A DNA stretch of 64,000 bases, from positions 1 through 64,000 of the forward strand of contig PWFC01000083.1 of NCBI GenBank assembly GCA_003554025.1, read 5' to 3'. The first letter of the stretch is position 1; the number at the start of each line of letters is the position of its first letter. This DNA is from Mollicutes bacterium (lineage in GTDB: Bacteria > Bacillota_I > Bacilli_A > Izemoplasmatales > Izemoplasmataceae). The position numbers and the translations under genes were made by a program. Below are positions 1 to 64,000 of this stretch, one piece after another. The notes under the pieces were generated by a model. That model searched no databases. It was given only the letters and a program-made list of their open reading frames with translations, and was not told the DNA's origin.

Positions 1-1
1 C

Positions 2-50
2 TACAAAAAATAGACACTGCGAATTATAAAGCGCCAGTGTCTATTTTGTA
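2..50 (-). terminator. Long hairpin downstream of the cupin gene
   Basis: A long inverted repeat has arms at 2-19 and 35-50, with a two-base bulge in the left arm. The A-run in the left arm becomes a U-run on the minus strand. It lies just past the stop of the leftward cupin gene and could end its transcript. It could also serve a gene to the left of the window. Confidence 0.5.
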
Positions 51-95
51 ATGATTAGTATGGTGTGTTATGAAAGCTGTTGAGTTTTCAACATC

Positions 96-422
96 TTATC
101 CCCTTGGTTTGTAGGAGGGCGTTTTGATGTTCAAAAACGTTAAACGTTCGCTTTTGGCCGATACGGACATGCTAGTGTTTTTGGGGCAAGTGACTATTGA
201 ATATGGTTTCACGTCGTAAGAAGAGTCGCCGATAGTGATTGATCCTTGGCCTTCAAGAACAAAGAATGTGACATCCACGGGGACTTGATGCGGAGGGACG
301 GTTTGCCCTGCATGCAAGATAAGTTGCTTCATCAATGCATTTTCGTGATCAACGAGAACTCTAGAGTCGATGCCGCGGACGTTTTTTTCTACGGGGATCT
401 CAAGCATATGTTTATAGACCAT
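96..422 (-). CDS. Small single-domain cupin protein
   Basis: This 108-residue protein has the size and pattern of a single cupin beta-barrel. A first motif around residues 35-60 (LILHAGQTVPPHQVPVD) is followed by FFVLEGQGSITIG and a second strand set ending in a conserved-looking VTCPKNTSMSV stretch. Classical cupin metal ligands are mostly absent: there is one His in motif 1 and none in motif 2, so metal binding is doubtful. The start at 422 is chosen because a GGAGG lies seven bases upstream, whereas the longer reading frame start lacks one. It stands alone on the minus strand, downstream of the polyferredoxin gene. Substrate and role are unknown; a small-ligand sensor or a redox/sulfur-related cupin are both possible. 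Confidence 0.75.
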   Translation of the reverse strand: MVYKHMLEIPVEKNVRGIDSRVLVDHENALMKQLILHAGQTVPPHQVPVDVTFFVLEGQGSITIGDSSYDVKPYSIVTCPKNTSMSVSAKSERLTFLNIKTPSYKPRG

Positions 423-559
423 GATGCACCTCCATTTTCTCAATATATAAGGGTTTTTATTGTATCGTACCGACTATATTATTGTACCAAACTTTGTTTT
501 GTGTAAGAGAGTAAGACGCATTTATTGTTAATAGCACTAGTGGTTGCATATCTCCATTG

Positions 560-1210
560 TCATCGCTGAGTGTTGATGGAAATGCTTGATTTTGAGGATT
601 GATAACGTATAGCGTCAACTGGACAAACACGGGAACAATTATGACAAACCAAGCACTCATCGATGTGAATGTGATGGGCGTGCTTCAGCTTTTCAATCGC
701 TTCGGTAGGACACGATTTTTTGCATAGTCCGCAATTTGTGCAGGTTTCTTCATCGATAATCATGGCGCGCTTGGATTTCTTGGACAAAGCTTTTAGAAGA
801 GTTCCGTAAGGACAAAGGTAACGGTGAAACAGCATATCTTCAAAGAGCAGTGTGACGAGGGCGCCCAAAATCAGCAATCCCGGCAACACAGGTATTTGAC
901 GCCCGGTGACGATAACAAACAAGAAGGCGACAACAAATACCCCTAAAAAGCTGTATCTAATGGAGTTGCGCTTTAAGAAATTCGGTGTTGAAAACCTAGG
1001 AATTCGGAAAGTCTTTCGAAGATATTCCACGGCTTTCATAATCGTGTTGATCGGGCATAACCAGCCACAGTAGAATCTGCTGAACAACAAGGCCGACAAA
1101 AGCGCTAACGCAAACACGCCTAACCACATTTGCATCAGGTCAAGGGCAATTAAAGCTATGAACAAAGCCAAAAAAACAATTTGCACAAGTGTTTGTATGA
1201 TTTTATGCAT
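560..1210 (-). CDS. NapH/polyferredoxin-like membrane 4Fe-4S protein
   Basis: This 216-residue membrane electron-transfer protein starts with two or three hydrophobic segments (about residues 5-42 and 88-125). Each membrane block is followed by a short Cys-Pro motif (YCGWLCPI near 47-54 and RYLCPYG near 131-137) typical of NapH/NosR/CcoG-type polyferredoxins. Two bacterial ferredoxin motifs follow, CxxCxxCxxxCP near residues 157-168 and again near 188-199, predicted to bind two 4Fe-4S clusters on the cytoplasmic side. The start has GGAGGG upstream. It is transcribed away from a Crp/Fnr regulator, and a 14-base palindrome lies between the two genes, suggesting direct control. Probable role is passing electrons between a quinol or reductase partner and a cytoplasmic acceptor. 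The partner is not in the window. Confidence 0.85.
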   Translation of the reverse strand: MHKIIQTLVQIVFLALFIALIALDLMQMWLGVFALALLSALLFSRFYCGWLCPINTIMKAVEYLRKTFRIPRFSTPNFLKRNSIRYSFLGVFVVAFLFVIVTGRQIPVLPGLLILGALVTLLFEDMLFHRYLCPYGTLLKALSKKSKRAMIIDEETCTNCGLCKKSCPTEAIEKLKHAHHIHIDECLVCHNCSRVCPVDAIRYQSSKSSISINTQR

Positions 1211-1258
1211 AAGAAATCCCTCCTGATGACAGTATAGTTGCTATTCTCTCATAAATCC

Positions 1259-1272
1259 GTTACCATGGTAAC
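1259..1272. promoter_or_regulatory. Perfect palindrome, candidate Crp/Fnr operator
   Basis: GTTACCATGGTAAC is a perfect 14-base palindrome. Its arrangement as two 5-base half-sites separated by 4 bases (GTTAC-N4-GTAAC) is the geometry known for Crp/Fnr boxes (TTGAT-N4-ATCAA for Fnr). It sits between the divergent polyferredoxin and Crp/Fnr genes and ends 15 bases before the regulator start. Autoregulation and control of the polyferredoxin gene are inferred. Confidence 0.6.
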
Positions 1273-1287
1273 AGAAGGAATGATTGT

Positions 1288-1965
1288 ATGATTCATGAAG
1301 ATTGTCTTTCAATGCTCATTAGGCTTGAACCTTTTAAACGGCTTACGTCGGACGTGCTTAAAAAGATTTGCAAAGCCTCCGATTTGCGTCGTTATGATTC
1401 GCAGGAAGTTGTGTATTTCCCCGATACCGACTGTGAAACGTTGGACGTGATTGTTGATGGGGAAGTTGCCGTCAAACATGTGTCCAAGCACGGTCACGTG
1501 CTAATCATCGAAAGTTTCACGGCGCCTGCTTTGGTTGGTTTGAATTGCCTTTTCTCTGAGCAGTCAATGCGTACCATGCTGGTTCAAGCGCAATCATCGA
1601 CGAAAATTCTTAAAGTATCGAAAAATACGTTGTTGGAATTGTTGAAAGAACATGAAGCATTCATGATTTCAACAATGCGAGAACTTTCCAAAAGGACACA
1701 TATATTGGCCACAAAACTTTCGAAACTGACACTACTAAGTTTGCGCGAACGCATCGTTTTGTATTTAAAAGAAGCTTCAAGCGCACAAGGTTCTTGGAAC
1801 GTGGCCCTCTCTTCTAGCAAGGCTGAGCTTGCGGAAACACTTGGTACAAGACGTTCGTCTTTGAGCCGGGAGCTTATAAAAATGAGAGAAGAAGGCTTGT
1901 TGACGTTTGACCGCCACTCGATACAAATCAAAGACTCCGCTCTTTTCGAAGAGATTGACGGATAA
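1288..1965 (+). CDS. Crp/Fnr family transcriptional regulator
   Basis: This 225-residue protein has an N-terminal cyclic-nucleotide-binding-like beta-roll (about residues 15-115), a dimerisation helix (about 118-145) and a C-terminal winged helix-turn-helix (about 150-215). The recognition region reads SKAELAETLGTRRSSLSREL, typical of the family. Cysteines occur at 6, 28, 49 and 87 but not as the Fnr N-terminal CxxC cluster motif, so an oxygen-sensing cluster is not evident. The start is supported by AGAAGGA eight bases upstream. It is divergent from a membrane 4Fe-4S protein, and a palindrome of Crp/Fnr geometry lies between them, so that gene is the likely target. The signal could be redox, NO or a small ligand; the sequence does not tell. 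Confidence 0.9.
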   Translation: MIHEDCLSMLIRLEPFKRLTSDVLKKICKASDLRRYDSQEVVYFPDTDCETLDVIVDGEVAVKHVSKHGHVLIIESFTAPALVGLNCLFSEQSMRTMLVQAQSSTKILKVSKNTLLELLKEHEAFMISTMRELSKRTHILATKLSKLTLLSLRERIVLYLKEASSAQGSWNVALSSSKAELAETLGTRRSSLSRELIKMREEGLLTFDRHSIQIKDSALFEEIDG

Positions 1966-1996
1966 GCTTCTCGACTGTCCAGCGATTATCATAATA

Positions 1997-2041
1997 AAAG
2001 TCGTTTCAACCATATGGTATGAGGTCGAAACGACTTTTTTG
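1997..2041 (+). terminator. Intrinsic terminator of the Crp/Fnr gene
   Basis: An 11-bp stem (AAAGTCGTTTC with GAAACGACTTT) with a 19-base loop is followed by a run of T. It lies between the convergent regulator and DJ-1 genes. Confidence 0.8.
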
Positions 2042-2065
2042 TCGTGGCGATAGTAGAGTAAGACG

Positions 2066-2572
2066 TTATTGCAACGCTGCAATAATCGCTTTTAAAAACG
2101 CCGGCAAATCGTTGGGAGTCCTTGAGGTGATGAGATTGTCGTCGACGACGACTTCTTCGTCCAAATAGGTGGCGCCTGCGTTTTCGATGTCTTTGCGTAC
2201 GGTGGGGAAGCCGGTCATCTTGCGGTTGTGCAAGTCGGTGGCGGAAATCACGACCCATGGTGCATGGCAAATCGCCGCAATGGGTTTTCGGAGATTATTC
2301 ATGGCTTTGACGAAATCAATCGTCGCTTGTGTGCGCCGCATGTAATCAGGAGAAAAACCTCCGGGAATAACGACGGCTTCGTACTCTTCGGCTTTTACAT
2401 CCGAAGACGCTCGATCGCTTTTCATAGGCATGCCGTGTTTGCTTTTGTATATTGTGTCTTGTTTTGCACCGATCAAATCAACAGCGAAACCTTCTTCTTG
2501 CAATCGGTAATATGGATAAATCAGCTCTCTATCGTCGAATTGGTTTTCTAGAAGCATTGCGATTTTTCTCAT
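2066..2572 (-). CDS. DJ-1/PfpI family protein
   Basis: This 168-residue protein spans the whole DJ-1/PfpI glutamine-amidotransferase-like fold. The nucleophile elbow reads AAICHAPW (Cys near residue 101 followed by His), and the preceding VVIPGGFSPDYMRR segment matches the family. An early Glu (LLENQFDDREL) is placed as the acidic partner of the cysteine. Members act as general stress proteins, glyoxalase III/deglycases or proteases, and the sequence cannot separate these activities. The start has GGAGGG upstream. It is monocistronic, convergent with the Crp/Fnr gene, and ends about 25 bases from that gene's terminator. Confidence 0.88.
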   Translation of the reverse strand: MRKIAMLLENQFDDRELIYPYYRLQEEGFAVDLIGAKQDTIYKSKHGMPMKSDRASSDVKAEEYEAVVIPGGFSPDYMRRTQATIDFVKAMNNLRKPIAAICHAPWVVISATDLHNRKMTGFPTVRKDIENAGATYLDEEVVVDDNLITSRTPNDLPAFLKAIIAALQ

Positions 2573-2833
2573 GGTATAACGCCCTCCTAACGGACAAGTT
2601 TTTGGATGGTAAAGTCCATGACAATTTCATTGTAATCAATGAAAGAGCGAATGTAAAAGGATGTGCCGTCTTGAATTCTGGTCAAGAAGCATCACACATC
2701 GTAGACATGTTTTATTGTTAAGGTGTTGTCCTGAGGATGTGTGTGTGCTATATTTACCATGTGATTTAAATTGACAAGTCTTGTTATGGCGTTTTAGCTT
2801 GAGTTTGAATCGACAGGATGATGGGGTGTGTTT

Positions 2834-3397
2834 ATGAACAAAGACACGTTGAACATTCGAAAAGCGTATCCGAAAGACCGCGAATTAATCAAAGAGTTAT
2901 GGCGAAGGGTAATCCAAGACGCATTCAAAAACGAAAACTTCGGAAAACATCTTACTCCGGAAAAAGAGCTTGCTTTTAAGATGCGCCAAGTCGACGAAGC
3001 GTTCAAGCAAAACTCAACCACTATTTTTTTGGCTTTTGAAAAGGATGATTTGGTGGGCACCATCGCTTATGGCACTCCTCCGAACAAAGGCATTTTGAAA
3101 CAGACCGGCGATGAATTGATCGACACCATAGAGCTTGGGTCTTTATACATTGATCCTTCCAAGCAAAAAAGAGGGTATGGAATGCGGTTGTTGATGACTG
3201 CGCTTGAAGACCTCAAAAGGCGTGGTGTTAAAACCGTATGTTTCGATTCTATTTACGAAACGTCTAAAAAGATTTGGCGACGCATGTTTGGCGAACCGAC
3301 ATACAATAAAAAAGCTCCGAACCATGATTTCTATCATATGATTTGGGTGGTGGATGTCGAGGACTCTATTGAGCGTTTGAAACGTTACAAGCGTTGA
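2834..3397 (+). CDS. GNAT family N-acetyltransferase
   Basis: This protein of about 187 residues has the GNAT acyl-CoA binding motif: strand beta-4 ELGSLYIDPSKQKRGYGMRLL (about residues 96-117), with the pyrophosphate loop KRGYGM. The N-terminal part (residues 1-60) contains the usual helix alpha-1/alpha-2 region and starts NIRKAYPKDRELIKELW. The acceptor substrate is unknown. An in-frame GTG two codons earlier (2828) is an alternative start; neither has a strong ribosome site. The gene ends in its own terminator. It is one of five GNAT genes in this window. Confidence 0.82.
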   Translation: MNKDTLNIRKAYPKDRELIKELWRRVIQDAFKNENFGKHLTPEKELAFKMRQVDEAFKQNSTTIFLAFEKDDLVGTIAYGTPPNKGILKQTGDELIDTIELGSLYIDPSKQKRGYGMRLLMTALEDLKRRGVKTVCFDSIYETSKKIWRRMFGEPTYNKKAPNHDFYHMIWVVDVEDSIERLKRYKR

Positions 3398-3423
3398 AAG
3401 CGCGCAGCGCTAAAGATATGGAT

Positions 3424-3444
3424 GCGCCTTTCGGCGCTTTTTTT
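3424..3444 (+). terminator. Intrinsic terminator after GNAT gene
   Basis: A compact hairpin, GCGCC-TTTC-GGCGC, is followed by seven T residues 27 bases after the stop. Confidence 0.88.
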
Positions 3445-3470
3445 ATGCAACTTTGATGTTGTGGGGACCG

Positions 3471-3499
3471 TTGCACTGTGTTGGGGTTTGTTTTATAAT
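3471..3499 (+). promoter_or_regulatory. Sigma-70-type promoter of the BCCT gene
   Basis: TTGCAC (3471-3476), a 17-base spacer and TATAAT (3494-3499) lie 31 bases before the chosen start of the BCCT transporter. Confidence 0.8.
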
Positions 3500-3530
3500 G
3501 AGATTGACACGCTGTGAAAGGGTGAAAGCT

Positions 3531-5222
3531 ATGCAAAAAGAAAAGGAACGTCAACAACAATACACAGAGCGTCAAATCGAGATGGAGAACAAGCTTTACA
3601 GTAGAAATTTCACAAAGTGCGGGTTTGACTTGAATCCTTTTGTGTCCTTTACAACGGGCATTTTGGTGTTGGTTTTCATTGTGTACGCGGTGGTCGCAAA
3701 CGCCGGCTTATTCGGTCTTGCACCTGCCGATGAAACCTTGCAAAACATGAGACAGTGGGTTGTTTCGAACACGGATTGGGTGTTTGTTTTCGCGGTGAAC
3801 TTCTTCATCGCGCTGTCTGTGTTCTTAGCGTTTTCCAAACTCGGCCGCGTGCGACTGGGCGGCATGAAGGCGAAGCCGGAGTTCTCGAACTTCGCTTGGT
3901 ATTCCATGTTGATCAGCGCCGGCATGGGCATCGGGCTTATGTTTTGGGCGGTCGGCGAACCGCTTACGCACGCTCAAGAAGGGACGCCTATTTTCGGGGG
4001 TGTGGATTCCTATGTTTCCGCGCTTGCGTCAACCTTTTTGCATTGGGGGTTTCACGCTTGGGCGATTTATGCCATCATGGCGCTTTCTTTAGCCCATTTC
4101 GCTTACAACAAGAAACTCCCGCTTTCTTTGCGGTCAATATTTTACCCGATATTCAAAGAACGGGTTTTCGGCAGGCTCGGAGACATCATAGATTTAGTGG
4201 CCGTGCTTGCGACGCTTTTCGGCCTTGCGACCTCGTTGGGGCTCGGCGTGCAGCAAATAAACAGCGGCCTTGGTCATTTGACCGGCATCACGGTATCGCC
4301 TCTTATGCAAGTTGTGCTGATTATCGTCATCACCGCCGTTGCGGCAATCTCCATCATATCGGGCATCGATAAAGGCGTCAAAAAGCTTTCGAAGACCAAT
4401 ATGAAACTCGCGTTTGGGTTCATGCTGGCCATCTTGATTCTTGGTCCGACGCTTTTCATTTTCCGTCTTTTCGCCAGTTCGTTCGGCACGTATTTGGCGG
4501 ACTTGCCGGCGGCCTCGTTCTTCTTGTCGCTTGCCGAAGGCTCAGAGCGGGATTGGCAGGGCGCATGGACCATCTTCTATCTCGCATGGTGGATATCATG
4601 GAGCCCTTTTGTGGGGATGTTTATCGCAAGAGTGTCCAAAGGGCGTACCATCCGTGAATTCATCATTGCGTCCTTGTTTATCCCTTCGCTTCTTTCCTTT
4701 GTTTGGTTGAGCGTATTCGCGGGCGCCGCTTTTGAAATCGATGCGGGCAATGGTGGGTTGTACGCGCTTGTTGGCGACAATTTGCCGGGTGCGCTTTTTG
4801 AACTTTTAAACATGCTTGACGTTGCGCTTTTCCAAGGAGTCGTCTCCGTCTTGCTTACATTGCTCGCTACGGGCATCATCATCTTTTTCTTCATCACCTC
4901 AAGCGATTCGGGGTCGATTGTGGTTAACGCCATCACCTCGGGCGGCAAGACTTCCACAAAATCCCGTCAACGCGTGTTTTGGGCGGTCATCGAAGGCGCG
5001 ATCGCTTCGGTGCTGATCATCATCGGAGGACAGCGCGCGCTTGAAACGCTTCAAGACGCGGTCATTTTAACGGGGCTTCCGTTTGCGCTTGTGCTTATGG
5101 CGATGAGCGTCTTATTGCTTCGGAGTTTGCAAAAGACCTACCGACGACAGAAGAGTTTGAAAGAAGAGCGAAAATTCCAAAGCCTCTTTGAAGCGACAGA
5201 CGTTACCCATTGCCACGATTGA
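3531..5222 (+). CDS. BCCT family betaine/choline/carnitine transporter
   Basis: This 563-residue integral membrane protein has twelve predicted membrane segments after a short charged N-terminus. Family hallmarks are GMGIGLMFWAVGEPLTH (near residues 126-142) and the tryptophan-rich signature with FYLAWWISWSPFVGMFIARVSKGRT (near residues 350-374). It resembles OpuD/BetT-type sodium-coupled glycine betaine uptake proteins and probably imports compatible solutes for osmoprotection; the exact substrate is not readable. The ATG at 3531 is preferred to the longer frame because it follows GAAAGGGTG and a near-consensus promoter that would lie inside the longer version. The C-terminus is short and basic. 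A strong terminator follows. A second, ABC-type betaine importer is encoded at 51.6-54.0 kb. Confidence 0.93.
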   Translation: MQKEKERQQQYTERQIEMENKLYSRNFTKCGFDLNPFVSFTTGILVLVFIVYAVVANAGLFGLAPADETLQNMRQWVVSNTDWVFVFAVNFFIALSVFLAFSKLGRVRLGGMKAKPEFSNFAWYSMLISAGMGIGLMFWAVGEPLTHAQEGTPIFGGVDSYVSALASTFLHWGFHAWAIYAIMALSLAHFAYNKKLPLSLRSIFYPIFKERVFGRLGDIIDLVAVLATLFGLATSLGLGVQQINSGLGHLTGITVSPLMQVVLIIVITAVAAISIISGIDKGVKKLSKTNMKLAFGFMLAILILGPTLFIFRLFASSFGTYLADLPAASFFLSLAEGSERDWQGAWTIFYLAWWISWSPFVGMFIARVSKGRTIREFIIASLFIPSLLSFVWLSVFAGAAFEIDAGNGGLYALVGDNLPGALFELLNMLDVALFQGVVSVLLTLLATGIIIFFFITSSDSGSIVVNAITSGGKTSTKSRQRVFWAVIEGAIASVLIIIGGQRALETLQDAVILTGLPFALVLMAMSVLLLRSLQKTYRRQKSLKEERKFQSLFEATDVTHCHD

Positions 5223-5251
5223 CCTTATGCTAGATAGATACTTGAATTATG

Positions 5252-5287
5252 AAGCGATGGCCAAGAAACGTTTGGCCATCGCTTTTT
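5252..5287 (+). terminator. Intrinsic terminator after BCCT gene
   Basis: A 13-bp perfect stem (AAGCGATGGCCAA with TTGGCCATCGCTT) runs into T residues, 30 bases past the stop. Confidence 0.9.
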
Positions 5288-5392
5288 TGTGGAATGATCA
5301 AGATAAAATATCGTTTTGTCGTTCTTTATGGTACATTATAGAAGAGCGATGCGCATGCCCTAGACAAAATTAAGAACGCAAAGAGGTGTGAC

Positions 5393-6214
5393 ATGATAGA
5401 ATGTCGTATAGATAAGAATTCTGCGTACAGTGAAAAAATCAAGAAGATGTTGCGCGCGCACAATGTGCGATTCACCGGGCCGGTCTCATTGGAAGAACGT
5501 CATTTCTATATAGAGGAAAAAGGCGAGCTTCTCGGCGCTTTGAAAGTACGTTGCTTTTGGGATTGGGCGACAATCGGAGAAGTGTATTATGAGAACTTGT
5601 CGATTTTAAGTGCGTTGGTTTGGGAGGCTTGGAGGCATTTTGGTCAAAAAGCTGTGGGGATGAAATTTTTCACGCCCGTTAAATCACGCTTTGAGGATTT
5701 TCTTGAAGTCGGTTTTTCTACCGTTGCAACGGTGCAAAATGTCGGAGGATTCGATTACTACTACGCCGACTTGTGCAACAAAAACGTCGTCGAAACACAT
5801 TCTTTTCCTATCCGCAACGTTTCCGAACTCCCGCAAAAATATCGCAAGCGATTGGCGAAGCACACCCGTTCATTCAACGAACGCCACGGCATAGAAGGCC
5901 TCTTTGACACAGTGCAAATCGTCGCGCTTGAAAAAGAAACGTTCCTTGGCGGCGTGCAATGCGAGGTGTATAGCAACACAATGCACATAACACGCTTGGT
6001 CGTTGATGCGAACTACCGCAACCGCGCGATTGGAAAAACGTTGATAGATAGGGTGCTTGAGGAGGCTTTGAAGCGGAAGGTCGGTGCGGTCGAACTCGGG
6101 ACCACCGATTTCCAAGGTCGAGCCTTTTATGAAAAACAAGGCTTCGAAGTGGTCCATACTAGAAAAGACAATCCGAAAGGATTTGACAGTCACACGATGA
6201 TAAAAAGACTGTGA
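5393..6214 (+). CDS. GNAT acetyltransferase with extended N-terminal domain
   Basis: This 273-residue protein has a clear GNAT domain in the C-terminal half: HITRLVVDANYRNRAIGKTL (about residues 198-217) is the acyl-CoA binding motif A, and FYEKQGFEVVHT is motif B. The first 130 residues contain a second, degenerate alpha/beta region (LLGALKVRCFWDWATIGEVYYE) that may be a decayed GNAT repeat. That reading is tentative. The start follows AGAGGTGTGAC. The gene is monocistronic between two terminators. The acceptor is unknown. Confidence 0.8.
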   Translation: MIECRIDKNSAYSEKIKKMLRAHNVRFTGPVSLEERHFYIEEKGELLGALKVRCFWDWATIGEVYYENLSILSALVWEAWRHFGQKAVGMKFFTPVKSRFEDFLEVGFSTVATVQNVGGFDYYYADLCNKNVVETHSFPIRNVSELPQKYRKRLAKHTRSFNERHGIEGLFDTVQIVALEKETFLGGVQCEVYSNTMHITRLVVDANYRNRAIGKTLIDRVLEEALKRKVGAVELGTTDFQGRAFYEKQGFEVVHTRKDNPKGFDSHTMIKRL

Positions 6215-6276
6215 AAGCGATTCTAAGATAGGATTGATTGCAAAGGCGTCGCTTGTATGGTGGCGCTTTTTTCATG

Positions 6277-6328
6277 AAAAAATCCCCTTAAAACGGGTCG
6301 CATTCAAGCGCACCCGCTGCAAGGGGAT
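6277..6328 (-). terminator. Intrinsic terminator of the encapsulin operon
   Basis: Read on the minus strand, ATCCCCTT at the right pairs with AAGGGGAT at the left around an inner GC-rich hairpin, and the stem ends in a U-run. It lies just downstream of the encapsulin stop. Confidence 0.8.
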
Positions 6329-6349
6329 AGGTCGTTATGTAATGCGCGC

Positions 6350-7147
6350 CTACTCGGTGTCGAAGGCGATGACGATGTCCTCATCGAGGCACCGGAAGGT
6401 GAAACTGTTCATGATGAAAAGGCGTATGGTTTCTGCGTTGTGCTGTTCATAACCGATGCTGTAGTCTTGTCCGATGGTCATTTCTAAATCCTCGTGGTCG
6501 CGTGGGATTAAAAACGCTCCTTTTAAGACTCTTGAGCGGATAACTTCGCCGCCGATAATCGCTTCGGCGCTGTGGCGAACAAGACCGCCTTCATGCATTT
6601 GGTTCAGTATTGTCAAGAGTTCATCGGATACGATCAAATCGTAAGGCGGTTCGGTGTATGCGTCTTTCAATTTGTATACGGCTTCTGAAAGCGCGCCTAG
6701 TATTTCGTTGGGGTTTTGGCTGAGTTTGAGACGGTGGCCGGCAACATCGTTCAAACCTTTGATGTTTGCGTTTTTGTTGCCGTTATAAAGCGTGTCTTCT
6801 TCATAAAGCGCCAATTTTTCCGCCGCTTTTTCTAAGGGGTCTAGTTCGGCGTCTTTTTCGCCGCGCAAGATGTTGTCGAGTTCCCAACGGGAAAGATCGA
6901 AAGAAATGCGTGTTTCGATCAACGGTTTCACATCGTATAGACCGGTGTTGACTTCGCCTTTTTTGCCTTCTTTGATTGAGGTCAACCGGCCATGGCCGAC
7001 GCTATTTTTTTCTAGTCCGTGAGGGCCGTCGACATGCAAGACATGACGGGCGCTCAATTGCGATTGGATGACTTCTTTGGCACGGTCGTTGATCTCTTCC
7101 CAAGCTTCGCTCGGGATGGGTGCCAGGTTTTGTTTTAACAAATCCAT
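6350..7147 (-). CDS. Family 1 encapsulin shell protein
   Basis: This 265-residue protein is the usual length for a family 1 (linocin/HK97-fold) encapsulin protomer. It begins with the cargo-peptide-binding N-terminal helix pattern (LAPIPSEAWEEINDRAKEVIQSQL). It continues with the P-domain/E-loop region (IETRISFDLSRWELDNILRG, near 82-101) and the A-domain segment (YDLIVSDELL near 164-173, then a loop and GAFLIPRD near 210). It should self-assemble into an icosahedral protein nanocompartment in the cytosol. The gene lies ten bases after the ferritin-like cargo gene, in the same operon, with AGGAGG before its start. A terminator follows. The assignment rests on whole-length resemblance plus the cargo neighbour. 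The physical size of the shell cannot be read here. Confidence 0.92.
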   Translation of the reverse strand: MDLLKQNLAPIPSEAWEEINDRAKEVIQSQLSARHVLHVDGPHGLEKNSVGHGRLTSIKEGKKGEVNTGLYDVKPLIETRISFDLSRWELDNILRGEKDAELDPLEKAAEKLALYEEDTLYNGNKNANIKGLNDVAGHRLKLSQNPNEILGALSEAVYKLKDAYTEPPYDLIVSDELLTILNQMHEGGLVRHSAEAIIGGEVIRSRVLKGAFLIPRDHEDLEMTIGQDYSIGYEQHNAETIRLFIMNSFTFRCLDEDIVIAFDTE

Positions 7148-7157
7148 ACAACGCCTC

Positions 7158-7505
7158 CTAACGTTTCAATTTGCCGATATTGAGACTTTTGTTGCCTTCG
7201 TCGTCTTCGCCCTCGTCATCGTGGTGACCGATGGGGCCTTCTTTGAAGAGGTTTTCTCTAAGTTCTTCATCGAGTTCCGGGAGTTGGCGCCGCAACCATT
7301 CGATGCCCATAGCTGCATGCTCCAATTCTTCGTCACGGTTGTGTTTCAAAATGTCGTAGACTTCTTTGTCTTTGGTGGCGCTCATGCGTTGATTGTACCA
7401 ATCAACGGCTTCAAATTCTTCCATGACGCTTTTGATTACCCGGGTGATGTCTCGGGTTTTTTCATCAAGCAGTTCGATTGGTTCATGATATTGATCCGTT
7501 GCCAT
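7158..7505 (-). CDS. Encapsulated ferritin-like protein (EncFtn) with cargo-loading peptide
   Basis: This 115-residue protein has two helices like encapsulated ferritins. The first helix carries EEFEAVDWYNQR (near residues 29-40) and the second carries EELEHAAMGIEWL (near residues 60-72). Together they supply the Glu, Glu and ExxH iron ligands of the decameric EncFtn ferroxidase. An acidic, His-containing linker (GHHDDEGEDDEG) leads to a C-terminal tail SLNIGKLKR. This tail matches the short hydrophobic cargo-loading peptides that dock EncFtn inside encapsulins. The start at 7505 has GGAGGG upstream; the longer frame does not. It oxidises Fe(II) and feeds mineral into the shell encoded next door. 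The promoter overlaps a Per/Fur-like palindrome, consistent with iron or peroxide control. Confidence 0.92.
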   Translation of the reverse strand: MATDQYHEPIELLDEKTRDITRVIKSVMEEFEAVDWYNQRMSATKDKEVYDILKHNRDEELEHAAMGIEWLRRQLPELDEELRENLFKEGPIGHHDDEGEDDEGNKSLNIGKLKR

Positions 7506-7545
7506 AAAATCCCTCCAACTCATAAAATGGTGACATCAATGTGTC

Positions 7546-7560
7546 TTATACTCAGTATAA
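7546..7560. promoter_or_regulatory. Per/Fur-like 7-1-7 palindrome over the EncFtn -10 box
   Basis: TTATACTCAGTATAA is a perfect inverted repeat with one central base. The known PerR box is TTATAATnATTATAA, and this site matches 12 of its 14 defined positions. It overlaps the -10 hexamer of the encapsulin operon promoter, an ideal place for repression. The regulator is not in the window. Confidence 0.65.
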
Positions 7561-7582
7561 CATGGAATTGAGGGCGTCTCAA
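7554..7582 (-). promoter_or_regulatory. Promoter of the encapsulin operon
   Basis: On the minus strand TTGAGA (7582-7577), a 17-base spacer and TATACT (7559-7554) lie about 50 bases before the EncFtn start. Confidence 0.75.
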
Positions 7583-7709
7583 AGCATTATGATGCGTTGG
7601 TCATGAAGTCTTTTGCGTTTCGCACGTTTGGAGGGGTTATGTTTGAAGTCTTTCATGCGAGCGCATCAAGTCCGGTCCATAAAAATCATTCATCAATTTT
7701 TTAAAGGCG

Positions 7710-7738
7710 TTGACATGCATAGATGGATGTGATACTTT
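7710..7738 (+). promoter_or_regulatory. Promoter of the GntR regulator gene
   Basis: TTGACA (7710-7715), a 17-base spacer and TACTTT (7733-7738) lie upstream of the regulator at the head of the amino-sugar locus. Confidence 0.7.
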
Positions 7739-7749
7739 AAAAGTGTAAA

Positions 7750-7769
7750 TGGTATTAAAGTGGTATTAA
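7750..7769 (+). promoter_or_regulatory. Tandem TGGTATTAA repeats, candidate GntR operator
   Basis: Two identical 9-mers, TGGTATTAA, begin at 7750 and 7761, so they are spaced one helical turn apart. They lie just downstream of the -10 box. They resemble the TGGTATA half-sites of NagR/DasR-type (GntR/HutC) regulators. Autorepression is inferred. Confidence 0.5.
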
Positions 7770-7802
7770 TCAAACGACAGAAAGATGTAGAGGTATGGTA
7801 GT

Positions 7803-8525
7803 ATGACAACCATCGACAAATCCAGCCGCCTTCCGCTTTATTATCAACTCGTTGAGATCTTGGTCAAAGAAATACAAGAAGGCAATTACCTTGAAAACGA
7901 AAAGATTCCCTCCGAACGAGCACTTTGCGATATTTATGGCGTAAGTCGTGTGACGGTTCGCCATGCGGTTGAAGAGCTCGTCGATATGGGCTTGCTTGAA
8001 AAGCGTCATGGCGATGGAACGTATGTTTCATCGAAAATGAACCAGGATTTGTTGTCGTTTTACAGTTTTACCGAGGAAATGAAAAAAATCGGTCGAAACC
8101 CATGGTCAAAAGTTCTCGGCTTCGAATACATAAAAGCCGATGAAAAAATCTCCAGGAAGCACGGGTGCGCTCTCCATGACCCCGTTATCCAGATTATACG
8201 TCTTCGCATGGCAGACGATACGCCCATGATGTATGAACGCACCTACCTTCCCAAGAATCGTTTTCCTTCGTTGCACCGGGACGATATCGAGAACAATCCC
8301 ATGTACGATGTTTTTCGGGATAAGTTCGATGTCAGCTTTTCCAGAGCGGAAGAGGTATTGAAACCGGTCACGACCCGCGATTATGAAGCGGAATTGTTGG
8401 AAATCAACCAAGCGGTTCCTAGTATGATGATCGAACGCTCCACCTACGAAGGAGAAACCATCATCGAATACACCATCAGCATAGCCCGCGGAGATCAGTT
8501 CAATTATAGAGTGGTTCTTGAATAA
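7803..8525 (+). CDS. GntR/HutC family regulator with UTRA domain (NagR-like)
   Basis: This 240-residue regulator has an N-terminal winged helix-turn-helix (residues 6-72, with the family pattern LPLYYQLVEILVKEIQEGNY and PSERALCDIYGVSRVTVRHA). A C-terminal UTRA effector domain (about residues 90-240) carries IIRLRMADDTPMMYERTYLP. NagR/DasR/AgaR-type members bind amino-sugar phosphates. The downstream genes are amino-sugar catabolic, so a hexosamine-6-phosphate is the likely inducer. Tandem TGGTATTAA repeats lie in its own promoter. It is followed by agaS after 88 bases that carry a TATAAT box. Confidence 0.9.
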   Translation: MTTIDKSSRLPLYYQLVEILVKEIQEGNYLENEKIPSERALCDIYGVSRVTVRHAVEELVDMGLLEKRHGDGTYVSSKMNQDLLSFYSFTEEMKKIGRNPWSKVLGFEYIKADEKISRKHGCALHDPVIQIIRLRMADDTPMMYERTYLPKNRFPSLHRDDIENNPMYDVFRDKFDVSFSRAEEVLKPVTTRDYEAELLEINQAVPSMMIERSTYEGETIIEYTISIARGDQFNYRVVLE

Positions 8526-8613
8526 CGTTTGCATAGACTATGTTTTTTTGGACAAATTGGGTATAACGTCCTAACCACAAGACGCTATAATAAATGCAGA
8601 AAGGGGATAACAT

Positions 8614-9756
8614 ATGGTATCGTACGAAGAGCACACAACCTATCGGGAAATCCAGCAACAACCTAGATTATGGCGAGAAACATTGGAAATTATCGACAAG
8701 AACCGTGGAGAGATAGAAGATTTTATGAAACGAGCGTTGAATAGCGATTCGCTTCGAGTGATTCTCTCAGGCGCCGGCAGTTCCGCTTACATCGGTGAAA
8801 CGGTCGCCCCTCATATCAATCGCTCGACCCGTTTTGATGTTGAAGCGGTTGCGACGACGGACATAGTCGCCGCGCCGGAATCGTATTTGCGGAAAAAGAA
8901 GCCCACTTTGTTGGTGTCTTACGCTCGTTCCGGAAACAGCCCCGAAAGCGAAGGGACCTTCGATCTTGTCAACGAAATCGTGGACGAAACCTACCACATT
9001 GTGTTGACTTGCAATCGTGAAGGACGTTTGGCGAAAAAAGGCGAAGCCAATCAAAACGCTTTGGTTCTATATATGCCTGAGGACGCCAACGACCAAGGAC
9101 TCGCCATGACCGGCAGTTTTTCGACCATGGCGCTTGCTTCGCTTTTGATGTTCGATTTGGACGATTTCTCAAAGCACCGCTCAATCGTGGAAAACATTGC
9201 CCGATTCGGCGAAGACATGATGCGTTCAAAGCAGTTAGAAGAAGTCGCCGAACTTGGCTTTGAAAAGGCGGTGTATCTCGGGTCCTCCCATTTCAAGGGA
9301 TTGGCGAAAGAAGCGGAGTTGAAGATGCTTGAATTGACGGCCGGCCGGATTGCGACACGTTCCGACACGCCTCTTGGTTTCCGCCACGGACCGAAATCGT
9401 TCATTGATGATAAAACTATGGTTTTGCTGTTCCTCTCGGGCGAAACTTACACGCAGCGATACGAAAAAGATTTGCTTGATGAACTCGAACAAGACGGAAT
9501 GACGACGGATATTGTCATTGGACGAGATGAGAATCGTGAAAACGTTTTGGCTGATGTTTACATCGGCCTTTCCGGTGAAACAAAAACCATTCCGGATGCG
9601 TTTTTGTCGCTTCCCTATTTGATAGCCGCTCAGCGACTTGCGTTTTTGAGGTCTTACAAGCAAGGCGTCGATCCGGACAACCCCAGTCCCGATGGCGTAA
9701 TCAATCGCGTTGTAAAAGGCGTAACACTATATCCCTACGAGAAAGAAGGTTCGTGA
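8614..9756 (+). CDS. agaS: AgaS-type SIS-domain amino-sugar-phosphate deaminase/isomerase
   Basis: This 380-residue protein has two SIS domains (about residues 40-175 and 215-350). The first contains VILSGAGSSAYIGE and LLVSYARSGNSPES, the phosphosugar-binding SIS signatures. NDQGLAMTGSFSTM, near residues 158-171, is characteristic of AgaS proteins. AgaS converts galactosamine-6-phosphate to tagatose-6-phosphate with release of ammonia. It is the first structural gene of the cluster, one base before the PTS IIA gene, so translation is probably coupled. Neighbouring aldolase, kinase and deacetylase genes complete a GalNAc/GalN route. A role on glucosamine-6-phosphate cannot be excluded from sequence. 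Confidence 0.88.
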   Translation: MVSYEEHTTYREIQQQPRLWRETLEIIDKNRGEIEDFMKRALNSDSLRVILSGAGSSAYIGETVAPHINRSTRFDVEAVATTDIVAAPESYLRKKKPTLLVSYARSGNSPESEGTFDLVNEIVDETYHIVLTCNREGRLAKKGEANQNALVLYMPEDANDQGLAMTGSFSTMALASLLMFDLDDFSKHRSIVENIARFGEDMMRSKQLEEVAELGFEKAVYLGSSHFKGLAKEAELKMLELTAGRIATRSDTPLGFRHGPKSFIDDKTMVLLFLSGETYTQRYEKDLLDELEQDGMTTDIVIGRDENRENVLADVYIGLSGETKTIPDAFLSLPYLIAAQRLAFLRSYKQGVDPDNPSPDGVINRVVKGVTLYPYEKEGS

Positions 9757-9757
9757 C

Positions 9758-10207
9758 ATGTCTGAAATCGTTAAAAAACATATGATTCAAACGCATGTTG
9801 AACCGAAAGACTGGAAAGAAGCCGCAAAATTGTCGGGAAAACTGCTTTTGGACAATGGTTACATCGAAGAGGGGTATATAAACAAGATGATCGAGACTGT
9901 TGAAAGTTATGGTATGTACATTTTAGTGGCTCCGGGCGTTGCGTTTTTCCACGCACGGCCCGAACATGGCGCCAAAAAGACGGGGCTCAGTCTGATTACC
10001 TCATATAAGGGCGTTGAATTCGGGGTAGAAGACAAAGATCCGGTGAAACTCATGTTTGCGATGTCGGCCACCGACAAGAACTCCCATCTCGATCTTCTAT
10101 CCGGCTTGAGCAAAGTTTTGCAGGATTCTGAAACCATAGACCGGCTCGCAGAAGCTAAAACGCCGGAAGCGGTTCAAGAAATTTTAAAATCCAAAAGGCA
10201 GGAGTGA
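9758..10207 (+). CDS. PTS IIA component, ascorbate/fructose-mannitol type
   Basis: This 149-residue EIIA domain has the phosphorylation motif PGVAFFHARPEHG with His65 as the expected phospho-site and His70 nearby. Together with the following IIB and IIC genes it makes a complete separate-subunit EII of the L-ascorbate (Sga/Ula) family. It takes phosphate from HPr and passes it to the IIB cysteine. Its neighbours are AgaS upstream (one-base gap) and an SIS protein downstream (four-base gap). The substrate, judged by context, is an amino sugar rather than ascorbate. Confidence 0.88.
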   Translation: MSEIVKKHMIQTHVEPKDWKEAAKLSGKLLLDNGYIEEGYINKMIETVESYGMYILVAPGVAFFHARPEHGAKKTGLSLITSYKGVEFGVEDKDPVKLMFAMSATDKNSHLDLLSGLSKVLQDSETIDRLAEAKTPEAVQEILKSKRQE

Positions 10208-10211
10208 GAGA

Positions 10212-10946
10212 ATGTTGTATAAGGACTACATGAGCAAAGTAAAGGAAATTTTTGAAGATGTCGAAAAAACACAAGCAAAAAACATTGAGAAAGCGGCGGA
10301 CATAGTCGCCGAATCGATTCGAAACGATGGCGTCTTGCACGTCTTCGGTTGCGGCCATTCTCAGATGTATGCGATGGAAGTGTTTTACCGCGCGGGTGGA
10401 TTGGTTCCGGTAAACGCCATTTTGAATCCGGCAATGGCGCTTGCGCCAAAAGCCCCATTGAGCACACATGGCGAACGCCAAGAAGGCATGGCCAAGGCCA
10501 TTTTGGACAACGAGACCGTACATGAACAAGACGTCATGCTCGTTGCCTCGACTTCCGCGCGAAACCCGGCGCCAATCGAGATGGCGAAGGAAGCCAAGGA
10601 GCGAGGCTTGAAAGTCATCACGTTGCTCTCTGAAGATTTTGCCCGTTCTGTAGAAAGCCGCCATCCTTCCGGTAAGAAGACCTACGATTTCGCCGATGTC
10701 GTGTTGGACAACCGCGGCGTTTCGGGCGATGCCGTGATGGAAATTGACGAACTCAAGACCAAGTTCGGACCGACGTCCTCCATCATCGGCTTTACCATCA
10801 TTCAATCCATCGTGGTTGAAACCATTGACAAGTTGGCCAAGTCCGGGTATGAACCACCGATTTGGGTCAGTTCGAACCTTGACGAAGGCGACGCCATCAA
10901 CAAGAAACACATTAAAAAATATAGAAAACGAATCAGCTGTCTCTGA
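10212..10946 (+). CDS. SIS-domain sugar-phosphate-binding protein (UPF0309-like)
   Basis: This 244-residue single SIS-domain protein carries LHVFGCGHSQMYAMEVFYRAGG (near residues 41-62), typical of UPF0309 proteins related to MurQ/GmhA. A second segment (MLVASTSARNPAPIEMAKEA near 112-131) forms the phosphate site. Length and motifs match UPF0309 members, which lack an assigned reaction. Its place between PTS IIA and IIB genes ties it to metabolism of the imported phosphosugar. It may act as an isomerase, an etherase-like lyase or a second deaminase. It is clearly distinct from AgaS, so the operon has two SIS proteins. Confidence 0.82.
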   Translation: MLYKDYMSKVKEIFEDVEKTQAKNIEKAADIVAESIRNDGVLHVFGCGHSQMYAMEVFYRAGGLVPVNAILNPAMALAPKAPLSTHGERQEGMAKAILDNETVHEQDVMLVASTSARNPAPIEMAKEAKERGLKVITLLSEDFARSVESRHPSGKKTYDFADVVLDNRGVSGDAVMEIDELKTKFGPTSSIIGFTIIQSIVVETIDKLAKSGYEPPIWVSSNLDEGDAINKKHIKKYRKRISCL

Positions 10947-10980
10947 TGAAAGGCATGTCCTATAGAAAGGGGGAACATAG

Positions 10981-11259
10981 ATGAAAATAGTCGCAGTTTG
11001 CGGACTCGGCATGGGCTCGAGCATGATGCTCAAAATGTCCATTGAAGACGCATTGAACAAAGCGAACATCAAAGCCGATCTTGAAAGCGCGGATCTTGGT
11101 TCTGCGAAAAGCATGAACGCCGACATTTACGTGCTTTCTGCCGACCTTTCAAAGAATGTTGAGGAGTTCAGCGGAGAAGTCATCATCATCAAGAATCTCT
11201 CCGATTCTGAGGAAGTCAAGGATAAGCTGCTCAAGGCTTTGGAAAAAATGGAATCATAA
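10981..11259 (+). CDS. PTS IIB component, ascorbate (SgaB/UlaB) type
   Basis: This 92-residue protein begins MKIVAVCGLGMGSSMMLK. Cys7 within CGLGMGSS is the phospho-acceptor of the IIB Sga/lactose-like fold. It relays phosphate from IIA to sugar entering through IIC. A strong AAAGGGGG ribosome site precedes it, and the IIC start follows 30 bases after its stop. Confidence 0.88.
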   Translation: MKIVAVCGLGMGSSMMLKMSIEDALNKANIKADLESADLGSAKSMNADIYVLSADLSKNVEEFSGEVIIIKNLSDSEEVKDKLLKALEKMES

Positions 11260-11289
11260 AAAAATAAATAAATAGGAGGAGTTTCACGT

Positions 11290-12663
11290 ATGTATGATTT
11301 CCTGACTGAATTTTTCACCACGCCTGCGATTTTGCTTGGTGTGGTCGCACTCATCGGACTCATTGTTCAGCGGAAAAGAGTAGAAAACATTGTCGCAGGG
11401 ACTTTCAAGACCATCTTGGGTTTCTTGATTCTTTCCGCCGGTGTCGATCTCATTGTTCAAAACCTGGCACCATTCGCGGACATCTTCGTTGAAGGTTTTG
11501 GCATTTCCGGCGTAGTTCCCTTCGACGAGGCGGTTGTCGGCGCGCTTTCCGATAGCGTCGCGCAAATTGCCCGCACCACGGCCCTCATTCTTGGCTTTGG
11601 TTTCTTGGTGAATGTTCTTATCGCGCGCATCACGCCGTTTAAGTACATTTTCCTAACCGGCCATATGATGTGGATTCTTGCCGGTGGTCTTGCGTGGGCA
11701 TTCTACGACCTCGGCGTTAGTGAAACCAACACCGTCATCTTCGGTTCATTGCTCCAAGGTGCAATTCTTACGCTCTTGCCGGCCATCGCGCAACCGTTTA
11801 TGCGGAAAATCACCGGCGAAGACAAAATCGCCTATGGCCACCTGACCACTTTGGGTGTTGTTATTTCCGCGCTTGTCGGTAAGCAGTTCGGCAACACGGA
11901 AAAGGACAGCGAAGAAGTCAACGTACCTGAAAGACTAGGCTTCTTGAAAGACACCGCCATTTCTGTTTCCATCGTTATGGTTTTGGTGTATTTGATCACC
12001 GTTATTGCCGCAGGACCCGCTTTTGTGGCAGACTTTGCAGGAGAACAGCATTACTTGCTTTTTGCCATTCTTAGAGGTCTTGGTTTCGCGGCAGGCGTAC
12101 TCGTCTTGCTCTATGGTGTCCGCATGTTCCTTGCGGAAATCATTCCAGCATTCCGCGGTATCGCGCTTAAGATTGTACCAGGCGCACGCCCCGCGCTTGA
12201 CGTACCCGTACTGTTCAACTATGCGCCCAAAGCCCTTATGATCGGCTTTATCGCCGCATTCTTCGGAACGCTCGCCGGCCTTGCCCTGTCCATTCCGATT
12301 GGCACGGTCATCCCCGTTCCTTCCATCATCGGCGCGTTCTTTACAGGCGGCGCAGCAGGCATCTTCGGCAACGCAGTCGGCGGACGTCGCGGCGCAGCCA
12401 TTTCCGGTTTTGTTTACGGCATCTTGTTGGCCGTTCCCGTTGCGCTATTCTATCCGCTTTATGAGCTCGTCGGTTACGGCGTTGAAGGACTTGCCTATCT
12501 AGTCAGCGACGGCATTACCGCACTCAGCTTAATCAAGCTCTTCTTCGTACTCGGTGTGCCTGTCATTGGTCTGATTCTCTTCATCGGCGGCATCATCGCA
12601 CTTAGCGTTCGCTTCCGCGGTGCGAAAAAAGGCGACTTGCTCGAAGAAGCAAAAGAAGAGTAA
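11290..12663 (+). CDS. PTS IIC permease, ascorbate (SgaT/UlaA) family
   Basis: This 457-residue membrane permease has about eleven hydrophobic segments, the usual length for UlaA/SgaT IIC proteins. The N-terminus (FLTEFFTTPAILLGVVALIGL) and the internal GHMMWILAGGLAWAFYDLG segment match the family. Known members import L-ascorbate, but this gene sits among galactosamine catabolic genes with a NagR-like regulator. An N-acetylated or free hexosamine, or a disaccharide containing it, is therefore the more likely substrate. The ribosome site is AGGAGG. A strong terminator follows directly, which should lower expression of the genes downstream. Confidence 0.9.
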   Translation: MYDFLTEFFTTPAILLGVVALIGLIVQRKRVENIVAGTFKTILGFLILSAGVDLIVQNLAPFADIFVEGFGISGVVPFDEAVVGALSDSVAQIARTTALILGFGFLVNVLIARITPFKYIFLTGHMMWILAGGLAWAFYDLGVSETNTVIFGSLLQGAILTLLPAIAQPFMRKITGEDKIAYGHLTTLGVVISALVGKQFGNTEKDSEEVNVPERLGFLKDTAISVSIVMVLVYLITVIAAGPAFVADFAGEQHYLLFAILRGLGFAAGVLVLLYGVRMFLAEIIPAFRGIALKIVPGARPALDVPVLFNYAPKALMIGFIAAFFGTLAGLALSIPIGTVIPVPSIIGAFFTGGAAGIFGNAVGGRRGAAISGFVYGILLAVPVALFYPLYELVGYGVEGLAYLVSDGITALSLIKLFFVLGVPVIGLILFIGGIIALSVRFRGAKKGDLLEEAKEE

Positions 12664-12673
12664 CACGCCTGTT

Positions 12674-12712
12674 AGTAGCCCGCCTGCGTCTGCGTGGCGG
12701 GCTACTTTTTTT
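12674..12712 (+). terminator. Intrinsic terminator inside the amino-sugar locus
   Basis: An 11-bp stem AGTAGCCCGCC/GGCGGGCTACT plus seven T residues lies between the PTS IIC and aldolase genes, 25 bases before the aldolase start. Read-through or partial termination would set the ratio of transport to aldolase/kinase. Confidence 0.88.
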
Positions 12713-12737
12713 GCGATTCAAACTTAGGAGTGAAAAC

Positions 12738-13592
12738 ATGCTAAAAACGACGAAAGAACTGCTGCGGGATGCGCAGGAAAAAGGATACGCGGTACCGCAG
12801 TTCAACGTATACAATCTGGAAACCGTTCTCGCTGTTATGGAGGCGGCCGAAGAGGAAAGAAGCCCTGTGATTTTGGCCGCGACTCCCGGTACAAGGCGGA
12901 ACGCGGGCGATGCGTTTTTTTACGCTCTCGCAGACACAGCGACGCAAACATTTTCCGTTCCGGTTGCCTACCACTTGGATCACCACACTTCTTTAGAAGC
13001 GGTGCTCCCATCTTTGAAGCTAGGGGCGAAGTCGATTATGATCGACGCTTCGATGGAAACGTTCAAAACCAATGTAAGCATTGTGAAAGAAGCCGTGAAC
13101 GTCGCACATGCTTACGGCGCTTCCGTAGAAGGCGAACTGGGAAAACTCATCGGTTCTGAAGACGATGTAACCGTCAAAGAGGGTGAAGACGCTTTGACGG
13201 ACCCCGAACGCGCGCGTGAGTTTGTCGAAAGGACGAACGTCGATACCCTCGCCGTGGCGATCGGCACGGCGCACGGTCTATACGCAAGCGAACCCAATCT
13301 GGATTTCGAACGGTTGAAGAAAATTCGCGAAACCATCGACATACCCCTTGTTTTGCACGGCGCTTCCGGAGTTTCCAAAGAGGATGTGCGCAAATGCATC
13401 GAATACGGCATTTCCAAAGTCAATTTTGCGACCGAATTGAAAATTCCTTTCGCCGAGGCTATTCGGGACTATTTCAAAGCCCATCCGGACGCGGTGGACC
13501 CGAGGAAGTATTTCGCACCCGCCAAAAAGGCCTTGAAAGAAGTCGCCGTCAAAAAAATCCGCATGTGCAAAAGCGACGGGATGGCGCCATGA
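12738..13592 (+). CDS. Class II ketose-bisphosphate aldolase (KbaY/GatY-like)
   Basis: This 284-residue zinc aldolase starts with the family pattern for the first strand and helix. VAYHLDHHTS near residues 76-85 provides Asp81 (catalytic) and His82/His83 (zinc site). Further zinc and phosphate loop residues lie near GTAHGLY (about 177-183) and LVLHGASGVS (about 204-213). It splits tagatose-1,6- or fructose-1,6-bisphosphate into DHAP and glyceraldehyde-3-phosphate. Context with AgaS and a PfkB kinase favours tagatose-1,6-bisphosphate. The start at 12738 follows TAGGAGTG. Its stop overlaps the kinase start by four bases (ATGA). Confidence 0.9.
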   Translation: MLKTTKELLRDAQEKGYAVPQFNVYNLETVLAVMEAAEEERSPVILAATPGTRRNAGDAFFYALADTATQTFSVPVAYHLDHHTSLEAVLPSLKLGAKSIMIDASMETFKTNVSIVKEAVNVAHAYGASVEGELGKLIGSEDDVTVKEGEDALTDPERAREFVERTNVDTLAVAIGTAHGLYASEPNLDFERLKKIRETIDIPLVLHGASGVSKEDVRKCIEYGISKVNFATELKIPFAEAIRDYFKAHPDAVDPRKYFAPAKKALKEVAVKKIRMCKSDGMAP

Positions 13593-14515
13593 TTTTGACG
13601 GTGACGCCCAACCCGGCCTTGGATAGGATGTATTATGTCGATCGTTTCGATTTTCAACGAGGCCATCGCGTCGACACGTTCAAAGTGACCGCAGGAGGCA
13701 AAGGAATCAATGTGACGAAAGTGCTTGATGCATTGAAAGCCGACGTGCTTGCCACCGGATTTTTAGGTGGTACGACCGGAAAGCAAATCGAGAAAAAGCT
13801 TTCCCAAACAAACGCGAAGCTTCGATTTGCAAACATTGAAGACGAAACGAGAACGACGGTAAGCATTGCGGATGACACCGGCCAAACATTCGAACTCGTT
13901 GAACAAGGACCGACGATTAAACAAGAGGAGTTGGAACGTTTTCATCGCTTGTTTGAAGGTTTGATCAGCGACGCGAGCGTTGCGGTGTTCTCAGGAAGTC
14001 TTCTCCCAAGCCTTCCCAGCGGTTTTTACCGCACATGCATAGATTTGGCCAAACGCGCCGGTGTATACACGATGCTTGATACAAGCGGAGAGGCATTGAA
14101 AGAAGGGTTAAAAGCAGGCCCGGATTTGATCAAGCCGAACCGGGACGAACTTGAAAGGTTGCTTGGAAGAAGGTTTGAAACCGACGATGAAATCGTTTCG
14201 GCGGCACGCGAAACGTTGGCCATGGGTGCCGGAGCGGTTGCGGTTTCATTAGGCGATGAAGGCATGATTTATGTGGACGATGACGTTGCCTACCGTGTCA
14301 AAGTGCCTTCGGTTGACATTATGAGTCCGGTGGGTTCGGGTGACAGTGTGATTGCGGGGTTTGCGTTTGCCTATGCCCAAGGATATCTTATGGAAGAAAC
14401 ACTCGCTTTTGCAAACGCCTGCGGCGTTTCAAACGCCAAAAGCGAAGCCATCGGTTCCATCGACACGCAAGACGTCGACAACCTCCGAAAGCGAATGACG
14501 CTCACAAAGCTTTAA
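13589..14515 (+). CDS. PfkB-family kinase (tagatose-6-phosphate / 1-phosphofructokinase type)
   Basis: This 308-residue PfkB kinase opens with MILTVTPNPALDRMYYVD and AGGKGINVTKVL (the substrate-binding first signature). It ends with SPVGSGDSVIAGFAFA, the second PfkB signature with the catalytic Asp in GSGD. It belongs to the LacC/FruK branch. Given AgaS and the aldolase, it should phosphorylate tagatose-6-phosphate to the 1,6-bisphosphate. The ATG at 13589 overlaps the aldolase stop, so translation is coupled. The much longer open frame upstream is only an extension through the aldolase gene. Confidence 0.9.
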   Translation: MILTVTPNPALDRMYYVDRFDFQRGHRVDTFKVTAGGKGINVTKVLDALKADVLATGFLGGTTGKQIEKKLSQTNAKLRFANIEDETRTTVSIADDTGQTFELVEQGPTIKQEELERFHRLFEGLISDASVAVFSGSLLPSLPSGFYRTCIDLAKRAGVYTMLDTSGEALKEGLKAGPDLIKPNRDELERLLGRRFETDDEIVSAARETLAMGAGAVAVSLGDEGMIYVDDDVAYRVKVPSVDIMSPVGSGDSVIAGFAFAYAQGYLMEETLAFANACGVSNAKSEAIGSIDTQDVDNLRKRMTLTKL

Positions 14516-14581
14516 GCGAACTTTTTTCAAAAAACGACACGGTAATGTATAATGAAGATAGATAAGTTGAGGTGGTCGACT

Positions 14582-15706
14582 ATGCTTCTTACAAACTTAA
14601 AAGCGGTGCTTCCCGATCAAATTATGGAAAATGCCGCGATTGAAATTAAAGACGGTTTCATCAAAGACATCCGGCCGTGGAAGGGAGAATCCGGCACCGA
14701 CTTGAACGGTGCCTACGTGTTGCCCGGGTTCATCGATGTCCATGTCCACGGCACAAACGACGACGATGCGATGGACCAAAACCCCGAAGCGATTGAAAGA
14801 ATATCGAAAAACCTTCTGAAAGAAGGCACTACGGCCTTTTTGGCGACCACAATGACAATGTCCGAAGAGGATATCAAAAAAGCCCTTCGTGCGATTTCAT
14901 CCGCGTCCTCTCCGGGCGCTAGGCGTCTTGGCGTGCATTTGGAAGGCCCCTTTATCAACGAAAAGTTCAAGGGTGCGCAAAACGCGCAATTCATCGTCAA
15001 GGGCACTCCAGAACTCATTGATGCCTACAACGAAGCGGCGAACGGAGAGATTCGCCTCGTCACGCTGGCCCCTGAAGAACAGGACACGGATTTTCTCGAT
15101 TATTTGCAAGCGAAGGGAATCGTGGTTTCGATGGGTCATTCGGACGCTTCCGCCGACGATGTGCGCATTGCCGTAAATCACGGCGTAAAAAGGGTGACGC
15201 ACTGTTATAACGGCATGTCGAAGTTTCACCACCGCGACCTCGGTTTGACCGGCATGGCCCTTTACCGCGACGACATCATGGCGGAAATCATCGCCGATAA
15301 GATTCACATTTCTCCCGAAGCCCTCGATTTCTTCGCCAAAAACAAGCCGGTCGACCAAATGACGTTGGTGACCGATTCCATTCGCGCCAAAAACCTCCCG
15401 GACGGGGAATACGATTTGGGCGGACAGAAGATTTTTGTCAAAGACGGCGTATCGCGTTTGGAAGCAGGCTCTATCGCCGGCAGCACTCTTCGCTTGAACG
15501 AAGGGTTTCGAAACATGCTTGAAACGACTCGTCTTGGCATCGTCGAACTCGCCAAAGCCGCAAGCACCAATCCCGCGAAGACGCTTGGCATTGACGATAC
15601 GCACGGAACCGTCGAAAACGGCAAAACGGCCGACCTTACCGTTTTGGATAAGGATTTCAACGTTCTAAAGACCATGGTCGGCGGCGATTTCCGCTACGAG
15701 CGTTAA
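14582..15706 (+). CDS. nagA: N-acetylhexosamine-6-phosphate deacetylase (NagA/AgaA)
   Basis: This 374-residue amidohydrolase-superfamily enzyme has FIDVHVHG (metal-binding HxH near residue 54), VHLEGPFI (catalytic-metal Glu near 121), MGHSDAS, HCYNGMS and the late VTDSI segment that supplies the catalytic Asp. It removes acetate from GlcNAc-6-P or GalNAc-6-P to give the free amine used by AgaS. The start at 14582 is preferred because GAGGTGG is placed correctly. The 66-base gap from the kinase holds a TATAAT-like box, so it may also have its own promoter. Two hairpins follow the stop. Confidence 0.92.
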   Translation: MLLTNLKAVLPDQIMENAAIEIKDGFIKDIRPWKGESGTDLNGAYVLPGFIDVHVHGTNDDDAMDQNPEAIERISKNLLKEGTTAFLATTMTMSEEDIKKALRAISSASSPGARRLGVHLEGPFINEKFKGAQNAQFIVKGTPELIDAYNEAANGEIRLVTLAPEEQDTDFLDYLQAKGIVVSMGHSDASADDVRIAVNHGVKRVTHCYNGMSKFHHRDLGLTGMALYRDDIMAEIIADKIHISPEALDFFAKNKPVDQMTLVTDSIRAKNLPDGEYDLGGQKIFVKDGVSRLEAGSIAGSTLRLNEGFRNMLETTRLGIVELAKAASTNPAKTLGIDDTHGTVENGKTADLTVLDKDFNVLKTMVGGDFRYER

Positions 15707-15723
15707 GTGTTTTTTTCAATAAT

Positions 15724-15744
15724 TCGGATGCGTCTTGCATCCGA
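15724..15744. repeat. 8-bp perfect hairpin after nagA
   Basis: TCGGATGC and GCATCCGA flank a five-base loop. There is no T-run on the plus strand. It is part of a two-hairpin 3' end. Confidence 0.55.
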
Positions 15745-15750
15745 CGGACT

Positions 15751-15782
15751 CAACACCCCATCTTTTTTGAGATGGGGTGTTG
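15751..15782 (+). terminator. Strong hairpin, terminator-like, end of amino-sugar locus
   Basis: A 13-bp perfect stem (CAACACCCCATCT/AGATGGGGTGTTG) encloses a T-rich loop. The downstream T-run is poor, so it may act as an mRNA 3' stabiliser or weak terminator. Confidence 0.6.
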
Positions 15783-15916
15783 TCGTTTGCATGTCCGTGC
15801 TGACGATGAATCAAAACGGGCATCTTAGACGGATTTCGAACAAGGTTGACTTCGTGAAATGGTTGAAACCAATATTTTCATAGTGTGAATTGTTTACAAT
15901 ATAGAGGAGGCATAAT

Positions 15917-16384
15917 ATGAAGATTTTGCGAAAGAACGGGGAGAAACTATTGTTTGTTTTCGCGGTAGCGGTAGCGTTGATGTTGCTTATGCCCGTTTTG
16001 GCGTACGAAGGTTTGGAGTATGCCGGGTATGAGGTTCTCATCGGCAAAAAGTTGGTCGACATCGCCCCTTTCGGACTCGGTACGGTCGCAAGCGCAAAAC
16101 TGCCGTTTTCTTTCACCGCTTTGTTGGGGTTTGGCGCCCCGTTGGCGGCAGGGATTCTCGCTTTGGCATCTAAACGCTTTTTAATGATTTCCGCTTTTTT
16201 GCTCATCGTCGGCTTCGTCTTTCTCTTTCGGTTGCCGGATGCCACACAAATTGTGTATACGATTGCCGGAAACGAATACACTACGGACATAAATTGGGAG
16301 AAAGATTTTGGTTTGCTCGCCGCGTTGATGTTGAATGGTCTGGCGTTTTTTGTGAACCTGCTTTTGCTAGTGGTCAAAAAATGA
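15917..16384 (+). CDS. Hypothetical membrane protein, four TM segments
   Basis: This 155-residue protein is not recognised. Hydrophobic segments lie at about 10-30, 62-82, 85-105 and 134-152. A hydrophilic stretch between the third and fourth (NEYTTDINWEKDF) would face one side of the membrane. GAGGAGG lies nine bases upstream and TACAAT further up. It is followed by a small GlsB/YeaQ-type protein, and a shared terminator suggests a two-gene unit. The function cannot be inferred. Confidence 0.75.
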   Translation: MKILRKNGEKLLFVFAVAVALMLLMPVLAYEGLEYAGYEVLIGKKLVDIAPFGLGTVASAKLPFSFTALLGFGAPLAAGILALASKRFLMISAFLLIVGFVFLFRLPDATQIVYTIAGNEYTTDINWEKDFGLLAALMLNGLAFFVNLLLLVVKK

Positions 16385-16422
16385 CGAGTTTTTTTCGGTA
16401 AAAACTTAAATGGGAGGATAAC

Positions 16423-16662
16423 ATGAACATCATTTTATGGATTGTATTCGGCGGAATTGTCGGATGGGTTGCGAGTATAATCATGAAAACAAGACGCCGC
16501 GGCCTTGTGCGAAACATAGTCATCGGTTTGATCGGCGCTTTGCTTGGCGGATTCTTGGGATCGTTTTTTGGCATCGGTTCGGTGGAGACGTTTACTTGGG
16601 AAGGATTCTTCACCGCCCTTGTTGGCGCCGTTGTTTTGATTTGGATGTTGAAAAGACTGTAG
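16423..16662 (+). CDS. GlsB/YeaQ/YmgE (transglycosylase-associated) small membrane protein
   Basis: This 79-residue protein has three short hydrophobic segments with glycine-rich motifs typical of the family (WIVFGGIVGWVASIIM, LIGALLGGFLGSFFGIG and LVGAVVLIWMLKRL). Members are general-stress membrane proteins of unclear mechanism. The ribosome site GGGAGG is six bases upstream, and an intrinsic terminator follows. Confidence 0.85.
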   Translation: MNIILWIVFGGIVGWVASIIMKTRRRGLVRNIVIGLIGALLGGFLGSFFGIGSVETFTWEGFFTALVGAVVLIWMLKRL

Positions 16663-16691
16663 AAGCACCAGATGCGCCAATTGGTTTACGC

Positions 16692-16728
16692 AAAACTCTT
16701 TTCGGTCCTACCGGAGAGAGTTTTTTCT
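16692..16728 (+). terminator. Intrinsic terminator
   Basis: The stem AACTCTTTTCGGT/ACCGGAGAGAGTT (two G-U pairs) with a three-base loop ends in six T residues, after the YeaQ-like gene. Confidence 0.8.
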
Positions 16729-16842
16729 TAAAAGCGTAGAAGATTCTTGGCGTTTTTGTGTGTAAAGGGAAAATGCGCTTAACTTTGTCTTAACGTTTCT
16801 TGTTGTATAATGGACATGCACCGTTTTATAGGAGGTTTGTGT

Positions 16843-17496
16843 GTGAAACTGTTGATTGTCGAAGACGAAGACGCGCTTCGAAAGGCGCTTGTCAAAGGGT
16901 TTGAGAAGTCCGGCTATGCGGTGGATGCCGCAGAGGACGGACACACAGCGATCGATCGTTTTTTCGACGCGCATTACGATGCGATTGTACTTGATTTGAA
17001 TCTGCCGGGAAAAGACGGGATTGATGTTTTGCGTGAAATCCGCAAAGAGGACGAACGCATCAATGTATTGATTTTGTCGGCCCGAGGAGAGGTGGAGGAC
17101 AAGATATCCGGGCTGGATTTGGGCGCGAACGATTACCTTGCCAAACCGTTCAGCTTTAAAGAATTGCACGCTAGGGTGCGCGCGCTTACAAGACGCGATT
17201 ATTCGGACAAAGGGAACGTCATCGAAAGCGGTCCTGTCGTTTTGGACATGGCCTTAAAACAGGTTCGCTATAAGGAGCGACGCGTGAGCTTGACGAAAAA
17301 GGAATACGGCATACTGGAATATCTGATGCTCAACCGCGGAAAAATCGTACGCGGCGAGGATTTGATCGAGCATGTTTGGAGCAGCGATGTGGATTCTTTC
17401 ACAAACGCGTTCAAGGTGCATTTGACTTCTCTTAGAAAGAAGCTGCCGAAAGATTTTATCCAAACGGTACGAGGTGAAGGATATTATGTGGAATAA
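16843..17496 (+). CDS. OmpR/PhoB-family response regulator
   Basis: This 217-residue regulator has a receiver domain (residues 1-115) with the acidic pair near residues 7-9, phospho-acceptor Asp51 (IVLDLNLPGKDG) and Lys near 101 in DYLAKPF. A winged-helix DNA-binding domain follows (about 125-215, ending FIQTVRGEGYYVE). The GTG at 16843 is chosen because AGGAGG sits eight bases upstream and the protein then starts MKLLIVEDED. An in-frame ATG at 16810 would put the ribosome site inside the gene. It overlaps the histidine kinase gene by 11 bases. Targets and signal are unknown. Confidence 0.93.
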   Translation: MKLLIVEDEDALRKALVKGFEKSGYAVDAAEDGHTAIDRFFDAHYDAIVLDLNLPGKDGIDVLREIRKEDERINVLILSARGEVEDKISGLDLGANDYLAKPFSFKELHARVRALTRRDYSDKGNVIESGPVVLDMALKQVRYKERRVSLTKKEYGILEYLMLNRGKIVRGEDLIEHVWSSDVDSFTNAFKVHLTSLRKKLPKDFIQTVRGEGYYVE

Positions 17497-18565
17497 TATG
17501 AGCTTGCAAACAAGAGTCGCTTTGATGAGCGGTCTTTCTTTCTTGGCGCTGAGCGTCCTGCTTGCATTCGCGCTTATCTACCGCGCGGAAAGCATGTTTT
17601 CCTACGAAGCCTTTATGGACGCTACGGGCTTAGAGGCGACCACCGCACAAAACGAGCACATTCGCGTGTTTTTTTCCGAAACGTCGACGGCGTATCTTGT
17701 CCAAAGCGCTTTGATTGTGGCGTTCTTTGTGCTGGCCGGAGCCTTTGCCTTATGGTTTTTAAGCCGAAGGATGATGCTTCCAATCAGTCGCTTGGCCGAC
17801 GTTGTCGAAGATATTGACGCGGACAATCTTCCTGAAAAAATCGACCTTCCTTATGACAACGTTGAAATCGTGCGGTTGGAAAACGCGTTTAACGATATGC
17901 TTTTCCAAATCGACACCACCATGGAAGGGCAAAAACGTTTTGTGGAAAACGCAGCGCATGAGTTGAAGACTCCGATTGCTTCGATGATGACCAATTTGGA
18001 AGTGTTGGAGATGGAAGACGACCCCGACAAAGAAGATTATGAAGAAGTTTTCCAGACCGTAAAAGACAGCGCGAACCGGATGCACAAACTTGTGAAAGAT
18101 CTTTTGACGATGACGCAATTGGCGCAAAGAGAACATGAATCGTTTCGTTTTTCGGATTTGACGCTGATCACGGAAGAAGTCGAAAAAATGATGCACGAAA
18201 AAGCCATCGAATTGGATAGACAAGGCGACACCACCATCGAAGGGAGCCGTCCTCTTATGGAACGCGCTTTGCAAAACCTTGTGCACAACGCGATTCGATA
18301 CAACCATCATGGTGGGACTTTGCGGATATCGGCCGACGATGAGAGAATCACAATCTCCGATACGGGGCCGGGGATTCCGCCCGATAAATTGAAGCGTATT
18401 TTCGAACCGTTTTATTGCGTCGACCCTTCACGCTCTCGAGAATTAGGAGGCAGCGGGTTGGGCCTTTCCATCGTCAAACAAATCCTCACTCAGCACGGAA
18501 TGGATGTGCGTGTAGCCAGCGAGGAAGGCAAAGGCACGACATTTACCGTCATTTTGAACGCTTAA
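17486..18565 (+). CDS. Sensor histidine kinase
   Basis: This 359-residue kinase has TM1 (about 11-31), a short extracytoplasmic loop of about 40 residues, TM2 (about 72-93) and a HAMP linker (about 94-146). The HisKA domain has phospho-His158 in ENAAHELKTP. The HATPase_c domain has the N box (LVHNAIRYNHHGG), G1 (ISDTGPGIP), F (FEPFYCVD) and G2 (GGSGLGLSIV) boxes. The small sensor loop suggests membrane or envelope sensing. The start lies within the 3' end of the regulator gene; a later ATG at 17498 is possible. A lipoprotein and MBOAT/DHHW genes follow and could be controlled by the pair. Confidence 0.92.
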   Translation: MWNNMSLQTRVALMSGLSFLALSVLLAFALIYRAESMFSYEAFMDATGLEATTAQNEHIRVFFSETSTAYLVQSALIVAFFVLAGAFALWFLSRRMMLPISRLADVVEDIDADNLPEKIDLPYDNVEIVRLENAFNDMLFQIDTTMEGQKRFVENAAHELKTPIASMMTNLEVLEMEDDPDKEDYEEVFQTVKDSANRMHKLVKDLLTMTQLAQREHESFRFSDLTLITEEVEKMMHEKAIELDRQGDTTIEGSRPLMERALQNLVHNAIRYNHHGGTLRISADDERITISDTGPGIPPDKLKRIFEPFYCVDPSRSRELGGSGLGLSIVKQILTQHGMDVRVASEEGKGTTFTVILNA

Positions 18566-18574
18566 CCGAATCTT

Positions 18575-18618
18575 AACCTCCTGTTTGTTATCATCGAAGC
18601 TGCAAATGGGAGGTTTTT
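18575..18618 (+). terminator. Possible terminator after the two-component genes
   Basis: AACCTCC and GGAGGTT form a 7-bp stem over a long loop, followed by T residues. It is modest, so partial termination is likely. Confidence 0.4.
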
Positions 18619-18654
18619 CCTTTGCAAAAATTCATCGAACAGGAGTGTTTTACC

Positions 18655-19155
18655 ATGAAAAAATTGCTTGCATTTGGAGTAGCGGCCTTGCTTGTTTTCA
18701 CGCTTGCGGGCTGTGGCGCACCGGAGAACCGAATTTTGGAGGACGATCTTGAGACGGTTTTGGAAGACATATACGATTATGACGGTCTAAGCGAAGATGC
18801 GCAATCGTTTGTGTCCGGATTGGCGGTTGAGGAAGTGAGCGCCGACGAAGCGGAATTTCACTTGGGCAAAGACGGCTTGGATTTCGACCGTGCCATCGCT
18901 TCCGTGCCTTCCCTAGGTACTTCACCATTTGAATTGACCCTTGTCCGTACCGAGCGAGGACAGGACGTCGAAGCGCTCAAAAATGAAATAAACGACAGCA
19001 TCGACCCTTGGAAATGGGTCAGCTTCGGCGTGGAGGATGAGAACGTCGTGGTGGACAACATCGGCGATGTGGTCGTCATCATCATGAGCGACAATTACGC
19101 GCACGAGCTTCACGAAGCGTTTCTTGATCTTGAACCGGAAGATCCCCAAGACTAA
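18655..19155 (+). CDS. Lipoprotein, DUF4358-like, in O-acylation cluster
   Basis: This 166-residue protein has a lipoprotein signal (MKKLLAFGVAALLVFTLAGC, lipidated Cys20) followed by an acidic domain of about 140 residues. The arrangement (ELTLVRTERGQDVEALKNEINDS followed by a VVVIIMSDNYAHELHEAF end) resembles the DUF4358 lipoproteins found with MBOAT acyltransferases in Bacillota, a tentative match from memory. The start at 18655 has GGAGTG upstream. It is followed after 19 bases by the MBOAT gene. A role as extracytoplasmic partner of O-acylation is inferred from position only. Confidence 0.75.
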   Translation: MKKLLAFGVAALLVFTLAGCGAPENRILEDDLETVLEDIYDYDGLSEDAQSFVSGLAVEEVSADEAEFHLGKDGLDFDRAIASVPSLGTSPFELTLVRTERGQDVEALKNEINDSIDPWKWVSFGVEDENVVVDNIGDVVVIIMSDNYAHELHEAFLDLEPEDPQD

Positions 19156-19174
19156 GACAAAGTAGGCGAGCATC

Positions 19175-20578
19175 ATGCTGTTTTCTAGTGTGAACTTTCT
19201 TTATTATTTCCTTCCCTTGCTGTTGCTTGTTTATTTTAGCGTTCCCAGCAAATGGAAAAACTTGGTTTTGTTCCTCTTCAGCTTGGGTTTTTACTATTAC
19301 GGCGAACCGATTTATACGCTTTTGCTGCTGATGTCTTCGGTTTCCGGCTACGTTCACGGATTGCTGATTGAACGTTGCCGGAACACCCGGTTCGCCACCG
19401 TCCCTTTGGTTTCCTCGATCGTGGTCGGTCTTGGCGCACTAATCTTTTTCAAGTATTCGGATTTCTTTTTGGAAAACGTCAACCGGCTGTTTGATTTTGA
19501 GCTGGGGTTGTTGGGCGTTGTTCTGCCGATTGGCATAAGCTTTTACACGTTTCAGGTGCTTTCTTACACAATTGACGTTTACCGGGGGAAGGTAAGCGTA
19601 CAGCGCAATATGCTGGATTTTATGACGTATGTCGCTTTGTTTCCGCAATTGATTGCCGGTCCGATTGTCCGTTATGAGACGATTGAGAACCAGTTGAAAG
19701 AACGAAAACATAGCGTTGAAGACGCTTATGTGGGCGTCAAAAGGTTTATGGTCGGTTTGGGCAAAAAGGTGTTGATTGCCGATACGCTTGCGGAAGTCGG
19801 CATGCATTTTGACTCCGCTCACGAGGCTTCTGTACTTTTTTATTGGCTTGCGGCCATAACGTTTACTTTGCAAATCTACTACGATTTTTCCGGGTACAGC
19901 GACATGGCAATTGGGCTGGGCCGAATATTCGGCTTTCGCTTCCTTGAGAACTTCAACTACCCCTATATCGCCAAAAGCGTAAGTGAGTTTTGGCGACGCT
20001 GGCACATTTCTTTGGGCGAGTGGTTCAGACGCTATGTTTACATCCCCATGGGCGGCAACCGTGTCAACGTGTTGCGTCTTGTGAGAAACTTGCTTATTGT
20101 TTGGTTTTTGACCGGTTTTTGGCACGGAGCCGCATGGAACTTTGTGGTTTGGGGGCTGATGTATGGCGTGTTGCTCATCGTGGAGAAACTAGTGATCAAA
20201 GACAGGATGGAATCCGTACCGGTCGTTTTGCGTCATGCGTATGTGATGTTTGTGGTCGTCATCGGTTTCGTCTTGTTTAATGCGGGCAGTTTTCAAGAGG
20301 GTTTCAACAACATTTTGGGCATGTTCGCCTTTCGCGAGGCGCCGCTTGTGAACACCGAATCTCTATATTATTTGAGGAGCTACGCAGTGGTGATTGTCTT
20401 GGGCGTGTTCGGTTCGACGCCATTGTTGAAAGGAACGCTGAAATGTTTGCGTAAACATCCCTTCGCGAGACGAAGTTTGGCCGTTTTGGAACCGGCTGTG
20501 ATTGTTATCTTGCTTCTTATGGTTACGGGCAATCTTGTGGATGGAACGTTCAACCCGTTTATATATTTCCGCTTCTGA
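19175..20578 (+). CDS. MBOAT family O-acyltransferase (AlgI/DltB-like)
   Basis: This 467-residue polytopic protein has MBOAT hallmarks: the SVSEFWRRWHISLGEWFRRYVYIPMGGNR region (residues about 267-295, within which RWHISL is the conserved core) and the catalytic-His segment FWHGAAWNFVVWGLMYG (near 317-333). It should move an acyl group, usually acetyl, across the membrane to a surface polymer. It is downstream of a lipoprotein and followed after 16 bases by a DHHW/AlgJ-like gene, the usual partner. The target polymer (wall, capsule or lipid glycan) is unknown. Confidence 0.92.
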   Translation: MLFSSVNFLYYFLPLLLLVYFSVPSKWKNLVLFLFSLGFYYYGEPIYTLLLLMSSVSGYVHGLLIERCRNTRFATVPLVSSIVVGLGALIFFKYSDFFLENVNRLFDFELGLLGVVLPIGISFYTFQVLSYTIDVYRGKVSVQRNMLDFMTYVALFPQLIAGPIVRYETIENQLKERKHSVEDAYVGVKRFMVGLGKKVLIADTLAEVGMHFDSAHEASVLFYWLAAITFTLQIYYDFSGYSDMAIGLGRIFGFRFLENFNYPYIAKSVSEFWRRWHISLGEWFRRYVYIPMGGNRVNVLRLVRNLLIVWFLTGFWHGAAWNFVVWGLMYGVLLIVEKLVIKDRMESVPVVLRHAYVMFVVVIGFVLFNAGSFQEGFNNILGMFAFREAPLVNTESLYYLRSYAVVIVLGVFGSTPLLKGTLKCLRKHPFARRSLAVLEPAVIVILLLMVTGNLVDGTFNPFIYFRF

Positions 20579-20594
20579 TGAAAGGAGAAGCTGT

Positions 20595-21692
20595 ATGTTC
20601 GCACGTATCAAACATTTGTCCGTTTTGATAGTATTTGCCACTGCATTGTTTTTGGGAATGGTCTTAAACCTCGTTTCCGCCGATCAAGAGTATTCGGAAG
20701 ACGAAAGAAGAAGGTTGAAACAATTCCCTGTTCCTTCGTTTGAAAACATCACAGACGGAGAGTACTTCCAATCGCTTGAAGCGTACTCTTTGGACCAATT
20801 TCCCTACCGCGAAGCGTTTCGGAGTGTCAACGCCATGACCAGGCTGAAGCTCTTCAACCAGACGGATGTGAACGGCTTGTACATCATTGAGGAAAGCGTG
20901 TACCGCATGCGCTATCCTTTGAACGAGTCTTCCATCGACCATGCGGGCAGCTTGATTTCTTCGATCTATGCGGATTATCTTCAAGGCATGGACGTGCATT
21001 TCAGCATCGTTCCCGATAAAAATTACTTTGTCGCCGAAGAACACGGCTACCCGCACATGGATTATGGCGCGCTTGAGACTACCTTGCAAGATGCGTTGAA
21101 AAATATGTCCTATATTCCACTTTTTGACAAGTTGGACATTGACGATTATTACCGCACCGACCATCACTGGCGTCAGGAACGCGTTGTGGATGTTGCGGAG
21201 TACTTTTTGGAGTCGCTCGATAGAGAATATCCCAAACAAAACCCTTATGAATTTCACAACCATTCTCCGTTTAGGGGTTCGTATTACGGGCATGTGGCCA
21301 TGCCGTTAGAGCCGGATACCTTGACGTATTTGACAAACGACACGATTGCGCGCTCTTATGCGCGCAATCCCGTCGACGATACAATCCGCCACGTGTATCA
21401 AAAAAGCGCATTAAAGGGAGTCGACTCATACGATGTATTTTTAGGCGGCGCCCATCCGTTTACCGAACTGATCGATCCAAAGTCCGATTCGGATGAAGAG
21501 CTGATTTTGTTTGGCGACTCCTACGCCAACAGCCTTGCGCCGCTTTTGCTTGAGGGGTATTCCAAAATCACATTTGTGGATTTGAGGCATGTCTCACCGA
21601 ACATCTTGGACCAATACATTGACTTTTCCGACCAAGACGTGCTGTTTTTGTATTCGACCAGTATCTTGAACGATAGCTGGATGTTGGATTGA
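20595..21692 (+). CDS. DHHW (AlgJ/AlgX-like) family protein
   Basis: This 365-residue protein has an N-terminal membrane anchor (about residues 7-27) and a large extracytoplasmic domain. The motif DYYRTDHHWRQE (near residues 178-189) is the DHHW family signature. ELILFGDSYANSLAPLL (near 310-326) is an SGNH-hydrolase-like GDS block with candidate nucleophile Ser. It probably completes O-acetyl transfer outside the membrane after the MBOAT step. The start at 20595 has AAAGGAGAAG upstream; the longer frame overlaps the MBOAT 3' end without a ribosome site. A perfect palindromic terminator follows. Confidence 0.88.
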   Translation: MFARIKHLSVLIVFATALFLGMVLNLVSADQEYSEDERRRLKQFPVPSFENITDGEYFQSLEAYSLDQFPYREAFRSVNAMTRLKLFNQTDVNGLYIIEESVYRMRYPLNESSIDHAGSLISSIYADYLQGMDVHFSIVPDKNYFVAEEHGYPHMDYGALETTLQDALKNMSYIPLFDKLDIDDYYRTDHHWRQERVVDVAEYFLESLDREYPKQNPYEFHNHSPFRGSYYGHVAMPLEPDTLTYLTNDTIARSYARNPVDDTIRHVYQKSALKGVDSYDVFLGGAHPFTELIDPKSDSDEELILFGDSYANSLAPLLLEGYSKITFVDLRHVSPNILDQYIDFSDQDVLFLYSTSILNDSWMLD

Positions 21693-21705
21693 ATCGAAAG
21701 CCATC

Positions 21706-21733
21706 AAAAAGCCGCCAAATTTGGCGGCTTTTT
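21706..21733. terminator. Bidirectional terminator between convergent units
   Basis: A 28-base palindrome (A5-GCCGCCAAATTTGGCGGC-T5) lies between the DHHW gene and the leftward N-formylglutamate amidohydrolase-like gene and can serve both. Confidence 0.9.
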
Positions 21734-22566
21734 CATGGGATAATCGGTTTTTTGAGGGGTTTCTCGGTATGGAGTGCGGTTGAATAAAGCGGGTTTTCGA
21801 AGGCGATGTTCGAAAGGCAGTGAAAGAGTTTCCCTTTCAAAGCGTCGAGTTTTCTTCGTTCCGTCGCTGTGGGTTGGACCGGCTTTGCCTTGCGGTCGGG
21901 TTCATATAGTTTTCGATTGATTTCCAACTGGAACCAGGGGATGTTGCGGAGGCCGCCCATGGTTTTGATGATTTGTCCGCCTTGAAAAGGCGCATTTAAA
22001 AGCACTGTGTCTTTGCCGAAGGACTCTTCCAAAATCTCTTTGAAATCAACAAGCAGTTCAGCCGGGCAGGAGAGAGGTTCGCCTTCGTATTCTCCTGAAG
22101 CGTTGCCTCGGTTTGAGAGGCAAAAAAGCGGCCTTTTCAAAGCGTTTTTGTCAAAGGGGTCCGAAGGAAGCATGCTGTGGCAATCGATGCCGATTTTGAC
22201 ATTTTGATCGTTTGTCGCATGATGAAGCTTGTCGTAATAGGGGTCGTAGTAAGTTTGCAGAAGGTGTTTCAAGGCATCGCCATGCGGGAAAGTTTTCCAG
22301 ACCGGGTTTAGGCGTAGGGTAATTTGTTTGACGACTCCATCGGGACGGAAGTCGGATTTGTCCCGGTTGAGGTCGACGATTAGCCTAGGGATGTCGGCGG
22401 CGACGGTGTGGGCGATGAAGTCCCCGAAATCGAAAAGGTAGCGCGTCCACAAGTCGCCGTCTGTCAAAGTTTCTTGAAGAGACGGCAAATAGGAATCGGT
22501 CAGCTCCTTTGGCACGTGCATGCCGCCGTGCGGGATGGAGAGAATGAGCGGGAGAGGTTTTCCCAT
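21733..22566 (-). CDS. N-formylglutamate amidohydrolase (FGase) family enzyme
   Basis: This 277-residue protein carries the FGase zinc-hydrolase pattern from end to end. It has LILSIPHGGMHVP (first His), PRLIVDLNRDKSD, the IGIDCHSM metal motif, NAPFQGGQIIKTMGG and the late WFQLEINRKLY. All expected motifs are present, so the enzyme is probably active. The family hydrolyses N-formylglutamate and relatives and shares a fold clan with gamma-PGA hydrolases. It is the last gene of a leftward operon, four bases after a GGT-like gene, whose first gene is an ATP-grasp/M20 fusion. No histidine-degradation genes are nearby. A gamma-glutamyl or other acyl-amino-acid substrate is therefore more likely than the Hut pathway, by inference. 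Confidence 0.87.
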   Translation of the reverse strand: MGKPLPLILSIPHGGMHVPKELTDSYLPSLQETLTDGDLWTRYLFDFGDFIAHTVAADIPRLIVDLNRDKSDFRPDGVVKQITLRLNPVWKTFPHGDALKHLLQTYYDPYYDKLHHATNDQNVKIGIDCHSMLPSDPFDKNALKRPLFCLSNRGNASGEYEGEPLSCPAELLVDFKEILEESFGKDTVLLNAPFQGGQIIKTMGGLRNIPWFQLEINRKLYEPDRKAKPVQPTATERRKLDALKGKLFHCLSNIAFENPLYSTALHTEKPLKKPIIP

Positions 22567-22570
22567 GGTT

Positions 22571-24175
22571 TCACCTCGGTCCTGCCGCCGAGCCGTCCCT
22601 TCGGGGGTCGGCCACGCCGGTGTGGGTTTTGCGATTCACGCTTCTAGGCAGTTCGATCGCTTGGACGCAGCCTAGATAGAAACTGTAGGCGCCTCTTTTT
22701 TTAAGGGAAAACCCCGTTTCGGAGAATACGCCGGAGATTCTTGTGTCATAACGGGGCCACTCAAGCTGGAGTTGTTTTTTCTCGGTGGTGTGGAACCTCG
22801 GGGCGGCGATGGCTTGGTCCAAAGGTTCGCCCATGTCCAGATAACGGATGAGAACTTGTGTTAGCGTGGTGGAAATCCGTTCGCTTCCCGGACTGCCAAG
22901 CACGAGTATCGGACGTTTCCGATAGGTGATGATTGTAGGGGCGACGCTGCTCCATGGCCGGTTGCGGGGAAGAAGATAATACGGATGGGTTTTGTCTTTG
23001 TATTCGTAAGCGCTCATGTAATTGTTGTAGAAGAATCCTAAGTTTTTGGCGGTTCTTTTGGCGCCGAAGACTCGTTCGATCGACTGGGTGATGGCGACGA
23101 TGTTCCCGAATCTGTCGCTAATGGAAAAATGCGTCGTTTCCCCTGTGGCTTTTATTTTGGGTGGCGCTTGCGACACAGTATGGAAGCCGACGATTCGTTC
23201 GATGGTCTCTTTGATGTTTTGTGAGTGGGCTTTGTCGGTCATTTTCTTGTCGACTTGCTGGAAGTAGAGGTCGGGGTTTTGCGGCATTCTTTTTCGGTCT
23301 CTTAGCGTCAGTTGGAACGCTAGGGCCATAATGAGATTCCCCAAAGCTTTGTTTGGATCGATGGTTTCCGGCGGGAATTGTTCTAAGATGTTCAAAAGTT
23401 GCACTAGCACTCTCCCCGCGCCGGGAGGCGGGAAGGTGATCACATCGTATTTTCGATAACTTCCCTCTAAGGGCGACCGTTCGATGGGAATGGGGATTTG
23501 GGAAAAATCCTCGCTTCTCAACCAGCCGTTTCGCTCCACCATGTCGTTCACAATCGTTTCTGCGATTTCTCCTATGTAAAAATCCTTCCAGCCGTTTTGT
23601 GCAAGGAGCCTCATGCAATGTGCGAGTTCTTTTTGCACAAGCGTGTCTCCCGGTTGCAAGGGGATGTCGTTTGAAAAAAAGTTGCTACGTATTTGTTCGT
23701 CCATTTTCAATTCTTTTTGGTTTTTTTCAATGGCGCTATGAATCAGGGGAGTGATTTTTACGCCCTCTTCGGCCAGTTGGATGGCCGGTTTTAGAAGAAC
23801 TTCAAGCGGCAAGGAACCATACGTGTCGCGCAAATATCCATAGAAGGCTACGCTCGAGGGAAGCGTCGTTGCGCTTAATCCGACCATCATCGGGGTTTTT
23901 GGAACCTTTGAGGGTTGATAGTGGTAGGGCGCGAAGGAAGAGCCGTCCAAGACGAAATAGCGTTTTTCTTCCGCAAGGTATATTAGCGCCATTGATTGCC
24001 CTCCGATTCCCGAAGCCTGAGGCTCGCTGACGCCTAGTGCATAAGAAACCGCGACCGCGGCGTCGAATGCGTTTCCGCCCGCATCGAGAATTTGGGCGCC
24101 GATTTCGGATGCACAAGCAGAAGCGCTTGCGACCATTCCGTTTTTGCTGGAATGGGAGGGGGAGTTTCGTTCCAT
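22571..24175 (-). CDS. Gamma-glutamyltransferase-like Ntn-hydrolase, cytosolic, atypical substrate site
   Basis: This 534-residue protein has the GGT fold. GMVASASACASEIGAQILDAGGNAFDAAVA (residues 13-42) is followed by the processing site GETTHFS with predicted nucleophile Thr347. The large subunit would be residues 1-346, and GSPGSERI lies near the oxyanion region. Two features are odd. There is no signal peptide, although many GGTs are secreted. The conserved D-x-R-E-x-A-P loop, whose Arg binds the gamma-glutamyl alpha-carboxylate, reads DGSSFAP (residues 77-83), so the Arg is a Ser. Either it is an acylase-like relative with another substrate, or the carboxylate is held differently. The start at 24175 has AAGGAG upstream. 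It sits 10 bases after the ATP-grasp/M20 gene. Confidence 0.88.
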   Translation of the reverse strand: MERNSPSHSSKNGMVASASACASEIGAQILDAGGNAFDAAVAVSYALGVSEPQASGIGGQSMALIYLAEEKRYFVLDGSSFAPYHYQPSKVPKTPMMVGLSATTLPSSVAFYGYLRDTYGSLPLEVLLKPAIQLAEEGVKITPLIHSAIEKNQKELKMDEQIRSNFFSNDIPLQPGDTLVQKELAHCMRLLAQNGWKDFYIGEIAETIVNDMVERNGWLRSEDFSQIPIPIERSPLEGSYRKYDVITFPPPGAGRVLVQLLNILEQFPPETIDPNKALGNLIMALAFQLTLRDRKRMPQNPDLYFQQVDKKMTDKAHSQNIKETIERIVGFHTVSQAPPKIKATGETTHFSISDRFGNIVAITQSIERVFGAKRTAKNLGFFYNNYMSAYEYKDKTHPYYLLPRNRPWSSVAPTIITYRKRPILVLGSPGSERISTTLTQVLIRYLDMGEPLDQAIAAPRFHTTEKKQLQLEWPRYDTRISGVFSETGFSLKKRGAYSFYLGCVQAIELPRSVNRKTHTGVADPRRDGSAAGPR

Positions 24176-24185
24176 CGTTTTCTCC

Positions 24186-26333
24186 TTAATTTTCGTCTTT
24201 CGTAAGCAAATATTGCGCGAGAAGCATCGTTTTTTGCACAAGCTCGGTACGGTGAATGGATTCTGTGGGTGTATAGAGATGTTTCGCGCTTGGTCCTAGG
24301 CCGCATAGGACCGGAGTGTTTTCGTCGACCATTCCGGCGGCCGAGGGAAGAAGCGTGGATTCTCCCCGCAAGGGGAGGTTCCATTGTTCGGCGATGCCTT
24401 GAAAGGCCTTAAGAAGAGGGGTTGTGCCTTTCTTTTTTGTCATGGGAGGCCTGTCTTCCAATTTCTCAAGATAGGTTTTTATGCCTTTTTGCTTGGACAT
24501 GAAGAGTTTTCGAATCGCTTTTTCATAACGCAAGGCTACTTCTTGGTCCATGAACGCAATGATGAGGGTTGCGCTAACTCGATGCGGAATCAATACGCCG
24601 TATCGGGAGGTTTCGATGTTTTGAAGGGATATTGCAAGCAAAGGCGTATCTTTGCCCAACGCCCTTATGTCCGCCGTTTTTTTGAGGAGGTAATCGAGGG
24701 CGTTTGCGGTGTGGTTTTTCGCGCCGATGCGCATCGGGGAGCCCTCGACGACGATTTTGATTTTAATGGCGCCCCTTCGTTGATAAACGACAGTGTTGAG
24801 GTTGTACCCCGGTGCCATGACGATGACCTCGCCGGCTTCTTTGCTTGCGAGTCTGAGCGCTTCGCCGCTATAACGCATGCCGTTGCCTTCATCGCCATAC
24901 ACAAACACGCCGATTTTTTGGTGGTTGAGTCTTCCCGCTTGACGCAAAGCTTCTAACGCTTTTATCATCACCATCATTCCGCCGCGGCTCGATGCGATGC
25001 CGGCGCCATACATGTATTCGGGTTCTATGCGAAAGGGAATCGGATAAGCGCCTCTATCGCCCGGGATGTCGATGGGGACGACAAAAAGGACGCCGTTTTC
25101 AAAGCCTTGTTCGGTGGTGAAAAGCCAATGCGACGTATCGTCGGTTCGACGACGGTCTTTTGTGAGGTTCATTTTTTTCAAGCGATATTCAAGTTTGCGG
25201 ATGAAAGTTTGTTTGGAGACAAGGTCTTCGGTTGCGGTATAAAGATTCGTAAGGCTTCGAAGTTCTCCTTCCATCCGGTCGCGTTGTTGGGTGATATAGG
25301 AGAACGCGTGTGAGCCTTCTTCCGTGAGGCCGCCTCCGTCGATTGAAGGGCCGAAATACCGTTGCGAAGCGATTTCAATAATTCGTTGTATCAAACGGTT
25401 GTAAGAGAGCCCGGTTGCGGAGGCCGCTTTGACAAAGGACGAGTTTTGGCTCAAAGAAGCCATGGAGTTCACTTCAAGCACGAAAGGATTCCCATGTTTG
25501 TCGACGCGGAAATCCACTCTTGCACTGTCGAAGCAGCCCAAGGTTTTGAAAGTTTGAACGGCAATTTCCTGCATTTTTTTGGTGAGTTCTTCGTCCAAAT
25601 CCGCCGGACAAACGGTTTTGACGCGAGGCAGAATTTTGTTGGTTTTGTCTTCGTAGGTGTAGATGTGTTCGCCGTTTTCAAAAAGCATTTCCAATGGAGG
25701 AAGGGCTTCTACGGGGTTGTTTCCTAAAAGGGCAATGTTGATTTCGCGTCCGTCTACGTATTCTTCAACGAGCGTAGGCGACTTGAATTCTTCGTATATG
25801 TTCGTAACGCCCGCAAGCAGCTCTTCTTGATTTCTAACTATGCGTAGTCCGAAGGATACGGCTTCGTTTTTCGGTTTCACAATCAATGGATAGTTCAGGT
25901 TTTCCTCCATCGGGCTTTCGGGGGTTTCAAGGACTGTGAATTTTGGTGTGGGAATGCCGCGCTGCATCAAAATCATCTTGGTGATGACTTTGTCAAGGGC
26001 GATGGCGTGTGTTTCGGGGCCGGACCCCACATACGGTATGCCTAGCATCTCCAAAATGGCGGGGATGTGCATGTATCGTCCTTTTCCCTGAATGCCGTAG
26101 CTCAAGTTGAAAACAAGTCCAGGGCGTTCGCCGGAGAGAACGCGCGGCATGAACTTCTCCAAGTTTGCCACGATGTTTTTGTCGCCTTCGAACAGCTTGA
26201 CTTGGTGGTCATGCTCAAAAAGGGCATCCTTCACTTTTCGGATGGTGCTCATCCCGTATCTTTCTTTGTTCGGTATGCCGAAGAGATTGATGACCGCTTT
26301 CGATTCCCGGTTGTAGACAATCGCGATTTTCAT
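24186..26333 (-). CDS. Ddl-like ATP-grasp ligase fused to degenerate M20 peptidase domain
   Basis: This 715-residue fusion has a D-Ala-D-Ala-ligase-like ATP-grasp in residues 1-325. It shows GLVFNLSYGIQGKG, IPAILEMLGIPYVGSG, LIVKPKNEAVSFGL, VEEYVDGREINIA and FRVDKHGNPFVLEVNSM (ATP/Mg ligands). The usual NTMPG loop is NSMASL, so the acceptor differs from D-Ala. Residues about 360-715 align by pattern with M20 (CPG2-like) peptidases, but metal ligands are missing. His becomes Pro420, the bridging Asp becomes Ser448, the second Glu of DEE becomes Gly483 and the next Glu becomes Ala507. Glu482 and His685 remain. The domain is probably catalytically dead and may bind peptide. The start at 26333 follows TGGAGA. 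It is first in an operon with GGT-like and FGase-like genes. Confidence 0.85.
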   Translation of the reverse strand: MKIAIVYNRESKAVINLFGIPNKERYGMSTIRKVKDALFEHDHQVKLFEGDKNIVANLEKFMPRVLSGERPGLVFNLSYGIQGKGRYMHIPAILEMLGIPYVGSGPETHAIALDKVITKMILMQRGIPTPKFTVLETPESPMEENLNYPLIVKPKNEAVSFGLRIVRNQEELLAGVTNIYEEFKSPTLVEEYVDGREINIALLGNNPVEALPPLEMLFENGEHIYTYEDKTNKILPRVKTVCPADLDEELTKKMQEIAVQTFKTLGCFDSARVDFRVDKHGNPFVLEVNSMASLSQNSSFVKAASATGLSYNRLIQRIIEIASQRYFGPSIDGGGLTEEGSHAFSYITQQRDRMEGELRSLTNLYTATEDLVSKQTFIRKLEYRLKKMNLTKDRRRTDDTSHWLFTTEQGFENGVLFVVPIDIPGDRGAYPIPFRIEPEYMYGAGIASSRGGMMVMIKALEALRQAGRLNHQKIGVFVYGDEGNGMRYSGEALRLASKEAGEVIVMAPGYNLNTVVYQRRGAIKIKIVVEGSPMRIGAKNHTANALDYLLKKTADIRALGKDTPLLAISLQNIETSRYGVLIPHRVSATLIIAFMDQEVALRYEKAIRKLFMSKQKGIKTYLEKLEDRPPMTKKKGTTPLLKAFQGIAEQWNLPLRGESTLLPSAAGMVDENTPVLCGLGPSAKHLYTPTESIHRTELVQKTMLLAQYLLTKDEN

Positions 26334-26489
26334 AAGCGTCTCCATTTCCATACAGCCCTTAAATAAGGGACGAATTGCCAGTTTAACCTTCTTATTAGAG
26401 GTTAATTTATTGTACTACAATCCTAAGGAAATGGGAACTTCTTTTTCGCTTTTGCGGTAAGTATTCTATGCGCGGTTGTAAAAACCATA

Positions 26490-26520
26490 AAAAAAGCTTC
26501 GGAAACGTTCCGAAGCTTTC
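26490..26520 (-). terminator. Intrinsic terminator of the SDR gene
   Basis: A 12-bp stem (AAAGCTTCGGAA/TTCCGAAGCTTT) with a tiny loop has an A-run on its left, which is a U-run on the minus strand, just past the SDR stop. Confidence 0.88.
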
Positions 26521-26533
26521 GGGAAAACTTGGA

Positions 26534-27301
26534 TTATGTCGCACCCATGCCGCCGTCGATGCGGTATTGCGCGCCGGTGATGTAGCTGGATTGGTCGCTG
26601 GCCAAGAAAAGAATGAGGTCGGCCATTTCTTCGTTTTTGCCGTAGCGTCCAAGAGGGATGAGGCTTTCAAAGGCCTTCTTGGCGCCTGCGGCATCGTCGG
26701 GGTTGCTTTGTTGTTCAATGGAACGCATCATGCGGTTGTCAACGGGTGAAGGATGGATTGAATTGATGCGGATGCCGTCTTTTGCGTACTCGGCCGCCGC
26801 GGTTTTGGTCAATCCGTTGACGGCGTGTTTAGAAGCCACGTAGGGACCAAGGCCGGGAAAGCCTTGCAGACCGGCTACAGACGAAGTGTTGATGATCGAG
26901 CCTTTCTTTTGTTCGGCCATGACGGGAACGACGTGTTTCATGCCCAGCCAAACGCCTTTGACGTTGATGCCGATGATCTTGTCGAAGTCTTGTTCTTCGA
27001 CATCAATGAGCATGCCGTGTTTGCCTTCGATGCCTGCGTTGTTGACGAAAATGTCGATTTTGCCATATTTTTCTTTTGTCTTGTGCACATAGTTTTTGAC
27101 GTCGGATTCTTTGGAAACGTCGGCTTTGACGGCCATTATGTCGCCCAAGTTTTTCAACTCTTCTACGGCTTTGTCCAAACCGTCTTGGTCGATGTCAACG
27201 ATGACGACTTTTGAGCCTTCTTCCAAAAACTGCTTTGCGGATTGCTTGCCGATTCCACCGCTTCCACCGGTGATTACGGCAACTTGATCGTTGAATCTCA
27301 T
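26534..27301 (-). CDS. Short-chain dehydrogenase/reductase (SDR, classical)
   Basis: This 255-residue protein has the NAD(P)-binding [12 protein letters not shown] motif (residues 10-21), NNAG (near 89-92), catalytic Ser in INTSSVAG (near 139-146), YVASK (Tyr/Lys near 157-161) and a C-terminal [14 protein letters not shown]. An acidic residue after the second beta-strand (VIVDIDQDG) suggests NAD over NADP. It resembles glucose-1-dehydrogenase or 3-oxoacyl-ACP-reductase-like SDRs; the substrate is unknown. AGGAGGG precedes the start. The gene is single, with its own terminator. Confidence 0.9.
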
Positions 27302-27466
27302 GAATCATCCCTCCTTATAATTTCTATAATTATTATACCAAGTGTGGTTCCTTAGCACACAAAATATGCAAATATTTTCTTTGAGAATGCGTATAATGTG
27401 TATATACATTGCCTTAATCATTTTGTGGTGCTAAAATCAAACTATAAAGGTTCAGGAGGGGTTTTG

Positions 27467-28219
27467 ATGGAAGCCAAAATGGTGCACTGGCAACGCTATT
27501 GTTACGACGAACACGGGTTTCGACTGCTTGAAGTGTTTGAAAACGGACGTGTCATGGTTCGACACTTCGTCAAAAGGGAAGACGAGTTTCATCTTTACAA
27601 AGAAACGCGTCGTGAAGATTTTCACGTTCAAGGAAACATCGAAGTGGAAAAAGTGGATTTCGGCAATGACGGGAAGCTTCATGAAAAGGAACTCTTAAAA
27701 CATGTTGAAACAATCCGCCAATATCCTTTAGAAGAGTGGACCGAGGCCAGAACACACGTGTTAAGGCTTCAAGACGAGTCCGCTTCCCATTTGTCGCACG
27801 ATTACCATTCGCTTTTGCATTTGGACGAAGATTCTCTTTCGAATGAATTAAAGGACACTTTGACGCGCCGTCATTTCCCCATTGTCAAGTTCCGGTTTGA
27901 AAACAAAGGTGGAATGCTTTTTCGCGAGGAATACCCAGAGCGGCTAGAAATTCGTTTTGGGCCGGAATTGAACGAACGCTTGTATTTCTATCTTCACACT
28001 AGGCAACAGCATCTAACGACGACCGGAGACAATCTCTTCGCCCTTCATACCAAACACTGCGCCGCCGACTTTTGCGAAACGGACTATGAAGGCTATATCG
28101 ACGCCATGATTGAGGAAGTGCGAAACCATCCTAGACGCTATCACGACTTAATCACAAAACAACGCGATCGCCGTGCGATGATTGAGACCGATGAGACCGG
28201 CGATTTATACCCGCGATGA
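27467..28219 (+). CDS. Hypothetical protein, charged, no recognised domain
   Basis: This 250-residue soluble protein is not recognised. It is rich in His, Glu and Arg, with no signal peptide or membrane segment. The N-terminal part alternates short strands (RLLEVFENGRVMVRHFVKRE). The C-terminal part holds a Cys pair in TKHCAADFCETDYEG. A good ribosome site (AGGAGGGG) precedes the start, and a TATAAT box lies at about 27392. A terminator follows, so it is a single-gene unit. An alternative start four codons later is possible. Confidence 0.7.
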   Translation: MEAKMVHWQRYCYDEHGFRLLEVFENGRVMVRHFVKREDEFHLYKETRREDFHVQGNIEVEKVDFGNDGKLHEKELLKHVETIRQYPLEEWTEARTHVLRLQDESASHLSHDYHSLLHLDEDSLSNELKDTLTRRHFPIVKFRFENKGGMLFREEYPERLEIRFGPELNERLYFYLHTRQQHLTTTGDNLFALHTKHCAADFCETDYEGYIDAMIEEVRNHPRRYHDLITKQRDRRAMIETDETGDLYPR

Positions 28220-28263
28220 TGCGCGTTTGTCCGTGTGGCTAAACTCGACACTTAAAAACAACC

Positions 28264-28302
28264 CCCGCCATTGAAAAGGGCATAGGATGGCGGGTTTTTT
28301 TT
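28264..28302 (+). terminator. Intrinsic terminator
   Basis: CCCGCCAT pairs with ATGGCGGG over a 15-base loop, then eight T residues follow. Confidence 0.88.
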
Positions 28303-28417
28303 GTTCTTAAACTTGTGGCACAATGTGATGCAAACACTTTTAATCCCGAAAATAAACGAAAAAACCTCTTGAGTATGCTATGCTATGATTAAAGCGAGCA
28401 AGAGAAGAGGGGTGGGC

Positions 28418-29299
28418 ATGAAAAAAATAATCGTCGTAATTTTTTTGTTTTTGGTTTTCGTTTTTTTGACTTCGGAAACCGTTGCCGCCGACGCGGGTCC
28501 GCGTCCAACGGCGGAAGTGAAAATTGTCGGGGTAGAAGAAGAGTATTCGTTCGATTTGCTGATTCCGCTTTCAAGAAGCGTTGATGAAGTCGACGGGCGG
28601 CTTATAGAGGACCGCATTGAATACGATTATTACAAAAACGATTTTCCCGAACGTTTGATCGATTATCAAGACGATGAAGGGTATGCTTCTTGCACCTTGT
28701 ATTCAAGCGCGCCCTGCAAACTCTCCGATAGGGGAGGGGATACCTTTAGAATGATGTATTTCAGCGCTCCCCTGGTGTTCAAGGTGGCTCTCGTGACTGA
28801 CGATGGTGCGTTGATTGTTTCCGAATCCGTCGATCGAACGCTTTTCAATGCGAAGTTTACTTTTGATCTCACGGACGTCGATCTATCCGAAGATGCGATT
28901 GGTGTTGGGACGCTGAGTGAAGAATTGCCTTTTCCGGAGGTGCTGGTAAGCTTTCTTTTGAGAACGTTACTGACAATTGGCGTGGAACTGGGGGTTTTGG
29001 CGCTCTTCATGTACCGAAAGGCTCGCAGTTACCGTCTTGTTGGGATTGTCAACTTCGTTTCGCAAAGCCTATTGACGCTTGGCGTCTTGGTTGGTTATTA
29101 TGTGTTTTCCATCTTGGGCGCTTTTGTGGTGCTTGTGCTTGGCGAAATGTTCGTGTATCTTTTTGAGATTATCATCTATTCGATCAAACTTCGCGAGAAG
29201 AGCGTGCTAAGAGCCATTGCTTATGGGTTTGTCGCAAATTCTGTCAGTTTCGCCTTGTCGCTATTGATGCTCATAAGGGGCTTTCTTTTGGAGTTTTGA
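28418..29299 (+). CDS. Membrane protein with signal peptide and C-terminal TM bundle
   Basis: This 293-residue protein has a signal peptide (about residues 1-24, cleavage near VAADAG) and then an extracytoplasmic domain of about 150 residues beginning GPRPTAEVKIVGVEEEYSFDLL. That domain includes a Cys pair (YASCTLYSSAPCKL) that could form a disulfide. Four hydrophobic segments follow between about residues 180 and 290. The ADxGPRP start with several C-terminal TM helices recurs in uncharacterised Bacillota membrane proteins, from memory, but no function is known. The start at 28418 follows AGAGGGGTGG. It is monocistronic. Confidence 0.78.
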   Translation: MKKIIVVIFLFLVFVFLTSETVAADAGPRPTAEVKIVGVEEEYSFDLLIPLSRSVDEVDGRLIEDRIEYDYYKNDFPERLIDYQDDEGYASCTLYSSAPCKLSDRGGDTFRMMYFSAPLVFKVALVTDDGALIVSESVDRTLFNAKFTFDLTDVDLSEDAIGVGTLSEELPFPEVLVSFLLRTLLTIGVELGVLALFMYRKARSYRLVGIVNFVSQSLLTLGVLVGYYVFSILGAFVVLVLGEMFVYLFEIIIYSIKLREKSVLRAIAYGFVANSVSFALSLLMLIRGFLLEF

Positions 29300-29443
29300 A
29301 TGGACGGTTAATGTTTTTGCACAAACAGAATTAAATAAATCAGGATAATATTGCTTTCCTCCACTAAATGGTGTACTATTTTCTTATCAAAGCAAGTTGT
29401 TCACATACGCATACATGATTCGCTCATCAAGGGGTTTATCTTG

Positions 29444-29471
29444 TTGACGCAGCCGTTTTCTGACTTATGCT
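29444..29471 (+). promoter_or_regulatory. Putative promoter of the giant lipoprotein gene
   Basis: TTGACG, a 16-base spacer and TATGCT lie about 80 bases upstream of the start. A GGCGA/TCGCC hairpin lies just downstream (29476-29489). Confidence 0.5.
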
Positions 29472-29551
29472 TTTTGGCGAAAATTCGCCTAATTCTATGA
29501 GTTTCAGGGGACGGCTTTATTTTTTCATTAAAAATTTATGGGGGAATGATC

Positions 29552-32500
29552 ATGAAGAAACTGTTTGTCGTAGTATTGCTTGCACTTTCTACATTGGCCT
29601 TGGCGGCTTGCAATGTTCGAGTTGTGGAACAAGCCACCATCACATTGACGAGCGATTTGGAAGAAGCGGTTTTGACCATCGCTCCTTCGGCGACGGTAGA
29701 TGTGGACACCGAAGTGACGGTGGAGGCGTCCGAAATCGATGGGTACACGTTCACCCACTGGGAGAATGTGGAGACCGGAGTCGAGGTGTCCACAGACAGG
29801 GTGTACACGTTCCCTGCGGTGGCCAATATGACGCTTAAGGCGGTCTACCTTGAAGACACCGCGGTAGAGGATGTGGACATAGTATTGAGCAGCGACTTAG
29901 GAGAGGCTGTGTTGAGCAAAACCCCGACAGGACCGGTGGCCCCCGGGACCGAAGTGACGGTTTCGGCTTCGAGCGTTTCCGGGTATGTCTTTTTGCATTG
30001 GTTGGATTCCGATGCCGAAGCCGTGTTGACGGAAAACGCCTCGCACACCTTCTCTTTGAGCCAAAACATGAATCTGGTGGCAGTGTATGCGCAAGAAGCG
30101 GTCGACGATGTGAACATCGCTTTTGAAAGCAATGTTTCGGGCGCTACGATGACAAAGACTCCAACAGGCGCCGTGGCTCCGGGAACGGAGGTCACCATTT
30201 CCGCTTCTGAAGAAAGCGGCTATGTCTTTGAACATTGGCTGGATGTGTCCACAAGCGCCGTGGTTTCCGAAAACCGCTCGCACACGTTTGTGTTGAACCA
30301 AAACAGGACACTTAGGGCCGTTTATCTGACCGAAGCCGCGCATGAGGCCAAGTTGGTTCTTGAAGCCTTTGACGGCGACTTGACGCATCTTGAGCCGTTG
30401 ATGGCGAACTTTATGGCCAGCGACGCGTTCACCATCGAATTCGAGATGGTGATGCAAATTGCGGAGGCGGCGATTCTATCCAGCGAAGCCGAACGGCATG
30501 AAATGCGTTTTGTCTATCGCAACGTGGAATTTGAAGACACGATGATGCACGAGCTTGAGGTCTACGCGAAGCTGCCCGATATGGACATTCCGGGAGACGC
30601 GTTGGAACTTCATTTCATCGTCGTTGAACACGAGGATTATATCGAAATGTATGCGGATGTGGGGGTCTTGCTCGACCAATTGAGCATGGAGACCGGCATG
30701 AATCTGCGTTTGATGCTTGGCTTCGCCAACGATTATGTGTACGTGAACCTTCCGCATGAGATGGTCGAGGATTTCTTTGGCGAGCTTTTGGTCATGTTTG
30801 AAGACGAGATGGGCGAAATTGATTTCGACCCGGCGATGATCGATGTCGTGTTGGCGGAGTTGCATCGTTTTGAAAAATACTTTACGTTGGATTATTATGA
30901 CGCCCATGAGGACCTTGATCTCGACATGGAACGAGAAGACAGCCATATCCATACCATCATGACGATGAACTCGGATTTGATTAAAGCTTTGTTTGAGGAT
31001 CTCTTCGAAGACGTTTATTCCATTGCGTATCTCGTTGCCGAAGAGGGAGAACTTCCACCTTATGAGGATTTCATCGCTTCGCCCGATTATGCGGAAATGA
31101 TGCTTATGCTGGGCATGATCGAACCGTTTGCGATGACGATGACGTATGAGCCTTCTACGGAAGATTGGATGCGTTTGTCTCTTGATCTTCATGAGATTCT
31201 TGAACCTTATGGCGACGGCATGGACGTTGTGGAAGAGTTCTACATCAACATTGATTTCCATAGCGACGCCGAAATCACGTTGCCAACCGATGCGAAAGAC
31301 GTCACAGACCTCGCCAAAGAGATGTTGCAATTCGCTTTGATGATGGAGGTTATGCAGTTTTCTTACAGAGTCCTCCATCAACCGGACGTCCCGGAAGATA
31401 CCTACACGCTTTCCGACCTTGATGCTTTAGGGTATTCCTTCAACATGCCGTTTATCGACCGCGAGATGAGCACGGTGACGGTCGCTTCGGACAAAACGGA
31501 TTTCGAACTTGACTTTTATCTAAGCAGCAACAACGAAGCGCTGTTTCATGCGCCGATTTCGCTTGATGAGCTGGACGACGCATTCGACTTTGACGAACCG
31601 GGAGATTTGGACAGGGAGGGCTTTTTAAGCATTATCGGCTTTATCGACGAAGAGAATATCTCTTTGTATTTGATTGCGTTGGAGTTGCTGGCGTTCATGC
31701 GCGAAGAACTTCAAGATCCCCTCGTGCCCGATGGCGATCTTTACCCGGAATTGATCCACGAAATTCCGCGCTACGAGGGGGCGGTAATCGTCCGGACGTA
31801 CGATTGGACAGAATATGGCAGCGTAGAGGTTCATTACGTCGCCGAGACCACCGTGTCCTCCGTGTTCACCCACTACATCAATTTCTTTGATGAAGACGAC
31901 GGTTGGGACGTCATGATTGTGGATAGCGAATCGAGCCATTTCGGAATGCACGTTTGGCATGAAGATTTGGAGGGTGTATCGTTTTGGGTTTATGCCTACG
32001 ACGGTTCAGGCTATCAAAACGCCATCTCTATTGAAGTGACGAAGACGTTCCCGCCGGAACCGGACTTTCCGGATGACGATCAAGGGGATTTGCAGGATAT
32101 AGAAAGCGTTCCCCGCTATCCGGGCAGTGTGCTCTATTACGGCGATGACGATGGAGACAACCAATACCGCACATATCTTGTCGCGGACGCTGAGCCAAGT
32201 TTGGTGTGGACGGATTACGCTCATTATTTAGAAACCGAGACGGATTGGATGCTTGAATGGTCGTATTACGATGAAGGCGATGATCACGGAACAATGTTTT
32301 TCCGCTCTGAAACGCATGAGCTTTGGATCAACGTTTTCCGCAGCCACACATTCCCTGATGCCACCAAATACCATGTGGGTTTGATGAAAATCGAGGAACC
32401 CGAGTTTCCCGATGAAGACCAAGTGGATTTGGACGACATCGCCGAAGTGCCTCGTTATACGGGTAGCGTAATGGTCGATGGATGGGACGATGATTTTTAT

Positions 32501-33433
32501 GACTATCAAGACCGCACGTATCTTGTGGACGGGACGCATCCTGAAGACGTCTACATCTTCTACTTCAGCCTTTTTGACGGCAGCCCCGATTGGGTGATGG
32601 TGGAAGGCGGCTACGATGAAGAGGACGAGTGGGGTTATATGCGTTTCGATACGGATACGCATACGCTTTGGATCGACATATCCGACAGTCGCTCGTTTCC
32701 CGGCGCCACATGGTATTTTATAGAACTGCAAGAAATCGTAGAACCCGAATTCCCTGAAGAAGACCAGACGGACCATGGTGACATTGAGGCAGTGCCTCGA
32801 TATCTTGAGAGCGTTTTGGTCAATGCATGGGACTCTTATGACGAAACCCGTCAAGAACGCACATATCTGATCGACGAAACGGATCCCGAGGATGTTTGGA
32901 CGCATTACATTGACCATTTCAACGACGATCCTCTTTGGACGTTTAATTTTGGCAATTACTACTCGGATGACGACATGGGGTATATGAGGTTCGATAAGGA
33001 TACGCATACGCTATGGATACATGTCTATTTTAGCGATATGTTTCCAACCGCTACCCGCTACTATGTAGTTTATGAAGAGTTGGAGGGATTCCCCGAGGAT
33101 GACCAAGTGGATTTGGACGACATTGACGGTATCGAGCGGTATATGGACAGTGTCATGACGGGCGGATGGGACTATGAGACGGGCTTGCTGCAAGAACGAT
33201 TCTATCTTATCGATTACACCGACCCCGGCGATGTGTGGGACCATTATTTTGATACGCTGGATGCGAATCCGGATTGGACTTTTGACGATGGAGAGTATTC
33301 GGACGATGATGAGACGGGCTATTTGTGGTTTTATAGCGATTCGCTGAGCCTCTATATAGGGGTTCAAAGAAGCTCTGATTTCCCGACCGCAACAAGTTAC
33401 TTCATTCAAATCAACGAGCGTCACGAGGCATAA
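29552..33433 (+). CDS. Giant acidic repeat lipoprotein (InlB B-repeats plus YPGSV-type repeats)
   Basis: This 1293-residue surface lipoprotein has a signal with lipobox LALAAC (Cys20). Three 79-residue repeats (about residues 27-264), each with YxFxHW and an AVY end, match InlB B-repeat/Listeria-Bacteroides-type repeats. A long acidic middle (about 265-729) resembles lipoprotein folds but is not recognised. Five tandem repeats of about 113 residues (about 730-1293) follow. Each starts near a D-D/E-x-x-x-V/I-P/E-R-Y-x-x-S/A-V motif and contains a YLxxxxxPxxVWxxY segment. Overall composition is extremely Asp/Glu-rich. The start at 29552 is preferred over 29546 because of spacing from GGGGGA. 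It is probably exposed on the membrane for adhesion or ligand binding. It is flanked by unrelated genes, with its own promoter and terminator. Confidence 0.9.
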   Translation: MKKLFVVVLLALSTLALAACNVRVVEQATITLTSDLEEAVLTIAPSATVDVDTEVTVEASEIDGYTFTHWENVETGVEVSTDRVYTFPAVANMTLKAVYLEDTAVEDVDIVLSSDLGEAVLSKTPTGPVAPGTEVTVSASSVSGYVFLHWLDSDAEAVLTENASHTFSLSQNMNLVAVYAQEAVDDVNIAFESNVSGATMTKTPTGAVAPGTEVTISASEESGYVFEHWLDVSTSAVVSENRSHTFVLNQNRTLRAVYLTEAAHEAKLVLEAFDGDLTHLEPLMANFMASDAFTIEFEMVMQIAEAAILSSEAERHEMRFVYRNVEFEDTMMHELEVYAKLPDMDIPGDALELHFIVVEHEDYIEMYADVGVLLDQLSMETGMNLRLMLGFANDYVYVNLPHEMVEDFFGELLVMFEDEMGEIDFDPAMIDVVLAELHRFEKYFTLDYYDAHEDLDLDMEREDSHIHTIMTMNSDLIKALFEDLFEDVYSIAYLVAEEGELPPYEDFIASPDYAEMMLMLGMIEPFAMTMTYEPSTEDWMRLSLDLHEILEPYGDGMDVVEEFYINIDFHSDAEITLPTDAKDVTDLAKEMLQFALMMEVMQFSYRVLHQPDVPEDTYTLSDLDALGYSFNMPFIDREMSTVTVASDKTDFELDFYLSSNNEALFHAPISLDELDDAFDFDEPGDLDREGFLSIIGFIDEENISLYLIALELLAFMREELQDPLVPDGDLYPELIHEIPRYEGAVIVRTYDWTEYGSVEVHYVAETTVSSVFTHYINFFDEDDGWDVMIVDSESSHFGMHVWHEDLEGVSFWVYAYDGSGYQNAISIEVTKTFPPEPDFPDDDQGDLQDIESVPRYPGSVLYYGDDDGDNQYRTYLVADAEPSLVWTDYAHYLETETDWMLEWSYYDEGDDHGTMFFRSETHELWINVFRSHTFPDATKYHVGLMKIEEPEFPDEDQVDLDDIAEVPRYTGSVMVDGWDDDFYDYQDRTYLVDGTHPEDVYIFYFSLFDGSPDWVMVEGGYDEEDEWGYMRFDTDTHTLWIDISDSRSFPGATWYFIELQEIVEPEFPEEDQTDHGDIEAVPRYLESVLVNAWDSYDETRQERTYLIDETDPEDVWTHYIDHFNDDPLWTFNFGNYYSDDDMGYMRFDKDTHTLWIHVYFSDMFPTATRYYVVYEELEGFPEDDQVDLDDIDGIERYMDSVMTGGWDYETGLLQERFYLIDYTDPGDVWDHYFDTLDANPDWTFDDGEYSDDDETGYLWFYSDSLSLYIGVQRSSDFPTATSYFIQINERHEA
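29632..30342 (+). repeat. Three InlB-type coding repeats, period 237 bases
   Basis: Units begin near 29632, 29869 and 30106. They share the order TLTSDLEEAVL-like strand, then an EVTVEAS-like strand, then YxFxHW and a final LxAVYL. Units 2 and 3 are closer to each other (both contain KTPTGxVAPGTEVT) than to unit 1, suggesting a recent duplication. Confidence 0.85.
31739..33430 (+). repeat. Five tandem coding repeats, period about 339 bases
   Basis: Units begin near 31739, 32072, 32411, 32756 and 33095. The first is the most diverged. The common core is RY-x-x-SV, then a YLxD segment, an aromatic-rich helix and FPxAT near the end. Similar P-x-Y-P-G-A proteins with one such domain exist; five in tandem form a rod-like array. 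Confidence 0.85.
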
Positions 33434-33494
33434 GCGCACCGGCCTACCCTACCATGAGAGAGTAGAATCATCATTCGGCATTCCTTTTTGAAAG

Positions 33495-33534
33495 AAAGCT
33501 CGGTTTCCCGTTGGAAAACCGAGCTTTGCTTTTG
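33495..33534 (+). terminator. Terminator-like hairpin after the giant lipoprotein gene
   Basis: A 12-bp stem (AAAGCTCGGTTT/AAACCGAGCTTT) is followed by an interrupted T-run. Confidence 0.7.
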
Positions 33535-33580
33535 TGTTTTTAGTATTTGTAGTAAAATGCGGATAGAAGGAGGGCGAACA

Positions 33581-34165
33581 ATGGATAAAGATGCGTTTTA
33601 TCGAAAACTCAAAGCTTGCCGAGAATGCGCTTCTCTTTTCAACCATGAACCCCGTCCGGTGTTTTTGGGTTCTTCTCGAGCCCCGATTATGCAAATCTCG
33701 CAAGCGCCTTCCAAAACCGTCCATGAAACAGGGTATCCTTTCAACGACGCTTCCGGCGAAAAATTGCGCCGTGAATGGTACCGGATTTCCGATGCCGCCT
33801 TTTACAACCCCGAGAACTTCTACATTACCTCCGTCGGCAAGTGTTTTCCTGGAAAAAACAATCGCGGGGGCGACAAGAAACCTCCAAAAATATGCGCTGA
33901 ACTTTGGCTTGAGGGCGAGCTGGATTATGTCGAAAACGCCTTGTATTTGATCGTCGGAAAGGCCGCGACCGACCATTTCTTCCCGAGACTTTCTTTTGTC
34001 GATTTGGTGATGAACGACCAAACCATTCGCGGGAAGCCGGCGTTTGTGCTTCCGCACCCTTCGCCGCTCAATGTGAAATGGTTCAAAGACCATCCTGAAT
34101 TCTTTGAAAAACGGCTGCCTGTGATTCGCCGGCATATTCATGGCGCTTTGAACAGCAAGTCATAA
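33581..34165 (+). CDS. Uracil-DNA glycosylase superfamily protein (Fe-S type, family 4/5-like)
   Basis: This 194-residue protein has the UDG motif A region MQISQAPSKTVHETGYPFND (residues about 36-55) and motif B LPHPSPLNVKW (near 155-165). Cysteines in ACRECASL (12 and 15), SVGKCFPG and PKICAEL give the four-Cys pattern that holds the 4Fe-4S cluster in family 4/5 enzymes. Motif A departs from the usual GEAPG..E sequence, so base specificity may differ. It presumably removes uracil or a related damaged base from DNA in the cytosol. The start at 33581 follows GAAGGAGGG. Confidence 0.85.
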   Translation: MDKDAFYRKLKACRECASLFNHEPRPVFLGSSRAPIMQISQAPSKTVHETGYPFNDASGEKLRREWYRISDAAFYNPENFYITSVGKCFPGKNNRGGDKKPPKICAELWLEGELDYVENALYLIVGKAATDHFFPRLSFVDLVMNDQTIRGKPAFVLPHPSPLNVKWFKDHPEFFEKRLPVIRRHIHGALNSKS

Positions 34166-34259
34166 TGTTCACAAACTGCACATGTTTCTCATCGGTTTTA
34201 TGAAAATGCATGAAAACCATAAGGTTTTTTGCGACCACTTTACAAAAAAGCCTCCTTGT

Positions 34260-34357
34260 TTATAATAAAAAGTGGGGGGCTAAACATGCGTTGTTCCATT
34301 GCATGGCACGCCAAAAAAAATCTTGTAAAGAAAAAGCCATTTTCCTATGGCTTTTTT
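34260..34357 (+). promoter_or_regulatory. Promoter and structured leader ahead of the DUF975 gene
   Basis: A TATAAT box near 34260 is followed by a leader of about 150 bases before the DUF975 start. It begins with a G-run. A hairpin follows near 34288-34311 (GCGT..CCAT-TGC-ATGG..ACGC), then an A-rich stretch and a terminator-type hairpin at 34331-34357. The layout fits an attenuator, a riboswitch or a separate small RNA. No known class was recognised. Confidence 0.45.
34331..34357 (+). terminator. Intrinsic terminator inside the DUF975 leader
   Basis: AAAAAGCCAT and ATGGCTTTTT form a stem around a six-base loop, followed by T residues, 58 bases before the gene start. Confidence 0.75.
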
Positions 34358-34414
34358 GTTCCCCTTGTCACTCGGTCAATCCCTTGTTCGGGACATATTA
34401 TAAGGAGGTTTTTC

Positions 34415-35206
34415 ATGAACATTCGAGAATTGAAACAAAACGCGAAACAAGAACTGTCGCAAAACAGGGGGAGCGCAGTATTAGCGATCATAATGCCTGT
34501 TTTGGTGTATTTTGTGTTGTATGGAGCGTTTTTCGGCATTGCTTTTGCCGGAATCGCGATGGAACAATTGATTCTCTCATTCATCGGTTTTGCCGCCGTG
34601 TTTGTTATTGTGATTGCTTTTATTCCGGTTACGGTCGGGTATGCGCATTTTTTCCGCCCTTTCGTTGCCGGCGATAAACCACCGGTAAAAGCTGTGGCCA
34701 AGGCTTGGACAGGCGGAAATTTCTGGCGCAACCTCGGACGGATTTTGCAGACGATTTTGTATTTTTACCTTTGGTATTTTCTTATCGCCTTGTTGGCCGG
34801 TATCGTCATGTCGATATTGACGTTTATCGGAATGCAAGCAGGGTTTGTTACAGGCGACGATTTCTTAGAAATGATGCTCTCGCTACTAGCTGTCAATGTG
34901 GTTATTGGCGTCGTCGCTTTGATTTTCGTCTTGTTCAAAGCTCTTTCTTATGCAATGGTGCCCTTTGTTCTTTCCGATGAAGAGTTCGATCAACATTACT
35001 TTGCGCCGGTCGAGTTGAGCCGTTTGATGATGAAAGGCAACAAGCGGAAACTCCTGCTCACTCTTCTTTCTTTCATCGGTTGGATGATTCTTGGTGTGTT
35101 GACGCTGCATATCTTGACCATTCTTCATGTAGGGCCATATATTTGGGGCACATTGGCCGGTTTCTACGAAGAGGCCAAAAAGAATTTGCCCGAAGAACAC
35201 AAGTAA
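34415..35206 (+). CDS. DUF975 family membrane protein
   Basis: This 263-residue polytopic protein begins MNIRELKQNAKQELSQNRGSAVLA, the hallmark DUF975 N-terminus. It has about five or six hydrophobic segments and a VTVGYAHFFRPFV segment, also typical. The function of the family is unknown. The start at 34415 has AAGGAGG. The open frame continues 62 codons upstream but would run through the terminator hairpin of the leader. A hairpin terminator follows the stop. Confidence 0.88.
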   Translation: MNIRELKQNAKQELSQNRGSAVLAIIMPVLVYFVLYGAFFGIAFAGIAMEQLILSFIGFAAVFVIVIAFIPVTVGYAHFFRPFVAGDKPPVKAVAKAWTGGNFWRNLGRILQTILYFYLWYFLIALLAGIVMSILTFIGMQAGFVTGDDFLEMMLSLLAVNVVIGVVALIFVLFKALSYAMVPFVLSDEEFDQHYFAPVELSRLMMKGNKRKLLLTLLSFIGWMILGVLTLHILTILHVGPYIWGTLAGFYEEAKKNLPEEHK

Positions 35207-35236
35207 GCATAAACAACCGCATCCATTGATCGAGTA

Positions 35237-35267
35237 AAAGCGCCGGTCTTTACGCCGGCGCTTTCTT
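35237..35267 (+). terminator. GC hairpin after DUF975 gene
   Basis: AAAGCGCCGG pairs with CCGGCGCTTT. The T-run that follows is short. Confidence 0.65.
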
Positions 35268-35431
35268 CCGATGAATTGGCGAACTCAAGAGGCCGCAATT
35301 TCGGCCCATCTTGCGAATAGGTTCTACTTGGTTCATGCTTGCGCAAGGTGGGTGTTTGTAATGTTTGCCACAAAGAGGGGATTGTGTTAGACTGAAATGG
35401 ATTTTATCCTTTCTGAAAATAGGTGGGTACT

Positions 35432-35758
35432 ATGCGCAAGACCATGAAAGAACGCTTCGCGATGCATTCGTTATTTTTCTTGGTTGTGATGATTGTCGGC
35501 ATCAATATGTTGGTGTTTTTGTTTATCGCGTTGGCGGAGGCGTTGCTTACGGGGTATGTCGTCCCCGGTCTTGTTTTGCTGGGCGCCATTCTTTTAGGAT
35601 TTTTTGCCCCTTTGGTGTATTTAAAGCGTTTGAATCCGAAAAAGCGATTGAAAGCGATTATGAAAAGCGACGAGTTTTTGATGGTGTTCTCCTTGATTTT
35701 CATCACTATCGGTTCTATTGTGGCCGCGGGCGCCATTTGGTATTTTTTCTATTCATGA
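35432..35758 (+). CDS. Hypothetical small membrane protein
   Basis: This 108-residue protein has three hydrophobic segments (about 12-36, 40-60 and 82-106) separated by a basic loop (KRLNPKKRLKAIMKSDEF). No family was recognised. An AGGTGGG ribosome site lies six bases upstream of the ATG at 35432; a GTG three codons earlier is the alternative. A bidirectional terminator separates it from the leftward gene behind it. Confidence 0.72.
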   Translation: MRKTMKERFAMHSLFFLVVMIVGINMLVFLFIALAEALLTGYVVPGLVLLGAILLGFFAPLVYLKRLNPKKRLKAIMKSDEFLMVFSLIFITIGSIVAAGAIWYFFYS

Positions 35759-35788
35759 TCCAAGTAAAATCGGTGTTTCTTAAAAAAA

Positions 35789-35834
35789 CCTATACCCGTA
35801 AGCGACATGCATGCTTTGGGTATAGGCTTTTTTT
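35789..35834. terminator. Bidirectional intrinsic terminator
   Basis: CCTATACCC/GGGTATAGG has an A-run on the left and a T-run on the right, between convergent genes. Confidence 0.88.
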
Positions 35835-35854
35835 ATGGTTGTTAAACGCGAATG

Positions 35855-36463
35855 TCAAGGTTCTTTGACAATCAACAATACACCTCTTAATAGCAAATAA
35901 AGCGCTACAATCAATGTGCCCGCTTGGTCGATGATGTAGCTTGTTTGCGAAGCTTCAAAAAGCATCACCGAAGCCAAGGCGACGACGACGTTAACATCCA
36001 CAAACGTTTTCGCTTGATAGAGCTTGCCTTGGGTATCCATGACGGCGTGTGGCGAATCTTTTTGAAACAAGGTGTAACGAATAAAAAAATAGCCGTTGAA
36101 AAAGACTCCGAGTCCCGCTACGGCGAGCCCCAAACGAACATCGCCCGAAGGAATGGAAGGGTTGAAGATTCCTCTTGTGAAAAGAAGCAGAAGGAAAACG
36201 CCGCTAAAGATGAGGACGGACCCCGAGAAAAAATAGAGTTGTCGACCGAGACGGATCTTTTTTTGTTCGTTGGTGTTGTTTTTCAATACTTGGTAAATCC
36301 AAAGCGCCAAAATCAAAACGCCGAGTTCGACGGTTCTCCGCAAGAAATCGGCAAACTGTGTCGTGGCGGTGTTCAAAAACAAAGCGTATCCGGTCACAAA
36401 CGGTCCGAACGAACTAAAAACAATGGAAAGAATCAACGTGCGCGTTCGCTTGTCTTTTGTCAA
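35855..36463 (-). CDS. CDF-like cation transporter membrane domain protein
   Basis: This 202-residue protein has five or six hydrophobic segments. Several pieces recall the membrane half of cation diffusion facilitators: an RRTVELGVLILALWIY helix, FNGYFFIRYTLFQKDSPHAVMDTQGKLYQAKTFVD and a C-terminal SYIIDQAGTLIVALYLLLRG. The cytoplasmic CDF domain is absent, and the paired HxxxD metal ligands are not clear, so metal transport is uncertain. It starts with TTG one base after the stop of the upstream lipid-kinase-like gene, preceded by GGAGTGA, so translation is probably coupled. Confidence 0.65.
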   Translation of the reverse strand: MTKDKRTRTLILSIVFSSFGPFVTGYALFLNTATTQFADFLRRTVELGVLILALWIYQVLKNNTNEQKKIRLGRQLYFFSGSVLIFSGVFLLLLFTRGIFNPSIPSGDVRLGLAVAGLGVFFNGYFFIRYTLFQKDSPHAVMDTQGKLYQAKTFVDVNVVVALASVMLFEASQTSYIIDQAGTLIVALYLLLRGVLLIVKEP

Positions 36464-36464
36464 T

Positions 36465-37196
36465 TCACATCACTCCAATGCCGATAAATAGCCAAGTCAT
36501 AAGATATAGCGTGATTGCTGCAGAAAGGGGAAGGACAAGTGTGTCCCAGCCGTTTTTCGCAAAAGCTTCGGCAAATGTAGCCACTGATGAAACCATTGCG
36601 GCGATGACTATCGCAACCCACCATAGGTACCCGCCATAGAACCAAAGCATCAAGAAAGCAACGATGAAGACGCCAATATCCATCGCAACGCTTCCTGTCC
36701 AGGTTTTCTTGTTATCGGTACCCGGCCAAGACAGTTTTTTGTTTCCAAAACGTTTGCCAATAAGGGCCGCCAGCGCGTCGCCAACGCCCCAGCACATGAC
36801 GGAGATGACCACTATCGCGTTTGAAGAATATGGCAATACATGCCCGAAGAACGTGATCAAAATCGCGAAACTCAACAAAGCCAAGATTGCCGAATACTTT
36901 ATTTCTCCGCCTTTGCGCTTCCTGTCCACTAGCAAGCGTCTATAATACGGAGTATGTTCAAACCCCCATACGGCAACAAAAATGACCGCCATAAACCCAA
37001 TCAGAACGAGGACCGACACCCACCAAGAATCAAAGAGATACAAAAACAAAAAGATGGAAAACGCATACCCTAGGTGTTGTGTTTTCCGAACGATTTCTTT
37101 GGGGGCGCGCACGACCAATTTCAAAAAGACGGACAGTCCGAGTAGAACAACCGCAAAATAGAGCACCGTCCATAGAACTCCAAAAAGTATGTCCAT
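36465..37196 (-). CDS. Polyprenol/dolichol kinase-like CTP-transferase
   Basis: This 243-residue polytopic protein has the CTP-dependent lipid kinase / phosphatidate cytidylyltransferase-like motif CWGVGDALAALIGKRFGNKKL (near residues 135-155) followed by NKKTWTGSVAM (near 163-173). An early KTQHLGYAF matches the R-K-x-x-H segment of SEC59/VTE5 (dolichol/phytol kinase) proteins. It probably phosphorylates a prenol or modifies lipid intermediates in the membrane. It is first of a two-gene leftward unit. Confidence 0.82.
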   Translation of the reverse strand: MDILFGVLWTVLYFAVVLLGLSVFLKLVVRAPKEIVRKTQHLGYAFSIFLFLYLFDSWWVSVLVLIGFMAVIFVAVWGFEHTPYYRRLLVDRKRKGGEIKYSAILALLSFAILITFFGHVLPYSSNAIVVISVMCWGVGDALAALIGKRFGNKKLSWPGTDNKKTWTGSVAMDIGVFIVAFLMLWFYGGYLWWVAIVIAAMVSSVATFAEAFAKNGWDTLVLPLSAAITLYLMTWLFIGIGVM

Positions 37197-37274
37197 ACAA
37201 CCCCGCCTCTCTTGCTTGTATTATACCAAAGTTTTGCGCAAAGCGTACCTTTTCGCTAACAATATCGTATAGAC

Positions 37275-37312
37275 AAAAAAACATCTTACCGGCTGGATGG
37301 CCGGTAAGATGT
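37275..37312 (-). terminator. Intrinsic terminator of the RDD gene remnant
   Basis: A 13-bp stem (ACATCTTACCGGC/GCCGGTAAGATGT) has an A-run on its left, which is a U-run on the minus strand. Confidence 0.88.
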
Positions 37313-37326
37313 TTTGTGGTCATGGC

Positions 37327-37900
37327 TTATTGTTTTTTCTCTTTTTCCAAGGGAATGACTTCGGGAACGACATACGTCCTTGCCAAAATGTCATGCAGGC
37401 CTTGGGCGTTTCTTTGACCGAGAACCATGATGAACGTCACAAGAAGAACAAGTGAAAAGATGGTATCGATTGTTCTGCTCAAAGTTCCGAAGGCGTCCGT
37501 CGCGATGAGTACCGGTATCAACAAAAACGTTATGTACCATCTATCTATAAACGATGATAGCCCTCAAGAAGTGAATGTGTAGTGGCGGGTTTTCGTTTTT
37601 CTCATCGATGACTCGGATACGAAGCAATTTTTTAGCGGGGGTTTGACCGTTTGCCATTGCCGGCAGCAGACCGTAATACAAAATACCGACAACGAGGTTC
37701 AGGACAATCAAAAACGCGCCTATAATAGCGCTCTCAGGATCCGGTACAAACAAAACGTTCCAATTAGCTCTCAAATCCGCCATTGCAAACGCAGACAAGA
37801 CAACTAACACTGCGACGATAACCGAGTAGAGCACCACATCAATCAAAGCAGCGATGACTCGTTGGACTTTGACGGTCCCTGCATAGGTTTCTCCATACAT
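37327..37900 (-). pseudogene. RDD-family membrane protein, frameshifted by a 4-base duplication
   Basis: The first part (37900 to 37541, 119 codons) starts after AAGGAGGG and encodes an RDD-type N-terminus (VKVQRVIAALIDVVLYS) and the NGQTPAKKLLRIRVID segment. It stops right after HFLRAIIVYR. The next frame (37524 down to 37327) continues with PVLIATDAFG and ends QGLHDILARTYVV, the expected RDD C-terminus. The break contains CTATCTAT on the plus strand at 37541-37548. Removing one CTAT restores an uninterrupted frame of 189 residues reading VYR-WYITFLLIPV across the join. Either a true null/phase-variable state or a sequence error. Confidence 0.88.
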
Positions 37901-38134
37901 AGTATATACCCTCCTTTTACGCGATATTATAAACGAATTTCGCTAAGTAAGCAATACGTCATATCGAAGAGGAACGTTTACATTATGTGCATGCAAAACT
38001 GAACATCCCCTCATAATCACACCATGTGTCGCAAAACACCCAAACGACAGTTAGCGTCTTTCCATTTTCAAGCAAATATGGTATTTTAACATTGAAGCCA
38101 TCATAAGAAAATATATGTTTGAAGGGGTGTTGCC

Positions 38135-39047
38135 ATGAATGTACGTGAAATTCTTTGAAGAAACGGTAGAATCATAAAAAACGCAATTGTGTATATTACG
38201 GACCATCCCAAAACCATTGTGCCTTTTGTTGTCAATTTTTTGTTGGAAGTGGGAGGTCTCGTCGCTCTCATATTGTATGCGAACAGCGTCATGCCCATCA
38301 CAAATCTGGAATTTTTGCTATTTGCTTATGTGGGCTTGGTATGGGTTTCCCTTACGTCCGCTTTGGCTTCGCTAGTTCTGCTTCGTTTGATGGAACAAGC
38401 CGAAAACGATGAACCCATGCGTTTGATGCGGGCTTTTTGGTTGGCGCTTAAAAGCGACTTTCTTAAGTCATTCCCTGTCGTTTTGGTTTGGTCCGCCTTG
38501 CAATTAGTAATTTACGTCATGGTCTTTCTCATCAATCGGAACCGCCGAAACCGAAGTAGAAGCCCCTCCTCTCATCACGGCATGCCTTATAGGCGAAGAA
38601 GAGGTGCGTTTGGGGGGAAAGTTCTTGCTGCAAACGCTTAGATTGACGTTCATGTCGGTAATGGTGGCCATTTCTCGAGATCGAACAGGACCCATCGCAT
38701 CGACCCGTACCGGCGTCGCCTTCTTTTTTGATCATTTGGGCAAGTTCATGACCAAAGTGTTCGTTCTCTTTGTGTCTTCTATCATCATGCTGCTGCCCGC
38801 GATATTAATCCTTTACATTGGCGAACAACTTGGTATTACGTTGTTTGCAATGATCTTCGTTGCGGTTTTGTTTGCCATGACTTGGGTATTTTCGGCTTTG
38901 GTGGAAAACATGTATGTGGCTCAAATTTACCTTTGGGCAAATCGGTGGAATCAAGAACGGGAAAAGGCTTTGAAAAACAATCAAAATGTCACAAAGCTGG
39001 AAGAAAAAGAACGGCCTATCATGCTCAAAAATGTGTTTGAGACGTAA
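38135..39047 (+). pseudogene. Polytopic membrane protein gene with in-frame TGA and a frameshift
   Basis: An ATG at 38135 with AAGGGGTG upstream opens MNVREIL, then TGA (38156-38158), then the same frame continues RNGRIIKNAIVYITDHPKT and about 150 residues of membrane protein to 38641. The C-terminal half (from about 38604 to 39047, with KFMTKVFVLFVSSIIMLLPAILILY) is in the next frame. The switch lies somewhere between 38520 and 38615, near a G6 run at 38611-38616. Both lesions must be repaired to give one protein of about 300 residues with roughly six TM segments. The family was not identified. Confidence 0.75.
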
Positions 39048-39173
39048 AGACGAAGCGAAGCATTGCAGAGCTCAGACATTTGCGCAAGTCTTGACTATAG
39101 GTGGTTTTAATCACGCAAGCCGCTTTTGATGAAACGCATCCGAAGGTAACGGTTTCTTCGGTGGAGGATGTCT

Positions 39174-40091
39174 ATGAAAGTTTTGGATTGGTTGTTGGCC
39201 GGAGATGCGGTCGTTGCAGCCCTCACGCGCCGGCGCTTGTTGGAGATGCCTAGTCAACACAATAACAAAGGCCTCATTGAGAAGTACTTGCGGCGTTTTG
39301 ACGCCGGCACGCATCTTTGGGGCGGGGGTGTTTATACCCCGAAATGGATATCGACGCATTATACCATGATGGAACTTAGAAGCATGGAAATCCATCCCGA
39401 AACGAAGGCTTATCGGGACGCTTTGCGCTTGCTTATGGATAAGCTTTGGCATAGGCGGAGCATCCTCAAGCAACACAAATACCTAGATATGTGCATCGCC
39501 GGGATGTTGTTGAACCTTGCGAGTTATGGAAAAGTTGCGGGCAAGGATTTAAGAGGCCTGGCGGATTATATTTTGCGGTTTCAAATGCCCGATGGCGGCT
39601 GGAACTGCGAGTTTGAAAAGCGACCTGCGCTTGAAAAATCTTCGGTTCATACAACCATTTCCGTGTTGGAGGGCTTGCTTGAGTATGCAAATCGGGGCTA
39701 TCAGTATCGTCGTTATGAAGTGCAAAAAGCCCTTGAAGAGGGATGTGAGGCATTGCTTCGGCGTAGAATCTACATGAAGCAATCCCTAAAGGAGCCCATC
39801 GATGCAAAAATGGCCAAAGCGCACTACCCGCCAAGATGGAGGTACGATTACTTAAGGGCGCTTGAGTTCTTTGCGCACAAAAATCATCCCTATGATGAAC
39901 GAATGGAAGACGCCATTAGCTTGTTGAAGTCTTCTATGCGTAACGGGTATATGTTGCGTGGTGAAAAAATTCCCGGCCGGACACATTTCGCATTGGAAGA
40001 AGGGCGTTATGGACGCTTTAATACGTTGCGGGCCTTGTATGTTTTGAAAATGTATGATTCGCAACATTATCATGAGATTATACGGGAGTAG
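39174..40091 (+). CDS. Prenyltransferase/squalene-cyclase repeat-like protein
   Basis: This 305-residue soluble protein is predicted as an alpha-alpha barrel. FQMPDGGWNCEFE (near residues 138-150) is a QW-like motif of terpenoid cyclases and prenyltransferase beta subunits. SSVHTTISVLEGLLEY and the late FNTLRALYVLK are helical-hairpin repeats. The catalytic DxDD motif of squalene-hopene cyclases is not seen, and the length is half that of such cyclases, so true cyclase activity is unlikely. The start at 39174 follows GGTGGAGG. No terpenoid genes adjoin it, though a prenol-kinase-like gene lies 2 kb away. Confidence 0.72.
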   Translation: MKVLDWLLAGDAVVAALTRRRLLEMPSQHNNKGLIEKYLRRFDAGTHLWGGGVYTPKWISTHYTMMELRSMEIHPETKAYRDALRLLMDKLWHRRSILKQHKYLDMCIAGMLLNLASYGKVAGKDLRGLADYILRFQMPDGGWNCEFEKRPALEKSSVHTTISVLEGLLEYANRGYQYRRYEVQKALEEGCEALLRRRIYMKQSLKEPIDAKMAKAHYPPRWRYDYLRALEFFAHKNHPYDERMEDAISLLKSSMRNGYMLRGEKIPGRTHFALEEGRYGRFNTLRALYVLKMYDSQHYHEIIRE

Positions 40092-40118
40092 AATAGGCAA
40101 ATATCTTTGCATAAAAAA

Positions 40119-40153
40119 CCTCCAAAGCCTGTTTGGTAATTTGGCTTTGGAGG
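40119..40153 (-). terminator. Intrinsic terminator of small lipoprotein gene
   Basis: CCTCCAAAGCC/GGCTTTGGAGG is an 11-bp stem with an A6 run on its left (a U-run on the minus strand). It lies between two convergent genes. Confidence 0.82.
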
Positions 40154-40169
40154 ATTCTTATTGGTTTGT

Positions 40170-40565
40170 TTATTCAATGGTGAAGGTCAACGTTTCTTCT
40201 AAGTCGTCATAAATGTAAAACCTTACTTCATACATGCCGGGTTCCCAGCCGTCGGCGGGTTGTGTGAGTGAGAAATAGAAATCGGTCGATCCTGTTTCCA
40301 AGGTCGCGCTGTCGATATACGTCTCTCCGTCTTCCATGTAATACCATTCGGCAGTGATTTCGGTGTCCGATGGAGCGTTGCTCAAAGTGCCTGTGGCGTA
40401 AACGATTTCTTGTTCGGCATCGAATGTGTCCACATTGTCAACCGGTTGGGCATCGTCTACATCGGTGGTCATTTGCAAATTGTCGAAATTGGCGGTGCTG
40501 CATTGCACTTGGGCCATAATCATGCCGCCTAAAAGCATAATTGCGCTAAGAATACGTCCCATCAT
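40170..40565 (-). CDS. Small secreted lipoprotein, Ig-like
   Basis: This 131-residue protein has a lipoprotein-type signal ending AQVQC (Cys22) and an acidic linker (residues 25-50). A beta-rich domain of about 80 residues follows, with ITAEWYYMEDGETYIDSATL and a final MYEVRFYIYDDLEETLTFTIE. That arrangement recalls Ig/FN3-like lipoprotein domains, but no family is certain. The start follows GGGAGGG. It is single, with a terminator downstream. Confidence 0.72.
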   Translation of the reverse strand: MMGRILSAIMLLGGMIMAQVQCSTANFDNLQMTTDVDDAQPVDNVDTFDAEQEIVYATGTLSNAPSDTEITAEWYYMEDGETYIDSATLETGSTDFYFSLTQPADGWEPGMYEVRFYIYDDLEETLTFTIE

Positions 40566-40720
40566 ATTTTTCCCTCCCATAAGCTTAATCGAACTGCATA
40601 ACAAAAGACGCCACAAAAACGTCTTCTACCCTGAAAATAGCATTTCTCGACCATACTGTCAACATTCAAAACCATGCACAAGGGTTTGGTGAGGGTGTGC
40701 GCATCTAAGGAGTGTCGCTT

Positions 40721-42688
40721 ATGAAAAAGATACAAGCAAAAACGTTCACGAAGTTTTTCTTTTTGGGAAATTTGCAGTCGTCGCCGAATGGCAAACACTA
40801 CGCTTTTTTGGCGTCAAAAGCCAAGGATTCATTGCAGGGATACGACCATGTGCTGCACATCGGAACCCGGACAAGCACGAAAACATTCATGCGGTTAAAT
40901 AGCGCCAACTATTGTTTCTTGGATGAAGAAACGTTGCTTTTGAATACGCACACGACAAAGCAGGAAGCCCAGGAAAATCGAAAGGGTTTTCTGAGCGTTT
41001 TTTATGCGAGCACACTCAGCGATAAAAAGCTCACGAAATCGTTCTCTGTGCCTTTTCGCGCAAGGATTGAAGGAAGGCGAAATGTTTCGGAAGTCTTACT
41101 CTCGGCTTCAATGGCGCCCGAAGATCACGTCTTGTATGAAGGCGATAAGAAGGAACGCGAGGATTATGTGAGCGCCACTATGGAGCGATCGTTTTTCGAA
41201 GATTTCGACGAGAGGCCTTATTATCAAAACGGGGGCGGGTTCACCCACGGAAAAATGCGTCAGCTTTTTTCCTACAATCTTAAAGAAGGAACCCTCAAAA
41301 GGCTTTTGCCGAAAGATTTTTCGTTTGAAGCGTTCGCGTTTTCACAAGATAAAAAGACGCTTTATTATACGGGGAAAACGAAAGAAGAGATGAACACTAT
41401 GACTTCTGGGTTGTATGCGTATGATTTTGAACATGGAACCCATCGTGTTTTGTGTGAACACGGAACGCTTGCCTTTATGTTTTTGGAAGAAATCGACAGG
41501 ATTTTGGTGGCGGCCGCTAAATCGACAGACGCTTATGGTTTGAACCAAAACCCTGATTTTTATCGATTCAAAGACGGCGATTTTTCACTTCTCAAAACAT
41601 ATGGAGAAAGCGTTGGCAACACTTTGTCGACAGATTGCAAACTGATGCCCTCGCCAGTGAAAACTTCAAAAGACGGAAAGCTTTATTTTTTGTCCACCAT
41701 CGACGACCATGTTGAAATCCGGTCGTTGAACCTCAAAGGAGAGCTTGATACGGTGTGCCGTTATGATGGCGGGGTTGACGGTATGGTTTCTCAAGAAAAC
41801 GGGATTTTTGTGGTGGCCATGCACGCGCAAAAGCTTCAGGAAGTGTACGCTTATGATTTAACCGCCAAGCCGCGACAAGTCACGCAATTCAACGCAAAAT
41901 TGTCTGAGCACAATGTTGTGAAACCGAGACCGTTGGTCATCAAACGTCAAGGTTACGAAGTCAAGGGTTTTGTACTTCTTCCGAAAGAGTATGACGGTTT
42001 TCAAAAATTCCCGGCCGTACTCAACATTCACGGTGGGCCGAAAACCTCTTACGGCTCAATTTACCATCATGAAATGCAGCATTGGGTCAACGAGGGGTAC
42101 GTGGTGTTTTTTGCGAATCCGAAAGGTTCCGATGGGAAAGGCGACGATTTCGCGGATTTGCGCGGTTGTTACGGAAAAGACGATTATGAGGATTTGATGG
42201 CGTTTGCCGAAGCGGTGTTGAATGAGTATCCCGCCATCGACCGGGGCAAGTTGTTTGTGGCGGGACAGTCATACGGCGGGTTCATGGTCAATTGGATCAT
42301 CGCCCATACGAATATGTTCAAAGCCGCCATTAGCGACAGTTCCATCACCAACTGGATTTCATATTTCGGGACATCGGATATCGGGCATTTCTTCACCGAA
42401 GACCAAACCGCTTTAAAACCGACGAACATGGAGGCCCTTTTGAGACAATCCCCGCTTTATTACGCGGAAGATATTGAAACACCGTTGTTGCTGATACACG
42501 GAGAGAAAGATTACCGTTGCCCTATTGAACAAGCCCAACAATTTTACGCCCTCTTGAAATGGCGTGGCGTGGACGTCCGGTTTTTATGGATGAAAAACGA
42601 AGGCCACGGGTTTTCTTTTTTAGGGAGTCCTCAAGCCCGCATGAAGCGTTTGAACGTTATCGAAGAATGGCTCGAGCGTTTTCGATGA
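40721..42688 (+). CDS. S9 family serine peptidase (acylaminoacyl/dipeptidyl peptidase type), copy 1
   Basis: This 655-residue cytosolic peptidase has an N-terminal beta-propeller (about 1-400) and a C-terminal alpha/beta hydrolase domain. Motifs are LNIHGGPKTSYG (oxyanion region, near 437-448), GQSYGGFM with the nucleophile Ser (near 525), an EKDYRCP segment with the Asp and NEGHGF with the His near the C-terminus. It releases short peptides from oligopeptides. No signal peptide is present. The start at 40721 follows AAGGAGTG. A close paralogue lies at 47107, and the two share long identical stretches in the catalytic domain. Confidence 0.92.
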   Translation: MKKIQAKTFTKFFFLGNLQSSPNGKHYAFLASKAKDSLQGYDHVLHIGTRTSTKTFMRLNSANYCFLDEETLLLNTHTTKQEAQENRKGFLSVFYASTLSDKKLTKSFSVPFRARIEGRRNVSEVLLSASMAPEDHVLYEGDKKEREDYVSATMERSFFEDFDERPYYQNGGGFTHGKMRQLFSYNLKEGTLKRLLPKDFSFEAFAFSQDKKTLYYTGKTKEEMNTMTSGLYAYDFEHGTHRVLCEHGTLAFMFLEEIDRILVAAAKSTDAYGLNQNPDFYRFKDGDFSLLKTYGESVGNTLSTDCKLMPSPVKTSKDGKLYFLSTIDDHVEIRSLNLKGELDTVCRYDGGVDGMVSQENGIFVVAMHAQKLQEVYAYDLTAKPRQVTQFNAKLSEHNVVKPRPLVIKRQGYEVKGFVLLPKEYDGFQKFPAVLNIHGGPKTSYGSIYHHEMQHWVNEGYVVFFANPKGSDGKGDDFADLRGCYGKDDYEDLMAFAEAVLNEYPAIDRGKLFVAGQSYGGFMVNWIIAHTNMFKAAISDSSITNWISYFGTSDIGHFFTEDQTALKPTNMEALLRQSPLYYAEDIETPLLLIHGEKDYRCPIEQAQQFYALLKWRGVDVRFLWMKNEGHGFSFLGSPQARMKRLNVIEEWLERFR

Positions 42689-42774
42689 AGAGAACGTCGC
42701 ATGCAACTATTGCAATGAAGGTGTTGTTCTTGCCGCATTCAACGTAGGGTTGAATGGACTCAAGAAACGTTATC

Positions 42775-42803
42775 TTGCCAAGGTTTTAAAAATCGAGTAT
42801 ACT
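42775..42803 (+). promoter_or_regulatory. Promoter of the XRE/membrane regulator gene
   Basis: TTGCCA (42775-42780), a 17-base spacer and TATACT (42798-42803) lie 30 bases before the start. Confidence 0.72.
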
Positions 42804-42832
42804 TTGAACGACACGAAATCCAGGAGGAAATT

Positions 42833-43921
42833 ATGAATACAGAACAAATAGGAAATTTTTTGCAGCGACTCCGCAAAGAAAAAGGGTTGATGCAAAAGGA
42901 TGTCGCCAAGCTTTGCAACGTTTCGGTCCAGGCCGTCTCCAAATGGGAACGCGGCGGCAACATGCCGGACATTGAAACGTTGGAGAGGTTGTCGATTTTA
43001 TACGATGTCAGCATCAACGAGTTGATCAACGGGGAAAAACAAGAAGTATACCTCGATGTTGAAAAGCGCAAAAACATCGTCGGGCTTATTGTATCCGCCT
43101 TGCTTTTCTTGGTGTATTTGTTTCCCTATATTAGAGGGGCTATGGAAATTGACGCCGGAATAGGCGATGTGTACTATGGGTTCACCGCCAACGGATACGA
43201 ACTTATTTTTAACGCCGTCGCTACTTTTATGCTACCCATTTGGACGGTCTTCGCACTGCTTATTTCTCAGTTGATTGTGAGAATTTTCACGTTGACGAAA
43301 ATCATTCATTACACCCCCGGTGTGAAAAGGTTTATACTCGCTTCGTCTTCTTTAATCATTATCGTTTGCGTCTCACTGCTTATCCACGATGCGTTTTATG
43401 CGTTTCCGCAAGTGGTTTTCGCCGGGGCGATGCTTGTAAACGTTCATTTGCACTACGAAAAAGGAGATTTCCTAAGACTTCGTCAAGGTGTGAAACTGCG
43501 CAAAAAAGAACCCAATAAGGCTTCCCCTAATACTGAAGATAGAAACCCTTTCACGTTAGCGATGGCCGTTGTGTCCTATATTGTCGGCGTTCTTTATGCA
43601 GGCTTCTTTGTGCTGACGTCTATTGCGTTTCTTGTGGGAGAACCCGTGAGCGCCGGAGAGTTGTTGTTGAGTTTAATTGCCGGTTTCATTCCCGGAATAT
43701 TCATTTTGCTAATCGCTCGCAATGTGAAAGGCGAAGCGGCAAAAGCGTTTCTTTTGCCAATTGGCGTAATGGCGATGGCTTTTCCTGTTTTTATGTCGCT
43801 CGATTGGGCGCCTAACACAAATACCGAAGCCGCTGTTATCACGACAATATATTTGACGCCGTTCGTTTTCTTCTTAGGAAGCTATTTCTTGCATAAACAC
43901 GAACAGCCATCCTCCGTTTGA
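42833..43921 (+). CDS. XRE-family HTH protein with C-terminal membrane domain
   Basis: This 362-residue protein has an N-terminal XRE/Cro helix-turn-helix (residues about 6-62: QKDVAKLCNVSVQAVSKWERG then DIETLERLSILYDVSINELING). A linker and a membrane portion follow, with about seven hydrophobic segments from residue 80 onward. HTH proteins anchored by several TM segments are common in Bacillota and may respond to membrane state or partner proteins. Targets are unknown. The ribosome site AGGAGG lies seven bases upstream. Confidence 0.87.
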   Translation: MNTEQIGNFLQRLRKEKGLMQKDVAKLCNVSVQAVSKWERGGNMPDIETLERLSILYDVSINELINGEKQEVYLDVEKRKNIVGLIVSALLFLVYLFPYIRGAMEIDAGIGDVYYGFTANGYELIFNAVATFMLPIWTVFALLISQLIVRIFTLTKIIHYTPGVKRFILASSSLIIIVCVSLLIHDAFYAFPQVVFAGAMLVNVHLHYEKGDFLRLRQGVKLRKKEPNKASPNTEDRNPFTLAMAVVSYIVGVLYAGFFVLTSIAFLVGEPVSAGELLLSLIAGFIPGIFILLIARNVKGEAAKAFLLPIGVMAMAFPVFMSLDWAPNTNTEAAVITTIYLTPFVFFLGSYFLHKHEQPSSV

Positions 43922-43948
43922 ATTTGAAAACCAAATAGCCATGTGTTG

Positions 43949-44002
43949 AAAACCGCACCTTTGTTCGGACTAAGAGAATGTCTGAGTTTGGGTGCGGTTT
44001 TT
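43949..44002 (+). terminator. Intrinsic terminator between convergent genes
   Basis: AAAACCGCACC pairs with GGTGCGGTTTT and continues into T. An inner imperfect hairpin (43963-43987) extends the stem. Confidence 0.75.
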
Positions 44003-44009
44003 GTAGAAG

Positions 44010-45188
44010 TCAATAAAGACCCATTTCTTCACCAATGCGCAAAAAGGTCTTCAAGCCTTCGGCGAGTAAGGTATCGTCAAAATCGAAACGATCGCTGTGA
44101 AGAGGATGAACGAATCCTTTTTCTACGTTTCGACTGCCCAACATGAAAAATAAGGATGGGACTTTTTGTGAGAAAAAGGAGAAATCTTCGGCCAAAAGAA
44201 GCGGGGAAAGAGTTGCTGTGTTTTGCCCCGCAAAGACCGGTTTCAACATATGGTAGAGATGTTCGTCGTTGATTAAGGGCGGGTAAAGAGAACGAATGTC
44301 GTTTTGGACCGTAACGTCATAAGCGTATTCAATGCCTTTGTCAATCCGGCGCATGCTATCGGTCATGGCATCGAAAGTGTCTTGGTCGAAAGTGCGTATG
44401 CTTCCTTGCATGAAAGCGTCTTTGCCGATAACGTTGCGCGCTTCTCCACCATGAAAGGTTCCGATGTTGATTGCGAAGGCGTCGTCTTTTGAGACGGTCC
44501 TTGGCAAGAGGGTTTGGTACTGATTGATCAACTGAGCCGCAGCCGTGAGCGCGTCGCGTCCAAGGTGCGGCTGCGAACCGTGGGCGTTCCTACCTTCGAT
44601 GTGAACGTCGAACTCACCATCTTTTCCCATCAACAAGCCCGCTTTGGTTCCGATTACGCCTTCTTCAAGTTCAGGATACAAATGCAAACCGAACACATGA
44701 CGAATGTTGTAGCGGTCTAAGACGCCATCATCGATAAACACTTTCGCCCCGCCGGCGGTTTCTTCGGCGGGCTGGAAAAGTAGAACCAAAGACTTGTGCA
44801 AGTTTGCTTTGGAAAGACGTTTTGCGAGCCCCAACAATATGGCCATATGGCCGTCGTGACCGCAAGCGTGCATGCGGCCAATATGTTCTGATGCGAAAGG
44901 CGAGTTTCCTTCTTGAATCTCAAGGCCGTCCATATCGGCGCGAAACGCTAAACTTTCGGAAAGTCTTCCTCGTTTATAAGCGACAATCCCGGTTTTCGCA
45001 ACGGTTTCGAGTTCGTAACCGTAGGATAGGAGTTCTTTGCGCAAGTACGCATAGGTTTTCACCAAATCGAATCCGATCTCGGGGATGCGGTGTAATTCTC
45101 TTCTGTGACGCCGCATTTCGTTTTCAAGGTTGTTTGGGATTTGATGCGTCCAAGGTTCATAGGTTTTTGTTTCTAAAGGTTGTGTCAT
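44010..45188 (-). CDS. M20D amidohydrolase under a lysine riboswitch (N-acyl-diaminopimelate deacetylase-like)
   Basis: This 392-residue M20 family enzyme has ACGHDGHM (metal Cys/His), EETAGGAK (general-base Glu), GLHLYPELEEG and the dimerisation-domain segment GRNAHGSQPHLGRDAL. This is the aminoacylase/hippurate-hydrolase subfamily that includes N-acetyl-diaminopimelate deacetylase of B. subtilis. Its mRNA leader is a lysine riboswitch. The best inference is therefore a step of lysine/DAP biosynthesis shut off by lysine, although import or salvage of acyl-lysine is also possible. Unlike the fused M20 domain at 24-25 kb, the metal ligands are intact. The start at 45188 lies 16 bases past the riboswitch terminator. 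Confidence 0.88.
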   Translation of the reverse strand: MTQPLETKTYEPWTHQIPNNLENEMRRHRRELHRIPEIGFDLVKTYAYLRKELLSYGYELETVAKTGIVAYKRGRLSESLAFRADMDGLEIQEGNSPFASEHIGRMHACGHDGHMAILLGLAKRLSKANLHKSLVLLFQPAEETAGGAKVFIDDGVLDRYNIRHVFGLHLYPELEEGVIGTKAGLLMGKDGEFDVHIEGRNAHGSQPHLGRDALTAAAQLINQYQTLLPRTVSKDDAFAINIGTFHGGEARNVIGKDAFMQGSIRTFDQDTFDAMTDSMRRIDKGIEYAYDVTVQNDIRSLYPPLINDEHLYHMLKPVFAGQNTATLSPLLLAEDFSFFSQKVPSLFFMLGSRNVEKGFVHPLHSDRFDFDDTLLAEGLKTFLRIGEEMGLY

Positions 45189-45203
45189 CGTATCACCCAC
45201 TAT

Positions 45204-45399
45204 AAAAAATCCACGAGCTTTCAAGGCTCGTGGATGCATACACAGAATATGCCCCCACTTTATAAAAGCACATTTCCTCTTCCCCGGGCAGGGAAGGGAA
45301 ACAGCCTTGCACCTTTACGATCCAAGACCAGCGATGCGCTTCGGCGTTTGCCCCTTTCTCTTACGATACTCTTGGCAAAACGCAGCCTCTTTTATAAAG
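45204..45399 (-). ncRNA. Lysine riboswitch (L-box) with intrinsic terminator
   Basis: Read on the minus strand, the leader holds the L-box conserved strings in order: AGAGGCTGCG, AAGAGTAT, GGGGCAAACGCCGAAG, TGGTCTTGG and GTGCAAGGCTGT. P1 is a perfect 11-bp helix (45389-45399 with 45258-45268). An alternative pairing, GTGG..GCATA with TATGC..CCAC (45229-45257), would act as antiterminator. The terminator ATCCACGAGC/GCTCGTGGAT (45209-45235) ends in a U-run just before the gene. Lysine binding should stabilise P1 and favour termination. The class assignment is from known consensus strings; strand and structure are read directly. Confidence 0.9.
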
Positions 45400-45411
45400 C
45401 TCATTTCTTGA

Positions 45412-45440
45412 ACCTTAACACAGAGTGCGTGGGGTGTCAA
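45412..45440 (-). promoter_or_regulatory. Promoter of the riboswitch-controlled gene
   Basis: On the minus strand a consensus TTGACA (45440-45435), a 17-base spacer and a weak TAAGGT lie just upstream of the lysine aptamer. Confidence 0.55.
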
Positions 45441-45509
45441 GAAAAACTCTTGTTGGTGGTTTTGCGAAGCATGGTTTTGGGGTACAATGTTTGTAAGGGG
45501 TGAATGCCT

Positions 45510-46001
45510 ATGGATAATATCGGTCGTGAAGCCTGTAAGATTCGCGAGGGCAACGCTATGGAAATGTGTTCTCTTTGGTACAAAAAACATACTTCCGAGT
45601 TTTTCGCTCGTCATATGGAAACCAAGAATGCGCTCTTTTGGACCTTGGAATGCGAGGGGAAGCTACTTGGAGAACTTTATGTTTTTAAGAAGCTTTCGGA
45701 CAAGGATTTTGCGGACGGAAAAACGACCGCATATTTGTGCGCGTTTCGCATTCACCCTTCGTTTCGTGGACAAGGGTATGGAACGAAGTTGCTTGAACAT
45801 GCGCTTGGTCGTCTGAGGAAGGAAGGATTCTCTTATGCGACCATCGGTTGTGAAATTGCGGAGGAAGCGAACATGAGATTGTATCGTCGCAGCGGGTTCT
45901 TAAAAACCGTGAAAACCGTTTGCGTCGATCTTTGCGATGTCGATGAACACGGGAAGCCTCTTGATTGTGAACCGTATGCATTGTTGCGGAAAAAAATATA
46001 G
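45510..46001 (+). CDS. GNAT family N-acetyltransferase
   Basis: This 163-residue GNAT has motif A FRIHPSFRGQGYGTKLLEHAL (near residues 83-103, with RGQGYG binding the CoA pyrophosphate) and motif B NMRLYRRSGFLKT. The acceptor is unknown. The ATG at 45510 gives correct spacing from AAGGGGTG; the ATG two codons earlier is too close. It is followed after 55 bases by the lipoate ligase gene. Confidence 0.85.
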   Translation: MDNIGREACKIREGNAMEMCSLWYKKHTSEFFARHMETKNALFWTLECEGKLLGELYVFKKLSDKDFADGKTTAYLCAFRIHPSFRGQGYGTKLLEHALGRLRKEGFSYATIGCEIAEEANMRLYRRSGFLKTVKTVCVDLCDVDEHGKPLDCEPYALLRKKI

Positions 46002-46056
46002 TCCATCGATGTGTAGGCAAACACAAGAATTGTTGTTAAAGAAAGGACATCGTGAC

Positions 46057-47049
46057 ATGAAATACATTCATACTGAATCGGTAAACCCCTATTTTAATTT
46101 GGCGCTTTATGAGTATGTGATGAAACATTTAGATATTTCCGAAGAGTATTTGTTGGTGTTTGAGAATGAAAACAGTGTCATTGTGGGCCGCCACCAAAAC
46201 ACTTTTGCAGAAATCAATATGGATTACATTGAAAAACACAACGTGAACGTCCTTAGACGAATTGCCGGGGGAGGTGCTGTTTTCCAGGATCGAGGCAACA
46301 TCAACTTTATCGTTGTCACTGACCGCAAACATCAAAACGATTTTCGCACTTTCACGAAGCCGATTGTCAAACTTTTTCACCGATTGGGCGTTTCCGCCGA
46401 GTTCAGCGGCCGGAACGATATTTTAATCAATGGGCAAAAAGTCAGCGGAAACACTCAAGCGGTTCACGGCAACCGCTTGATGCACGGCGGCACCGTTCTT
46501 TTTGACATGGATTTGGAAAAAGCGGCTTTGGCGCTAAAGCCAAGCAAGGCAAAGCAATCTAAAGGGGTCTCTTCGGTGCGCTCAAGAGTCGCCAACGTCC
46601 GACCCTTGTTGACTAAAGATTATACAAGAGAAACCTTTAAAAGGCTTCTTATCGAACACTTGCTTGGCACACAAGACATAGAAGCTGCAACGTATCGGTT
46701 GACTGCAAAGGATTATGAGAATATTGCGAGCATCAAACACAATCGCTATGAACAGTGGACGTGGAATTATGGGCGTTCTCCAAGGTCCGAATACCAAAAA
46801 CAAGGACGTTATGAAGGCGGTACGTTGGAAATCCATTTCGATTTGGTGAAAGGCTGTCTTCAAAACGTTAAGTTTTATGGCGATTTTTTCGCACTGGATA
46901 CCTTGGAGATGTTGGAAAAACATTTGGAACATGTGCCGTACCGGAAAAAAGACCTTCGTGAGGTTTTGTCAAAGCATCCTATCGATCGATACGTATTGAA
47001 CATCAAAAACGAAGATGTGATGGATTGTTTTTTCAAAGCGAAAGCGTGA
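46057..47049 (+). CDS. lplA: Lipoate-protein ligase A
   Basis: This 330-residue enzyme has the ligase motifs NSVIVGRHQNTFAEIN, RRIAGGGAVFQDRGNINF (lipoyl-AMP loop, near residues 69-86) and GQKVSGNTQAVHG with the adenylate Lys. A C-terminal accessory domain (about 250-330) marks an LplA that activates free lipoate with ATP and attaches it to E2 or GcvH proteins. The start at 46057 follows GAAAGGACA; the longer frame overlaps the GNAT gene out of register. No lipoyl substrate gene is nearby. Confidence 0.93.
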   Translation: MKYIHTESVNPYFNLALYEYVMKHLDISEEYLLVFENENSVIVGRHQNTFAEINMDYIEKHNVNVLRRIAGGGAVFQDRGNINFIVVTDRKHQNDFRTFTKPIVKLFHRLGVSAEFSGRNDILINGQKVSGNTQAVHGNRLMHGGTVLFDMDLEKAALALKPSKAKQSKGVSSVRSRVANVRPLLTKDYTRETFKRLLIEHLLGTQDIEAATYRLTAKDYENIASIKHNRYEQWTWNYGRSPRSEYQKQGRYEGGTLEIHFDLVKGCLQNVKFYGDFFALDTLEMLEKHLEHVPYRKKDLREVLSKHPIDRYVLNIKNEDVMDCFFKAKA

Positions 47050-47106
47050 AAAATTTGTTACAATGTTATTAGCGACTATCAATCAACCACAAAAAAGGGG
47101 TATTGG

Positions 47107-49086
47107 ATGGAAAAAATCGGACTGAAGAAATTTTTGGACTATCGTTATTTAGGAAATTTGCAGGTTTCTCCGCAAGAAAGCAATTACGCATTTCTTGTAT
47201 CCAAAGCGGAACAAGAAAAAAACGAATACCACCACACGCTTTATACCGGCGACCATACGCGGGTGTCGAAGCTGATCAATCTAAAGAAAAACCAAGATTT
47301 TCTTTATTTGAACGAACACCGGCTTTTGCTTAATTACCAACGCACGAAACGTGAGGAAAAAGACCTCAAAGAAACCTTCAAACAAAGCTTCTACACCTAC
47401 GATTTGCATGAAGGAAAACTTGAGAAGGCTTTTACGCTTCCTTTTTCGGCAAAATTGGAAGAGCGGCTGAGCGAAAGCAAGATTCTTCTTTCGACGTTTA
47501 TGCAAGAAGAGGACCACGTGCTTTATGAGGGCGGCGAGAAAATAAGAAAAACGCACTTAAAAAACAAAAAAGAAGCGGCCGCTTTCGAAGAAATTGAAGA
47601 ACTTCCCTATTATTTCAACGGCATGGATTTCATCGCCAACAAGCATCGTCAATTGTTTGTTTTCGATATTAAGACAGAAGACATCAAGCGTCTGTTCTCG
47701 AAGGATTTTTCATTCGGCGCTTATGCGCTTTCTGAGGATAAGAAAACGCTTTATTACACCGGCAAAGAGTGGCAAAACGTCGCAACGACTACGTCCAAAA
47801 TATACGCATGCGACATAGAAAGCGGCGAACACCGCACTCTTTATGATAAGCTTGATTACAACATCGCCCACATTTTCGAACTCAAAGGCAAAGTGTTTGC
47901 GATCGCCAAAGACATGGAAGACTACGGCCTCAATCAGAACCCGGATTTCTTTCTTGTGGAAAACGGTGAAATGAAGCTCCATGCCAAATTCGGACAATCC
48001 GTTGGCAATACCGTCGGTACGGACTGTCGTCTGATGGGGTCGAAGAGTTCGTTTGTGAAGGGCGATGCTTTCTATTTTACCGCCACCATCGACGACCACG
48101 GAGAGATTTATCGCATGAACGTTGATGGGACCATCAAACAGGTTTTTGAAATGCCGGGGTCCATCGACGGATTCGTCAAACTTGGTGAAGCTGCGATAAT
48201 GGTGGGCATGAAAGGCCAAAGGTTGCAAGAGATTTACCGTTTTGACTTTGAGAAATCTCGTCTAAAAATGCTAAGTCGAATCAACGCTCGCGTACTTTCG
48301 GACCATTATGTGGCCAAACCCCAAACAATTCTGGTTCAAAAAGAAAACCACGAGGTCAAGGGGTTCGTGCTTCTCCCAAAGCATTACGACCCGACGAAAA
48401 AGTATCCGGCCATCCTAAACATTCACGGCGGACCCAAGACCGTTTACGGCCAGATCTTCGTCCATGAAATGCAGTTTTGGGCAAACGAGGGGTATGTTGT
48501 ACTATTCGCCAACCCACGTGGTTCAGACGGAAAAGGCGACGAGTTCGCCGACATCCGCGGACGTTACGGCACTATTGATTACGACGATTTGATGGACTTT
48601 GCGGATCAAGCCCTCGAACATTACCCGGCCATCGATTCGAAGCGTATTTATGTGACGGGCGGTTCATACGGCGGCTTCATGACGAATTGGATGGTCACAC
48701 AAACCGACCGCTTCAAAGCGGCCGCCACGCAGCGTTCGATATCAAATTGGCTCTCTTTTTACGGCACATCGGACATCGGAAACCATTTTGCGACCGACCA
48801 GACCGACGGGCATCCGATTGCCGACCGTGAAAAACTTTACGAGCAATCGCCGATCAAATACGCGATGAACGTCAAAACGCCTTTGCTTTTGATCCACTCC
48901 GACAAAGACCATCGTTGTCCGATGGAACAAGCGCAACAGTTTTACGCCATATTGAAAACAAACGGCGTCGACAGCCGGTTGGTCTGGTTCAAAGGCGAAA
49001 ACCACGAACTCTCAAGAGCAGGAAAGCCCCAAGCCCGCGTCAAAAGGCTCGAAGAGATTACCAATTGGTTCAAAAAATACAAATGA
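47107..49086 (+). CDS. S9 family serine peptidase, copy 2
   Basis: This 659-residue paralogue of the peptidase at 40721 has a propeller (about 1-405), NIHGGPKTVYGQ, nucleophile Ser in TGGSYGGFMTNW (near 528), Asp in DKDHRCP and His in ENHELSRAG. The C-terminal His context differs from copy 1 (GENHEL against NEGHGF). This suggests a somewhat different active-site entrance. It is cytosolic. AAAAGGGG precedes the start, and a strong terminator follows. The copies are separated by 4.4 kb of unrelated genes, so the duplication is not a simple recent tandem. Confidence 0.92.
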   Translation: MEKIGLKKFLDYRYLGNLQVSPQESNYAFLVSKAEQEKNEYHHTLYTGDHTRVSKLINLKKNQDFLYLNEHRLLLNYQRTKREEKDLKETFKQSFYTYDLHEGKLEKAFTLPFSAKLEERLSESKILLSTFMQEEDHVLYEGGEKIRKTHLKNKKEAAAFEEIEELPYYFNGMDFIANKHRQLFVFDIKTEDIKRLFSKDFSFGAYALSEDKKTLYYTGKEWQNVATTTSKIYACDIESGEHRTLYDKLDYNIAHIFELKGKVFAIAKDMEDYGLNQNPDFFLVENGEMKLHAKFGQSVGNTVGTDCRLMGSKSSFVKGDAFYFTATIDDHGEIYRMNVDGTIKQVFEMPGSIDGFVKLGEAAIMVGMKGQRLQEIYRFDFEKSRLKMLSRINARVLSDHYVAKPQTILVQKENHEVKGFVLLPKHYDPTKKYPAILNIHGGPKTVYGQIFVHEMQFWANEGYVVLFANPRGSDGKGDEFADIRGRYGTIDYDDLMDFADQALEHYPAIDSKRIYVTGGSYGGFMTNWMVTQTDRFKAAATQRSISNWLSFYGTSDIGNHFATDQTDGHPIADREKLYEQSPIKYAMNVKTPLLLIHSDKDHRCPMEQAQQFYAILKTNGVDSRLVWFKGENHELSRAGKPQARVKRLEEITNWFKKYK

Positions 49087-49146
49087 TTATGAAGTACATT
49101 GCAAGTACGTTTGACGGCAACGTCATCGTCCATCGATCGAAGAACA

Positions 49147-49176
49147 AACTCCGCGAACATATTGCGGAGTTTTTTC
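49147..49176 (+). terminator. Intrinsic terminator
   Basis: AACTCCGC/GCGGAGTT with a nine-base loop and T-run, 60 bases after the S9 gene. Confidence 0.88.
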
Positions 49177-49192
49177 TTAACAACATTTGGAG

Positions 49193-49198
49193 TATAAT
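49193..49198 (+). promoter_or_regulatory. -10 box of the rhodanese lipoprotein gene
   Basis: A perfect TATAAT lies 43 bases upstream of the start, directly past the preceding terminator. The -35 region is weak. Confidence 0.5.
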
Positions 49199-49240
49199 GA
49201 AAGCATAAGACTCACGATTCCAAAATGTATGGAGTTGACT

Positions 49241-49624
49241 ATGAAAAAATTCTTGGCGTTTTTGCTTGTCATCCTAGTGCTTTCAGGCGCGGGTTGCGCG
49301 AATGGGCACGGCGGAGAAAGACTTACCCCCGAAGAAGCGCACAATCTTATGGAAGAAAACGAGGATGTATTGTTGGTGGATGTAAGAAGTCCTTCGGAAT
49401 ATGAGGAAAAAAGAATTCCCGGAGCTGTGCTTATTCCGCTTTCAAGTCTTGAGGAGTCCATTGCCATATACGCTAAAGAGACATCCACGCCAATCATACT
49501 TTATTGCCAAAGCGGAAGAAGAAGCGCAACGGCCGTCGAGGTATTGATCGACCTCGGTTATGGAGAAGTTTATGATTTGGGCGGCATTGCCGATTGGCCT
49601 TACGAAACGAAAGCGGGCCCTTGA
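49241..49624 (+). CDS. Rhodanese-domain lipoprotein
   Basis: This 127-residue protein has a lipoprotein signal (lipobox SGAGC, Cys19) followed by a single rhodanese domain. VLLVDVRSPSEYEEKRIPGA (near 43-62) is the CH2A motif and YCQSGRRS (near 88-95) is the active-site loop with Cys89. It should handle sulfane sulfur or bind anions on the outer face of the membrane. The start at 49241 has GGAG upstream. It is monocistronic with its own promoter and terminator. Confidence 0.9.
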   Translation: MKKFLAFLLVILVLSGAGCANGHGGERLTPEEAHNLMEENEDVLLVDVRSPSEYEEKRIPGAVLIPLSSLEESIAIYAKETSTPIILYCQSGRRSATAVEVLIDLGYGEVYDLGGIADWPYETKAGP

Positions 49625-49676
49625 GCGATGAAACGGTAACGATCCCTTGGATTGAACAACGTCTAAATGAAGAAAA

Positions 49677-49702
49677 AACCTCGCCCCGTGTTGGGCGAGG
49701 TT
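49677..49702. terminator. Bidirectional terminator
   Basis: AACCTCGCCC/GGGCGAGGTT with an A-run on the left, between the rhodanese gene and the convergent GNAT gene. Confidence 0.82.
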
Positions 49703-49710
49703 TCTAGTGT

Positions 49711-50154
49711 TTATTGCGCTTCTCGTTTGAAGATTAGTTCATCGTCTGCGTATTCGCCTGTGCATTTGAAACCGAACTGTTCGTAAAAACGGATGGCATA
49801 ATCGTTGTCCGGATCGGTCGAAAGAAAAACGGATTGGTTTGGAAACTCCTTTTCCATCTGTAGAAGCAGTTGTCGCATGGCTTCTTTGGCGTACCCTTTC
49901 TTTTGGTGTTTTTCACCAATCATGAATCGCATCAAATAAAGAGTCCCGGGATAGTCTTCGCCATAGCAATACATCAAAAAACCAACCATCTCTTCATCGG
50001 CGTAGATGGCCTTGGTGACACATTCGTGGCGGAAGTGGCTCTCCGCTAAGGAGTAAACGTTTGGAGCAACGAAGCGTTTTTGGTCTTCTCGGACTTCAAG
50101 GTCTACACACTCGTCGAAATTGTCGCTGGTTAGATTGCGCAATGTGATGGTCAT
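49711..50154 (-). CDS. GNAT family N-acetyltransferase (spermidine-acetyltransferase-like)
   Basis: This 147-residue GNAT has TLYLMRFMIGEKHQKKGYAKEAM (near 66-88, pyrophosphate loop KKGYAK) and FYEQFGFKCTGEYADDEL at the end. The ITLRNLTSDNFDECVDLEV start recalls BltD/PaiA-type polyamine acetyltransferases, from memory. The substrate is unproven. The start follows GGGGGGA. The unit is single. Confidence 0.87.
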   Translation of the reverse strand: MTITLRNLTSDNFDECVDLEVREDQKRFVAPNVYSLAESHFRHECVTKAIYADEEMVGFLMYCYGEDYPGTLYLMRFMIGEKHQKKGYAKEAMRQLLLQMEKEFPNQSVFLSTDPDNDYAIRFYEQFGFKCTGEYADDELIFKREAQ

Positions 50155-50253
50155 AGATTCCCCCCCGGTTCTGCATAATTTCTTTCATTATACAACAATC
50201 GCTATGAAACCGCACGACTTATTCAATGAGACGAAATTGGATGAGTCCATCTC

Positions 50254-50282
50254 TTGTGTAAAGATGCCGAAATCGCTATAAT
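50254..50282 (+). promoter_or_regulatory. Promoter of the MFS gene
   Basis: TTGTGT (50254-50259), a 17-base spacer and TATAAT (50277-50282) lie 26 bases before the start. Confidence 0.7.
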
Positions 50283-50307
50283 GGTCTTGGTGTGAAGGAG
50301 GCCCTTT

Positions 50308-51555
50308 ATGAAAGACGCTGTGAAAAAAGCTCCGACCTTACCGACACTGTTGATTATGTCGACGGCGTACATCGCCGTTTTTAGCAGTGTGCAAGGTTTT
50401 AAGGCCATGCTCCCTTTGATTCGTGACGATTTCGGCATTTCCGGAGCGCAAGCGGGCCTTTATTCGACGTTTTTTTACGCAAGCGGTGTTGCGCTTGCGA
50501 TTTTCAGCGGCCGAATCGTCGATGGCATCGGCCCCCGGAAAGGTCTCATCGGCGGCGTGCTTGCGATTGCGATTCTGATGCTTTTGCATACGCTTTCTCC
50601 CTATTTTTTCGTGCTCCTTCTTTTGGCGCTTGTTACGGGCGTTGGATTCAGCATTGTGACGCCTTCTATAAACAAGGGCATTATTGAGTTGGTCGACCCG
50701 AACAAACGCGCCGTTTCAAACGGCATTGTGCACGCCGGAGGCGGTTTGGGCGGCATTCTCGGTTCTAGTCTCTTGCCCTTGATTGGCGAGCACTACAGTT
50801 GGCGGGTGTCGTTGCTTGCCTCTGCGAGCATCGCTTTTGTCATGGCGGTTGTGCTGACGAAACTTTTCCATCCGGTCAACAACAATGGTGAAGTGGAATC
50901 AACGGAGGAAAAGCGTTCGTTCAAAGCCGATTTCAAAAGCGTACTTGGCAACCGCTTGGTCATTTTGGTGTGCGTGATGGGGCTTGTGCTCGGTTTATCC
51001 TTGGGGAACATGACCATCCATTATACCCTCTTTTTGACTGGAGATTTGGGATTTACTCCGTCGGTTGCAGGCGTTTCTTTGAGCCTTTTCATGTTAGGTG
51101 GCATCCTAGGCAACCCGACCATCGGGTTCTTAAACGATCGGTTTTTTAACAGCAATCGCCGCTATGGATTGACGATTATCGGCCTGATGATTTCGTCGAT
51201 GTTCTTCATAATGGCGTTTTTCATCTTCCCTGCGCAACCCCCAATTGGCGTCGTGATGGTGATAACGTTTGTGTTCGGCCTTTTCGCCTTCGCCGTTTTG
51301 GGTATGGTTTTCACGACGTTGGGCGATGTTGTGGGAGCGAAACTCATGGGGACCGCGACCGGATTGCTGTTGGTGTTCATGCGCAGTTCTATGGTGTTTG
51401 GGCCGCCTGTTTTGGGGCATTTTGCCGACGTGACGGGGAATTATCAGTTGAGTTGGACACTCGTCGCCATCGTGGTTTTGGCTTTCTCCTTGTTTTTCTT
51501 TGTGAAAACGCATAAATACCGCCACTTGCTTCGCAGGGGCGGTTTCAACGGATAA
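50308..51555 (+). CDS. Major facilitator superfamily transporter
   Basis: This 415-residue permease has twelve predicted TM segments in two halves separated by a charged loop (about residues 195-215). GRIVDGIGPRKGLIGG (near 69-84) is the MFS motif between TM2 and TM3, and GFLNDRFFNSNRRYG (near 272-286) is its counterpart in the second half. It resembles the nitrate/cyanate or oxalate-formate type antiporters, but the substrate cannot be assigned. The ribosome site AAGGAGG precedes the start. It shares a terminator with the convergent OpuC-like operon. Confidence 0.9.
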   Translation: MKDAVKKAPTLPTLLIMSTAYIAVFSSVQGFKAMLPLIRDDFGISGAQAGLYSTFFYASGVALAIFSGRIVDGIGPRKGLIGGVLAIAILMLLHTLSPYFFVLLLLALVTGVGFSIVTPSINKGIIELVDPNKRAVSNGIVHAGGGLGGILGSSLLPLIGEHYSWRVSLLASASIAFVMAVVLTKLFHPVNNNGEVESTEEKRSFKADFKSVLGNRLVILVCVMGLVLGLSLGNMTIHYTLFLTGDLGFTPSVAGVSLSLFMLGGILGNPTIGFLNDRFFNSNRRYGLTIIGLMISSMFFIMAFFIFPAQPPIGVVMVITFVFGLFAFAVLGMVFTTLGDVVGAKLMGTATGLLLVFMRSSMVFGPPVLGHFADVTGNYQLSWTLVAIVVLAFSLFFFVKTHKYRHLLRRGGFNG

Positions 51556-51559
51556 AATC

Positions 51560-51592
51560 AAGACGCCGATTCATCAGAATCGGCGTCTTTTT
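51560..51592. terminator. Terminator shared by MFS gene and OpuC-like operon
   Basis: A 13-bp stem AAGACGCCGATTC/GAATCGGCGTCTT with a T-run on the right lies between convergent genes. Confidence 0.88.
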
Positions 51593-51600
51593 AGTAGGGA

Positions 51601-52419
51601 TTAGCTTTTGAACATGTGGTCTTTGTCGATTTTTCCCTCTAAGATGCTTTTGTACATCTTTTGGAGTTTGTCTTCGTCGAGACTCGCTTTGAATCCTTTG
51701 ACGCCGAAGAACTCTTCGACGTAGTCGCTTTTTGGGGAGAAGACAAGTTCCTCGGGCGTGCCGATTTGTTCGATGTTTCCTTTGTTGAACAATATGATTC
51801 TATCGCCGAGCTTCAAAGCTTCGTCGATGTCGTGGGTTACGAAGAGAATGGTTTTTCTCAGTTTTTTATGCAGTCGTTTCAATTCGTCTTGCAGTTTTTT
51901 GCGGGTGATTTCGTCGACAGCCCCGAAGGGTTCGTCCATCAAAATGATGTCCGGGTCCGCGGCCAATGCTCTTGCGACACCGATGCGTTGCGCTTCGCCT
52001 CCGCTTAGTTCGCGTGGGTAGCGTGACAAATACGATTCGTCGAGGCCGACCAATCGGATGAGTTCGCGCGCTTTTTCTTTCCAGACGCTTTTTTTGATGC
52101 CTTTGACAAAGGGGACGAAACCGATGTTTCGGTCGATTTTCATGTGAGGATACAGTCCCGTTTGCTGGATGACATAGCCGATGGAACGGCGAAGTTCGAT
52201 GGTGTTCCAATCGCTTAGCTTCTTTCCGTGCACGCGTATAACGCCGTCTGAGACGGGGATGAGTTTGTTGATCATTTTTAATAGCGTGGTTTTCCCGCAA
52301 CCCGATGCGCCCACTAAAACAACCAATTCTCCCTCTTCCAAATCGAAAGAGACGTTCTGCAAGACATCGAAGCCATCGGTGTAGTGCTTATAAAGGTTGC
52401 TCGCTTCGATGATGGACAT
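51601..52419 (-). CDS. Glycine betaine/osmoprotectant ABC transporter ATPase (OpuCA/ProV-like)
   Basis: This 272-residue ATPase has Walker A GASGCGKTT, Q-loop YVIQQTGLYPHM, signature LSGGEAQRIGVARALA, Walker B IILMDEPFGAVD and H-loop FVTHD. The VFSPKSDYVEEFFG ending is usual for quaternary-amine uptake ATPases. The CBS pair found in OpuCA/OpuAA is absent. Its start overlaps the stop of the substrate-binding gene (TGATG). It supplies energy to import betaine, choline or carnitine. Confidence 0.92.
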   Translation of the reverse strand: MSIIEASNLYKHYTDGFDVLQNVSFDLEEGELVVLVGASGCGKTTLLKMINKLIPVSDGVIRVHGKKLSDWNTIELRRSIGYVIQQTGLYPHMKIDRNIGFVPFVKGIKKSVWKEKARELIRLVGLDESYLSRYPRELSGGEAQRIGVARALAADPDIILMDEPFGAVDEITRKKLQDELKRLHKKLRKTILFVTHDIDEALKLGDRIILFNKGNIEQIGTPEELVFSPKSDYVEEFFGVKGFKASLDEDKLQKMYKSILEGKIDKDHMFKS

Positions 52420-53315
52420 CAGTCGATCCAGCCTTGTTCGCGCATGAAGTCGCGGGCTACGTCGCTTGGGTCTTCTTTGCCGACCTCTACGCGGTAGTTC
52501 ATCTCAATCATCGTTTCATCGTCGATGGCGCCGCTCATTTTCGCTAGGGCGGTTTCGATTTCAGGGTGTTCATCCAAAAGCGCCTGCCGTATGAGCGTTG
52601 CGGCGTGGTAGGTAATGAAAAACTGAAGGTCGTCTTCCAAAATCTTCAAATCGTATTGTTGGAGCTGACCGTCGGTTGTCCAAGAGATGATGACGTCCGC
52701 ATCTTCACTGGCCAGTGCGGAATAGGCGAGCCCGATGTTCATCTCTTTGACGTCGTCAAAGGGTTCGGCGTCATAATGCTCGAGCAATCCGTCGTAACCG
52801 TCTTCGCGTTCGAAGAAGTCCGGGTTGGCCGCAAACGTCAGATTCGATTGTTGGGCGAAGAGGTCGCTGTATGTTTCGATGTTCATATCTTCAGCGTCGC
52901 TTCTGCGCATGGCGATGCCAAAACCGTTGTTGAAGCCGTACCGGTCCATCCAGTGGATGTTGTATTCGCTGGCGTAGGCGCTTTTGACCGCTGTAAAGAG
53001 TTCGTCGGGGTCTTCGATGGGGGATTCGTTTAGCACCGTGAGCCAAGCGGTTCCGGTGTATTCCGCGTAGATGTCGATTTCCCCTTCCCTCATCGAAGGA
53101 TGGATGTTGGCGGTGCCGCCGCTCACTCCTTCGATATAATTGACGGTCAAGTCCGTGTCGGTTTCAATCAACGTTCGCATGATTTCGGCGAGTATGTATT
53201 GTTCGGTCATGGGTTTTGAAGCGATCGTCACATCGGTTTCTTCGTCGCCGGTAAGACAAGCGGTTAACGTAAAGACGATGAGAACGACCAAAAGCAAAGA
53301 CAAAATTCTTTTCAT
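52419..53315 (-). CDS. Osmoprotectant ABC transporter substrate-binding lipoprotein (OpuCC-like)
   Basis: This 298-residue protein has a lipobox (FTLTAC, Cys20) and an OpuAC/OpuCC domain. VTIASKPMTEQYILAEI, DIYAEYTGTAW and VIISWTTDGQLQQYDL are typical of the QAT-type binding proteins of betaine/choline/carnitine. It is held to the outer membrane face and delivers ligand to the permease encoded just upstream. The start at 53315 is placed one base after the permease stop with AAGGGAG upstream, and the stop overlaps the ATPase start. Confidence 0.92.
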   Translation of the reverse strand: MKRILSLLLVVLIVFTLTACLTGDEETDVTIASKPMTEQYILAEIMRTLIETDTDLTVNYIEGVSGGTANIHPSMREGEIDIYAEYTGTAWLTVLNESPIEDPDELFTAVKSAYASEYNIHWMDRYGFNNGFGIAMRRSDAEDMNIETYSDLFAQQSNLTFAANPDFFEREDGYDGLLEHYDAEPFDDVKEMNIGLAYSALASEDADVIISWTTDGQLQQYDLKILEDDLQFFITYHAATLIRQALLDEHPEIETALAKMSGAIDDETMIEMNYRVEVGKEDPSDVARDFMREQGWID

Positions 53316-53316
53316 A

Positions 53317-53985
53317 TCAAGCACTCCCTTCGGCTTTTCCGTAAACAAGCTTACGGACGCCGCGTTCAATTAGATTCAATACAAGATCGATTGTGACCGC
53401 CAACATGGCCGCGGCCAAAGCCCCGGCGACCATCAACGTATGATTGTTGGCATTGATGCCCCTCCAGATGGGTTGTCCCAATCCACCGGCGCCAATCAAA
53501 GATGCGATACCGCCAAAAGCGATAACCATGATCACCATCGTGCGGAATCCGGCGATGATGACGGGGAGGGCCAATGGAAACTTAATAAACAGCAACAATT
53601 GCCACTCTCGACTTCCCATGCCGATGGCCGACTCGATGACATCGCCGCTCACTTCTTTGAGTCCGACATAGGTGTTTCGAATCATCGGCAACGCTCCATA
53701 GACGCTCATGGCGATGATGGCGCTTCGCACACCAAGCCCCGTAAAAGGAATCAAAAAGCCAAACAAGGCAACGGAGGGAATGGTGAACAAAAAGTTGGTC
53801 GCGCCTAGCACGATTGTGGCGAGCTTTTTGCTGTATGTCATCAAAGTGCCCACGGTCAAGCTGACTAGGGTAATATACATAACCGCCATTCGCGTCAAAT
53901 ACAAGTGCCGATTGATGTATTGAATAAAGTCGTCGCTGCGGTCGGCGTAAAGGCGGAAAAGCTCTTGCAAAAACTCCAAAGGCAT
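53317..53985 (-). CDS. Osmoprotectant ABC transporter permease (OpuCB/OpuCD-like)
   Basis: This 222-residue inner-membrane permease has about five or six TM segments. The motif NTYVGLKEVSGDVIESAIGMGSREWQLLLFIKFP (near 114-147) holds the EAA loop that contacts the ATPase. It is first of a tightly packed leftward operon (permease, binding protein, ATPase). Classical opuC operons carry two permease genes. Only one is seen here, so it may act as a homodimer. GAGGGG precedes the start. Confidence 0.92.
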   Translation of the reverse strand: MPLEFLQELFRLYADRSDDFIQYINRHLYLTRMAVMYITLVSLTVGTLMTYSKKLATIVLGATNFLFTIPSVALFGFLIPFTGLGVRSAIIAMSVYGALPMIRNTYVGLKEVSGDVIESAIGMGSREWQLLLFIKFPLALPVIIAGFRTMVIMVIAFGGIASLIGAGGLGQPIWRGINANNHTLMVAGALAAAMLAVTIDLVLNLIERGVRKLVYGKAEGSA

Positions 53986-54074
53986 CCCCTCATTTCTTTT
54001 GGTGGCTTGCTTGTATTATACTAAATAAACCGCGTTGAAACAAAAGAATTGACCCATTCGTTTGAACTTGAAAG

Positions 54075-54100
54075 AAAAACACCGCTTGTCGGACAAGCGG
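54075..54100 (-). terminator. Intrinsic terminator of the GNAT gene
   Basis: CCGCTTGT/ACAAGCGG with a three-base loop and an A-run on the left (U-run on the minus strand). Confidence 0.75.
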
Positions 54101-54110
54101 GGTTCGGATG

Positions 54111-54635
54111 TTAAAGGTCTTTTCGAAGAATGATGCGTTCGACGTCGTCGTATTTTTTCTTGCGCAAAACTTCTTTGTAGCCCATCTTCAAAAAGTTGTT
54201 GAGGCTGTATGGATTGTCGGGGGAGACGGTCGCCATCGCGATGGGGTAATCCATGAACTTGGCGATGGGTTCGGAGTATTCGATCAGTTTTTGCATGAGG
54301 GCGTTGCCGCGGTGTTCGTCGACGACAATGACAGATTCCATATGGTTGACTTTCCATTGGTCGTCTTCGTTTAAACCGATGTCGCGCCCTAAGTTGTCTT
54401 CGCTGTCCCTTGGAAAGCGGACAATCAAAAAGGCGGCGATTTTCTTCTTGTGTCCGGCGACGACGATGAATCCTTCTCGTTCAATATGGCTTTTGATGAA
54501 ATACTCGTCGTCGGCGACAAAAATGCTAGTGTCGTCGATTTGTTCTTCCATGCTTTCCATAATGTCGGTGACACGTTTCAAATCCGAATATCGTGCAAAA
54601 CGGATGCTGTATTCCGTAGCGTCTTGTTCAGGCAT
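54111..54635 (-). CDS. GNAT family N-acetyltransferase
   Basis: This 174-residue protein has a GNAT-like motif A MESVIVVDEHRGNALMQKLIEYS (near 98-120, loop RGNALM) and a C-terminal NFLKMGYKEVLRKK. The VVAGHKKKIAAFLIVRFPRDS strand is the usual core strand. Substrate unknown. The start follows GGAAGGAA. A 13-codon open frame with its own ribosome site lies 50 bases upstream in the same direction. Confidence 0.78.
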   Translation of the reverse strand: MPEQDATEYSIRFARYSDLKRVTDIMESMEEQIDDTSIFVADDEYFIKSHIEREGFIVVAGHKKKIAAFLIVRFPRDSEDNLGRDIGLNEDDQWKVNHMESVIVVDEHRGNALMQKLIEYSEPIAKFMDYPIAMATVSPDNPYSLNNFLKMGYKEVLRKKKYDDVERIILRKDL

Positions 54636-54958
54636 TTTTTTCCTTCCTTTCTAAATGTAAGAAACCTAAAAAATACAAGAAAACGCTATGTGTATCCGGT
54701 GCGGTCGTCGTGGGTGTAGGCATTCATGTCTTTAGCACCTCCGAAAGGGCTGTTGTTATAAAAATTTAACACAATGGGGGGATATATGCAAGAAATATCA
54801 CAGTGTAAACGGTTGAAACATTTCAATGAAAGATGCGTCTTTAAACGTTTGAAAACGATGAATGCATTTTAGTCGCCTGATTTCATAGTGTTTTCGGCCG
54901 ACATGTTTTATAATGATAACAGCAACGCATATGTGTTTTCGATAAAGGAAGGGATTGT
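54636..54958. other. Intergenic region between divergent GNAT and patatin genes
   Basis: These 323 bases hold a short leftward frame (54686-54727), an A/T-rich stretch near 54760-54775 that could carry the leftward promoter, and a perfect TATAAT at 54909-54914 for the patatin gene. Between 54790 and 54890 no gene, repeat or convincing structure was seen. Confidence 0.6.
54686..54727 (-). CDS. Possible 13-residue leader peptide
   Basis: On the minus strand GGAGGTGC is followed eight bases later by an ATG and a 13-codon frame reading MNAYTHDDRTGYT before TAG. The ribosome site is as good as that of most genes here. It lies about 50 bases before the GNAT start. It may be a translated leader or chance; no known peptide was recognised. 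Confidence 0.35.
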   Translation of the reverse strand: MNAYTHDDRTGYT

Positions 54959-55819
54959 ATGCAAACCAACGAGAAAAAGATATTGAATGGTCAGAAGATT
55001 GGTCTTTGTTTAAGCGGTGGCGGCGCTAGAGGCCCCTATCAAATTGGTGCGTTGACGGCCATGAAAGAGTTGGGGATTTTTTCTAAGTTCCAAGCGTTTT
55101 CGGGGACGTCGATTGGGTCGGCGAACATGGCGGTTGTGGTCTCGCGTTCCATCGACAAGGCGAAAGAGGTTTGGGACAATCTCCCCGAAGAAACGTTTCC
55201 TAAAAACAAGACCGATAAACGTGAAGAAGAAGTTCGCAGACGTCTAATCGATATGGACCGGGGGATTTACACCATGGATACGTTTGAAGAAGTCATGCTT
55301 AAAGCCGTGGACTACGATTGCCTTCGCAAGCATGAAACCTATGTGACCGTGTCACCCGGAGGGAAAAAGGACGAGGGCATCTTCGAATTGGTGAAGGCCT
55401 CTTACAAGCATTATATCGGCAAAGACTCAAAAGCGATTTATCTTCCTTTGAAAGAGTTGAACAACGAACAAATCCACAAAGCGATTGTCGCTTCTTGTTC
55501 GATTCCGGTGTTGTTCGCACCGGTAGAATACGAAGAGCGCAAGTATTACGACGGCGGCGTGTTCGACCGTGTTCCCATAAAACCCCTAGTCGATGCCGGT
55601 TGCGATGAAATTGTCGTTGTGCATCTGCACAGGCAGCGTTTTTACAGGCCCGAAAAACAGTGGTCTTCCGTCAAATTCCACGAAATCAAGCACAAAGGGT
55701 ATTTAGGCGGCATTTTGGATTTCAGCCGCAAGCATGCGGTAAAACTCTATGAATGGGGTTATGAAGACGCCCGTAAATACTTTGAGAATCTTTTGGAAGA
55801 AAACAGCAACGAAGAATGA
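54959..55819 (+). CDS. Patatin-like phospholipase
   Basis: This 286-residue protein has the patatin oxyanion motif SGGGARG (residues 19-25), nucleophile Ser51 in SGTSIGS and catalytic Asp198 in YYDGGVFDRVP, the full Ser/Asp dyad. No signal peptide is present, so it acts in the cytosol or at the inner membrane face, probably as an acyl-ester hydrolase on phospholipids. A TATAAT box lies 45 bases upstream and AAAGGAAGGG just before the start. The following gene, a frameshifted AlkD-like frame, is separated by a terminator. Confidence 0.9.
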   Translation: MQTNEKKILNGQKIGLCLSGGGARGPYQIGALTAMKELGIFSKFQAFSGTSIGSANMAVVVSRSIDKAKEVWDNLPEETFPKNKTDKREEEVRRRLIDMDRGIYTMDTFEEVMLKAVDYDCLRKHETYVTVSPGGKKDEGIFELVKASYKHYIGKDSKAIYLPLKELNNEQIHKAIVASCSIPVLFAPVEYEERKYYDGGVFDRVPIKPLVDAGCDEIVVVHLHRQRFYRPEKQWSSVKFHEIKHKGYLGGILDFSRKHAVKLYEWGYEDARKYFENLLEENSNEE

Positions 55820-55841
55820 GCCGGCCTTTGCCGGCTTTTTG
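55819..55841 (+). terminator. Intrinsic terminator after the patatin gene
   Basis: AGCCGGC-CTTT-GCCGGCT followed by T residues, overlapping the stop codon region. Confidence 0.88.
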
Positions 55842-55870
55842 CAAAACAAACATAAGAAAGTGGTGGTCGT

Positions 55871-56520
55871 ATGGAGAATCTATTGAAAAACGTTGAATCT
55901 CAACTGAAAGCTTTGCGCACATTCGATACGCCAAGCGTTCGCAAGGCGAGCGCAAAAATCTATCGTGCCATGAAAGATGTTTCGTTCGAAGAGTTTTTAA
56001 AGCGTTGCGAAACGATGTTAAAAACGGAAAATTGGTCGCACAAGATGATGGCTTTTGATTGGGCGCACAGAAGAAGAAGGGAATTCACAAAGAAGACGTT
56101 TGATGTTTTCAAACGGTGGCTGTTCGATTATGTAAAGGATTGGAGCGATTGTGACGATTTTTGCACGCACGCTTTGGGCGAGCTTTTCAAGATGTATCCG
56201 TCGTTTTTTGATCGCGTGTTCGCTTGTATGAAAAGCGAACGTTTCCCAGTACGACGCGCCGAGGCCGTCGTGTCATTTTGCCCATACGCAGGGGTGTCTA
56301 CGACAAACAACAGGTGTTTTCCATTGCGGAGGCTTTGATGTTTGATGAACACTACCTTGTTTTGAAAGGATACGGCTGGATGCTGAAAGCGTTGTCGCAA
56401 CAAGACGCTTTGGCCGTGTTTTCTTTTTTAGACGCCAACAACACGAAAATGCCCCGTCTTGCATACCGTTATGCGATGGAAAAGATGCCGAGTGCTCAAA
56501 AAAAGCAATTGATGGCTTAA
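55871..56520 (+). pseudogene. AlkD-like DNA alkylation repair protein, frameshifted
   Basis: The first 134 codons (from 55871) encode HEAT-like helices (residues about 10-130) with NWSHKMMAFDWAHRRRREF and ERFPVRRAEAVVSF, typical of AlkD/AlkC-type repeats. The frame then runs out of register and stops at 56338. The next frame carries VILPIRRGVYDKQQVFSIAEALMFDEHYLVLKGYGWMLKAL and runs to 56520, the natural continuation (the conserved G-W-x-L-K helix). The shift lies at about 56262-56280. Joined, the protein would be about 215 residues. It could be a real null allele or an indel error. Confidence 0.82.
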
Positions 56521-56593
56521 GCGTTCACGGTTTCCCCCACGCCCTCACTATGATAGAATAAAATCGTCGACACATAGAGAAAGGATGACATTT

Positions 56594-56875
56594 ATGCAAA
56601 AAGCGACGTTGCTTTTGTATATCGGAATAGCGCTTGTTTTAACCACCGTCGGTCTTCGTTATTTTTTGGAGACTGAGGCCTTTTGGTTGACGATTCTTTC
56701 GTTTGCGGTGAACGTTGGCGCTGTTGTTGTTTTGATTGTTTCCCTTCGGGAAAACCAAAAAGACATCGCCCTAGCGAGATCGCAGATGGCGAAAATGTAC
56801 CGTACTTCGCATATCGCCGCTTTGGTTTTGGCGTCTTTGATGCTTGTGGTGCTGATTATTGAACAGATATTGTGA
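56594..56875 (+). CDS. Hypothetical small membrane protein
   Basis: This 93-residue protein has three hydrophobic segments (about 5-22, 29-50 and 73-92) and a charged loop (SLRENQKDIALARSQMAKMYRTSH). No family was recognised. The start at 56594 sits nine bases after AAAGG; an ATG three codons earlier is the alternative. It stands alone between the AlkD-like remnant and the GH13 gene. Confidence 0.65.
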   Translation: MQKATLLLYIGIALVLTTVGLRYFLETEAFWLTILSFAVNVGAVVVLIVSLRENQKDIALARSQMAKMYRTSHIAALVLASLMLVVLIIEQIL

Positions 56876-56965
56876 CAGATGGCACAAAGCGTTTGGTTAA
56901 AAGGGTTATTCTTGAAGTTCATTAGGCGCGTTACAGTATTTCACCATTTTTAAAGGAGCGTTTTC

Positions 56966-58636
56966 ATGCAAAAGCATTGGTGGCAGGAAGCCATACTTTA
57001 TCAAGTGTATTTACGGAGTTTCAAAGATACGACGGGCGATGGCATCGGCGATTTGCGCGGCGTCGTGCAAAAGCTCGATTATCTGAAGGATTTGGGCGTT
57101 GACACCGTTTGGGTGTCGCCGCATTACGATTCTCCGATGGACGACAACGGGTACGACATTCGGGATTTCTACAAAGTTTCTTCCGACTACGGGACACTCG
57201 ACGATTTCAAAACATTGCTTAGGGAAGCTCACAATCGTGGAATGAAGATTGTCATTGATCTGGTTCTCAACCATACTTCCGATGAACACCCTTGGTTTGT
57301 AGCCGCGCGCGACCCAAAGCATCCCGATCATGAGGTCTATAAAGATTTCTATATTTGGCAAAAGCCCAAATACGAAAAAGGCAAGCGCAAGCGACCGACG
57401 CGCTGGCGTTCTTGGTTTGGCGGCCCGGCCTGGACTTATAACGACAAGACCGATGAGTATTATCTCCACATTTTCAGCGAAAAAATGCCGGATCTTAATT
57501 GGCGAAACGAAAAGATGCGCGAAGCGATGAAAGACGTCATTCGTTTTTGGATTCAATTGGGCGTTGACGGTTTCCGCGTCGACGCTTCGAACCATTTGGA
57601 AAAGAACTGGGATTTTCCCGACACTTATCCCGGGTATGAGAATTTTTCCGGCTTGCCCAAACACCATGAATACTTAGAAGAACTCGGAAAAGAACTCTTC
57701 GAGCCCAACGATTTGCTTGTGCTAGGCGAAGCCGGAGGAGCGACCAAAGAAGAGGCGCTTCGTTACGCCGGTTTTGATTCGCATGAATTCAACATGCTCA
57801 TCCATTTTGAACACTGCTGGGTGGATACGGACGCAGAAAACGCCTTGACTCCCGGAAAATGGGCCAAAGGGGAAGTCGACGTCGTCAAACTCAAAAAAAG
57901 CCTTTCTCACTGGCATGACATCATGCAAGGAAAGGGTTGGAACGCCATTTACTGGCACAACCACGACCACCCTCGCATTGTGTCGCATTATGGCGACGAT
58001 GGAAAGTATTGGGAAAGAAGCGCAAAGATGCTCGCTATAGCGCTATATATGTTGCCGGGAACGCCGATTGTCTATTATGGAGAAGAAATCGGGATGACAA
58101 ACGTCGACTATGAGCGTCTTGAAGATTTCCGCGATGTGGAAGTGTTCACCGAATACGAAAATTTTCGTCAAAACGGAGCGTCTCATGAAACCGCTATGCG
58201 AGCCTTGCGAGATCGATCGCGCGATTCGGGCCGATCTCCTATGCAGTGGAACGGCCAAAAGAACGCCGGGTTTAGCGAGGGAACGCCTTGGATGCCCGTA
58301 AACAACAATTATGAACGCATCAACGTCGATCGACAAAAGAACGCATCCGACTCCATATGGAGAATCTACAAGGAATTGCTTCAACTTCGCCGTGAGGAAA
58401 GCTTGGCCTTTTCCAAAGCGACCTTCTATCAGAAAAACCATCCCGAAAACTTTTTGTATCATGTCCAAGGAGATGAGCACGAGTATTTCGTCGCCGCCAA
58501 TTTCAAAGAGGTATCGATAGAAATCTCATTGCCTGAACATGTAAAGGATTACAGTGTTTTCAAGACAAACGTTGAAAATAGCGATGCAAGCCTTTTCAAA
58601 CCTTATGAAGCCCGGATATATCGAAAACGATGGTAA
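56966..58636 (+). CDS. GH13 alpha-glucosidase / oligo-1,6-glucosidase
   Basis: This 556-residue cytosolic enzyme has all four GH13 regions. DLVLNHTS (region I, near 98-105), GVDGFRVDASNH (region II with the nucleophile Asp, near 193-204), VLGEAGG (region III with the acid/base Glu, near 252-258) and WHNHDHPR (region IV, near 331-338). The C-terminal beta domain is short, and the length matches GH13 subfamily 31 (oligo-1,6-glucosidase, alpha-glucosidase, trehalose-6-P hydrolase). It is followed by MalF/MalG/MalE-type genes, so malto- or isomalto-oligosaccharides are the likely substrate. AAAGGAGCG precedes the start, and a terminator follows. Confidence 0.93.
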   Translation: MQKHWWQEAILYQVYLRSFKDTTGDGIGDLRGVVQKLDYLKDLGVDTVWVSPHYDSPMDDNGYDIRDFYKVSSDYGTLDDFKTLLREAHNRGMKIVIDLVLNHTSDEHPWFVAARDPKHPDHEVYKDFYIWQKPKYEKGKRKRPTRWRSWFGGPAWTYNDKTDEYYLHIFSEKMPDLNWRNEKMREAMKDVIRFWIQLGVDGFRVDASNHLEKNWDFPDTYPGYENFSGLPKHHEYLEELGKELFEPNDLLVLGEAGGATKEEALRYAGFDSHEFNMLIHFEHCWVDTDAENALTPGKWAKGEVDVVKLKKSLSHWHDIMQGKGWNAIYWHNHDHPRIVSHYGDDGKYWERSAKMLAIALYMLPGTPIVYYGEEIGMTNVDYERLEDFRDVEVFTEYENFRQNGASHETAMRALRDRSRDSGRSPMQWNGQKNAGFSEGTPWMPVNNNYERINVDRQKNASDSIWRIYKELLQLRREESLAFSKATFYQKNHPENFLYHVQGDEHEYFVAANFKEVSIEISLPEHVKDYSVFKTNVENSDASLFKPYEARIYRKRW

Positions 58637-58668
58637 GGGCGTGAAAATCTTTTGAATATCAAACGATA

Positions 58669-58691
58669 ATGGCGCAAAGAGCCATTTTTTT
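58669..58691 (+). terminator. Intrinsic terminator after the GH13 gene
   Basis: ATGGC/GCCAT with a seven-base loop and seven T residues, 35 bases past the stop. Confidence 0.75.
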
Positions 58692-58762
58692 GAAACTCAC
58701 AGTGAGGCTTTCCATTTTCTTTCAAAAAGATTCATGCGGGAAAAAGCGCACTTACCATTGTA

Positions 58763-58776
58763 TGAAAACGGTTTTA
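58763..58776. promoter_or_regulatory. cre-like palindrome, distal copy
   Basis: TGAAAACGGTTTTA is a near-perfect palindrome of the CcpA/LacI operator type. It lies exactly 33 bases (about three helical turns) upstream of the proximal copy at 58796. Confidence 0.45.
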
Positions 58777-58795
58777 TCGGTGTTTCTTGCCTAAG

Positions 58796-58809
58796 TAAAA
58801 GCGTTTACA
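58796..58809. promoter_or_regulatory. cre-like operator over the -35 box of the maltodextrin operon
   Basis: TAAAAGCGTTTACA reads on the other strand as TGTAAACGCTTTTA and fits the catabolite-responsive element consensus (WTGNNARCGNWWWCA) with few mismatches. It overlaps the TTTACA -35 box, a position expected to repress. CcpA or a MalR-type LacI regulator could bind. Confidence 0.6.
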
Positions 58810-58832
58810 AGGTCTTATGCATTTGGTAAAAT
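58804..58832 (+). promoter_or_regulatory. Promoter of the maltodextrin transport operon
   Basis: TTTACA (58804-58809), a 17-base spacer and TAAAAT (58827-58832) lie about 70 bases before the first permease start. Confidence 0.65.
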
Positions 58833-58904
58833 TATCATGTAAGTGGTTTTCAGCACAGATGTCGCCATTTACGATTCACCTTGGAACCGGAAGGGACTGA
58901 CACG

Positions 58905-60662
58905 ATGCATGGAATCAAACGAGCTTTAGCAACAATAAAGCGATTGTATCTTGGCGCTTTATCCGCACCGGAACGCCTTAAGAAAAAAGAACCGGAAATC
59001 GTTTGGAAACATTTGGTGGCACCACCGGTGAAACTGACGCTGTTTGTCCTCACAAAAATTGTGAACTTGTTTGCGAGTGTTTTTCGTTTGCTCAAGGCAA
59101 TCGTTGTGGGCGTCAAAAAATTCTTCGTCGGCATTGTTCGTGCGGCGAAATATAACCCGAAATCGTTTCGGAGGGGCCTCTCGAGTTTTTTCTTGATTGG
59201 ATTGGGCCAATTCCGCAACAAGCAGTGGTATAAAGGGGCCCCCTTGCTGGGGGTTTTTCTCATTTTTCTGCTTGTTGAATTGATTACAAGCGATTATATA
59301 TACGCTCCCGGTGAAATCGCGAGCATGCCCGCCGAAGACACCCTTTATTTCTTCCGCGACTACGGCGGCATCTTCATGAGAGGGCTTTGGGGATTTTTCA
59401 CCTTAGGCGCCTTGACTGCCGGAGCGACCTATCGCGGCCGTACGGTGGTCACGGAGGATTATGCGTACGACTGGTTGGCCGCGGACAACTCGCGAACGCT
59501 CATGGGCGAAGGCGTCATTGTCTTGGTATTGGTGATTTTCCTATTCGCTTTATGGATTTACAGCATGCGCGATGCGTATGTGACGAACATGAAAATCCGC
59601 GCCGGCATGAAAGTGGAGAGTTTCAAAACATGGATTCGCAGGATTTGGGATGAATATTTTGCGTATTTCATCATCATCCCCGCAATCGCTTTGATTTTGC
59701 TTTTCATTGTCATTCCGTTTGCGTTTTCCTTCATGGTTGCGTTCACCAATTACGATTCGGCCATCTCGCTGCGTTCGGATTTGATTGAATGGCATGGACT
59801 TGTTACGTTCCGGGAAGTTTTCGGGGTTGAACCCGCTTATCGAGATTTCTTCATTCGCGTCTTCCGTTGGACGGCGTTTTATGCAGTGGTTAGCAGTCTC
59901 ACCGTATACATTTTGGGTTTCATCCAAGCGTTGATCATCGAAAGCAAATATGTGTTCTTCAAAAAAGTATGGCGTTTGATTTTGATTTTGCCCTGGGCCA
60001 TTCCCGGCATGGTTTCTTTGCTGGTCTTCTCCAACGTTTTCGGTCCGACCGACGGACTTGCCAACCGGTTGTTGATCGAAGCCGGATTGCTTGATCAAGC
60101 TCGGAGCTTCTTTGAGTGGTTGGGCCTGATTGGCCGCGAAGGCGGCACGGGCAACATACAGTGGTTTACCCATCGGGACAATGCGAATTTGGCCCGCTTT
60201 GTCATCATCGTCGTCAATCTATGGTTGGGGTTCCCATTCTTCATGCTCTTGATAACTGGGGTTTTGGGAACCATCCCGAACGAATTATACGAAGCCGCCG
60301 ACATCGACGGGGGGTCCTCCACCCAGAAATTCCGATTCATTACGTTCCCTTGGGTTTTGCGTGCGACGGCCCCGGTCATCATCACGACGTTCACTTTCAA
60401 CTTCAACAATTTTGGCGCCATTTACTTCTTGACCGGTGGCGGTCCGGGATATAGGACGGCCGATGTGCCGCATGCGCTTCGCGGCATTGCGCCCGGTCAG
60501 ACCGACATTTTGATTTCGTGGATTTACAGCATGGCCTTTGAATCGGGCGACCACGACGCCTACAACTTGGCGGCCGTGTATTCGATTCTTGTCTTCATCC
60601 TAATCGGCGTCATTTCAATCTATTATCTCTCTAAACTGAAGTCGTTCTGGGAGGAGGATTAG
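58905..60662 (+). CDS. ABC sugar transporter permease (MalF-like, extended N-terminus)
   Basis: This 585-residue permease has a long amphipathic N-terminal region (about 1-110), TM segments near 115, 155 and 205, and a membrane core of about six TM segments from residue 245. The EAA loop reads EAADIDGGSSTQKFRFITFP (near 464-483), the contact with the ATPase. N-terminal extensions of this kind are known in maltodextrin MalF/GanP proteins of Bacillota. The start at 58905 follows GGAAGGGACT; an upstream TTG is less likely. It heads the transport operon, with the MalG-like gene starting one base after its stop. Confidence 0.9.
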   Translation: MHGIKRALATIKRLYLGALSAPERLKKKEPEIVWKHLVAPPVKLTLFVLTKIVNLFASVFRLLKAIVVGVKKFFVGIVRAAKYNPKSFRRGLSSFFLIGLGQFRNKQWYKGAPLLGVFLIFLLVELITSDYIYAPGEIASMPAEDTLYFFRDYGGIFMRGLWGFFTLGALTAGATYRGRTVVTEDYAYDWLAADNSRTLMGEGVIVLVLVIFLFALWIYSMRDAYVTNMKIRAGMKVESFKTWIRRIWDEYFAYFIIIPAIALILLFIVIPFAFSFMVAFTNYDSAISLRSDLIEWHGLVTFREVFGVEPAYRDFFIRVFRWTAFYAVVSSLTVYILGFIQALIIESKYVFFKKVWRLILILPWAIPGMVSLLVFSNVFGPTDGLANRLLIEAGLLDQARSFFEWLGLIGREGGTGNIQWFTHRDNANLARFVIIVVNLWLGFPFFMLLITGVLGTIPNELYEAADIDGGSSTQKFRFITFPWVLRATAPVIITTFTFNFNNFGAIYFLTGGGPGYRTADVPHALRGIAPGQTDILISWIYSMAFESGDHDAYNLAAVYSILVFILIGVISIYYLSKLKSFWEED

Positions 60663-60663
60663 C

Positions 60664-61578
60664 ATGGACCAAAAACAATCTTCCCTGCGAAAATTTTTGG
60701 ACCGTTACGGCCATTATGTGAAAAAAGCCGTCGGCTACACCCTAACGCATATATGGCTCTTGGTTTGGGTGTTCATCGTGCTTACGCCGATTTGGTATAT
60801 GGTGTCGTCCGCTTTCTCCGGCGTGCGCCGCTTGCGGGATGGGCCGCTCGCGCCAACGCTTGATACGCTTAGAAGTTTCACTTTGGACAACTACCGCGAG
60901 GTGTTCACCTACCGTTCCGGTACGGGACAAGCGCTTCCGGATTACCCTGCGGCGTTTTTGACGACGCTGTTCATTGCGACCATCACGACCATTCTTGTGG
61001 TCATTTTGTCTTCACTTGTGGGGTTTGCGTTCACCAGATTTCGGATTCGCGGAAAAAAACCCTCCTTGCTTTTCATGCTGGGGTTGCAAATGTTTCCGAG
61101 TTTCATGGGTATGATCGCCATCTTCCTGCTCTTCCGAGTCTTCGGATGGTTGAACAATCCGTTTTATCTATCGCTGATTTATGTGGCGGGCGCCATTCCG
61201 TTCAACACGTTCATCGTCCGGGGATTCATGCGCAACGTTCCGAAATCGCTTGATGAGGCCGCGGCGATTGATGGGGCGACGAACTTGCAAATAATGATCA
61301 AAATCATCGTGCCCTTGGCCGCGCCGATTATGGGCTTTATCGCCGTCAATGCGTTCATGGCGCCATGGCTTGACTTCATCTTGCCATCCATCGTCATGCC
61401 GAACAACGAAACCGTTGCGATGTGGCTTGTGCGCATGAACGACCCGGCCACCACGCCGTTTGAACCCATCTTGTTCATGGCGGGTGCGATGTTCATCGCC
61501 GTGCCGGTTATGATGGTGCAAATCTACATGCAAAAATACATCACCTACGGGTTGACCGCGGGCGCGGAGAAAGGCTAG
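60664..61578 (+). CDS. ABC sugar transporter permease (MalG-like)
   Basis: This 304-residue permease has six TM segments. The EAA loop DEAAAIDGATNLQIMIKIIVPL (near 197-218) and the QIYMQKYITYGLTAGAEKG end are hallmarks of MalG-type proteins. It pairs with the MalF-like subunit. The ATPase that both would dock is not in the window; in Bacillota a shared MsmX-type ATPase from elsewhere often serves such importers. Confidence 0.93.
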   Translation: MDQKQSSLRKFLDRYGHYVKKAVGYTLTHIWLLVWVFIVLTPIWYMVSSAFSGVRRLRDGPLAPTLDTLRSFTLDNYREVFTYRSGTGQALPDYPAAFLTTLFIATITTILVVILSSLVGFAFTRFRIRGKKPSLLFMLGLQMFPSFMGMIAIFLLFRVFGWLNNPFYLSLIYVAGAIPFNTFIVRGFMRNVPKSLDEAAAIDGATNLQIMIKIIVPLAAPIMGFIAVNAFMAPWLDFILPSIVMPNNETVAMWLVRMNDPATTPFEPILFMAGAMFIAVPVMMVQIYMQKYITYGLTAGAEKG

Positions 61579-61603
61579 TGGATGTTGTCGTCCGGGTGAA
61601 TCC

Positions 61604-62446
61604 TTGAAAAATAAACTGTTGACGTTTGTGGAAATGCTTTACAACCATAAACTGGTGCTGAAAGCGTATAGGGCTCCGATACTTTTGACGTTGTTGCTTT
61701 TGCTTGTGAATATTGTTCTTGTCGGCATTCCCGCGTTCTTCGGAGTGATTGATGGAGCCGACGAACCCGAAGATTTGAAAAATGTCCACGCCGCGTTTGT
61801 CGAGCTTTATGAAGACGACATCGACTGCCGCATAGAAGAGTATGAAATGGTCTGCGACGAAGCGTATGAAAAAACGTATGCCGCCTACCGCTTCGTCTAC
61901 GCCGAGGAAACGCCCGATGCAAACGACATCGAAGAATCCACCATCTATTTTACACCGAGCGGGTCTACCGTAGTGTATGTGGATGACGATCAAGACGCTT
62001 CGCGCAGGCTTTACGCCGTAGGCGGAAACTTCCTGCTCATCGGCAATCTGGATTTTTCGGCCGTGCAAGAAGAAGCGGAAGGCCGAGACGACCCGGAGGC
62101 GTTTTACAACGCGTTTACCGACAATTATCTCTACAATCTTTACTACGCGGACATCATGCAAAACGTTGTGTTGCTTTACTCGGCGCAGTTTTTGCAGGTG
62201 AGCCTTTATGCCCTTTTTGTGGCGGCCTTGTTCTTGTTGTTGAACTACCGAATGGATGAAAAACGCATCACTTTCGCTTCGGCTTTTAAACTCACGGTCT
62301 TTGCCATGACGGGCCCCGCCCTGTTAAGCGCTATGCTTGGGTATTTCATCTTCGGATGGGCCAATTTGGTCTTTATCATCGTCTATTTGATTCGCGTGGT
62401 TATGGTTTATTATCGCGTGTATACGACCGACCAATCCTTACTATAG
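61604..62446 (+). CDS. DUF1189 family membrane protein
   Basis: This 280-residue protein has one TM segment near residues 27-47, an acidic extracytoplasmic domain (about 50-185) and about four TM segments at the C-terminus. This layout matches DUF1189, a family noted near maltodextrin uptake genes in streptococci (sometimes named MalA), recalled from literature. The start is a TTG at 61604, nine bases after GGGTGA. It lies between permease and binding-protein genes, so a role in uptake or its control is likely. Confidence 0.82.
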   Translation: MKNKLLTFVEMLYNHKLVLKAYRAPILLTLLLLLVNIVLVGIPAFFGVIDGADEPEDLKNVHAAFVELYEDDIDCRIEEYEMVCDEAYEKTYAAYRFVYAEETPDANDIEESTIYFTPSGSTVVYVDDDQDASRRLYAVGGNFLLIGNLDFSAVQEEAEGRDDPEAFYNAFTDNYLYNLYYADIMQNVVLLYSAQFLQVSLYALFVAALFLLLNYRMDEKRITFASAFKLTVFAMTGPALLSAMLGYFIFGWANLVFIIVYLIRVVMVYYRVYTTDQSLL

Positions 62447-62534
62447 AATCTAGGAAGCGGTTGTTTCTAATTGAGGGATAAGCACAAGATTTATTACAAA
62501 ATACATAAAAATCCATTGGAGGAGGAAAAGAATC

Positions 62535-63920
62535 ATGAAAAAACTGAGCGTATTTGTATTATCATTGCTTTTTGTGTTCGCGGTTGCGGCTTGCGAACGC
62601 GAGGAGTATGAAGAAACGGTTATGTTCGACGAAGACGAAGGCCGTTTCCAAATTGAAGAAGGCGCAGAACTGACAATCGGCGTCGACAGTGACGAATTGG
62701 GCGCCGCTATCGTTGAACAATGGAACGAGGATTTCCCGGAGTATGAAGGCATGTTGAGTTACACTTTCTATGACTCGGTCAACCAAGAGGACGGCGGCAT
62801 GGAAGGGTTAGAGCTTTTGGAAGATGAAGCGCCAGATGTTGCGCTTGTCATCGACAACGAGCTAATCGGCCGTGAAAACGCGGTGCGCGGCTTGCACGAC
62901 TATTTCATCGAGGTCGGCGAAGAGCAGACCCATGAAGTGTACGAAGAAGTGAACATTCTCGGCAACTTCCTATTGCCCGCGTTTTACGACACCATGGTCT
63001 TCTCTTGGAACAAAACCATGCTTGAAGATTGGGGCGTTGACGTAGACGACCGTACCGAAAACAACCTGCCCGCCGAACTCGCCACTTGGGAAGACATTTT
63101 CGACTATGCGGAAAACTATGGCGCTGAACCGGGCGACCGTCCCGAGTTCGAAGGCAACGACATCCTTGAATTCTTCCCCATCAGTGTTGCCGAAGTGTGG
63201 TCGGCCTTCCCGCAGTTGTCCGCCGGAGGCTGGAGAATTTATAGCGAAGAGACGTACACCGAACCCGAATTCGACACCGGAGAATTCCTCGCCGGCCTTG
63301 AATTCCTAGAAGAGTTTTCCAACACCAACATGAGCGTTGACGAAACCGGAAGCATCCGCGGCGGCGCCGACATGGTATGGCGCTGGGACGGCTATCTTGA
63401 CGGAGACTATCCTTTCGGTATGGTCGGTACCTGGATGGATGTAAACGACGCGATCGATGAATATGGCTACGAGTTCGAGTTCTCCACCATCCCGACCTGG
63501 CAAGGAGAGGATCTCTCGGCTCTTTACAAGACCAAGGGGTTTGTCATCAACTCCTACACCGAATACCCATCGGCCGCCAACGAAGTGATGAGATGGCTTT
63601 ATACCCAAGACACCATGGAAATGATGATCAACAATTCAACCTATCTCCCCGCGCTCCAAGAAGATGCGGAAATTTATCCCGAAAACATTGAAGACGAGTT
63701 CAAAGAAGACATGGTTGCCGGCATGGAGCATCACTATCTTGAGCCAGCGGCCACCCTTCCTGAAAACCCGACAGTACGCGCGATGAGCGTCTATTATAAC
63801 ATTGGCGTCGAAGACTATCTGATTGAGCTTTGGGACGGCGAGCGCGATGCGGCCGCGACGCAAAGTGAAATCGTGGACGCCGCCGAGTATTGGATCGAGA
63901 ACAACAACACTCGCGATTAA
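62535..63920 (+). CDS. Maltodextrin-type ABC substrate-binding lipoprotein (MalE-like)
   Basis: This 461-residue binding protein has a lipobox (FAVAAC, Cys20) and family 1 sugar-binding organisation. GAELTIGVDSDELGAAIVEQWNEDFPEYEG and a hinge with aromatic-rich segments (MVWRWDGYLDGDYPFGMVGTWM) recall maltodextrin-type proteins. It is unusually acidic. AGGAGGAGG precedes the start. It lies after the permease and DUF1189 genes instead of the common first position, and 88 bases of spacer may hold a further promoter. A terminator follows, so the next gene is a new unit. Confidence 0.9.
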   Translation: MKKLSVFVLSLLFVFAVAACEREEYEETVMFDEDEGRFQIEEGAELTIGVDSDELGAAIVEQWNEDFPEYEGMLSYTFYDSVNQEDGGMEGLELLEDEAPDVALVIDNELIGRENAVRGLHDYFIEVGEEQTHEVYEEVNILGNFLLPAFYDTMVFSWNKTMLEDWGVDVDDRTENNLPAELATWEDIFDYAENYGAEPGDRPEFEGNDILEFFPISVAEVWSAFPQLSAGGWRIYSEETYTEPEFDTGEFLAGLEFLEEFSNTNMSVDETGSIRGGADMVWRWDGYLDGDYPFGMVGTWMDVNDAIDEYGYEFEFSTIPTWQGEDLSALYKTKGFVINSYTEYPSAANEVMRWLYTQDTMEMMINNSTYLPALQEDAEIYPENIEDEFKEDMVAGMEHHYLEPAATLPENPTVRAMSVYYNIGVEDYLIELWDGERDAAATQSEIVDAAEYWIENNNTRD

Positions 63921-63922
63921 CA

Positions 63923-63950
63923 AAAAAGGGCTCGCAAGAGCCTTTTTTTC
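63923..63950 (+). terminator. Intrinsic terminator after the MalE-like gene
   Basis: AAAGGGCTC pairs with GAGCCTTT (one G-U) with a GCAA loop, ending in T residues. Confidence 0.82.
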
Positions 63951-63967
63951 CGAAAGGATGAAAACCG

Positions 63968-64000
63968 ATGAAAAAATATTTGATTTTGCTGACGCTGGCG
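63968..64000 (+). CDS. Start of a further gene, cut by the window edge
   Basis: An ATG at 63968 follows GAAAGG, and 11 codons are visible, reading MKKYLILLTLA. That is the start of a signal peptide or lipoprotein leader. The product lies outside the window. Confidence 0.55.
   Translation, partial: MKKYLILLTLA

What the first reader, a model, noticed from the sequence alone, without database searches (positions are those of the whole stretch)
6350..7505. Encapsulin iron-storage compartment with its own cargo peptide
A two-gene operon encodes a ferritin-like cargo ending in SLNIGKLKR and a family 1 encapsulin. The cargo has an acidic His/Asp/Glu linker before the docking tail, which could gather iron near the shell wall. 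The coding order is cargo then shell.
Basis: partly seen in the sequence, partly recalled or inferred. Interest (0 to 1): 0.6.

Follow-up and report, generated by a model that had tools for sequence, protein, structure and literature searches.

The report
Ordinary encapsulin with ferritin-like cargo
This is a standard two-gene bacterial iron compartment, a ferritin-like enzyme that docks inside a virus-like protein shell, but its relatives show that the enzyme can persist after losing both its docking tail and the shell.

Summary
Window 7505-7158 (-) encodes a 115-aa encapsulated ferritin (EncFtn). Window 7147-6350 (-), 10 bases downstream, encodes a 265-aa family 1 encapsulin. Both exceed curated family cut-offs and match solved EncFtns and T=1 shells. 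All ferroxidase residues are present, and the tail LNIGKL fits the published targeting-peptide consensus. It is a new member of a known kind, from an Izemoplasmatales bacterium.

The idea that the His/Asp/Glu linker gathers iron at the shell wall is not supported for the histidines: the GHH motif also ends EncFtns that have no shell.

The relatives hold the more interesting result. In this order, 28 of 28 shell genomes carry EncFtn, and 10 EncFtn genomes lack an intact shell. All nine readable shell-less EncFtns also lack the docking tail. One genome has a decayed shell pseudogene beside its EncFtn. Across bacteria, 61 of 61 short-tailed EncFtns had no shell nearby, and 15 of 17 long-tailed ones did. 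This argues against a published suggestion that short EncFtns might carry a hidden docking sequence (PMC11202242). They look like free-standing ferroxidases under purifying selection. The given finding itself scores low.

The parts
7158..7505 (-). EncFtn cargo gene (115 aa): two-helix ferroxidase domain (aa ~5-92), linker, docking tail
7161..7187 (-). targeting (cargo-loading) peptide SLNIGKLKR at the cargo C-terminus; fits L-x-I/V-x-x-L/I
   Evidence: consensus in PMC11202242
7188..7229 (-). linker GHHDDEGEDDEGNK: proximal GHH shared with shell-less EncFtns, acidic part found essentially only with the docking tail
6350..7147 (-). family 1 encapsulin shell gene (265 aa), aligned full length to T=1 shells
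7554..7582 (-). sigma-70-like promoter TTGAGA-17-TATACT with TG before the -10, about 50 bases before the cargo start; consensus match only, near the chance rate
6282..6328 (-). intrinsic terminator: strong hairpin followed by six T, directly after the shell gene
   Evidence: -31.3 kcal/mol, z -5.2; the pattern scan did not list it

Best explanation
It is an EncFtn-encapsulin iron compartment. The cargo forms a ring-shaped decamer whose ferroxidase centres at dimer interfaces oxidise Fe(II). Its C-terminal LNIGKL peptide docks in the pocket on the inner face of the shell protein during assembly. The shell, probably a T=1, 60-subunit particle of about 24 nm, holds the ferric mineral that the open decamer cannot hold itself. 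The acidic linker is a flexible tether that keeps the decamer off the wall. Shown here: family membership, ferroxidase residues, docking motif, operon order, and co-conservation of tail and shell. Inferred from characterised homologues: decamer, shell size, docking and iron storage.
For: Curated family scores. Full-length or full-domain matches to solved EncFtns 3k6c and 5da5 (E 1.8e-28, 2.5e-27) and to T=1 shells of M. tuberculosis and T. maritima (E 2e-42, 4e-42), far better than to the larger shells. The R. rubrum residues E31, E32, E34, W38, Y39, E62 and H65 correspond to window E29, E30, E32, W36, Y37, E60 and H63; the Glu, Tyr and His positions are invariant and the Trp nearly so in a 14-sequence alignment. 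In 90 genomes of the order an intact shell never occurs without EncFtn. Long tail and shell go together across bacteria (short tail: 61 without shell, 0 with; long tail: 2 without, 15 with; p 3e-14, not corrected for kinship). Strong terminator directly after the shell.
Against: None found against the assignment. Assembly, loading and iron content are untested. The close relative G005 has SLNIGKPKR, with proline in place of the last leucine of the motif, and so does G067; docking there may be weaker, or the last hydrophobic residue may be dispensable.
Confidence: 0.95

Rival explanations
1. The linker is a functional iron-gathering segment: its His, Asp and Glu side chains bind Fe(II)/Fe(III) and seed mineral at the inner wall.
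For: Linkers of this order are acidic, 2-9 Asp/Glu in spacers of 13-22 residues, and some are His-rich, such as GQHGHDHDHDHE in G023.
Against: The GHH start is kept in shell-less EncFtns. Distal histidines are absent in 17 of the 23 tails tabulated, the window's included. Clostridial linkers that do go with shells, such as AGIEETAMGRDTEEIPEGK, lack histidine.
Confidence: 0.15
2. The main function is protection from peroxide and free iron rather than storage; the shell pair is a detoxifying compartment.
For: The genome has one Dps-like ferritin hit (G000:C66, E 7e-22) and no strong classical-ferritin hit. A perfect 7-1-7 palindrome TTATACTGAGTATAA, one mismatch per half-site from the PerR-type consensus, overlaps the predicted -10.
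Against: The palindrome is absent from the closest sister locus (G005) and from the other upstream regions examined, so it may be chance. Storage and protection are not exclusive.
Confidence: 0.25
3. The cargo is not really housed: the shell carries something else and EncFtn is an independent neighbour.
For: EncFtn does persist without a shell in 10 genomes of the order.
Against: Where the shell is intact an adjacent EncFtn carries a docking tail, and the tail disappears together with the shell.
Confidence: 0.02

Closest known systems
Haliangium ochraceum EncFtn-encapsulin (PDB 7oe2, 7oeu; PMC8791618)
   Same: Same cargo family, T=1-type shell family, cargo with a C-terminal LGIGSL-type peptide docked on the inner wall
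   Different: Host lineage; window peptide is LNIGKLKR; linker sequence differs
Rhodospirillum rubrum EncFtn-encapsulin (PDB 5da5; PMC5012862)
   Same: All ferroxidase and entry-site residues conserved; cargo plus family 1 shell
   Different: R. rubrum cargo is longer (140 aa), with a longer disordered tail
Nitrosomonas europaea short FLP NE0167 (PDB 3k6c)
   Same: Best-scoring solved match to the cargo core (E 1.8e-28)
   Different: Short class without targeting peptide; the window cargo has the tail and a shell
Thermotoga maritima encapsulin (PDB 3dkt)
   Same: Family 1 T=1 shell, full-length alignment
   Different: T. maritima cargo tail is GGDLGIRK-type (PMC7925596)

Membership tests
EncFtn (encapsulated ferritin, FLP-TP class) | EncFtn-like domain above curated cut-off | tested here: met
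   PF22277 125.5 bits (cut-off 27), TIGR04535 133.1 (cut-off 125)
EncFtn (encapsulated ferritin, FLP-TP class) | Ferroxidase residues of R. rubrum E32, E62, H65 (and E31, E34, W38, Y39) | tested here: met
   window E30, E60, H63 (and E29, E32, W36, Y37)
EncFtn (encapsulated ferritin, FLP-TP class) | Disordered tail ending in L(F)xV(I)xxL(I) | tested here: met
   LNIGKL in the window; consensus
EncFtn (encapsulated ferritin, FLP-TP class) | Annular decamer with ferroxidase activity | not testable with these tools
   needs protein work
Family 1 encapsulin shell | Linocin_M18 / encap_f1 profile above cut-off over full length | tested here: met
   PF04454 238.6 bits, aa 1-250; NF041155 235.9 bits (cut-off 100)
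Family 1 encapsulin shell | Cargo gene with targeting peptide adjacent | tested here: met
   10-base gap, same strand
Family 1 encapsulin shell | T=1, 60-subunit assembly | not testable with these tools
   closest solved shells by sequence are T=1; the assembly itself was not tested
s-FLP (short EncFtn without targeting peptide), for the shell-less relatives, not the window | About 95 aa, no targeting peptide, EncFtn domain | tested here: met
   G028, G061 and Marinobacter L112 score 132-144 bits to PF22277, 95-96 aa; tails of 4-6 aa
s-FLP (short EncFtn without targeting peptide), for the shell-less relatives, not the window | No family 1 shell in the genome | tested here: met
   17 genomes reached through loci and 9 of the order have no intact NF041155/PF04454 match; 3 of 3 long-tailed control genomes do. 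One, G443, has a family 2A shell

The most novel reading that the evidence does not exclude
The window system is one end of a series, seen within a single bacterial order, in which EncFtn lost its docking tail and its shell and persisted as a free-standing ferroxidase, in genomes that also carry a classical ferritin. The short EncFtns known from Nitrosomonas and many other Proteobacteria would then be non-encapsulated enzymes with a job other than filling a shell, for example passing ferric iron to a classical ferritin or simply detoxifying Fe(II).
Probability: 0.65. Interest if true: 0.45.

Novelty: new member of a known kind. Interest (0 to 1): 0.25.

Why it matters
The gene pair itself adds one more Izemoplasmatales example of a well-described iron compartment; no paper in the held library mentions Izemoplasma and encapsulin together. 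Its relatives matter more. A 2024 review states that it is unclear whether short EncFtns carry an undefined shell-binding sequence and lists LFTD(E/N)KPIAHE as a putative one (PMC11202242). Here that motif (LFKEGPIGHH in the window) sits upstream of a true docking peptide when a shell is present and is what remains when it is absent, which argues that it is part of the enzyme core. The order gives near-matched pairs, with tail and shell or without, in which to ask what EncFtn does on its own.

Tried and rejected
Fur/PerR operator: a perfect palindrome overlaps the predicted -10 in the window, but it is not conserved in the closest sister or the other relatives examined, so no claim is made. 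A second encapsulin in the genome: none. Chance or artefactual ORFs: rejected by family scores, and by a low pairwise dN/dS for the cargo core against the sister G005 (0.03). The pattern scan found no terminator after the shell; folding showed a long one. A literature query with five terms returned nothing. Structure prediction was not run, since solved homologues at E 1e-27 to 1e-42 make it uninformative.

Full report
What is there. On the minus strand, window 7505-7158 encodes a 115-aa protein and window 7147-6350 a 265-aa protein, with 10 bases between them and a GGAGG-type ribosome site before each. The first scores 125.5 bits to the EncFtn-like family PF22277 and passes the NCBIfam model for encapsulin-associated ferritin-like proteins. 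The second scores 238.6 bits to Linocin_M18 and passes the NCBIfam model for family 1 shells. The best solved matches are Nitrosomonas 3k6c, Rhodospirillum 5da5 and Haliangium 7oe2 for the cargo, and the M. tuberculosis and T. maritima T=1 shells for the shell; larger shells match far less well. A strong intrinsic terminator follows the shell gene at 6328-6282. The divergent gene at 7803 is a GntR/UTRA regulator of a separate PTS/SIS sugar operon, with no visible tie to iron. The genome holds no other family 1 shell.

How it works. Aligned to R. rubrum EncFtn, the window cargo keeps E29, E30, E32, W36, Y37, E60 and H63, the equivalents of the ferroxidase and entry-site residues E31, E32, E34, W38, Y39, E62 and H65. 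The C-terminal LNIGKL fits the published consensus L(F)xV(I)xxL(I) (PMC11202242), and the H. ochraceum peptide LGIGSL is seen docked on the inner face of its shell (PMC8791618). EncFtn alone oxidises iron but cannot mineralise it; the shell holds the mineral (PMC5012862). I therefore take this as an ordinary EncFtn-encapsulin iron store. Assembly, loading and iron content are inferred from these homologues.

The linker. In the window the only histidines are the two in GHH, directly after the core. That motif is also at the end of the protein in relatives whose genomes have no shell (AGHHGE, AGHHGDE, AGHHH, TGHHH) and in Marinobacter (GHHD). It cannot be specific to shell storage. The acidic part is present essentially only with the docking tail, varies from genome to genome, and is best read as a tether.

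The relatives. Over 90 genomes of the order, all 28 with an intact shell carry EncFtn, and 10 carry EncFtn without an intact shell. One of the ten, G057, lies at a contig edge and cannot be read to its end. In the other nine the protein ends 4 to 12 residues after the core, whereas shell-linked copies have tails of 20 to 30 residues. Two cases stand between. G045 has an intact shell and a shortened tail ending SLKIK. G010 has two EncFtn genes in tandem, one with and one without a docking peptide, followed by the shell.

A loss caught in progress. In genus g19 the locus is syntenic: EncFtn is followed by a gene for a protein of about 650 aa beginning MPYQNKYL. G045 has an intact shell between the two. 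G046 has two shell fragments with seven in-frame stops in all, in the right place, and an EncFtn without docking peptide. G026, G028 and G032 have nothing there. G028 and G032 are single-contig genomes, so the absence is unlikely to be an assembly gap. The EncFtn core in shell-less genomes has pairwise dN/dS of 0.03-0.07, as low as in shell-bearing ones; synonymous sites are near saturation, so these values are rough. On the EncFtn tree the shell-less label needs three changes (2-4 over bootstraps), but a single loss is not formally excluded, because few branches are firm.

Outside the order. A scan of public genomes brought 80 EncFtn loci, of which 78 could be measured; a few belong to the order itself. 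All 61 with a tail under 14 residues had no shell within the fetched flanks of up to 4 kb. Of 17 with a longer tail, 15 had the shell adjacent (p 3e-14, not corrected for kinship). Some flanks are cut short by contig ends. Seventeen of the short-tailed genomes were searched whole: none has a family 1 shell, while three of three long-tailed controls do. One of the seventeen, G443 (Solimonas), has a family 2A shell; the others have neither. The review that names this class the s-FLPs says it is unclear whether they contain an undefined binding sequence and offers LFTD(E/N)KPIAHE as a putative one (PMC11202242). The data here speak against that, since there is no family 1 shell to bind and the same stretch lies upstream of the true docking peptide in shell-linked cargos.

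A correlate. In the order, a strong classical-ferritin hit (PF00210 E below 1e-30) occurs in all 10 shell-less EncFtn genomes and in 6 of 28 shell-bearing ones (p 1.7e-5). This suggests that the shell became dispensable where a ferritin cage could store the iron. The counts are not corrected for kinship, several genomes are incomplete, and half of the genomes with neither EncFtn nor shell also have the ferritin, so it is a lead and not a result.

Verdict. The finding is real and correctly named, and it is an ordinary member of a known system; I score it low. The value lies in the shell-less relatives, which turn an open remark in the literature into a testable claim.

Noticed in passing
L074 (G046:C2) 1833-2141 and about 2185-2843: EncFtn without docking peptide next to a decayed encapsulin shell pseudogene with several stops; congeners have either an intact shell (G045) or none (G026, G028, G032).
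   Followed up: yes
L089 (G010:C58) 4524-5977: Two tandem EncFtn genes, one with and one without docking peptide, followed by one shell; mixed decamers would dilute docking tails.
   Followed up: partly
order-wide: Classical ferritin is present in all 10 shell-less EncFtn genomes and in 6 of 28 shell-bearing ones.
   Followed up: partly
L112, L114, L120 and others (Marinobacter and other Proteobacteria): Short EncFtns without shell are widespread in Proteobacteria; no neighbouring shell in 61 of 61 short-tailed loci.
   Followed up: yes
window 7541-7559: Perfect 15-base 7-1-7 palindrome TTATACTGAGTATAA over the predicted -10 of the cargo promoter, resembling Fur-family boxes but absent in relatives.
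   Followed up: partly
L003 (G005) and L108 (G067), cargo C-terminus: Docking motif LNIGKP instead of LNIGKL/M in two shell-bearing genomes.
   Followed up: no
L132 and L138: Two long-tailed EncFtns without a shell in the fetched flanks; L132 ends TTVGSLKS, docking-like, L138 ends in a Lys/Pro/Ala-rich tail.
   Followed up: no
window 7803-12663: GntR/UTRA regulator, SIS protein, PTS EIIA, second SIS protein, probable EIIB and a GAT-type EIIC: a sugar or sugar-amine PTS operon divergent from the encapsulin genes.
   Followed up: no

Follow-up and report, generated by a model that had tools for sequence, protein, structure and literature searches.

An ATP-grasp ligase fused to a predicted metal-free M20 peptidase fold in a three-gene cassette of Izemoplasmatales

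Where a ligase fold and a peptidase fold act on one kind of molecule, they usually belong to two separate enzymes that work against each other. On the ligase side, the ATP-grasp enzyme DdlB of E. coli has the ATP/Mg residues K97, K144, E180, E187, R255, D257, E270, and N272, and, in addition, the residues E15, H63, S150, and Y216, which form its D-Ala1 site. On the peptidase side, CPG2 and the other M20 metallopeptidases feature a two-domain fold with a general-base Glu and an Arg in the RPP motif that holds the substrate carboxylate. The metal ligands of CPG2 are His112, Asp141, Glu176, Glu200, and His385. The GGT of E. coli is an Ntn-hydrolase with the nucleophile Thr391, the residues Ser462/463 and Gly483, and, furthermore, Arg114, Gln430, Asp433, and Gly484. 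Pocket positions vary among real GGTs—a change of N411 to E is seen in B. subtilis GGT—and the exchange D445A in the B. subtilis enzyme abolishes transpeptidation and leaves hydrolysis (PMC8062742). Dipeptide-making enzymes are encoded with a peptidase-family protein in the NAGGN osmoprotectant operon (PA3459–PA3461; PMC8070244).

The locus described here lies in a window of 64,000 nucleotides—the whole stretch of DNA that was analysed—from a Mollicutes bacterium of the order Izemoplasmatales. On its minus strand, the window carries a gene for an ATP-grasp/pseudo-M20 fusion protein of 715 aa (24186–26333), as judged by its ORF, Pfam, and orthologues. The frame is open from an ATG at 26333 to a stop at 24186–24188, and the N-terminus MKIAIVYN is common to all full-length relatives. 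The protein consists of a ligase half, residues 1–325 (25359–26333, minus strand), which is a Ddl-like ATP-grasp, and a pseudo-M20 half, residues 344–715 (24189–25304, minus strand), with a catalytic and a lid/dimer domain. Pfam places Dala_Dala_lig_C at residues 122–320 (2e-41), Peptidase_M20 at residues 429–710 (1e-9), and M20_dimer, the lid/dimer domain, at residues 518–615 (1.6e-5). Searched as a profile, the M20 half finds CPG2 with an E-value of 1.2e-11, and in MAFFT it can be aligned end to end with seven plasmid M20 proteins; as judged by these alignments, the M20 fold is complete and of the CPG2 type. An earlier note on this DNA had read the gene as a Ddl-like ligase and a CPG2-like M20 fold in one protein, and Pfam, the CPG2 match, and five intact copies bear this out. 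Given the E-values and the presence of these copies in different genomes, chance is excluded. The domain architecture and the three-gene setting are new and are built from known families; a search of the open literature, exclusive of the Iyer 2009 amidoligase survey, found no text on an ATP-grasp/M20 fusion.

The ligase half has the same fold and ATP/Mg machinery as E. coli DdlB, with all eight ATP/Mg residues identical. However, the D-Ala site is lost: E15, H63, S150, and Y216 are replaced by K, Y, V, and T. The identity to DdlB is 27% (27–33% to Ddl proteins), and the peptidoglycan context of DdlB is lacking. Among the curated Ddl models, the highest score is 188.5 bits, where the cut-off is 243, and the ligase half stays below every Ddl cut-off. 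In the tree, the ligases of the cassettes and of rhizobial plasmids lie apart from four Ddls (support 87/94), and the cassette ligases form one group (98/96). As judged by sequence, the ligase half belongs to a non-Ddl ATP-grasp clade. The NSMASL loop pointed out in the earlier note is present, but it is a weak marker, since the rhizobial relatives carry NSMPGL or NSMAAL. In the genome, which is 91.6% complete, a search for a Mur ligase gave no PF01225 match, and the only sign of a second Ddl-like ligase was a frame of 451 residues that matches in part.

The metal site of the M20 half was read from alignments with CPG2 and the seven plasmid M20 proteins, made by HMM and by MAFFT. An AlphaFold2 single-sequence model of the M20 half alone reached a pLDDT of only 34 and was set aside, so the residue assignments are those of the alignments. 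Pro420 (25074–25076, minus strand, as all following codons) replaces the ligand His112 of CPG2, Ser448 (24990–24992) replaces the bridging Asp141 and is Ser or Thr in the relatives (Thr in one), Gly483 replaces Glu176 next to the retained general base Glu482 (24885–24890 for both), and Ala507 (24813–24815) replaces Glu200 and is His in two relatives. These four exchanges and the retention of Glu482, which is invariant among the copies, had been predicted in the earlier note and hold in both alignments. The note had also listed His685 as a retained ligand, which is two residues off: the last ligand column, His385 of CPG2 in the HSxxE motif, holds Tyr687 in the MAFFT alignment (His685 to Tyr687, 24273–24281) and Phe in one relative, and residue 685 varies, with H, N, R, K, A, R, and H in the seven copies compared. 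Hence, the proposed dead, metal-free fold is upheld by the alignment with all five ligands replaced instead of four—the columns read P, S/T, G, A/H, and Y/F in the fusion copies, with none of the five ligands kept. The lid His and lid Asn are replaced by Arg535 and Val, respectively, and a substitute set of metal ligands conserved in all copies was not seen in the alignment. The M20 half is, on the basis of these columns, metal-free. It differs from CPG2 and the other M20 metallopeptidases in the missing metal ligands and lid His/Asn and in being joined to a ligase, and shares with them the two-domain fold, the general-base Glu, and the carboxylate Arg, which is the invariant Arg628 of the RPP motif (24450–24452); Asp422 is kept as well. 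The former active site remains a conserved set of S/T448, E482, G483, R487, R535, R628, and S664, and all of these except position 448 are invariant across the five full-length copies.

The fusion gene is followed on the minus strand by two further genes in the order fusion, GGT, FGase, with spacings of 10 and 4 bp, an operon that the earlier note had overlooked. The gene of the GGT-family Ntn-hydrolase (22571–24175) starts 10 bp past the fusion stop and was assigned by Pfam, curated models, and alignment. The gene of the N-formylglutamate-amidohydrolase (FGase) family protein (21733–22566) starts 4 bp past the GGT stop and was assigned by Pfam and curated models. The cassette GGT has in common with E. 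coli GGT the Ntn nucleophile, with Thr in the T391 column of all aligned sequences, as well as Ser462/463 and Gly483. In contrast, R114, Q430, and D433 are replaced by S, Y, and A, and Gly484 by Ser, so that the γ-Glu pocket is remodelled. Its score on TIGR00066 is 354.1 against a cut-off of 357.85. Considering the effect of D445A in B. subtilis GGT, the cassette GGT is expected to be a hydrolase, and because the pockets of real GGTs vary, γ-glutamyl substrates are possible. The FGase protein scores 64.7 bits on TIGR02017, the model of the N-formylglutamate deformylase HutG, against a cut-off of 278.75. On inspection, none of the three operon proteins bears a visible signal peptide, and the fusion, the GGT-like, and the FGase-like protein are, therefore, probably cytosolic. 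A second GGT-family paralogue (G000:C83:20744-21928), which is also present in most genomes of the order, lacks the Arg114 of E. coli and has His-Thr in place of Ser462-Ser463; it may thus not function as a GGT.

The search for the same fusion in other genomes that had been proposed for this gene yielded it in six of 90 genomes of the order, which belong to three genera of one family. Five of the copies are full-length and one is a C-terminal fragment at a contig edge. Intact orthologues occur in genomes G005, G002, G028, and G555, the C-terminal fragment in G017, and a second fusion fragment in G002. The latter genome carries two different cassette copies (L022 and L025, on contigs C35 and C7), each cut by a contig end. 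No further copy turned up in the genomes sampled from the class (395) and from the phylum (392). Furthermore, a scan of one genome-contig collection returned only an ordinary Enterococcaceae Ddl, two viral-contig scans gave no match, a phage search gave 25 Ddl-level matches with 26–34% identity for the best listed and nothing closer, and PADLOC gave no defence match. Where the contigs reach far enough, the relatives have fusion, GGT, and FGase in collinear order. Among the 90 genomes, the FGase profile finds a match in the six with the fusion and in none besides. In these same six, the cassette-type GGT reaches more than 870 bits, the edge copy of G002 being partial; in other genomes of the order, the GGT profile finds only a distinct paralogue near 200 bits or less. 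All three profiles, hence, match the same six of 90 genomes at cassette-level scores. The chance of two genes falling on the same six of 90 genomes is 1 in 6e8, a figure that is only indicative because the genomes are related; with all six cassettes in one family, the co-occurrence is not independent. An assembly error is ruled out by five intact copies in different genomes, and a decaying gene by intact full-length frames in five genomes and by purifying selection on both halves. One in-frame TAA interrupts the cassette GGT of G028 (L023, G028:C78, about 4122–4145); the copy may be broken, or the stop may stem from a sequencing error.

The nearest relatives of the ligase half are stand-alone ligases in 13 rhizobial plasmid records of a searched collection of 72,556, with 42–45% identity over the whole ligase half; examples are WP_011090946.1 of Bradyrhizobium barranii and WP_010875202.1 of NGR234. 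The other plasmid records listed, true Ddls included, reach at most 35% identity. The rhizobial ligases share the signatures VIN.FG and GIQG..R..H.P with the ligase half, but lack the M20 half and have a KamA-type radical SAM and a 7TM protein in place of the FGase. A described function was not found for these stand-alone ligases. The closest ligase and the closest GGT relatives in the collection are neighbours in one Bradyrhizobium operon, which also contains the KamA-type and 7TM genes and misses the FGase gene, and the changes to Tyr430 and Ser484 are common to the cassette and Bradyrhizobium GGTs. This ligase–GGT pairing is an independent link for the cassette. An Rlo-type system, raised by the 7TM protein of Bradyrhizobium, was rejected because retropepsin and RloB are both missing from the window cassette. 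Some rhizobial relatives lie near a gene for a KamA aminomutase or a diaminobutyrate transaminase, and genes for diaminobutyrate, diaminopropionate, or β-amino acids occur near some of them as well as near a more distant Thioflavicoccus ligase, whose placement in the clade is not firm in the tree. These neighbours give a weak lead on the chemistry. On the Thioflavicoccus plasmid (L086, 5557–11038), the Ddl-like ATP-grasp is clustered with SbnA, an ornithine-cyclodeaminase-family gene, diaminobutyrate transaminase, and KamA, which looks like a diamino-acid peptide pathway. In two Sinorhizobium plasmids (L043, 8478–11011; L049, 6606–8993), a second, PRK02186-like ATP-grasp lies directly upstream of the ligase relative; that of L043 also has an L-amino-acid-ligase C-terminal domain.

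The constant position of the fusion gene beside the same two amide-cutting enzymes points to a build-and-cut pathway for a small molecule. The fusion would be the first gene of a cytosolic operon for a small amide—a dipeptide, an isopeptide, or an N-acyl amino acid. The ATP-grasp half, with its intact ATP and Mg residues, would activate a carboxylate as acyl phosphate and join it to an amine. The M20 half, as a pseudoenzyme without metal, would bind a ligand resembling an amino acid or dipeptide, leave it uncut, and either deliver the acceptor or hold the product. The GGT-like Ntn-hydrolase and the FGase-family amidase would deacylate the same molecule or its derivatives, forming protect/deprotect or synthesis/turnover pairs. 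To a three-gene cytosolic operon of this kind, in which a small amide is made and cleaved and the metal-free M20 domain serves to bind substrate or product, we give about an even chance. It would mark a so far undescribed pathway in a lineage without cell-wall genes, with a tie to uncharacterised ligases on rhizobial plasmids. The cassette resembles the NAGGN operon in that dipeptide-making enzymes travel with a peptidase-family protein. However, the enzyme families differ, and the NAGGN peptidase is a separate protein, whereas that of the cassette is a dead fused domain.

A role of the fusion in cell-wall metabolism, as D-Ala-D-Ala (or D-Ala-X) ligase, is hardly credible: its top curated models are Ddl families and its identity to Ddl is 27–33%, yet the scores below every Ddl cut-off, the replaced donor-site residues, the separate side of the tree, and the genome without a Mur ligase all speak against it. 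It is likewise quite improbable that what the operon makes and degrades is a capsule-like polymer or an oligomer of γ-linked glutamyl units. CapD is a member of the GGT family, the poly-γ-glutamate hydrolase PghL has a fold close to that of the FGase (PMC6506827), and a CapA-family gene follows the NGR234 ligase; nevertheless, this is the only CapA neighbour, the cassette is without CapB/CapC, the γ-Glu pocket residues are changed, and signal peptides are missing by inspection. As for the M20 half, peptidase activity with the metal on shifted residues or by a metal-free mechanism is very improbable, since all five ligand columns and also the lid His and Asn are replaced, even though Arg628 and the general base, Glu482, remain.

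A role of the M20 half solely as an oligomerisation or docking scaffold—its lid dimerising the ligase or holding the GGT-like and FGase-like partners, and the old active site empty—is a serious possibility, though on the unlikely side. In favour of it, the lid/dimer domain can be recognised, evolution is about twice as fast in the M20 half as in the ligase half, and the M20 half is absent from the rhizobial relatives. The latter proteins stop where the ligase stops and are homologues that do without the M20 half, which is, hence, an added module outside the catalytic core and dispensable for catalysis. Against a pure scaffold stand the invariant former active-site positions, for which it would have no need. 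Pairwise dN/dS is about 0.08–0.10 in the ligase half and about 0.15–0.20 in the M20 half, values that are approximate with dS near saturation; both halves are thus maintained, the M20 half more loosely. With a domain that appears metal-free, intact, selected, and conserved in its former active-site set, a binding role is the natural reading. Presentation of the acceptor, as suggested in the earlier note, is plausible, and it is equally conceivable that the domain retains the product, has a regulatory or dimerising function, or serves as a docking site for the partner hydrolases. A more specific version of the binding role, which we consider distinctly unlikely, has the pseudo-M20 half as a substrate-holding domain derived from a former hydrolase of the ligase's kind of product—a peptidase that became a component of the very enzyme opposing it—with a diamino- or β-amino-acid amide as the product of the operon. 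A fixed fusion with the peptidase metal lost and a conserved pocket kept would offer a clear and testable example of how a hydrolase can be recruited for binding.

Two neighbouring regions of the window, both on the plus strand, may be appreciated in addition. At 29546–33433, a protein of 1295 residues features a lipoprotein-like start and two repeats, a short N-terminal one and a C-terminal one, each in several copies, and a relative of it is found at the same place in G005. At 19175–21692, a membrane O-acyltransferase-like gene is followed by a probable AlgJ/AlgX-like gene, and these genes adjoin the cassette in G005, too.
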